Origin: a virus
Virus record (IMG/VR): IMGVR_UViG_3300032116_001185
Span: 1 to 25,664 of that record
DNA length: 25,664 nt
Reading direction: 5' to 3' (one strand)
The position numbers and the translations under genes are program-made. Numbering within the stretch: the first letter of the stretch is position 1; every line of letters begins with the position of its first letter. Below are positions 1 through 25,664 of the stretch, in pieces. The notes beneath the pieces were generated by a model. The model searched no databases, was not told the origin of the DNA, and saw nothing but the letters and a program-made list of their open reading frames with translations.

Positions 1-2
1 GT

Positions 3-1196
3 TCTGCTACCTTGGCTTTAGGACTACCAGAAGATAAAGATTTTATTAATTTAAAAAATGCAGAGGTTTTTCCAGATAGAAACTCTTTTGATTCAAAAAA
101 TCCAGGATGGGCATGGATGTCTAATAATTCTATTGCTGCAGAGGTTGGAACAAAGTATGAAGATTATGTTGATTTAATTGCAGATAATGGTGAGCCAGGA
201 TTTATTTGGCTAGACGTTGCTAGAGATTATGGAAGACTAGCAGATCCTGCAGACTATAAAGATTCTCGTGTTATGGGATTCAATCCTTGCGCTGAACAAC
301 CTTTAGAAAGTTATGAACTATGCACTCTCGTAGAAGTTCATTTAAATCGTCATGAAGACAGAGAAGACTTTCTTCGTACACTAAAGTTTGCATATCTATA
401 TGGTAAGACTGTTACATTAATGCCTACACATTGGCAAACCACAAATGGAATTATGCAACGTAATCGTCGCATTGGAACATCTCTAACTGGTATTGCATCA
501 TTTGCAGATACAAAAGGTATGCCAGTAATTCGTGAGTGGATGGACGAAGGGTATAAAAAAATTCGTTCATACGATCATTCATACTCAGAGTGGCTATGTG
601 TACGTGAATCAATTCGTGTAACTACCGTCAAACCTTCTGGCTCTGTGTCATTACTTTCTGGTGCAACTCCTGGAGTTCATTGGGGTCCTGGAGGAGCATT
701 CTATCTTCGTGCTATTAGGTTTGGAAACACAGATCCAATGATTCATTTGTTTAAAGCAGCAGGGTATAAAATTGAAGATGACGTAGTATCAGCAAATACT
801 TCAGTAGTATATTTCCCAGTAGCATCTGGACATCCAAGATCTGAGAAGGATGTAAGTCTTTTTGAAAAGATTGGTTTGGCTGCTACCGCTCAAAAGTATT
901 GGTCTGATAATGGTGTATCTGTAACTCTTTCATTTGACAAAGAATCAGAGTCTAAGCATATTGCTCCAGCACTTCATATGTACGAAGGGCAGTTAAAGGC
1001 AGTATCATTTTTACCAATGGGCAACCAGACATATCCACAACAGCCATATACTCAGATAACAAGAGAAGAGTATAACTCATATGTTGGCACAATTGGCAAA
1101 ATTGATTGGTCTGCTATTTATGATGGTAAAGATAATCTTGATGCAGAGTCTGAAAAATACTGTTCAACAGACGCATGTGAGATTAAATTATATTAG
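3..1196 (+). CDS. nrdJ: Adenosylcobalamin-dependent ribonucleoside-triphosphate reductase (class II), C-terminal part
   Basis: Reduces ribonucleotides to deoxyribonucleotides in the cytoplasm using coenzyme B12 as radical source, supplying dNTPs for phage replication. The frame is open to the left edge, so the N-terminal half, including the cysteine matching C119 of the Lactobacillus leichmannii enzyme, lies outside. Counting from a TTG at base 12, which is probably internal and not the true start, the catalytic motif NPCAEQPLE is at residues 91-99, with thiyl-radical Cys93 and Glu95. Cys104 lies 11 residues later, the spacing of C408/C419 in that enzyme. The loop KPSGSVSLLSGATPGVH is near residues 207-223. 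The tail CSTDAC (Cys384, Cys389) before the terminus matches the C731/C736 shuttle pair of the monomeric type. All visible catalytic residues are intact, so the enzyme is probably active. A promoter and the structural genes follow directly. Confidence 0.95.
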   Translation, partial: SATLALGLPEDKDFINLKNAEVFPDRNSFDSKNPGWAWMSNNSIAAEVGTKYEDYVDLIADNGEPGFIWLDVARDYGRLADPADYKDSRVMGFNPCAEQPLESYELCTLVEVHLNRHEDREDFLRTLKFAYLYGKTVTLMPTHWQTTNGIMQRNRRIGTSLTGIASFADTKGMPVIREWMDEGYKKIRSYDHSYSEWLCVRESIRVTTVKPSGSVSLLSGATPGVHWGPGGAFYLRAIRFGNTDPMIHLFKAAGYKIEDDVVSANTSVVYFPVASGHPRSEKDVSLFEKIGLAATAQKYWSDNGVSVTLSFDKESESKHIAPALHMYEGQLKAVSFLPMGNQTYPQQPYTQITREEYNSYVGTIGKIDWSAIYDGKDNLDAESEKYCSTDACEIKLY

Positions 1197-1205
1197 TTCG
1201 CATCC

Positions 1206-1214
1206 TGCTATAAT
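1206..1214 (+). promoter_or_regulatory. Extended -10 promoter for the LamG gene
   Basis: TGCTATAAT lies in the 35-base gap between the reductase stop and the next start. It is a perfect TATAAT with the TG extension, and no clear TTGACA-like box stands 16-18 bases upstream. The predicted transcript has a leader of about 10-12 bases containing the AGGAGA ribosome site at 1223-1228. It would start transcription of the structural region. Confidence 0.6.
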
Positions 1215-1231
1215 AAGGGGATAGGAGAAAT

Positions 1232-4200
1232 ATGTCTACCCCATCAAATTTGTATGCAGAAAAAATATATTCAGAGCATCCGCTAGTTTTGTGGGCATTA
1301 GACGATACACTTGACTATAAAAGTTTAATTTCTGAGTCAAATCGTGAAATCCATAATTCTTGGACAGTAACAAATGCAACCGCAACTTTAGAATCTTCTT
1401 CACTAAAAGAACCATTTCCAAATAGTATTTTATCATTAATTGAAGTTGATGTTCCAATATCAGAAACACTTGAAGCATCAATAATTAGTCCAAATATTTT
1501 AAATTTTAATACGCTTGAAAATCTTGGAACTTTTACGGTAGGATCATATTTTTATTCAAATAGCGTTTTTTTGCAAAATGTTTCTATAGGATATGAATAT
1601 ACTGACCCAGATACGTCTACAATAGTACAAAACTTAAAAACATTTACAAGCACACTTTATCAAAAATGGGGATTTATTTCTGAAACTTTTGAAATACCAA
1701 ATGTATCAGCACAATTAAGAATTATTTTTAAAATAAAAGTATTTGAAGGATCTGCAGGGCCACAGGATAATCAATTTTATTTTAATGGAATTACTTTGGG
1801 ACAATGGAATGAAGAGTTTAATACATACTCTTTAAATGGAATAATAGAAACTACGGTTCCATCAACAATAAGTATTTATGGCGGTTTAGATGCCGTAGAG
1901 GCACAGGCATATGGAATTGCAGAAGATTCTGGATATTATATTACAGAGGGTGGACTAAAATGTAAAAATACAGGAATTCCATTAGTTTATGGGGCAAGCG
2001 GGGCAACAAGACTAGAGCCAAGCACAGATGCATCTTTAATAATTCCAGGCAAAGGATTTTTAAATAAAAAAGGACAGTATAACGAATATACAGTTGAATT
2101 TTGGGCAAGAATAGCGGTAAATACTTCAGTGCCATTTAAGATTTTTGGACCAATTGGATCTAGTGATGGACTATATGTTGAAGATGGATTTTTAACATTA
2201 GTTATTGGTAATCAATTTGCTTCTCATTTCGTTGGCGAATGGTTTCGGCCAATGCTTATTCATATTCGTTTAATCAGAAACTCAGCATCACTATTGGTAA
2301 ATGGGGAAGAAGTATTATCTTTGTCATTAGATACAGATAATCTTTCTTTACCAGACGAACTTGACAACAATGGAGATAATCAAGACTGGCTAGGATTTTA
2401 TGCAGATACTAATGTATACCCTTTTGAGATTGACTGTGTTGCAATTTATTCATATCAAATTCCAGTCACAGTAGCAAAACGTAGATGGGTGTATGGACAG
2501 GGTGTTATCTCTCCAGAAGGCATTAACGCAGCATATGGAGGAACAACCGCATTCGTAGATTACCCATTTGCTAACTATACAGCAAACTACAACTATCCAG
2601 ACTTTGCAGGATGGAATCAGGGAAGTTTTGATAACTTAACAACAACTACAACAAGTTTAAGAACGCCAGAATATTCATTACCTGAAATATTTTTAGATGG
2701 AAAAACATTAGAAGAGTTATATGAAGACAATCAGAACATACAGGATAATGAATCTGGACCATTTATTGAAAACAAGTTTTTGTCTTTTAGGCCAAACAAC
2801 ACTTGGAATTCCAAAAATACCTATATTAATTTTAATAAATTTAATGTTTTAGCAAATCAGGTTGATAGTTTTTATGGTGTTCTTAGTTCCCACGATCTTG
2901 TTTCGGAACAAACACTGTTTAAAATATATAATCCTATAACTGGAAATTATTTTTCTATTGTCAAAGATGCTGATGAAATTAAATATTATTTAACCTATAG
3001 TGGAAATACTGACTTATTGTTTACATCAGATCCAATTACAGCAAACACTATTTTTGCAGTGGGCTTTAATTTAAGAGATTTATCTGATAATTTTGGCGGA
3101 AGCGTAGGATCTTTTTTTGGAAATCAAAATTCTTTAAAAATGTATGTCGGTGGTGAAAATTCTGGACAGCATTCATTTACTGGAAGAATATATTCTGTTG
3201 GTATTTGTAGCACAAACAATTCTTCAAAAATATCAAATAATTTTGATGAAAATGGGATTATTATTCTAGATCACGGATCAACATTGATTTCTCATACAGC
3301 AAGTTATACACTCCTACCTTCCGAAGCATATGAAAAATACTTTTTAGATATAGGTGTCGCTGGATATTGGCAAGATTATTTACCACTTTCCTATTTTGGA
3401 CAATTTGTAAAAAATAAAGATGGCGAAGAATATTATGATTTAGATTTTTTACAGTTTAACTTAGGATATCCAACAACAACAACATTAATAGAAGAGTCTG
3501 GCAGCACTGGATACTACTATGATACAACTGGAGCACAAATAAAAAGTTATATTACTTTTCAATATGTTTCTAATGGGGCAAATATTACAACGTCTTTTGC
3601 AAATGAACAAACTTTAAATCAGTATAAAATTCTTGATATAAATAGTTATGAAAATTGGGAAACTACAAGATTTGAAGTTTTAAACAATACATTAATTTAT
3701 CCTATTAAAACAGAAGATTTTAATAGTCTTGCTATTGTTTATAGCCTTGAGTTCAATAGTCGTGGTATTTTAACTAAACCAATATTATTGAATAAGTTAC
3801 AATTAGCGTCACAGGCATTTAATAATAATTCATCTAATCCAGTTGGAACAAGATTTGGCGTAGATTTATTTCCATACAAGAAAAATGGTATATATTTTGA
3901 TTATAAATCAAAAAATCCATTTAGTATCTATAAAGAAAGCACTCCATATCTGTATTTAACTAAAACTTCTGGATTGGAAGTACGTGGAGAATTTAACATT
4001 TTAGAAAGTCGTGGATTATCTCTTCCTATTAATAAAGAATTAGCAACTTCATACAAGGTGAGTGCTATGCAATTATGGTTAAGATATGATCAAGATACTT
4101 TTCCAGAAACTGCTACAGAAATATTTGAAATTAATCATAAAGACGGTATACTAAAATTTTATATACAGGCTAACAGCACTGATCTAAATAGGGGAAAGGT

Positions 4201-4696
4201 TTTTGTTTTAAATGAAAATGGGGTTCCAGTTAATGGAATTGCCTTTTATTTAAATGGAAATCTTGTAAGAGAGCCAGTTTTATCACTTAAAGAGTGGTCT
4301 GCTATTGGCATATCTTTTATAACATCGCTTGTTTACAACTCATACCTAGGTAGTATAAATATCACTGGACCAGCCCTATTTAACAATATTGCTTATTATC
4401 AGGCAAATAGTTTACAAGAGGTTGAAAGTAGAACATTTAGACCTTGGTATAAAGTATTAACGGATGGAATTACTACTTTTGACTGGCAATACTGGCTAAA
4501 TAACTTTACTTGGGACGGCATGTTAGTCATAGGTTCTTCAGAATTTTATGGAATTAATCCATTAGATATTTATAAAACATATATAGGAACTAATAAGATT
4601 ATTATTGATGACGGAGAGGGATTTGTGTATCAGCCTGAAATATTAAAGGTCTATTCAGGTATAGAATGGTCAAGCACTGTCGCTACACCAGTATAG
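1232..4696 (+). CDS. Large LamG/concanavalin-like structural protein, probable minor tail or receptor-binding protein
   Basis: A 1154-residue protein, probably a virion surface component that binds host glycans. It opens with a segment (LYAEKIYSEHPLVLWALDD) of a style I recall from actinophage minor tail proteins. A beta-rich region with no recognised fold follows to about residue 250. Three stretches then look like LamG/concanavalin jelly rolls: about 268-415 (the clearest, with EYTVEFWARI and LLVNGEEV), 514-662, and 912-1069 (with AMQLWLRYD and FYLNGNLV). The C-terminus ends in a compact aromatic module containing YGINPLDIYKTYIG. There is no signal peptide and no membrane segment. Start ATG at 1232 has AGGAGA just upstream. 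The gene is very AT-rich. Its place ahead of the portal, far from the other tail-tip genes, is odd. A capsid-surface decoration role cannot be excluded. Fold assignment is by eye. Confidence 0.75.
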   Translation: MSTPSNLYAEKIYSEHPLVLWALDDTLDYKSLISESNREIHNSWTVTNATATLESSSLKEPFPNSILSLIEVDVPISETLEASIISPNILNFNTLENLGTFTVGSYFYSNSVFLQNVSIGYEYTDPDTSTIVQNLKTFTSTLYQKWGFISETFEIPNVSAQLRIIFKIKVFEGSAGPQDNQFYFNGITLGQWNEEFNTYSLNGIIETTVPSTISIYGGLDAVEAQAYGIAEDSGYYITEGGLKCKNTGIPLVYGASGATRLEPSTDASLIIPGKGFLNKKGQYNEYTVEFWARIAVNTSVPFKIFGPIGSSDGLYVEDGFLTLVIGNQFASHFVGEWFRPMLIHIRLIRNSASLLVNGEEVLSLSLDTDNLSLPDELDNNGDNQDWLGFYADTNVYPFEIDCVAIYSYQIPVTVAKRRWVYGQGVISPEGINAAYGGTTAFVDYPFANYTANYNYPDFAGWNQGSFDNLTTTTTSLRTPEYSLPEIFLDGKTLEELYEDNQNIQDNESGPFIENKFLSFRPNNTWNSKNTYINFNKFNVLANQVDSFYGVLSSHDLVSEQTLFKIYNPITGNYFSIVKDADEIKYYLTYSGNTDLLFTSDPITANTIFAVGFNLRDLSDNFGGSVGSFFGNQNSLKMYVGGENSGQHSFTGRIYSVGICSTNNSSKISNNFDENGIIILDHGSTLISHTASYTLLPSEAYEKYFLDIGVAGYWQDYLPLSYFGQFVKNKDGEEYYDLDFLQFNLGYPTTTTLIEESGSTGYYYDTTGAQIKSYITFQYVSNGANITTSFANEQTLNQYKILDINSYENWETTRFEVLNNTLIYPIKTEDFNSLAIVYSLEFNSRGILTKPILLNKLQLASQAFNNNSSNPVGTRFGVDLFPYKKNGIYFDYKSKNPFSIYKESTPYLYLTKTSGLEVRGEFNILESRGLSLPINKELATSYKVSAMQLWLRYDQDTFPETATEIFEINHKDGILKFYIQANSTDLNRGKVFVLNENGVPVNGIAFYLNGNLVREPVLSLKEWSAIGISFITSLVYNSYLGSINITGPALFNNIAYYQANSLQEVESRTFRPWYKVLTDGITTFDWQYWLNNFTWDGMLVIGSSEFYGINPLDIYKTYIGTNKIIIDDGEGFVYQPEILKVYSGIEWSSTVATPV

Positions 4697-4698
4697 TC

Positions 4699-4707
4699 TG
4701 ATATACT
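4699..4707 (+). promoter_or_regulatory. Extended -10 promoter, probably giving a leaderless mRNA
   Basis: TGATATACT overlaps the stop region of the LamG gene. The last T is 7 bases before the ATG at 4715, so transcription would begin at or next to that ATG. No -35 box and no ribosome site are visible. The ATG at 4709 lies only one base after the box and would be upstream of the expected transcript start. Confidence 0.5.
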
Positions 4708-4714
4708 TATGGTT

Positions 4715-5110
4715 ATGGAATCACTAATTAACCCAAAAACTGGTCAACCCTATGTAAAAAATGTTCGTCGTAAGGTAATAGATAAGCATTATGACTGGGG
4801 TCTTTATGTTTATAAAAAATCTAATGGTAAATGGTTTACTGATGATACTGGTTCAATTTTAAATATTCCCTCAGATCGTGGCGACTTATCTAAGATTGCA
4901 GAACTAAGAAAGGCTGCTATGCATTATGGCGATGATGGAGAAGGCAAGGCAGTTTTTGTTCCTGGACTTACAAGAATTAGTGAAGAAGAATACTCTGAAC
5001 AAAAAGAAAGAATGAGAGAGGGATTGATCCCTTCAATGAATGACTTGGGCGCCTGGCATGCAGCACAACAAACATTAGATAAATATGGAAAGGATGCTGT
5101 AAATGAGTGA
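4715..5110 (+). CDS. Conserved-looking protein of unknown function, portal-adjacent
   Basis: A soluble protein of 131 residues that I do not recognise. It is basic near the N-terminus (KNVRRKVIDKHYDWGLYVYKK), has a short beta-like segment (GKWFTDDTGSILNIP), then a charged helical half rich in Glu, Lys and Arg. It has no membrane segment or signal peptide. ATG 4715 is preferred over ATG 4709 because the promoter box ends at 4707, so an mRNA starting near 4714-4715 would lack the first ATG; neither has a Shine-Dalgarno. The 3' end overlaps the portal start by 8 bases, so the two are likely translationally coupled. Position suggests a head or packaging accessory. It does not resemble a terminase small subunit that I can identify, though that role is not excluded. 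Confidence 0.8.
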   Translation: MESLINPKTGQPYVKNVRRKVIDKHYDWGLYVYKKSNGKWFTDDTGSILNIPSDRGDLSKIAELRKAAMHYGDDGEGKAVFVPGLTRISEEEYSEQKERMREGLIPSMNDLGAWHAAQQTLDKYGKDAVNE

Positions 5111-6710
5111 CGAACAAGAATACATTCGTGTAGGTCTTAATACACAAAATAAGGAAGAAAATCCTTTTAAGCATCAAGATCCATTTAATAAAAGTTGGGA
5201 TGATTTAAAAGACTATGCTGGATTAGATCAAAACTTTCGTCGCAGAACAACTCGTAATCTTTCAAAATATATTAGTCCAGAAACAAACCAAGGATATTTA
5301 AATGCAGCAAATGTTACGCCTTCAGGAGTAGACGCAAGTTCAAAACAAATTAATCCTGGCACGGTATACAGAAATGGTTACGGACTATTTGACGTAATTA
5401 CTCCTCCATACAATATGTATGAGTTAGCCAACTTTTATGACACATCATTTGCTAACCATGCTGCTATTGATGCTAAGGTAGAAAACGTTGTTGGTCTTGG
5501 TTACCGCTTTGATATTTCAGATAGAACTATGCTAAGGTTTGAAATGAATGAAGATCAAGCAGCAGTAGATCGTGCTCGTAATCGGATTGAAAGAGCAAAG
5601 ATACAACTACGTGATTGGCTAGAAAGTTTAAATGATGATGATAGTTTTACAAAAACTATGGAAAAGGTTTACACAGATCTTCAAGCAACTGGCAATGGAT
5701 TTATTGAAGTAGGTAGAACTGTGGCTGGAGATATTGGATATGTTGGACATATTCCAGCAACCACTGTCCGTGTGCGTCGCTTACGTGATGGATTTATTCA
5801 AATTATTGGTCAAAAGGTAGTTTACTTTAGAAACTTTGGAGCAAAAAATCCAAACCCTATGGGCACAGACCCAAGACCAAATGAAATTATTCATCTTAAG
5901 GAATATTCTCCTTTAAATACATTTTATGGTATTCCAGATATTGTTGCAGCAATGCCATCTTTAATTGGAGATCAATTAGCATCCCAATACAATATTGATT
6001 ATTTTGAAAACAAAGCAGTTCCAAGGTATGTGGTAACCCTAAAGGGTGCAAAACTATCTGGTGATGCTGAAGATAAAATGTTTAGATTTTTACAAACAGG
6101 CCTTAAGGCTCAATCACACAGAACTCTCTATATCCCACTTCCTGGAGATAGCGATGGCAACAAGGTTGAGTTTAAGATGGAGCCAATTGAAAATGGTATT
6201 CAGGACGGTTCATTTAAAGAATACCGTAAGCAAAATCGTGATGACATCTTAATTGCCCATCAAGTACCTATCTCAAAATTAGGCGGAGCAGACTCTGCAG
6301 GTACTGCATCAGCACTTGCCCAAGATCGCACATTTAAAGAACAGGTATCTCGTCCAGCACAAAGACATTTAGAAAAAATTGTAAACAAAATTATTAGAGA
6401 AAAGACAGATATTTTAGAACTTAAATTTAATGAGTTGACACTAACTGATGAAATTGCACAGTCTCAAATTCTTGAAAGATATGTAAAAACTCAAGTCATG
6501 ACTCCAAACGAGGCTCGTGAAATGTTAGATTTGCCACAAAGGTCAGATGGCGATAGTCCATTTGTTATGTCTCCAAGGCAGGCAACTGATGCTAGAGCAA
6601 ATTTGGCAGGGAATCGTGAAAGAGATTCAGAAAGAACAAATAACAATTCTGATTCATCAACCACCATTGCTGGCCGTAATCCACAGGGTGAAGGTAGATC
6701 ATCTCAATAG
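5103..6710 (+). CDS. Phage portal protein
   Basis: A 535-residue protein forming the dodecameric ring at the head vertex through which DNA is packaged and ejected. The sequence reads as a PBSX/HK97-type portal: an N-terminal variable arm, then the segment with NHAAIDAKVENVVGLGY, a beta region with IPATTVRVRRLRDGF, the wing/stem region with EIIHLKEYSPLNTFYGIPDI, and the C-terminal motif AHQVPISKLGG (about residues 385-395) followed by the long crown-side helix with DRTFKEQVSRPAQRHLEKI. The tail end is Ser/Asn/Arg-rich and probably disordered. Length fits the family. The start overlaps the preceding gene by 8 bases and has AAAGGA at 5089-5094, a well spaced ribosome site. The prohead protease gene follows after a 40-base promoter gap, the classic head order. 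Confidence 0.93.
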   Translation: MSDEQEYIRVGLNTQNKEENPFKHQDPFNKSWDDLKDYAGLDQNFRRRTTRNLSKYISPETNQGYLNAANVTPSGVDASSKQINPGTVYRNGYGLFDVITPPYNMYELANFYDTSFANHAAIDAKVENVVGLGYRFDISDRTMLRFEMNEDQAAVDRARNRIERAKIQLRDWLESLNDDDSFTKTMEKVYTDLQATGNGFIEVGRTVAGDIGYVGHIPATTVRVRRLRDGFIQIIGQKVVYFRNFGAKNPNPMGTDPRPNEIIHLKEYSPLNTFYGIPDIVAAMPSLIGDQLASQYNIDYFENKAVPRYVVTLKGAKLSGDAEDKMFRFLQTGLKAQSHRTLYIPLPGDSDGNKVEFKMEPIENGIQDGSFKEYRKQNRDDILIAHQVPISKLGGADSAGTASALAQDRTFKEQVSRPAQRHLEKIVNKIIREKTDILELKFNELTLTDEIAQSQILERYVKTQVMTPNEAREMLDLPQRSDGDSPFVMSPRQATDARANLAGNRERDSERTNNNSDSSTTIAGRNPQGEGRSSQ

Positions 6711-6732
6711 TTGAGAAAACTATATAAAGCAG

Positions 6733-6741
6733 TGCTATAAT
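6733..6741 (+). promoter_or_regulatory. Extended -10 promoter upstream of the protease gene (leaderless)
   Basis: TGCTATAAT, identical to the box at 1206. The last T is 9 bases before the ATG at 6751, so the transcript would have a leader of about 0-3 bases. TTGAGA at 6711-6716 is a possible weak -35 box, but the 19-base spacing is long. No Shine-Dalgarno lies between the box and the start. It would drive protease, scaffold and major capsid as one unit ending at the terminator at 9302. Confidence 0.6.
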
Positions 6742-6750
6742 TATAACGTT

Positions 6751-8103
6751 ATGTTAACAAACAAGGCTCATTGGGAAACTAAAGGTGACAATGTTCGCCT
6801 TTCAATGCCCATCGGAAAGATAGACGTTGAACGCCGTATGGTGTCTGGCTTTGCTACGCTTGACAATGTTGACCGTCAAGGTGATATTGTAACCACAGAG
6901 TCTAGTATAGAGGCTTTTAAGAATTTCCGTGGCAATCTTCGTGAAATGCACCAGCCAAGCGCTGTAGGTAAAATTGTTTCTTTTAAAGAAGATAAGTATT
7001 TTGATCCAAATGATAAAAAGTTTTATAGCGGAGTCTATGTATCTGCCTATGTTTCCAAAGGCGCACAAGATGCTTGGGAAAAAGTTTTAGATGGAACATA
7101 CACAGGATTTTCTATTGGTGGAAATATCAAAACCTGGGATGATGCTTATGATGCAAAAATTGATAAAACAATTCGTGTAATTAAAAATTATGAATTACAT
7201 GAACTTTCTCTTGTAGACAATCCAGCAAATCAATTTGCAAATATTTTATCTATTGAAAAAGTAAATGGTCAAAATGTTGTTAGTGGTTATTTATCAAAAG
7301 CAGAAATTGAAAATGTGTTTTGGGACTCAGAAAACGGGATTGTTATGGTATCAGAATCTGACTCAGTGGCAAGCCCAGTAACTGGAAACAAAATGCAAAA
7401 TATTGGTTTTATAGAAAAGAATGATAAAGATAATGCAGAAATGATAAAATTCTTAGTTGATAGTGCTAAAGGCATTAATACAATTAAGATTACTAAGGAG
7501 GTAAATCCAATGACAGAATCAACAGAAGCAGTTGTAGAAACTGCAGTTGAAAATGCAGAGGTTGCTCCAGAGGCACAGCCAGCAGAGGTAGTAGCAGAAG
7601 CAACAGAGATTGTTGCAGAAGCAGAAAAAATTGTTGCAGAAGCAACAGAAACCCCTGCAGTCGCTGAAGAAGCACCAGCAGTTGAAGAACTTGCTATTGC
7701 TAAATCAGAAGACGGTAGTGCAGATTCTTCTGTTGCAAAAGCAGCAGTTGAAGTAGAGAATGCAGTGGAAAAATCTATTGCAGATGTTAAAGAAGAAGTT
7801 GCTAAGGCAGTTTCAGAAATTAATACTTCTCTTACTAATGCCTTTGGCGATCTTGCTGCAACTATCAAATCTCTTAACGAGAAGGTAACAGCAGTAACAA
7901 AATCTCTTGATGCAGTAACAGCAGATGTTAACGGTATTAAGAGCAACTTTAACGAGTTTGGCAAGCGAGTAGATCTTGTAGAACAAGACACCGCTTTCCG
8001 CAAGTCTGGCGATCTAGGCGAGATCGTACAGGAATCACCACAAGTGGTTCAAAAATCCCTATGGGGCGGTCGTTTCCTCACAAATGCCGACCTATTTAAC
8101 TAA
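6751..8103 (+). CDS. Prohead protease with C-terminal scaffold domain
   Basis: A 450-residue fusion. Residues 1-170 are an HK97-type prohead serine protease (family S78-like). The pattern VSGFATLDNVDRQGDIVTTES (in two parts, 31-51) is typical; candidate catalytic His67 lies in REMHQPS and Ser121 in TGFSIGG, followed by YELHELSLVDNPAN at 147-160. It would cleave the scaffold and head proteins inside the procapsid. Residues 254-450 are Ala/Glu/Val-rich, very acidic, predicted helical or coiled-coil, with short repeats such as VAEATE, and end in a distinct basic-aromatic segment (SLWGGRFLTNADLF) that could be the capsid-binding tail. The gene seems to start leaderless, since no Shine-Dalgarno precedes ATG 6751. 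An internal in-frame start at 7510 would give scaffold alone. The arrangement parallels lambda C/Nu3. The capsid gene follows 28 bases downstream. Confidence 0.9.
   Translation: MLTNKAHWETKGDNVRLSMPIGKIDVERRMVSGFATLDNVDRQGDIVTTESSIEAFKNFRGNLREMHQPSAVGKIVSFKEDKYFDPNDKKFYSGVYVSAYVSKGAQDAWEKVLDGTYTGFSIGGNIKTWDDAYDAKIDKTIRVIKNYELHELSLVDNPANQFANILSIEKVNGQNVVSGYLSKAEIENVFWDSENGIVMVSESDSVASPVTGNKMQNIGFIEKNDKDNAEMIKFLVDSAKGINTIKITKEVNPMTESTEAVVETAVENAEVAPEAQPAEVVAEATEIVAEAEKIVAEATETPAVAEEAPAVEELAIAKSEDGSADSSVAKAAVEVENAVEKSIADVKEEVAKAVSEINTSLTNAFGDLAATIKSLNEKVTAVTKSLDAVTADVNGIKSNFNEFGKRVDLVEQDTAFRKSGDLGEIVQESPQVVQKSLWGGRFLTNADLFN
7495..7502 (+). promoter_or_regulatory. Internal Shine-Dalgarno for a nested scaffold start
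   Basis: AAGGAGGT, a perfect 8-base anti-16S match, lies inside the protease-scaffold gene, 7 bases before ATG 7510. That ATG is in frame with the enclosing gene (759 bases, 253 codons from 6751). It is among the strongest ribosome sites in the window and falls exactly at the junction between the protease part and the Ala/Glu-rich scaffold part. Confidence 0.85.
7510..8103 (+). CDS. Scaffold protein from a nested in-frame start
   Basis: A 197-residue product predicted from ATG 7510 inside the protease gene, sharing frame and stop with it. It starts MTESTEAVVETAVENAEV and is rich in Ala, Glu and Val, acidic, and almost free of aromatic residues until its end, consistent with an extended helical scaffold that fills the procapsid and is then degraded. 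The last residues (from about SLWGGRF) are the only aromatic/basic cluster and are a likely capsid-binding site, by analogy with other scaffolds. The start is supported by the AAGGAGGT site with ideal spacing, whereas the enclosing gene has no ribosome site. The high-copy scaffold would thus be made in excess of the protease fusion. The nested product itself is an inference; the start signal is seen directly. Confidence 0.75.
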   Translation: MTESTEAVVETAVENAEVAPEAQPAEVVAEATEIVAEAEKIVAEATETPAVAEEAPAVEELAIAKSEDGSADSSVAKAAVEVENAVEKSIADVKEEVAKAVSEINTSLTNAFGDLAATIKSLNEKVTAVTKSLDAVTADVNGIKSNFNEFGKRVDLVEQDTAFRKSGDLGEIVQESPQVVQKSLWGGRFLTNADLFN

Positions 8104-8131
8104 GGTAAAAATCACTAGGAGGTGAAAAATA

Positions 8132-9280
8132 ATGTCGGAACAAAATAAAGACCTAGAAAAAAACTATCCAGGTGCAACCGCAGGCGCTGAAATTAACTCA
8201 GCAGGCTCATTTGTATCAGGTGGTGTAGGTAGTGCAACAGGTTTGGATTCTGCAGGATCATCTGTAGGTTCACAACTTGGTAACACTGCTACTGCAGCAT
8301 TCGGTTCAACAACTGGAGCAAACGCAGTAAACCCAACAGGTGTTGCAGGTGGTATTTTAGCACCAGAGCAAGCACGTCGTTTTATTGACTACGTATGGGA
8401 TGCAACTGTCCTCGCTAAAGATGGCCGTCGTGTCACCATGAGAGCAAACACCATGGAAATTGAGAAGGTAAACGTAGGTGAGCGTGTAATTCGTGCTGCT
8501 GCTCAAGGCGCACCAGATTATACAAACATCGGCGCAACCTTTACAAAAGTTGAATTAACAACCAAAAAGATTCGTCTTGATTGGGAAGTATCAACTGAAG
8601 CACTTGAAGACAATATTGAAGGTGGAGCACTTGAAGATCATTTAGTTCGCTTGATGACCAATGCTTTCGCAAATGATATTGAAGATCTTGCTATCAACGG
8701 TCTTGGAACAGGCTCAGACGCATTCCTTTCAATTATGGCAGGATTCGTTAAGCAGACCCGTGGAACAGTCGGAAACGATGCACACGAGTATGCAGCAACT
8801 GTTGCAGATAACAACTACACTACATCAGTAATGCAGGGCTTGCTTCTAGCAATGCCACGCAAGTATCGTGCACTTAAGTCAAACCTTAAGTTCTACGCAG
8901 GTACTGATGCATTTGCTGGTATCGTTCGTAACAACGGTACACTTGCAGACGCCATCTCATCAGCATTCGCTGATCGTGTTGGTAGCACACAAGCAAATCG
9001 TCAAGAATTCCTTGATGGTGGAGCACAGACACTAGGTAATGCACGTACAACTCGTGTACTTGGTGTAGATGTTCTTGAGGTTCCTTACTACCCTGCAGGT
9101 TATGTTGATTTAACATTCCCTCAGAACCGTGTATGGGGCTTCCAGAGAGACATCACTGTAAACCGTGAATACAAGCCAAAGAAAGACACAATTGAATACA
9201 CAGTATTCGTACGCTTTGGTATCCAATGGGAAGAACTAGATGCAGTCGCATATGTTGACTCAGATAGCGCTGATTCCTAA
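8132..9280 (+). CDS. Major capsid protein, HK97 fold
   Basis: A 382-residue protein that assembles the icosahedral shell. After a Gly/Ser/Ala/Thr-rich N-terminal arm (residues 1 to about 75), the HK97-like body begins at ILAPEQARRFIDYVWDA. It continues through the E-loop-like stretch, the spine helix region with EALEDNIEGGALEDHLVRLM, the segment AFANDIEDLAINGLGTG, a P-domain with SVMQGLLLAMPRKYRALKSN, and a C-terminal beta segment (EYTVFVRFGIQWEELDAVAYV). The ribosome site AGGAGGTGA (8117-8125) is among the best in the window. Base and codon use are visibly less AT-biased than in the LamG and tail-hub genes, as expected for the most abundant virion protein. The gene closes a promoter-protease/scaffold-capsid-terminator unit. 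The N-terminal arm may be flexible or cleaved; no cleavage site was identified. Confidence 0.93.
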   Translation: MSEQNKDLEKNYPGATAGAEINSAGSFVSGGVGSATGLDSAGSSVGSQLGNTATAAFGSTTGANAVNPTGVAGGILAPEQARRFIDYVWDATVLAKDGRRVTMRANTMEIEKVNVGERVIRAAAQGAPDYTNIGATFTKVELTTKKIRLDWEVSTEALEDNIEGGALEDHLVRLMTNAFANDIEDLAINGLGTGSDAFLSIMAGFVKQTRGTVGNDAHEYAATVADNNYTTSVMQGLLLAMPRKYRALKSNLKFYAGTDAFAGIVRNNGTLADAISSAFADRVGSTQANRQEFLDGGAQTLGNARTTRVLGVDVLEVPYYPAGYVDLTFPQNRVWGFQRDITVNREYKPKKDTIEYTVFVRFGIQWEELDAVAYVDSDSADS

Positions 9281-9301
9281 AATATAACAATCACGTACTA
9301 G

Positions 9302-9335
9302 GGAGGGCGGTATAAAAACCGTCCTCCTTATTGTC
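9302..9335 (+). terminator. Intrinsic terminator after the capsid gene
   Basis: A 10-base-pair stem, GGAGGGCGGT (9302-9311) with ACCGTCCTCC (9318-9327), has one G-T pair and a six-base loop ATAAAA, followed by TTATTGTC. The stem is strong, but the T tract is interrupted, so termination may be partial, allowing read-through to the connectors. A new promoter box lies 8 bases beyond the T-rich tail. Confidence 0.75.
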
Positions 9336-9342
9336 ATTCTGG

Positions 9343-9351
9343 TGGTATAAT
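9343..9351 (+). promoter_or_regulatory. Extended -10 promoter for the connector genes
   Basis: TGGTATAAT, a perfect TATAAT with TG extension. The region where a -35 box should lie falls inside the terminator stem and is not TTGACA-like. The predicted leader is about 16 bases and contains AGGAGA (9365-9370) just ahead of ATG 9374. It would drive the tightly coupled connector genes to 12434. Confidence 0.6.
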
Positions 9352-9373
9352 TACAAATGAGTACAGGAGAATT

Positions 9374-9730
9374 ATGAATACAACAATGGAAGAATTGTCA
9401 ACTAAGAGTGTATTAGCATTAAAAGCATATGCTAAAAAAAATAATATAGAATTGTTTGAAGCAAGTACTAAACTTGAAATTTTGGAAATTATTGCTAGTT
9501 GGTTTCCACCAGAAAATAAAGAAGAGCGTGTAGAAGAAGCAGATAAGGCTGAAAATATAACAAACAAGGTGGCTCTATATTCAGATAAAAATCTTCATAT
9601 GGACAACCTTGGTGCTTTAAAGGTGGGGTATAACATAGTGTCAAAGGAGGCATCGGAGAAGTGGCTAACTCATAGGCTTGTACGCATAGCGTCACCTGAA
9701 GAGGTAGCATCTTATTACCGTAAAGATTAA
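9374..9730 (+). CDS. Small head-region protein with an N-terminal helical (SAP/HeH-like) segment
   Basis: A 118-residue soluble protein between the capsid and connector genes. Residues about 5-40 (ELSTKSVLALKAYAKKNNIE and following) form two short helices resembling the SAP/HeH/Rho-N helix-extension-helix motif, a fold that often contacts nucleic acid. A charged linker rich in Glu follows, then a C-terminal domain with LGALKVGYNIVSKEASEKWL and VRIASPEEVASYY. I recall similar small proteins next to capsid genes in actinophages, but the role is not known to me. AGGAGA stands 3 bases ahead of ATG 9374. The stop overlaps the next start (TAATG), so the two are coupled. The helical motif is read by eye and is uncertain. 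Confidence 0.8.
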   Translation: MNTTMEELSTKSVLALKAYAKKNNIELFEASTKLEILEIIASWFPPENKEERVEEADKAENITNKVALYSDKNLHMDNLGALKVGYNIVSKEASEKWLTHRLVRIASPEEVASYYRKD

Positions 9731-10731
9731 TGTCAACAGTACTTCGTTTACCACCATACCCGCTTTCAGTAACCTATAAGGTTCCAAATGAAGCAGCAGA
9801 TTATATTCTTGTTATTGAAGATGTCCCAGAGCAAACAGAAATTGAAGAATTTATTAGTGCAGAATCTGGACTAACATCTTCTTCAGAAGGAACTATTACA
9901 TATGAACTAAGCGGGGACTTTATTAAATATGATAAATCCTATGCAGTGACTATATATGAAGATATTGATGGGGAACGTGGAGATATAGTAGTTGAAGATA
10001 ACTTACAAATTGAACGTCCATATATAGATCCGACAGAGTTGGCAATTGCAAATGGTGAAACCTCTGCCACAGATATTGCTAAATATAAAGAATATGAATC
10101 TTTAGCAAGAGCAATTATTGACACAATGGTTGATGGTTTTTACTATACTCGTAAATATCTTGAAATAGTTGGTCAAGAAACAGATTACATTCCTCTTTGG
10201 GATAGAACACATAAAATATTAAAAGCATATGAAAATGCAGAGTTAGTTTATGATATTGATGATCCAGACGGTCCAGCATTGGGAGATTATAATTATTTAA
10301 TTACTAAAGATAAAACTGCAATTACAAAAGATCCAGTGCAAGCAACAGACTCTCTTAATAGAGCAGAAAGACGTCCAGCAAGAATTCCAGTGGCTTCCTC
10401 AGACTCGTTTGCAATATTTGATACAGAAGATAGTGGAAATGTTCAAACTATTACGGCTGGCGTAGGATTTCCAAATGGAACAGATTACATTTTCTTAGTA
10501 GAAACAGGATACAAGGTAGTTCCTATTGATATTCAAGATGCCACAAAATTATTAATTAATGACATTAAATGTGGCAAATTAGATTATTACAAGAGATATG
10601 TAAAAAACTACAGCACTGATCAATTTAAAATTGAATACGATAAAAGAATGATTGAGGGTACTGGAAATATTATTGTAGACAAGATTTTGTCTAAATATGT
10701 TAATAATATTGTTCGTCCTGGAGTTTTGTAA
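9730..10731 (+). CDS. Probable head-tail connector (adaptor) with an N-terminal beta domain
   Basis: A 333-residue protein in the position where siphophages encode the adaptor that docks under the portal (gp6/gp15 type). Residues 1 to about 97 are beta-rich and Ig/FN3-like in pattern (PLSVTYKVPNEAADYILVIE, KYDKSYAVTIYED). The middle is helical (YKEYESLARAIIDTMVDGFY), like the helical bundle of adaptor proteins, with DYIPLWDRTHKILKAYENAE after it. A C-terminal beta/helix part (SDSFAIFDTEDSGNVQTITA, LLINDIKCGKLDYYKRYVKN) follows. Usual adaptors are 100-200 residues, so this one looks enlarged. Both its start and stop overlap neighbours by one base (TAATG), and it lacks a clear ribosome site, so it depends on coupling. 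Function rests on position and secondary-structure pattern, not on a recognised motif. Confidence 0.72.
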   Translation: MSTVLRLPPYPLSVTYKVPNEAADYILVIEDVPEQTEIEEFISAESGLTSSSEGTITYELSGDFIKYDKSYAVTIYEDIDGERGDIVVEDNLQIERPYIDPTELAIANGETSATDIAKYKEYESLARAIIDTMVDGFYYTRKYLEIVGQETDYIPLWDRTHKILKAYENAELVYDIDDPDGPALGDYNYLITKDKTAITKDPVQATDSLNRAERRPARIPVASSDSFAIFDTEDSGNVQTITAGVGFPNGTDYIFLVETGYKVVPIDIQDATKLLINDIKCGKLDYYKRYVKNYSTDQFKIEYDKRMIEGTGNIIVDKILSKYVNNIVRPGVL

Positions 10732-11180
10732 TGAACTCATGTGAAGTTACAGACTTTATGTACCCAATGAAGGCTGATATATATTTCCCAATTCTTACAC
10801 AAGGTGAATATGGTCAACCCAAAAAAGACTGGGTTTATGATAGAACTATAGTATGTAATGCAACACCAGTTGGTGGCTTAGGAACAGAAGATATTAAACC
10901 AGAAGCATTTTTACAATATGAAAACAAACTTATTGCAAGGACCCAAAATGACCCCAGATTATCTTCAAATAATGCAAATAATGCAACAACAAATATACTT
11001 GTAACTAATGTAAGAAACGCTAGTGATAGCATTATTTATAAGGAAACTGCTGGCCCAAGATCTGGTAGAGGAACAATATATGAAATAGCAACAGTTGAGC
11101 CATTTACTGGACCATTTGGATCTGTAGAGTATTATAAAATGCTATGGCGTAGAACTGAAAATCAAACCGTAGGCGACTAA
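10731..11180 (+). CDS. Probable head-closure / head-tail joining protein
   Basis: A 149-residue, mainly beta-patterned protein in the slot of the head-closure (stopper) protein, which seals the connector after packaging (SPP1 gp16/HK97 gp7 type). Visible features are MYPMKADIYFPILTQGEYGQ near the N-terminus, typical of a beta-barrel joining protein that opens with a strand and a tryptophan turn (KKDWVYDR), and a C-terminal strand pair containing GTIYEIATVEPFTGPFG. There is no signal peptide or membrane segment. It starts in the TAATG overlap with the adaptor gene and ends in a TAATG overlap with the next. A weak GGAG lies upstream. The assignment relies on order and size; it could equally be another small neck protein. 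Confidence 0.68.
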   Translation: MNSCEVTDFMYPMKADIYFPILTQGEYGQPKKDWVYDRTIVCNATPVGGLGTEDIKPEAFLQYENKLIARTQNDPRLSSNNANNATTNILVTNVRNASDSIIYKETAGPRSGRGTIYEIATVEPFTGPFGSVEYYKMLWRRTENQTVGD

Positions 11181-11857
11181 TGATAGTAAACACTAATACG
11201 CTTTCTTTTACTAAACAAATGAATAACATAGTAAATTATTCCCTTGGATTTTTAGAGGGTGTAAATCGTGGTAAAAAAATATTTCTTGATAATTTGGGAT
11301 TAGGAGTTATTCAGTCATTATCACAATATATTGATGTGCAGGCAAGGTCAAACCCAAAAGCATTACATCACGTTTACGAATGGAATCAAACTGGTAGTCC
11401 AACTGCAAGATTATTTGATTTAAGATATACCGTTAGCAATCTAGGATTATCTATTAATTCTACCTTTAGACAATCAAGAAGCGTATCAGAAAATATGACA
11501 GCCCCGTTTTATGATAAAGCAAGAATAATGGAAAATGGAATTCCAGTTACAATTGCACCAACCAAGTCTAAAGTATTGAAATTTAATGGACCTAGCGGAG
11601 AAGTTTTTACAAGTAAGCCAATTAAAATTGAAAATCCAGGTGGAGATGCAGTATATAAAGGTTTTGAATCAACATTTGATGAATTTATGACAAGATATTT
11701 TAAACAATCATTTTTGAGAGCATCTGGTTTATACGACTATATTAAAAAACCAACTTTATACAAAAAGAATTTTAAAGCAGGATCAAAAATGGGTAAAAGT
11801 AAAGGTGTTGATACAGGCTTTAAGTGGATTACTAATGCAACAATTGGGGTAGAATAA
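11180..11857 (+). CDS. Probable neck/tail-completion protein (HK97 gp10-like)
   Basis: A 225-residue protein whose order (after the head-closure gene, before the tail terminator) and pattern fit the HK97 gp10-like neck family. Its first quarter is helical (MNNIVNYSLGFLEGVNRGKK, LGVIQSLSQYIDVQARSNP), followed by the family-like element LHHVYEWNQTGSPTARLFDL. A beta region and a helical, very basic C-terminus follow (KKPTLYKKNFKAGSKMGKSK). The Lys-rich end is consistent with contact with DNA or acidic partners, but this is speculative. It begins in a one-base overlap with the previous stop and ends 4 bases before the next start, so it belongs to the same coupled series. Confidence 0.7.
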   Translation: MIVNTNTLSFTKQMNNIVNYSLGFLEGVNRGKKIFLDNLGLGVIQSLSQYIDVQARSNPKALHHVYEWNQTGSPTARLFDLRYTVSNLGLSINSTFRQSRSVSENMTAPFYDKARIMENGIPVTIAPTKSKVLKFNGPSGEVFTSKPIKIENPGGDAVYKGFESTFDEFMTRYFKQSFLRASGLYDYIKKPTLYKKNFKAGSKMGKSKGVDTGFKWITNATIGVE

Positions 11858-11861
11858 GACT

Positions 11862-12434
11862 ATGGCTATACTAACAGACACTGGTTTTCCACCTACCTTT
11901 TTAAATAGATATGTTTTATCTGAGTTAGCATTCTATGGGCTTGTTGCAGAATCAGACCTTGTTAATCCAACCCCAATGGTTCCAGCACAATTTCCAACAA
12001 ACATTGAAGATTTATATAACGATAGTATTCAAATAAGACAAACAGAAAGCCCAGTTCTTATTGTTTATGACAGACTTATGAGGTTTAGACCTACTCCATT
12101 TTATGCTCACAAAAGAGAGCAACTTATATATTTTATATATTCTACAGATGTGGGTAAGTTAATAGATTCTGTGCGTGTGATTTCAAATGCCCTTGATCGT
12201 GAAGACGCTTCAGCCCAGGATATAAACTCTTATAGCATTTCAAACCCTATACTAAACTCTGCTGGAGAGGTGTCTATACCATATAACATTTATTTCCATA
12301 ACACAAGGGTGTACCAGGCAGATGAAAGCAGGGACGTAGCAGAATTGGCATCAGCCAGAACCCTGTTTGTAAATAAATTAATCATTGAGTACGACTACCA
12401 TATAAAGACTGAGCCAGACTCTAGATACACATAA
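11862..12434 (+). CDS. Probable tail terminator / tail completion protein
   Basis: A 190-residue protein encoded just before the tail tube gene, the usual place of the tail terminator that caps the tube and joins it to the head. The sequence has an alpha/beta pattern expected of that fold: an N-terminal helix (FLNRYVLSELAFYGLVAESD), strands (SPVLIVYDRLMRFRPTPFYA, EQLIYFIYSTDVGKLIDSVR), a helix (VISNALDREDASAQDIN), and C-terminal strands (SIPYNIYFHNTRVY, KLIIEYDYHI). Length is within the family's range. It starts 4 bases after the preceding stop, with a GGGGTAGAA purine run upstream. A promoter box follows its stop, separating it from the tail tube gene. The call depends on order and fold pattern. 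Confidence 0.7.
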   Translation: MAILTDTGFPPTFLNRYVLSELAFYGLVAESDLVNPTPMVPAQFPTNIEDLYNDSIQIRQTESPVLIVYDRLMRFRPTPFYAHKREQLIYFIYSTDVGKLIDSVRVISNALDREDASAQDINSYSISNPILNSAGEVSIPYNIYFHNTRVYQADESRDVAELASARTLFVNKLIIEYDYHIKTEPDSRYT

Positions 12435-12438
12435 ACAG

Positions 12439-12447
12439 CGGTATAAT
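12439..12447 (+). promoter_or_regulatory. Promoter -10 box for the tail tube gene
   Basis: CGGTATAAT contains a perfect TATAAT but lacks the TG extension seen in the other boxes. No -35 box is evident. The leader would be about 50 bases, the longest here, and ends in AAGAGGTGA (12491-12499) ahead of ATG 12506. A longer leader suits an abundant transcript. Confidence 0.5.
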
Positions 12448-12505
12448 TAGTTTTGAGGAAACACGCCAAACAACTTAATATACTTTATGAAAGAGGTGAA
12501 TAAAT

Positions 12506-13138
12506 ATGCCATATAGCCGTGGTACGTCAAACAACATTATCGTTGGTGCAGCAGCACTTTTCGTTGCAGATACTACCCTTACACCAGGCACACTAGAGTC
12601 TTTTGATTCCAGTGAGTCTTTTAAGGATACTCTGACAGCAGATGCAGCGTACACTAACGTAGGTTATACCATGAACGGTTTAGAATTACAATTCCAACCA
12701 GACTTCGGTGAAGTCCAGGTAGATCAAATTCTTGACGTTGCAAAACTATATAAGCAAGGTATGCAAGTTAATCTTGCTACCGCTTTTGCTGAAGCAACCC
12801 TAGAAAACTTGCTTCTTGCATTAGCATTCTCTGATGCACAACTTACAGGAAACAAGGCAGCATCTACAGGTCAGACACTTAATCTATCTGCAGGTGAACT
12901 TGGAGAATGTCCAGTAGAACGAGGAATCGTTGCTGTTGGACCAGGAACTGGAGATTGCGACAACTCTGACTCTGTTGAGCGTGTCTACACAGCATATCGT
13001 GCTCTATCAATTGAGAACGTAACTGTATCCGCAAAGCGTGACGAAGCGTCAATGTTTGAAGTTTCATTCCGTCTTCTACCAGAAGATGCGTCAGGATCAT
13101 ATGGAAAGATCGTAGATCGTACATTTGGTCAATCATAA
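12506..13138 (+). CDS. Major tail tube protein
   Basis: A 210-residue protein that stacks as hexameric rings to make the tail tube. The beta-rich sequence, the typical opening MPYSRGTSNNIIVGAAALFV, the segment GYTMNGLELQFQPDFGEVQV, and the long helix DQILDVAKLYKQGMQVNLAT match the tube-protein pattern in siphophages. It ends with a strand (EASMFEVSFRLLPEDASGSY). Two cysteines lie close together (GECPVE and GDCDNS). Ribosome site AAGAGGTGA is at ideal spacing, and codon use is richer in G and C than in the flanking tail genes, as in the capsid gene, both signs of high expression. The gene has its own promoter and is followed at once by a strong terminator, so it forms a single-gene unit. The assembly chaperones and tape measure gene follow. 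Confidence 0.88.
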   Translation: MPYSRGTSNNIIVGAAALFVADTTLTPGTLESFDSSESFKDTLTADAAYTNVGYTMNGLELQFQPDFGEVQVDQILDVAKLYKQGMQVNLATAFAEATLENLLLALAFSDAQLTGNKAASTGQTLNLSAGELGECPVERGIVAVGPGTGDCDNSDSVERVYTAYRALSIENVTVSAKRDEASMFEVSFRLLPEDASGSYGKIVDRTFGQS

Positions 13139-13162
13139 TCTAACTTTAGATTAAAACAAAGG

Positions 13163-13193
13163 CCCACCTTTTATTAGGTGGGTTTTTTGTTTT
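13163..13193 (+). terminator. Strong intrinsic terminator after the tail tube gene
   Basis: CCCACCT (13163-13169) pairs perfectly with AGGTGGG (13176-13182) around the loop TTTATT, followed by TTTTTTGTTTT. The A-rich run AAAACAAA just upstream (13153-13160) complements the T tract, so the element may also work on the opposite strand. The next promoter begins six bases beyond. Confidence 0.93.
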
Positions 13194-13198
13194 GCCTA

Positions 13199-13207
13199 TG
13201 ATAGAAT
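13199..13207 (+). promoter_or_regulatory. Extended -10 promoter for the long chaperone, probably leaderless
   Basis: TGATAGAAT matches TG-n-TATAAT with one mismatch. Its last T is 9 bases before ATG 13217, the same distance as at the protease gene. No Shine-Dalgarno and no -35 box are visible, and the upstream bases are the terminator's T tract. Read-through from upstream would be blocked by the terminator, so this box is likely the gene's main source of mRNA. Confidence 0.55.
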
Positions 13208-13216
13208 AGATAAATC

Positions 13217-13912
13217 ATGGCAACAACCGTTTATCAAAATAAAATAATAAAACTTATTGATGGCACAGAACTAGAGATTATGCCACTAAAAATAAAATAT
13301 CTACGTGAGTTTATGGAAGCATTTGAATATGTTAAAAAAGCCAAAAATGATGATGAGGCCGTAGATTATTTAATAGAATGTGTAAGAATTACAATGAAGC
13401 AATACTATCCAGAAATAATATTAACAAAATCTGATATAGAGGATAGTCTTGATATGCCAACAATATATACAATTTTAGATATTTCGGCGGGAATTAAAAT
13501 AAATGAAAAGTCAAGTCAGACAGTTAAAAACCAAGCAGAGGATAGTGGTGCCACATGGTCAGACTTGGATTTAGCAAAAATTGAGGCTGAGGTATTTCTA
13601 ATAGGTATTTGGAAAGATTACAAAGAGTTAGAAGAATCACTATCTATGCCAGAACTTATGGCAACCCTTTCTAGTCGTAGAGAACTTGACTATGAAGAAA
13701 AAAAGTTTCTTGCTGCAATTCAAGGGGTAGACTTAGATAAACAGTCTGGATCTTCAAGGGGTCAAAAAGAATGGGAAGACATGAAAGCCAGGGTATTTAG
13801 TAAAGGTAAAACAAGTGATAGTAAAGACATATTGGCTCTTCAAGGTCAAAATGCCAAGAGTGCAGGGTTTGGTATTGGCATGGGCTTAGAGTACGAAGAT
13901 TTAACAAAATAA
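13217..13912 (+). CDS. Tail assembly chaperone, long form (GT-like)
   Basis: A 231-residue protein encoded between tail tube and tape measure genes, the position of the tail assembly chaperones that coat the tape measure and recruit tube subunits. Residues 1 to about 98 are clearly homologous to the whole of the next gene product (shared MATT, LIDGT, PLKI, ECV, MKQY-PE, GIK; about two in five residues identical by eye). Residues about 108-231 are an added domain (FLIGIWKDYKELEESLSMPE, LSSRRELDYEEKKFLAAIQG) like the T part of GT fusions. The protein thus looks like GT made without a frameshift. The start follows a leaderless-type promoter with no ribosome site, suggesting low output. The end is Gly/Ser/Lys-rich, then LEYEDLTK. 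Confidence 0.85.
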   Translation: MATTVYQNKIIKLIDGTELEIMPLKIKYLREFMEAFEYVKKAKNDDEAVDYLIECVRITMKQYYPEIILTKSDIEDSLDMPTIYTILDISAGIKINEKSSQTVKNQAEDSGATWSDLDLAKIEAEVFLIGIWKDYKELEESLSMPELMATLSSRRELDYEEKKFLAAIQGVDLDKQSGSSRGQKEWEDMKARVFSKGKTSDSKDILALQGQNAKSAGFGIGMGLEYEDLTK

Positions 13913-13936
13913 TACAATAAAAAATTAGCACCTCCG

Positions 13937-13945
13937 TGCTATAAT
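13937..13945 (+). promoter_or_regulatory. Extended -10 promoter for the short chaperone
   Basis: TGCTATAAT, identical to the boxes at 1206 and 6733. It overlaps a 6-base-pair inverted repeat, TAGCAC (13926-13931) with GTGCTA (13936-13941) around CTCC. The predicted leader is about 18 bases and carries AGGAGGAA (13959-13966), close to the ideal ribosome site, ahead of ATG 13970. Confidence 0.6.
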
Positions 13946-13969
13946 TGACATAACCTATAGGAGGAAATA

Positions 13970-14299
13970 ATGGCAACAACTACGTATGAGGAAAATACTC
14001 TTACATTGATTGATGGCACAAAGGTTACAGTACGTCCTCTAAAAATCTCTCTACTTCGTCCGTTTATGAAGAAGTTTGAGGGTGTGGGAGCAGTGGCGGA
14101 AGATAACGGGAAATCTATGGACATTCTTATGGAATGTGTACAGATTGCAATGAAACAATACAAGCCAGAACTCTCTGAAGACGTAAAGAAACTAGAGGAG
14201 AATATTGATCTCCCAACTGTTTACAAGATCGTAGAAGCAGCATCAGGTATTAAACTTGCTGAAGTTTCAGACGTTCTTGGCGTAACTATGGCTGAATAA
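13970..14299 (+). CDS. Tail assembly chaperone, short form (G-like)
   Basis: A 109-residue protein homologous along nearly its full length to residues 1-98 of the preceding gene product. Both start MATT and share the LIDGT turn, PLKI, ECV, MKQY-PE and GIK motifs, so they come from a duplication. It lacks the second domain, exactly as lambda G lacks the T part of GT. It would bind the tape measure protein and keep it soluble during tail assembly. The start has AGGAGGAA and its own extended -10 promoter, indicating higher output than the long form. No slippery site joins it to the next frame: it ends TAA 22 bases before the tape measure gene. Order is long then short, the reverse of what a frameshift would imply. 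Confidence 0.85.
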   Translation: MATTTYEENTLTLIDGTKVTVRPLKISLLRPFMKKFEGVGAVAEDNGKSMDILMECVQIAMKQYKPELSEDVKKLEENIDLPTVYKIVEAASGIKLAEVSDVLGVTMAE

Positions 14300-14321
14300 T
14301 TTAAAAGAGGTGTGAAACTAA

Positions 14322-17300
14322 ATGGCTGATGTTAATGCTAATATTGACATTAATATTGATTCGTCTAATGCATTAGCACAGTTAAAAGCATTACAACGTC
14401 AGATATCACAGTTTCACACCTCAATAGCCAAATCAAGTGAAGCAGCAGCCCTTGCTCAAAGAGGCTTACAGAAAAATCTTTTAAATAGTATTAACGCTAT
14501 CGGTTCATTTACTGCCGAAATGCGTACAGTTAAAACATCTGCAGAATCATTTACCGACTCATTAGAAAAAAATAAATTTTCAATGCGGGAATACTTCCGC
14601 TATGCGGGAGCATCTACAAAAACATTTGGTAGATTATTTAGGTCAGAGTTTGACACAATTGGCAAGGTAGCCGAAGAACGTGTAAAAAGACTACAAACAC
14701 AATATATTAAGATGGGCCGTGATACTAACGGTGCAATGAAAGCAATGGCTGTTATGCCAACTCAGTTGAACATGGATGATTATACAACTAGAGTTCAAAT
14801 AGCAGCACAGAAGCAGGCATTATTTAATCAATTAATGAAGCAGGGTTCCACCAATCTTTTAAATTTTGGTAAGAATACACAATGGGCTGGTCGTCAGTTA
14901 ATGGTTGGTTTTACATTACCATTGATGGCAGTAGGCACAGCAGCAACCAAAACATTTATGGACATGGAAGCACAGGCACTTAGATTTAGAAAAGTTTATG
15001 GAGACTTATTTACACCACAGGCAGAAACACAGGCAGCACTAGATAATATTACAGAATTAGGAAAGCAGTTTACAAAGTATGGCGTAGCAGTTTCTACTAC
15101 TGTTGGATTAGCAGCAGAGGCTGCAGCAGCAGGCTTCCAAGGACTAGATTTACAACGTCAAACAACAGAAGCAACACGACTTTCTATTCTTGGTCAAGTT
15201 GATAGTCAAAAAGCACTTGAAACAACTATTTCTTTACAAAATGCCTTTGGTATGTCATCTGACAGACTTGCAGATTCTATTAACTTTTTAAACGCAGTAG
15301 AAAACCAAACAGTTGTATCTCTTGATGATATCACTACTGCTATTCCAAAGGTAGCACCAGTTATTCAACAATTGGGTGGAGATGTAAAAGACTTAACATT
15401 CTTTATGGCTGCTATGAAAGAAGGCGGTATTAATGCATCAGAAGGCGCTAACGCATTAAAGTCAGGTCTTGCAGCATTAATTAATCCAACTGAAAAAGCA
15501 TCAGACATGCTTGCAAGGTTCGGTATTAATGCAACTGCAATTGTTGAAAAAAATAAAGGAAATTTAAAAGCAACAGTTGTAGAATTTGCAAATGCTTTAA
15601 ATGCTTTAGATCCACTTTCTAGAGCAAGAGCAATTGAACAAATGTTTGGTAAGTTTCAATTTGCTCGTTTGTCAACATTGTTTGCTAACGTAGCCAGAGA
15701 TGGAAACCAGGCTGCCCGTGTTCTTGATTTAGCAAATGCCTCAGTAGAAGAACTATCTGCTCTGTCTGAGCAAGAATTAGGCATGACAGCAGACTCTGCA
15801 ATGAATAAATTTAGAAAAACAGTTGAAGACTTAAAGGTTTCCCTTATACCAGTTGGCAAGGCATTTTTAGAAGCAGTAACACCAATTGTAGAATTTGTTG
15901 GAAATATATTAGAAAAATTTTCTAATCTTTCAGATGGAACTAAAAGACTTATTACTTTACTAACAGTAGGTATTGGAGCAGTAGGCCCTGTCCTTCTTAT
16001 GACATTTGGTTTGCTTGCAAACGGTATAGCAAATATCATTAAACTATTTTTAACATTACGTGGCGGGTATCAAAGATTAACTGGTCAAACACAAATACTT
16101 GGAGAGCAAACCCAGTATATGACAAGTGAGCAGTTAGATGCAGCAGCAGCAGCCCATTCTCTTAATCAAACACACGCTACACTAACTCAAACCTTTACAG
16201 CAGAAACGGCACAAATCACTAAACTTATTGCAGCATATAACTCTGCAGCAGGAGCAGCAAGAAACTTTGCAATGAATAATCCTGGAATGATGATGCCAGG
16301 AAGAGGTGCTAGAAAATTAGCAAGTGGTATTGTTTCAGTTCCTGGACCAAAAGGAGCAGGGGATATAGTTCCAGCAATGCTATCTCCAGGAGAATCAGTT
16401 ATTCCAGCAGACATGACAAAGAAATATGCTCCACTAATTCAAGGAATGATTGCAGACAATATTCCTGGATATCAAAAAGGAAGAAGTTTAGGAACAGCGG
16501 TTGATGTTCCAGGTGGAATGGATGTATCACACTTTGGAACAAAAAGTTCTAGAACTGGTGCAGAACTATTTTCAATGGTTGAAGGACTAGAAACATCCGC
16601 TGCTAGAAATATTAGAAAAATGGTTGCGTCTTTTGAAAATGGATTAACTAGAGTATTCACAACTTTTGACAATCAGGTGGTTGCACAGTTTACTGAAATA
16701 AATAGATTAATGCAAACACAAGGAAAAGCAAGCACACAAAAAGTTAAACAAAATTTAGTTGGTGCAGGATTTGCTGAAACACGAGACATAGAGTTACAAA
16801 GACAATTAGTACAGTCTGGAACATCTATTGATGAATTTAAATTAATAAATAAACAAATAACAGATGAAATTATTATAGGTTTTGATGCTTTAGGAGATAA
16901 AACAGAAATTACCTCTGAAGAACTAAATAATCTTTTAAGAAAGGCTTATGAAGAAGTAGCAAAAACAGATGCTCGTGTTGAAAAAGCATACAACAACATG
17001 AAGCAGGTCTCAAGTGTCTTTAGTCCAGATAGAGCAGGAGTTAGAGGATCAAGAATTCCAATAACAGAAGAATCTTATATCAAACAAAAAAAGAGTACGC
17101 AAAGAACTCCAAGTCAATATAGAAAAATGCAAGGGCAGATGGTTGGTGCTGAAAACATTCCATATGCACAATCTAGTAGATTTGTTGTTACAAATAGTAT
17201 TGCTAAAGAATTAGACCTCAGCAGTAAACAAGCAGCAGATATATATAACAAGATGTCTGCAGATGCTAAAGTAACTTTGTCAAGAATGAGAAATGACCTT

Positions 17301-20300
17301 ACAGCATTTAAAAAAGAATTTATTATAGAAGCAGCCAAAGTTGGAGAGATGGTTGGTACATCAGCAGTTAACGCAACTGCCAAGGCAGCAGGAACTGCAT
17401 CAGCATCAAGAAAAACAAGAAGAATTGGCGAAGATGTTGGTCGTGGTCTTGAAGAAGGAATGAAGAGCAGGCAAGACGACGTTGCTTTAGTTGGATCTCA
17501 ATTAGGAAATGCTGCAATAGGTGGAGTTAAAGGCGCAGTCCCACCAGTTACATTTCAATCAGCAGGACAACCAGGATTCGTAGCAGCAAATGCACCAAAA
17601 CCAGGTGTTCCAATGTCTGTTTTAAATGCAGCGTATGAAGAAGATGCTATGAGAGATTTAATGAAAAAACAACAACAAAAAATAGCAATTACTAATCAAA
17701 GAATGAATTCATTAAATAAAGCATTTATGAGTGGCACATTTGCACTATCTGCTTTATCTGGTGTTGCTTCAATGGCTGGCGGAAACCTAGGAAAATTCTC
17801 TCAAATAATATTTACTTTAACTGGTCCATTATTTGCTTTATCGTCAATACTTCAATTGCTAACTGGATCAAAAATATTACAAATTATTTCAAATTTTGGT
17901 AAACTTAAATTTGGACTTATTTCTGTTGGCATAACCGCACTAGTTACTGGATTTTCAATGTATAGAAAATCACAAGAAGAAACAAGAAGAAAACTTTTAT
18001 CATTTAAAGATGCATTAACAATAACCGAAAAACAAGCAAAAGCCACTGCTGATTATTTTGGAGTTGTTCGTAAAAAGGGTGCTTTAGAAACTGGCTCTAG
18101 AGCAACTGCAGCAACAGCAAAGACTCCAAATTTTAGAGATAAGGTTAATCAGTTTATAGATTCTGACGAGTTTAAGAATAATTATGAAAGTAGTATAAAA
18201 AGTTTAAGTGAACAAACAGACAATGCAGCAAGAACAGCATTATTTATTAGAGCACAAGAATTATTGGCTACAGGTTATTCTGAAGAACAAATAAATATTA
18301 TTATTTCAGCACTTCAGCAACAAGCAGGAAAGCAAAATTTAAATTTATTATTTAAAGATATCAAAATTGACGCTTTGAATAAAAATATTATGGATGGCCT
18401 AAAAGAACAATTGGCTGATTTAGGAAAATTTGCTGAAAGTAAAAGGTTTAGAAAAATAATTACAGAAGTGTTTAATCCCGACACTCAAAAATTTGATCAA
18501 ATTATATCAGTTGTTCCATTAAAAGGTTTTCAGACAGCAGTTGACAATGTTGCAGCAGGAATTAATTCATTTTTAAAGAGTGTTACATTATTAAGAGAAA
18601 ATGGAAAAATAAGTGTACAAGACGTAGAAAAATCATATAACTCATTAATGTATACAATTAATACCAGCACACCAGATTCACGAGTTAAAATTGCTTTATT
18701 AAATAGCGCATTAAAAGACTTAAAAGATCCTGTTGCAATTGCAGCAATGCAAACTGAAAATTTAGCCAAAAAGACAAAATTATTAGAGGCTGCAATGTTT
18801 GGTGCAATAATTCCTGTAGAGTTACTTAATGAATATTTAAGAACAGATAGTGGAAACCCCAACCTATATGCTTCAGGACAAACAGAAGCAAGAATAAATG
18901 CTTTAATTGAGGCTGCTAAAAAATCAACAAAGGCAGTTTATGACGCAGTAAAGGCTAGCGAAGCAGCAGCCGCTGCTGATGGAAAAACAAATCCATTAAA
19001 AGAAAGAATTAAAGCAATTCAAAATCAAACTAAGGCATATATTATATTACGTAATGCAAAAGTTGATGAGGCAACTGCAACAGAATTAGCAAATGATGCA
19101 GAAATAGCATCTCTTGTTATTGCAAATAGTAAAGGTAAATCGTTAACACAAATTATTGCATTAATTAACGAATATAAAGCAGCAATCAAGGGACAAACTG
19201 ATGCTGAATTAAAATATATGGAAAAGCCAAATTTGTTTAAAAAGCAATTGGAGCAGTATCAAGCACAGGCAGAACTTAGAGAAAAATTAATTGATGTTCA
19301 GTTTGCATCAAGAATAAAGGCAGAAAATGATGCTTTAAAGGTTCAAGAACAAAATTTGCAAAACGTAAATAATGAAATTCAAAAAATTACAGATTCTCAA
19401 ATTAAACCAATTCAGGCTGTTATTGATGCAAATAACTTTGCTCTTGAATCAATATCTTTACAAGAAGATGCAATTAATGAAAAATATAATACACAAATAG
19501 AATCTTTAGATAAAATTGCAACCCTTAATCAAAATATTGCAAATATTCAAAAACAAAGACTTTCTATTGCTGATGCACTTACTCGTGGAGATATATCTGC
19601 TGCTGCACAACTTGCTCAAGAAGCAAGAGCAGAAAATGCAGCCTCTGCTGTAACTGGACAAAAAGAGGCTTTAACTATTACTCGTGATGCTCAAATAAAA
19701 GCACTTGGAAGAGTTGAAATTGAAAAGCAAAATAAAAAACTTCAATTAGAAATTAATACAATTGAAAGAGGATCATTACTAACCTTACAACAAAAGAAAG
19801 ACACAATTGAAAGCACTATTGATTCAATTAATAGAAACATTCAAGCATTAAATTCTCAAGTTGATGCATTAAAAAATGGCGCTTACTATGCTGGACAAAC
19901 CAGAACAGAGATAGATAGTCTTGCTGGACTTATTGATGCAGCAGAAAAAGCAGGCATTCCATTTAGCAATCAACTTTTAAGTCAAGCAGGATCTGCTGCA
20001 GCACTTGCAAAATCACTTTCAGATGCTGTTACCGCTCAAAAGTCTTTAGCCTCATTATCAGGTCTTGTGTCTGGAGCAGGACCTGGCACAGGAACTGGCA
20101 CAGGAACTGGCACAGTCACTGGTACAGGTGCGGGATCAACCGTCACTGTAAAGTCTGGTAATACATTAAGTGGAATTGCAAAGGCAGCAGGAGTTAGCCT
20201 TTCAGATGTAATTAAAGCCAATCCACAAATTACTAATCCTAATTTAATTAAACCAGGACAAATAATTAAAATACCAGGAAAAATGTATGGTGGCAAAATT

Positions 20301-20672
20301 AAGTCAATGAACATGGGTGGAATGGTTCCTAAATACCTTGCTCGTGGTGGTGGTATAGGTTCTGATACCGTGCCAGCAATGCTTACTCCTGGAGAGTTTG
20401 TAATGAATAGAAGAGCAACTGAGCAATTTGGTCCATTGCTATCAATGTTAAACGAGTCAAAATATCCATCAATGATTGGTAACAGGGTTGGTGCACAAGT
20501 TCCAGTTAATAATGTTTCAACATCTATGAGCGATAACTCAACGGCAGTGTATAATTATAACTTAGGCTTTAATATTAGTGGAACTAACTCAAATCCAAAT
20601 GATATTGCTAGAGCAGTAATGAGAGAAATTAAAAATGTTGACTCACAAAGAATTAGGGGGCAAAGAGTATAA
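14322..20672 (+). CDS. Tape measure protein with C-terminal LysM domain
   Basis: A 2116-residue tape measure protein that fixes tail length and is ejected with the DNA. It begins with a coiled-coil region. A TP901-type domain lies around residues 180-480, with TQWAGRQLMVGFTLPLMAVG and SLQNAFGMSSDRLADSINFL. Hydrophobic segments are at about 541-578 and 1132-1219, possible membrane-crossing parts. Long Ala/Gln/Lys helices follow, including a heptad-like stretch near 1660-1860. Near the C-terminus, a Gly-Thr linker leads to a LysM module at about 1942-1987 (VTVKSGNTLSGIAKAAGVSL to IIKIPG), a peptidoglycan-binding fold. The motif VPAMLxPGE occurs twice, at residues 683 and 2017. ATG 14322 has AGAGGTG upstream. 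The stop overlaps the next start by one base. At about 0.15 nm per residue, the tail could approach 300 nm. Confidence 0.95.
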   Translation: MADVNANIDINIDSSNALAQLKALQRQISQFHTSIAKSSEAAALAQRGLQKNLLNSINAIGSFTAEMRTVKTSAESFTDSLEKNKFSMREYFRYAGASTKTFGRLFRSEFDTIGKVAEERVKRLQTQYIKMGRDTNGAMKAMAVMPTQLNMDDYTTRVQIAAQKQALFNQLMKQGSTNLLNFGKNTQWAGRQLMVGFTLPLMAVGTAATKTFMDMEAQALRFRKVYGDLFTPQAETQAALDNITELGKQFTKYGVAVSTTVGLAAEAAAAGFQGLDLQRQTTEATRLSILGQVDSQKALETTISLQNAFGMSSDRLADSINFLNAVENQTVVSLDDITTAIPKVAPVIQQLGGDVKDLTFFMAAMKEGGINASEGANALKSGLAALINPTEKASDMLARFGINATAIVEKNKGNLKATVVEFANALNALDPLSRARAIEQMFGKFQFARLSTLFANVARDGNQAARVLDLANASVEELSALSEQELGMTADSAMNKFRKTVEDLKVSLIPVGKAFLEAVTPIVEFVGNILEKFSNLSDGTKRLITLLTVGIGAVGPVLLMTFGLLANGIANIIKLFLTLRGGYQRLTGQTQILGEQTQYMTSEQLDAAAAAHSLNQTHATLTQTFTAETAQITKLIAAYNSAAGAARNFAMNNPGMMMPGRGARKLASGIVSVPGPKGAGDIVPAMLSPGESVIPADMTKKYAPLIQGMIADNIPGYQKGRSLGTAVDVPGGMDVSHFGTKSSRTGAELFSMVEGLETSAARNIRKMVASFENGLTRVFTTFDNQVVAQFTEINRLMQTQGKASTQKVKQNLVGAGFAETRDIELQRQLVQSGTSIDEFKLINKQITDEIIIGFDALGDKTEITSEELNNLLRKAYEEVAKTDARVEKAYNNMKQVSSVFSPDRAGVRGSRIPITEESYIKQKKSTQRTPSQYRKMQGQMVGAENIPYAQSSRFVVTNSIAKELDLSSKQAADIYNKMSADAKVTLSRMRNDLTAFKKEFIIEAAKVGEMVGTSAVNATAKAAGTASASRKTRRIGEDVGRGLEEGMKSRQDDVALVGSQLGNAAIGGVKGAVPPVTFQSAGQPGFVAANAPKPGVPMSVLNAAYEEDAMRDLMKKQQQKIAITNQRMNSLNKAFMSGTFALSALSGVASMAGGNLGKFSQIIFTLTGPLFALSSILQLLTGSKILQIISNFGKLKFGLISVGITALVTGFSMYRKSQEETRRKLLSFKDALTITEKQAKATADYFGVVRKKGALETGSRATAATAKTPNFRDKVNQFIDSDEFKNNYESSIKSLSEQTDNAARTALFIRAQELLATGYSEEQINIIISALQQQAGKQNLNLLFKDIKIDALNKNIMDGLKEQLADLGKFAESKRFRKIITEVFNPDTQKFDQIISVVPLKGFQTAVDNVAAGINSFLKSVTLLRENGKISVQDVEKSYNSLMYTINTSTPDSRVKIALLNSALKDLKDPVAIAAMQTENLAKKTKLLEAAMFGAIIPVELLNEYLRTDSGNPNLYASGQTEARINALIEAAKKSTKAVYDAVKASEAAAAADGKTNPLKERIKAIQNQTKAYIILRNAKVDEATATELANDAEIASLVIANSKGKSLTQIIALINEYKAAIKGQTDAELKYMEKPNLFKKQLEQYQAQAELREKLIDVQFASRIKAENDALKVQEQNLQNVNNEIQKITDSQIKPIQAVIDANNFALESISLQEDAINEKYNTQIESLDKIATLNQNIANIQKQRLSIADALTRGDISAAAQLAQEARAENAASAVTGQKEALTITRDAQIKALGRVEIEKQNKKLQLEINTIERGSLLTLQQKKDTIESTIDSINRNIQALNSQVDALKNGAYYAGQTRTEIDSLAGLIDAAEKAGIPFSNQLLSQAGSAAALAKSLSDAVTAQKSLASLSGLVSGAGPGTGTGTGTGTVTGTGAGSTVTVKSGNTLSGIAKAAGVSLSDVIKANPQITNPNLIKPGQIIKIPGKMYGGKIKSMNMGGMVPKYLARGGGIGSDTVPAMLTPGEFVMNRRATEQFGPLLSMLNESKYPSMIGNRVGAQVPVNNVSTSMSDNSTAVYNYNLGFNISGTNSNPNDIARAVMREIKNVDSQRIRGQRV
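20083..20118 (+). repeat. Tandem GT-coding repeat before the LysM domain
   Basis: About two and a half copies of a 12-base unit (ACTGGCACAGGA or close variants) encode a Gly-Thr-Gly-Thr linker in the tape measure protein. It forms a flexible spacer between the long helical part and the LysM module. The repeat could expand or contract by slippage. Confidence 0.75.
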
Positions 20673-21307
20673 TGGCTACTAGTGCCTATTTAGCGGGTAG
20701 ACGTAGATATACAAGACCCCAGGGTATATTATGGGCAAACAACCCTGGAACCCTCTCTAATGGCCTTTATGTGCCTAATGGCATAGAGGTAGGGGCAGAC
20801 ACACAAGAAACAAACCCAGACCTATTAGATCAGTTTATTATTTTATCTGACCATAATAGAGGGGATATGCAATTTAATACCCAAAGAATTGAACAAAGAC
20901 AAAGAACGATTAATGGTCGTATGCGTTCATATCATATTGCAGATAAACTAAACATGTCTGTATCTTGGAATATGCTACCTTCACGAGGATATTCAGGACT
21001 AGCCAATTTTGATGAAGCAACAGGTATAGCACCAAATGAAGGGTCTCAACTAGAATATACAGCAGATGGTGGTGCAGGTGGAGTAGAACTGCTTGACTGG
21101 TATGAAACACATCAGGGGCCTTTCTGGATGTATCTTGCTTATGATAAATATACAAACCTAGAAGGACAAGGTTATGAGTATACTGGTTTAAATAGATACA
21201 ATCAAATAATTCAAGTTTATTTTGCAGATTTTAACTATTCCGTCGTAAAGCGTGGAGCAACAAATCATGATCTTTGGAACATATCGGTAACACTGGAAGA
21301 AGTTTAA
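20672..21307 (+). CDS. Distal tail (Dit-like) or minor tail protein
   Basis: A 211-residue protein directly after the tape measure gene, the standard place of the distal tail protein that forms the hexameric ring at the tube's end. It starts with a basic segment (AYLAGRRRYTRPQGILWANN) and is otherwise beta-patterned, with KLNMSVSWNMLPSRGYSG, LLDWYETHQGPFWMYLAYDK and the closing RGATNHDLWNISVTLEEV. The central element (typical of tail-tube folds: strands plus one helix with LLDWYETHQGPFW) supports a tube-like fold shared by Dit proteins. It is shorter than many Dit proteins, with room only for the N-terminal ring domain. AGGGGG and AAAGAG lie upstream of ATG 20672, which overlaps the previous stop. 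The tail hub gene starts immediately after its stop. Confidence 0.72.
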   Translation: MATSAYLAGRRRYTRPQGILWANNPGTLSNGLYVPNGIEVGADTQETNPDLLDQFIILSDHNRGDMQFNTQRIEQRQRTINGRMRSYHIADKLNMSVSWNMLPSRGYSGLANFDEATGIAPNEGSQLEYTADGGAGGVELLDWYETHQGPFWMYLAYDKYTNLEGQGYEYTGLNRYNQIIQVYFADFNYSVVKRGATNHDLWNISVTLEEV

Positions 21308-24300
21308 ATGTTTGAAAGTACCGAATTAAAAGATCACTTTGAAACATCTGCAACAATACAAACAGAGTCACTAGTTCTGGCTGAGTGGAATATGAATATG
21401 CCAGATAACATATCCAAACTTGGTAACTATAGGTATAGGCCTCAAGAACAAAATTCTCAATTTTTAACGCTAATAAATACTTTTGATCCAGCAGATATTG
21501 GTTTGTTCTATACAGGTGCAACAGATGCTGATGTTGTTATTGATGGAGGGTTTGAAAATAATGGAACACCACAACTTTTTACTTCAACAAAAGAAAAAGT
21601 TAAATTATTATATTCTTTAGAAGATTGTATAAAACCATTTAGACCAAGATCTGGTATTAATAAGGCAGCATTTTTTAACGGTAGATATTTAGCAAATTCT
21701 GGCAAGGATATTGCAAGAAGGCCAAGATATTATATGCCATCTAGATATGATCAATTTAAATATTGGACTTCTTTTAGAACTGAAAACGGTATTGAAAGAG
21801 GTATTGCTAAAACAATAGTTAATGGAAACTATTATATAGATGATGCTGTGCCATTTGTTGTGTATAAAAAAAATGTCCCAACAAATAGAATTATTGTAAA
21901 AATGCAAACAAATGTTGGTGATATAGACCTTGGAGATTTTACAGATATCTCTAGAACGTTTCCAGATCCACTTTATGGCAATGCAAATAAAACAACTCCA
22001 ACAAGATGGAGAGTTCAATATCTTGAAGAAAATAACTGGACTGATGCATATATTTTTAATGAAAACGATTTAAGAGAAGATGGCTCTGCAATTATTTCTA
22101 ATGATGGATACGTTGAATTACAGTATGCGTTAAAAAATATTCCAGACAATTTTAAAGATACTTTTGTTATAGCAGAAACAATCTCTTCCTCAACACTTTT
22201 ACCAACAGAATCAATTAATGGATATGCATATTTAGTTATTGAAAATGAGGGTAGTGTTGGAACATTTCATGTTTGGAATTCAACCACAGAGGAATATGAA
22301 ACATTTGTACCCGCCTATGGTTGGATTTTAGGAAGTGAAAAAATTGACAATAAAACAAGTTTTGTAACAGATTTAACATCTCCGTTATCTTTTATAGAAA
22401 CAACAAATGGAAAGACAATATATAGGGAATTTCAAGATATTCGTGGATTAAGGATTGTTGTAGAAAGAATGAATAAGTTTGATTCTACTTTTGATTTAAT
22501 TGAAATGTCTCCAAGGCTTGTTGTTAATATATCTGACAAAGTTATAGAATATAGTATTAAAAAAATACTTTCAGACTTAGGAAACTCTGCTTTACCAGTG
22601 GGACAATTGCTGGCTTCAACTGGAAATTTGTCCATATTTGACGATGACCAAGCATTTAATGACAATAATACTAATAGCATTATTAGTGATTATATTCGTA
22701 AAAATATAAAATTTAATTTTTATGAAAAAATATTAAATGTAAGCGGATATGATTATTGGGTACCAATTAAAACTTTATATTCAGACGGATTCCCGCAAGC
22801 AAATGTAACTGCTGGAACATTAGATTTATCCCTAAGAGATTTTTATTTCTTTTTAGAATCTATGCCAGCACCAAGAATGTTAGTAACAGAAGTATCACTT
22901 AGTTATGCTATTACATTAATTCTTGACTATATTGGATTTAGCAACTACGCTTTTTATAGAACAACAAATGAGCCAGAACCAATAATTCCATATTTTTTTA
23001 TTGCACCAGATCAAACCGTAGCAGAAGTTTTAAATCAACTGGCAGTATCAACACAAACTGCAATGTTTTTTGATGAATATAATAACTTTATAGTAATGAG
23101 TAAAGATTATATGTTGCCAACAATAGATGATAGAAGCACCAATATTATTTTATCTGGTTCAAATAATCAGTCTGCTAGTGGAATAATTGAAAATCAAACC
23201 TCTGGAACACTGCCAAACATTTTATCAATAGCATCTGAAGATAAAAAAGTTTATAATAATGGAAAAATTAATTATACAACTAGATATATTCAAAGATCAT
23301 ATGGCAACGTTCGTCAGGCAAGTATGATTGATAAAGAAAAAACTTGGATATATAAACCAGCCTTACTTTGGGAAGTTTCTGGAACAGACTCAACAAAAAC
23401 AATTAATGAGGTTGCATCTAAACAATCAAAATATGTTCTTGGAGCAATGCCAATAAATTCAGACTTATCCAATAGTGTTCCAACAGTGGTTAATCATCAA
23501 ATTCAAAATAACGTAATAGATCTTGGAGAAAATGTTTATTGGCTTACCAGATATCAAGGTTATTTTTATTCTAACGGAGAAATTATTAGATATGATGCTG
23601 CTCAATTTAATGTTACCCTTGCAATTTGGTATCCTATTCAATCAGATGGCTCATTGCTAGATTCCTCTCCACAAATTGTCTTGCCTGGAAGACTAGCGCC
23701 AACTAGTATTATTGACAATTTAGATAAAAAAGTTGCAAATGGCGAAATTACAGAAGCACAAAAAGGTGAAGCAATCCAGGGTTGGAGAACATCACATAGA
23801 CAGGGTAGTAGTAATGTTTGGATTACAAATAATCAAGAGTATCAAAACTATTTTAAGTCATTACCATTTAATGGAAAAATATATCCTACAGGATTAGTTA
23901 GAATTTATACCGTTCCATTTTATGAAACAATTGATGGAATTACTCGTTTACAAAATGGTTCAGTTTACGAACATGGGCGTGCACAATTTGGAACACAGGT
24001 TACGACACATTCTGCAGGTATAAATTCATATTGGTCCAACAATGATTATGTCAAAGGATGTGAGATGAAAACAGAGTATTTGTTTACAACCACACTACTT
24101 GAAGACATATCCCTTCCATCAACATCAACTGGAGCAGCAGGCGTTAACAACACTAAAGCAAGACAGACATCAAGAAATGGAACTATAAAAAACTTCATGT
24201 CCTCAAGTTATTCAACTGAAACACCAGTTAATAATACAACGTCAACACAATCTGGAACAATCCAGTCATCTGCTTTGGTTATGAATGGTCCATCATTTAC

Positions 24301-25664
24301 AACAACAGAAAAACCAATTGACTTAGTTTCATATGTTTATAAAGAATTAAATAATGCATATAAACATTTTGGAACTAGAATAAGAATTATTGGTAAAATT
24401 GAAAACAACGAAAGTCGTAGTCAGACTCCAACAGGAAGCGTAACATACTACCAGGTCGCTGGAGTTAAACCAGATCAAAATGTAAACATTGGTGGTGGTT
24501 CTGGAGGTTTAGCAGTATTGCTTAATCCAGAAACAAATAATGGATATTATTTTGAAATTGCTGCCTTAACAGAACAAAATATAGAATCATATTTAAAATT
24601 AGATAAAAATAACAAATCTAGTATTTCAATTAATAACGTAGTATTTTATAAAATCAAAAAAAATTCTTCAAATACAGAAGCCATTCCAGTAAAACTTTGG
24701 GGAGGGCTATCAAAAATTACAGTTGACGACGGTAGATTTACTGGACAATATAGAATGTCTAGTGAAGAAAATCCAACAGTATATGATCTAGCAGTAGAAT
24801 ATCAAGATATAGGAAAAATTAGAAGATTTTTCTTATATATAAATAATCAACTAATTCAGGTTGTAGACGATACAGATCCGCTACCAGTATATAACAATAT
24901 GGCTCTATTTGTTCGTGGATCTTCTAGAGTTATGTTTGAAAATATTTACGCACTATCTGAAAACTATTCTCAAAATAGCGTGTTTACAGTTGGAGAAACA
25001 CTTTCATCAGCATTTGGCGATAAAGAAATAAATGCTAGTGAGTCTTTTAGAAAATATGCAATGAGTGGCATTGTTCAGTCAACGTATTTATCAGGAATTA
25101 GTTCTCAACAACCACCTAAATATAATATGTATTTTGAAGAATTTGGCTCAATTATGAGAGAGTGTTCTTATTTTGATATTAAATATGATCGTGCATATCC
25201 TGCTCTTTACGCTCAACTATCTCCAACTTTTAATAAAATAAAAGGATATATCACATCTGGATTTTATGCTGATTCATACGGCGCAGAGTTTTTAGTTTTT
25301 AATGCTACAGATACAGCAATTAATCTTGACGAAACCAGTGGCAACTATTTAAGAATTCAGGGAATTACTTTTACACAGGACACAACTCACGAACTAACTG
25401 TTGATGAGTATTTTAAAAAACGTAGCAATTTTTCTAATCCACAACTAACTAGTTCTTCTCAAATTATTTCTCCGCTTGTTGAAAAAGAAAAATTTGATAA
25501 TATAAAATTAAGTAGAATGATTTATGGAAATAATGAATTTACTCTAGACACTCCATATATTCAAACACAAGACGATGCTGAAAGTTTGATGGGCTGGATT
25601 ATAGATAAGTTAATGGAACCTAAAAAATCAGTTGGTATAAAAATATTTGCAACTCCAACTATTC
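21308..25664 (+). CDS. Tail hub / tail-associated minor tail protein, partial at the window's right edge
   Basis: I checked the frame codon by codon across most of its length and found no stop up to the last base: at least 1452 residues, continuing outside. The protein would form the hub under the distal tail ring. Residues about 1-120 resemble the opening of actinophage minor tail proteins (LEDCIKPFRPRSGINKAAFF). The region near 566-602 (DQTVAEVLNQLAVSTQTAMF, then FDEYNNFIVMSKDY) matches the hub domain pattern of gp27/Tal-type proteins. At about 1061-1219, after a Gly-rich linker, a jelly-roll-like domain is likely (GYYFEIAAL, RRFFLYINNQLIQVV). The final part, with DDAESLMGWIIDKLMEPKKS, returns to a hub-like style. 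GGAAGAAG precedes ATG 21308, the base after the previous stop. Domain calls are by eye. Confidence 0.85.
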   Translation, partial: MFESTELKDHFETSATIQTESLVLAEWNMNMPDNISKLGNYRYRPQEQNSQFLTLINTFDPADIGLFYTGATDADVVIDGGFENNGTPQLFTSTKEKVKLLYSLEDCIKPFRPRSGINKAAFFNGRYLANSGKDIARRPRYYMPSRYDQFKYWTSFRTENGIERGIAKTIVNGNYYIDDAVPFVVYKKNVPTNRIIVKMQTNVGDIDLGDFTDISRTFPDPLYGNANKTTPTRWRVQYLEENNWTDAYIFNENDLREDGSAIISNDGYVELQYALKNIPDNFKDTFVIAETISSSTLLPTESINGYAYLVIENEGSVGTFHVWNSTTEEYETFVPAYGWILGSEKIDNKTSFVTDLTSPLSFIETTNGKTIYREFQDIRGLRIVVERMNKFDSTFDLIEMSPRLVVNISDKVIEYSIKKILSDLGNSALPVGQLLASTGNLSIFDDDQAFNDNNTNSIISDYIRKNIKFNFYEKILNVSGYDYWVPIKTLYSDGFPQANVTAGTLDLSLRDFYFFLESMPAPRMLVTEVSLSYAITLILDYIGFSNYAFYRTTNEPEPIIPYFFIAPDQTVAEVLNQLAVSTQTAMFFDEYNNFIVMSKDYMLPTIDDRSTNIILSGSNNQSASGIIENQTSGTLPNILSIASEDKKVYNNGKINYTTRYIQRSYGNVRQASMIDKEKTWIYKPALLWEVSGTDSTKTINEVASKQSKYVLGAMPINSDLSNSVPTVVNHQIQNNVIDLGENVYWLTRYQGYFYSNGEIIRYDAAQFNVTLAIWYPIQSDGSLLDSSPQIVLPGRLAPTSIIDNLDKKVANGEITEAQKGEAIQGWRTSHRQGSSNVWITNNQEYQNYFKSLPFNGKIYPTGLVRIYTVPFYETIDGITRLQNGSVYEHGRAQFGTQVTTHSAGINSYWSNNDYVKGCEMKTEYLFTTTLLEDISLPSTSTGAAGVNNTKARQTSRNGTIKNFMSSSYSTETPVNNTTSTQSGTIQSSALVMNGPSFTTTEKPIDLVSYVYKELNNAYKHFGTRIRIIGKIENNESRSQTPTGSVTYYQVAGVKPDQNVNIGGGSGGLAVLLNPETNNGYYFEIAALTEQNIESYLKLDKNNKSSISINNVVFYKIKKNSSNTEAIPVKLWGGLSKITVDDGRFTGQYRMSSEENPTVYDLAVEYQDIGKIRRFFLYINNQLIQVVDDTDPLPVYNNMALFVRGSSRVMFENIYALSENYSQNSVFTVGETLSSAFGDKEINASESFRKYAMSGIVQSTYLSGISSQQPPKYNMYFEEFGSIMRECSYFDIKYDRAYPALYAQLSPTFNKIKGYITSGFYADSYGAEFLVFNATDTAINLDETSGNYLRIQGITFTQDTTHELTVDEYFKKRSNFSNPQLTSSSQIISPLVEKEKFDNIKLSRMIYGNNEFTLDTPYIQTQDDAESLMGWIIDKLMEPKKSVGIKIFATPTI

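Follow-up and report, generated by a model that had tools for sequence, protein, structure and literature searches.

We found that the prohead protease gene in the viral DNA analysed here (IMG/VR record IMGVR_UViG_3300032116_001185, 25,664 nucleotides, henceforth referred to as the window) very probably gives rise to two proteins with a common C-terminus, i.e., a protease–scaffold fusion and the scaffold alone, of which the shorter is predicted from sequence. The sequence elements involved, their conservation among relatives and the domain layout of the gene were observed directly. The outer open reading frame (ORF; positions 6751–8103, plus strand) encodes a fusion of 450 amino acids and has no Shine-Dalgarno (SD) sequence. 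Within it and in the same frame, an ATG at 7510 (outer residue 254) opens a nested scaffold ORF of 197 amino acids (7510–8103, plus strand; MTESTEAV...), which ends at the same stop codon and is preceded by the SD sequence AAGGAGGT (7495–7502, plus strand) and the 7-nt spacer AAATCCA. An earlier, sequence-only reading of this DNA had pointed to the ribosome site and the 197-residue ORF, both of which we verified, and had expected ordinary gene calling to miss the nested protein; this is true of the annotated records that we inspected, where the gene is labelled only as a capsid maturation protease or head maturation protease and the nested scaffold is unannotated. A literature search, mostly outside subscription papers, returned no report of the nested gene and no transcript maps for these phages.

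Given that chance alone would give 0.62 copies of the AAGGAGGT octamer per window, and that at least one copy occurred in 45 out of 100 shuffled windows, the octamer count alone is close to chance level, and it is the position and conservation of the site that carry the argument. Likewise, when each ORF was resampled synonymously, on average 8% of the resamples contained an equally long SD–start pair at some point of the searched 3' region (10% in the case of the window), meaning that no single sequence is decisive.

The outer product matched the PHROG family of head maturation proteases over its whole length (phrog_9427, E-value 5.9e-115) and scored above the curated cut-offs of the S78 Pfam models PF04586 and PF14550 (22.8 bits with a cut-off of 21, and 29 with a cut-off of 24, respectively); by these profile matches, the outer protease is an S78 (HK97/XkdF-type) prohead protease. 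Its protease domain (approximately residues 1–240; 6751–7470, plus strand) was delimited from the Pfam matches, invariant alignment columns, the order in an AlphaFold model and the fold neighbours of that model in BFVD, which were prohead proteases. H67 and S121 were invariant in 59 sequences, and we take them to have catalytic roles, as in S78 proteases. The AlphaFold model (mean pLDDT 67, built on an alignment of the window and IMG loci only) shows an ordered, beta-rich domain up to approximately residue 240, a disordered and acidic stretch at residues 244–334, one long helix at residues 331–418 (7741–8004, plus strand) and a short C-terminal helix. The long helix appears coiled-coil-like, its database matches being to coiled coils only, and sequence and fold searches of the PDB gave no informative match. 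The C-terminus itself, QKSLWGGRFLTNADLFN (8050–8100, plus strand), is conserved, with G440 and F442 invariant and W438 and L443 nearly so, and likely contacts the capsid protein. As the nested start at residue 254 falls in the linker, the nested protein consists of linker, helix and conserved C-terminus, which, judging from this layout, would be the typical architecture of a phage scaffold. The claim of the sequence-only reading that the nested start lies exactly where the protease ends is thus approximately right, with some residues of linker between the last ordered part of the protease and the start.

The gene is placed between the portal protein gene (5103–6710) and the major capsid protein gene (8132–9280, plus strand), the latter being next in the operon and having an SD of its own (AGGAGGTGA, 8117–8125, plus strand). 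The capsid gene product matched phrog_1623 (virion structural protein, E-value 7.9e-72) and phrog_10 (major head protein, E-value 2.2e-9). Just 3' of the capsid gene there is a strong, terminator-like hairpin of 13 pairs (9299–9330), with a TGGTATAAT box after it at 9343. Further downstream, two adjacent genes (13217–13912 and 13970–14299) encode proteins with similar starts (MATTVYQNKIIKLIDGTELEIMPLKI and MATTTYEENTLTLIDGTKVTVRPLKI) and are likely a tandem duplication just before a tape-measure-like gene.

We assessed the conservation of the nested pair in 326 loci (278 distinct ORFs) from freshwater IMG/VR phages, Stanwilliamsviridae phages of Streptomyces and Rhodococcus phages; distant loci were found by a family-alignment search (80 loci), and three further scans brought the set to its total. 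All 278 distinct ORFs had a nested SD (6–10 nt) with an in-frame start codon in their 3' half (ATG in 239, GTG in 38 and TTG in one), and the pair was nearly always found at the protease/scaffold junction despite the divergence of the protein there. Specifically, close relatives (72–96% identity) kept AAGGAGGT, seven bases and ATG in 80 out of 80 cases, and the distant relatives kept an SD and an in-frame start, again in 80 out of 80; in one of the loci (L100) the scoring chose an earlier SD–start pair of equal length, the junction pair being also present. In 12 Stanwilliamsviridae-type Streptomyces phages and two Rhodococcus phages (32–53% identical), the same junction carries GGAGGT(G) or AAGGAG with ATG or GTG after it, although the local peptide differs and the SD is in another codon phase; in the Streptomyces phages the peptide is KGGAEQM or EGGVIV, as opposed to KEVNPM in the window. 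A locus in which the protein was kept while the ribosome site or the ATG was lost would have spoken against the nested gene; none was found among the 326. A chance origin of the SD–start pair was rejected on the grounds of this conservation.

Outside this set, distant relatives from metagenome-assembled genomes (MAGs) that have a protease domain only showed no nested pair at the junction, and in more distant, T5-like S78 phages the protease gene is short and has no scaffold portion. Alicyclobacillus phage MMB025, whose outer start has an SD and whose layout is different, was left out of the counts. Four loci (L112, L149, L151 and L167) carry approximately 75–140 extra residues between the protease domain and the nested start (a Hva1_TUDOR domain, PF11160, in the case of L167) and retain the nested SD and start 3' of the insert. 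One relative was located in a MAG assigned to Actinomycetota and another in a MAG assigned to cyanobacteria, placements which may be binning errors.

We confirmed at ATG 6751 that the enclosing gene has no SD, as the sequence-only reading had stated, and found beside this start a feature that it had overlooked, namely an extended -10 promoter element, TGCTATAAT (6733–6741, plus strand), 9 nt 5' of the outer ATG and conserved in close relatives. All 78 close relatives with upstream sequence have TGNTATAAT 8–10 nt 5' of the outer ATG, with variable sequence farther 5'. Among 276 distinct relatives, 264 have a -10 box (with at most one mismatch) 3–12 nt 5' of the outer start, 230 of them an exact TATAAT, and in only two is that start preceded by an SD of 6 nt or longer; in a control set of major capsid gene starts, a -10 box was found at the same distance in 8 out of 220, none of them exact. 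In the Streptomyces phages a TA---T hexamer lies exactly 6 nt 5' of the outer ATG, which would place the transcription start on the A of AUG. The outer start thus has the two sequence features of leaderless genes (a -10 box near the ATG and no SD), and we attribute the missing SD to the adjoining -10 box: the long form is probably translated from a leaderless or near-leaderless mRNA, as predicted from the position of the box. About one in four mycobacterial transcripts is leaderless, and these are well translated (PMC4633059).

An alternative is that the outer gene is translated by SD-independent initiation on read-through mRNA, at an unstructured and A+T-rich start, and that the TATAAT is incidental. 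The region is indeed A+T-rich and portal genes lie directly upstream, yet we consider this reading unlikely: the box is held at a fixed distance, with an exact TATAAT 8–10 nt 5' of the outer ATG in 45 out of 74 representatives at 90% identity and almost none elsewhere, and the capsid gene starts of the control set lack it. It also sits poorly with the one clear exception (L118, positions 2460–2500), in which TGGTATAAT is kept farther upstream, the leader is longer and AGGAGGT has appeared in it before a TTG start; judging from its sequence, this locus is a natural switch from a leaderless to an SD-led outer start. Further genes with the same -10 placement were found in phage Wakanda and in the window, where TGATATACT ends 7 nt 5' of ATG 4715 and TGATAGAAT ends 9 nt 5' of ATG 13217, both without an SD, so that these two genes look leaderless. 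A Fisher test of SD-led against leaderless starts in Wakanda was discarded, as a -10 box in this position leaves no room for an SD and their exclusion is partly mechanical.

The sequence-only reading was right about the nested SD and start but missed an element directly before them: an RNA hairpin of 39 nt (9 bp and 7 bp; 7451–7489, plus strand) that ends 5 nt 5' of the nested SD and is indicated by fold energy, synonymous constraint and pairing. Its 90-nt surroundings fold at -17 kcal/mol (z-score -2.8, with no shuffle equally stable), and, measured against shuffles, it is the strongest of the local folds in the gene (z-score about -5). Codons at 7450–7489 showed no synonymous change in 42 non-redundant close relatives and were the most constrained stretch of the gene at most scales (scan permutation P = 0.001 for 7 codons and below 1/4000 for 11 and 13 codons); variation within this block is limited to bases 7478 and 7480, both in the internal loop of the hairpin. 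Codon choice points the same way, with AGT used for serine in 86 out of 86 cases (AGT being 13% of serine codons) and TTC for phenylalanine in 86 out of 86 (35%). In the wider clade (42 distinct sequences), 10 of the 11 core pairs were never broken and 91% of all cells paired, compared to at most 52% in slid structures. Covariation was modest, its score being reached by 2 out of 500 shuffles and double changes occurring in one core pair. Taken as a whole, the element is probably real, on comparative sequence grounds, and it may keep the ribosome site open or act as an operator. It was found in the clade of the window, while in other clades its place is taken by a different hairpin or by none; one such clade (L108, L123, L157, L164 and relatives) has a different hairpin before the nested SD (CGUUGCCUG...CAGGCAAACG). 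A search of Rfam at gathering scores returned no match for the hairpin or anywhere in the window. A stem that would sequester the SD (UUCUUAG with CUAAGGA) was rejected, its pairing being lost where ACT became ACA. A second stretch nearly without synonymous change, with similar permutation values, covers the codons at 8041–8098 in the scaffold C-terminus, just 5' of the capsid gene.

The invariant nucleotides could instead be those of an internal promoter (TTGATA at 7457–7462 and TACAAT at 7479–7484, 16 nt apart), from which the scaffold would be expressed on its own mRNA in the manner of herpesvirus UL26.5. This site matches the consensus at 10 of 12 positions with the right distance, and a block without synonymous change is what a promoter would also produce; on the other hand, two close relatives (L007 and L016) have TGCAAT, in which the key A of the -10 hexamer is lost and the hairpin pairing is kept, the wider clade often changes the TACAAT hexamer with the hairpin core unchanged, and the region has 10 promoter-like sites where 7.0 are expected. 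These comparisons make it less likely that the invariant block is due to an internal promoter, and we regard a separate scaffold mRNA as improbable.

Returning to internal initiation on a shared mRNA, we examined the geometry of the nested pair in 131 ORFs, which form 19 clusters at 60% identity and, as loci share descent, represent fewer truly independent events than that. The longest SD-like match in the 3' half was followed by an in-frame start 5–13 nt later in 131 out of 131 ORFs, compared to 7% of random positions, and the spacing was 7, 8 or 10 in 128 of them. The SD occurs in two codon phases (83 vs. 48 ORFs), meaning that selection acts on the nucleotides. A reading of the SD-like sequence as a site of programmed translational pausing between the two domains, with the scaffold released only by cleavage of the fusion, would suit the position of that sequence at the domain boundary but is very improbable, given that a pause requires no start codon and yet a start stands at ribosome spacing in every one of these ORFs, switching only among ATG, GTG and TTG.

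We thus favour two starts in one gene. The long product, an S78-type prohead protease fused to the scaffold, would be made from the SD-less ATG near the -10 box, leaderless initiation yielding few fusions. The short product would be the scaffold alone; strong, SD-led initiation at ATG 7510 within the same gene would yield it abundantly, with many scaffold copies per protease. Under the capsid shell the two products would assemble together, and the protease would cleave them at maturation; in the clade of the window the hairpin 5' of the nested SD would keep the ribosome site open or regulate it. A broader proposal, to which we give slightly less than even weight, is that an actinobacterial phage family sets its protease:scaffold ratio by combining leaderless and SD-led starts, with the cis-acting hairpin as a control element (e.g., a feedback operator for assembly proteins).

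On the two-start reading, a hidden and probably essential capsid-assembly gene, as predicted here, is added to a large group of phages which includes hundreds of freshwater contigs as well as Streptomyces and Rhodococcus phages of teaching collections, and the nested protease/scaffold design recurs with an S78 protease. As Wakanda, Coruscant, EGole and Grayson can be cultivated, leaderless and SD-led initiation in one gene are directly testable.

The comparison with lambda C/Nu3 made by the sequence-only reading holds as an analogy, with an in-frame internal start and a shared stop, but does not extend to membership. Lambda gpC is an S49/ClpP-type protease, whereas Pfam and PHROGs searches of the outer product returned S78 and head maturation protease families only and no S49; the outer protease, being S78, is therefore not in the lambda gpC family. 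The window nevertheless has the features of a nested protease–scaffold layout, i.e., an in-frame internal start, a ribosome site, a shared stop and a scaffold-like C-terminal part. An in-frame internal start in a protease–scaffold gene is common to lambda C/Nu3, Mu I/Z, PaMx73 gene 27 and the window, and in Mu-like phages the scaffold starts within the protease gene (PMC4378225). The window further shares with lambda C/Nu3-type systems the common stop, the internal SD and the position directly before the capsid genes, and differs from lambda C/Nu3 in its SD-less outer start with an adjoining -10 box and in the hairpin before the nested SD. Leaderless outer start and hairpin are both differences from known nested systems, and no description of them was found in the literature searched.

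S78 proteases are probably related to the herpesvirus protease. The herpesvirus genes UL26/UL26.5 are, like those of the window, in-frame nested genes with identical 3' ends, an N-terminal maturation protease and a C-terminal scaffold (PMC4498786). UL26.5, however, has its own coterminal transcript (PMC4498786), whereas in the window the short form would be started at a separate ribosome site of the shared mRNA; the promoter-like site at 7457–7484 is present in the window but not conserved as a promoter among relatives. With S78 prohead proteases of the HK97/T5 type the window shares the Pfam S78 assignment, prohead proteases as fold neighbours and a gene between portal and capsid. In HK97, however, the capsid protein carries the scaffold as its delta domain (PMC8508860), whereas in the window a scaffold-like region is on the protease gene; the major capsid protein of the window has approximately 70 residues before its PHROG match, leaving room for a short N-terminal arm. 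T5-like relatives also differ in having a short protease gene followed by a capsid 'precursor'. Two-product phage endolysins (PMC9430671) resemble the window in making two in-frame products from one gene by an internal ribosome site, although the proteins and their function are unrelated. The closest counterparts are the homologous genes of Stanwilliamsviridae (Wakanda, EGole, Coruscant and others), which differ in local peptide and codon phase, in often having a nested GTG and in an extra gene between portal and protease, but share with the window the gene order, the nested SD and start, and an outer start that lacks an SD and has a -10 hexamer 6 nt 5' of its ATG.

Follow-up and report, generated by a model that had tools for sequence, protein, structure and literature searches.

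The -1 frameshift that yields the G and GT tail assembly chaperones from one gene is a classic case of recoding retained to hold a protein ratio, and in phage lambda a 30:1 ratio of gpG to gpGT is needed (PMC5009743). An IMG/VR virus contig of 25,664 bases (the window, meaning the whole stretch of DNA analyzed) raises the question of how such a pair is made where two adjacent genes take the place of a single frameshifted one. The initial annotation of the window, made from the letters alone, proposed that a gene duplication had replaced recoding, with the short and long products mirroring G and GT. This proposal was supported by the existence of frameshifting relatives, by a single change on a phylogenetic tree, and by slippery heptamers that occurred at chance level.

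Gene content of the locus

The long and short genes were flanked by the major tail protein gene on the 5' side and by the tape measure gene on the 3' side (Table 1), which is the place expected of a G/GT set. The product of the upstream neighbor showed a weak match to PHROG 885 (major tail protein; E 0.015), and the position of this gene equals that of the annotated major tail protein of the Stanwilliamsviridae.

Table 1. Features of the chaperone locus, in window coordinates.
Feature	Coordinates	Strand	Remarks
Major tail protein gene	12506..13138	+	Upstream neighbor; PHROG 2175 (protein with Ig domain), E 4.1e-34
Terminator-like hairpin and T-run	13152..13194	+	3' of the major tail protein gene; RNA fold -22.1 kcal/mol, then TTTTTTG
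Extended -10 promoter-like element TGATAGAAT	13199..13207	+	Long gene; 9 nt before ATG
Long tail assembly chaperone gene (putative)	13217..13912	+	231 aa; matches to PHROG 10504 and PHROG 10474; two-frame Streptomyces phage homologues
T-like domain, fused in frame	13538..13909	+	Identity to T of frameshift phages
Extended -10 promoter-like element TGCTATAAT	13937..13945	+	Short gene
Shine-Dalgarno AGGAGG	13959..13964	+	Short gene
Short tail assembly chaperone gene (putative), G paralog	13970..14299	+	109 aa; PHROG 10504, E 1.9e-21
Tape measure protein gene	14322..20672	+	Downstream neighbor; 2116 residues; PHROG 10030, E 1.7e-101

Paralogy and domain composition

The two open reading frames were exactly those described initially, as adjacent genes for paralogs of 231 and 109 residues, and a BLASTP alignment of the proteins confirmed their paralogy over 100 amino acids with 45% identity and 69% similarity (E = 4e-29). 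The short form had been said to match the first 98 residues of the long form, where a second domain would begin. In agreement with this, the homology within the long protein stopped near residue 99-100 and was followed by a linker and a second domain, such that a G-like domain spans residues 1 to about 100 and a T-like domain about residues 107-231. Both proteins matched PHROG 10504 (at residues 1-104 of the long protein), while PHROG 10474 was matched by the second half of the long protein only (residues 131-222, E 1.3e-14). That this second half has a PHROG family of its own provided the first hint of a separate reading frame elsewhere. In a family-wide test, the PHROG 10504 and 10474 profiles were matched by all 80 long members, and PHROG 10504 was matched by all 76 members of the alignment of short and G proteins, a few of which also matched PHROG 1932 and PHROG 344 (tail assembly chaperone).

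The T-like domain of the window shared 45-49% identity with the -1-frame T of the Streptomyces phages Coruscant and BillNye, and 56-61% identity with the T of its nearest frameshift relatives, L190 and L380. Over most of its length, the long protein was about 38-44% identical to the products of Streptomyces phage genes recognized as tail assembly chaperones. These phages share both domains, which ties the long gene to a G/GT family by homology; a lack of such homology would have spoken against the initial reading.

Searches of Pfam and of PDB sequences with the window pair gave no useful match, and none above the Pfam cut-off. Structure models were compared using Foldseek: the long model had no significant match in the PDB, and the best PDB hit for the short model, the HK97 tail assembly chaperone 2ob9, was not significant (E 1.1, TM 0.46). 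Against a viral structure library, the matches of the long model included tail assembly chaperones (E 2e-3 and 0.05). The position of the genes, the annotated frameshift homologues, and these viral-library matches support a chaperone role. The two genes probably encode a tail assembly chaperone set for a long-tailed phage, where the short product would be G-like and the long product a GT-like in-frame fusion, both having the N-terminal domain in common and the long one carrying the additional C-terminal domain. By analogy with lambda (PMC5009743), both would contact the tape measure protein, and the T part would contact the tail tube protein.

Architectures among relatives

A search for relatives with a frameshifted gene or with two genes recovered both classes and nothing intermediate. 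In INPHARED, the sole relatives were 127 Streptomyces phage records, each with a single matching place, and those with a taxonomy belonged to the Stanwilliamsviridae. The seven examined had the same neighboring genes, with G and then a -1-frame T between them, and the record of phage Yaboi annotates the two reading frames as a joined frameshift chaperone gene. Elsewhere in the public Stanwilliamsviridae records (L158, L159, L162, and L164; for example Samisti12, Karimac, and Coruscant), the chaperone was often entered as two unlinked genes or hypothetical proteins, despite a T in the -1 frame.

The family was abundant in IMG/VR, where each search matched hundreds of stretches, and the counts given here are lower bounds. 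Profiles of both domains were scored on at least 404 loci. A fused GT followed by a separate G was found in at least 311 of these (213 distinct at the DNA level), repeating the gene order and spacing of the window pair, and one G gene with T in a different frame was found in at least 83 (61 distinct). In each of the 311 intact two-gene loci, G and T were in the same frame, with no programmed frameshift for the long form, in contrast to the 83 relatives. Each of the 76 frameshift loci that were checked first had T in the -1 frame, as did the nearest relatives added afterwards. None of the 404 loci was intermediate, and no locus combined a frameshift with a second G. Loci with only a fused gene, only T, or only G were considered as intermediates and rejected, as all of them, the first five and the later additions alike, were interrupted by contig ends.

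An in-frame slippery CCCAAAC, CCCAAAT, or GGGAAAC was present at the overlap of G and T in 45 of the 61 distinct frameshift G genes, and the nearest frameshift relatives of the two-gene clade carried GGGAAAC. Among the remaining genes of this class, the sites examined carried CCCGGAA; it is the site found in members of the Boydwoodruffvirinae and differs from the canonical heptamer. In the two-gene loci this signal was lost: at the junction of the long gene (residues 88-118), 19 slippery heptamers were seen while 19.1 +/- 2.6 were expected from synonymous shuffling. Similarly, a conserved slippery site giving GT from the short gene, which would have contradicted the initial annotation, was sought and not found; the short gene ends only 22 nt before the tape measure gene.

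Several individual loci deviated from the general pattern. In L042 and L120, which lie on one contig, the short gene was split over two frames, reflecting either an assembly error or a broken copy. About 720 extra bases separated the long and short genes in L014, L025, L027, L028, L030, and L057. The insert was a complete SAM-dependent methyltransferase gene in L014 (Pfam Methyltransf_25, E 8e-16) and L025, and that of L028 was identical to the insert of L025; a third chaperone or a homing gene was therefore rejected as its identity. The methyltransferase gene lies within a very compact tail gene cluster, and the long and short genes on either side of it were both intact. Additionally, the only match in a search of genome contigs was a locus of the frameshift type, L323, on a contig of a metagenome bin labeled as a cyanobacterium. 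This label failed as a host assignment, and the origin and host of L323 are uncertain.

Phylogeny of the two classes

A marker tree for 58 representatives, including 32 two-gene rows, combined the major tail protein with residues 1-600 of the tape measure protein. All 32 fell on one side of a single branch with a support of 100/99, which was recovered in 100% of 200 bootstrap trees, and the same split was obtained when closer frameshift relatives were added. The division between the classes, which the initial annotation had suggested mapping on a tape-measure tree, thus corresponds to a single change. With midpoint rooting, the two-gene class appeared as a tip clade within a grade of frameshift lineages.

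The G-domain tree placed the long-G sequences in one group and the short-G sequences in another. The short-G group joined the nearest frameshift G and had shorter branches, and the long-G group was borne on a long stem. In a tree of the G genes only, long-G fell outside the group of short-G and near frameshift G, while a clade of long-G and short-G was not rejected (AU p 0.28). The long stem fits a faster change of the long copy, and the placement could also reflect an older duplication followed by loss. The T-domain tree was poorly resolved.

Signals of separate initiation

Expression signals were analyzed in 125 non-redundant two-gene loci, where the extended -10 pattern TGnTAnnnT was counted against a shuffled expectation. 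For the long gene, an extended -10 element was present in 122 of the 125 loci (18.6 expected), and in 120 it ended 5-9 nt before the start codon. A Shine-Dalgarno match of at least 5 nt was found for the long gene in none of the 125, and its message is apparently leaderless. The short gene had an extended -10 element in every locus (125 of 125, with 9.1 expected), mostly 23-30 nt upstream of the start, and a Shine-Dalgarno match of at least 5 nt in 114. The separate promoters proposed initially are borne out to the extent that promoter-like sites 5' of both genes were kept far above the shuffled expectation. The frameshift relatives resembled the short gene, in that 36 of 43 had an extended -10 element at leadered spacing and 41 of 43 had a Shine-Dalgarno match of at least 5 nt. 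Among the other reading frames of the same loci, taken as a control, the leaderless type of element occurred in 2.3% and the leadered type in 8.6%.

The long genes started with ATG in 305 of 307 cases, a preference expected if the message starts at the start codon, and the frameshift G genes often used TTG or GTG. Additionally, 98 of 124 non-redundant loci had a hairpin with a T-run 5' of the long gene. The codon usage of the short gene was nearer to that of the capsid and tail tube genes of the same phage in 117 of 125 loci (P 6e-21).

Given the conserved separate signals of the two genes, the G:GT ratio is probably set at initiation, and the initiation signals together with codon usage suggest that the short form is in excess. 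Leaderless messages of mycobacteria may be transcribed less efficiently (PMC7148126). In these bacteria, a 5'-terminal ATG or GTG suffices for leaderless translation, and such translation can equal the leadered mode in robustness (PMC4633059), for which reason the scarcity of the long form is stated here as a presumption.

The genes at 4709 and 6751 also have extended -10 elements (window positions 4699-4707 and 6733-6741), located 1-9 nt 5' of their ATG, and other structural genes of this phage may have leaderless messages.

Origin of the chaperone pair

The explanation we favor, and consider highly probable, is that the pair derives from an ancestral -1 frameshift gene by duplication of G and in-frame fusion of GT, with the ratio of the products now most likely set at initiation. 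The ancestor would have obtained both forms from a single gene through a -1 frameshift. A duplication of the G segment would then have taken place in one lineage, and the upstream copy would have been fused in frame to T with the loss of the slippery site; this direction of change, as well as the order of duplication and fusion, is what the data suggest. The long gene would be served by one promoter giving an apparently leaderless message, and the short gene by its own extended -10 promoter and a strong Shine-Dalgarno sequence, plus possible read-through from the long promoter. The presumed excess of the short over the long form would now most likely be fixed at initiation. A more specific version, which we regard as evenly balanced, holds that siphophages here lost programmed frameshifting in one traceable event, in which duplication, fusion, and a new leaderless promoter shifted G:GT control to initiation, and the G domains, freed from identity, specialized, where the short one remained ancestral and the long one diverged as a dedicated initiator subunit.

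Other readings of the pair were weighed against this explanation. The least probable is that the proteins are no tail chaperones but have some other structural or regulatory role, and that their genes precede the tape measure gene by chance: the window proteins had no match in Pfam and no significant one in the PDB, which would be consistent with it, but the frameshifted homologues at the same place are annotated as tail assembly chaperones, and both the position and the structural matches in the viral library point to the same role. Recoding might also be hidden within the long gene, for example as an early-ending -1 slip at the junction that yields extra short form. Such a slip is known in principle from dnaX, and A-rich heptamers do occur at the junction in a few loci; their chance-level frequency and the lack of one conserved site across residues 88-118 make this very improbable.

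A further possibility is that the fused long protein does everything, the short gene having diverged into a remnant that no longer acts as a chaperone; annotations with only one chaperone gene exist for some phages (PMC10885494). This seems hardly credible for a gene that has shorter branches than long-G, retains its promoter in all 125 loci and its Shine-Dalgarno match in 114, and was kept in every locus with enough sequence, with an interrupted copy in one contig (L042/L120). Less remote, while still unlikely, is an old two-gene state of a true chaperone set, from which the frameshift arose in the relatives through loss of the separate G gene. The position of long-G outside short-G and the nearest frameshift G in the gene tree would suit this history, and the marker tree was rooted only at its midpoint. 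Against it, the two-gene class forms one tip clade among several frameshift lineages under that rooting, the same -1 arrangement would have to be gained in several lineages, and G-T frameshifting is widely conserved in long-tailed phages (PMC5009743). Duplication and fusion from a frameshifting ancestor thus remains the preferred reading.

Comparison with known systems

The closest known counterparts are the Stanwilliamsviridae (Streptomyces phages Yaboi, BillNye, Samisti12, and Coruscant), in which homologous G and T domains occupy the same place. They differ in having one G gene with a -1-frame T and a slippery site, no second G, and a GT made by frameshift, as annotated in Yaboi. The lambda gpG and gpGT are similar in that a short and a long form have a common N-terminal domain and are encoded between the tail tube and tape measure genes. 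However, lambda uses one gene with a -1 frameshift, and its N-terminal domains are necessarily identical, in contrast to the 45% identity within the window pair. Since the two forms of the window have no common coding sequence, conserved differences between them should reveal which surfaces of the G domain are important in the abundant and in the rare form.

The initial annotation could not say whether such an arrangement had been described for other phages. PMC10885494, citing Vladimirov, Gautam and Davidson 2022, reports that some T4-like phages encode their chaperones by a short gene and a longer, fused one without a frameshift, as in the window pair, and the two-gene architecture is therefore known in kind. 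The T4-like system belongs to another phage group and probably to another protein family. We infer that the genes meant are T4 gp26 and gp51, which were found to be adjacent, on opposite strands, and related, both matching PF12322 (pairwise E 2e-6), while the window proteins match no Pfam family above the cut-off. The window pair, in contrast, is in tandem and has frameshift sister lineages that make the change traceable. Similarly, in several subclusters of Microbacterium phage cluster EA, the chaperone reading frames are apparently expressed separately with no evident frameshift; they are described as two reading frames only, with no statement of a fused duplicate (PMC7302621).

The window type is accordingly an independent, traceable variant and not a new category. 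As far as the literature examined shows, what is new is its independent occurrence across a large, mostly uncultured clade, and the tracing of one change beside relatives in which frameshifting persists, together with initiation signals that are separate and conserved. A whole clade appears here to have abandoned a classic recoding event, and the survival of close relatives that frameshift makes it testable by direct comparison why recoding is kept and what replaces it. Annotation pipelines should look for pairs of a fused long gene and a short gene where a slippery site is missing.

Other features of the window

Residues 1932-1991 of the tape measure protein (window about 20115-20294) matched endolysin PHROGs (E 7.7e-10), and this C-terminal segment resembles a LysM-type peptidoglycan-binding repeat. 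At the other end of the window, a reading frame that is open at the contig start (3-1196) presumably encodes a ribonucleotide reductase, as it contains an NPCAEQPL motif. It lies directly 5' of a gene for a 1154-residue protein, which is followed by the portal gene.
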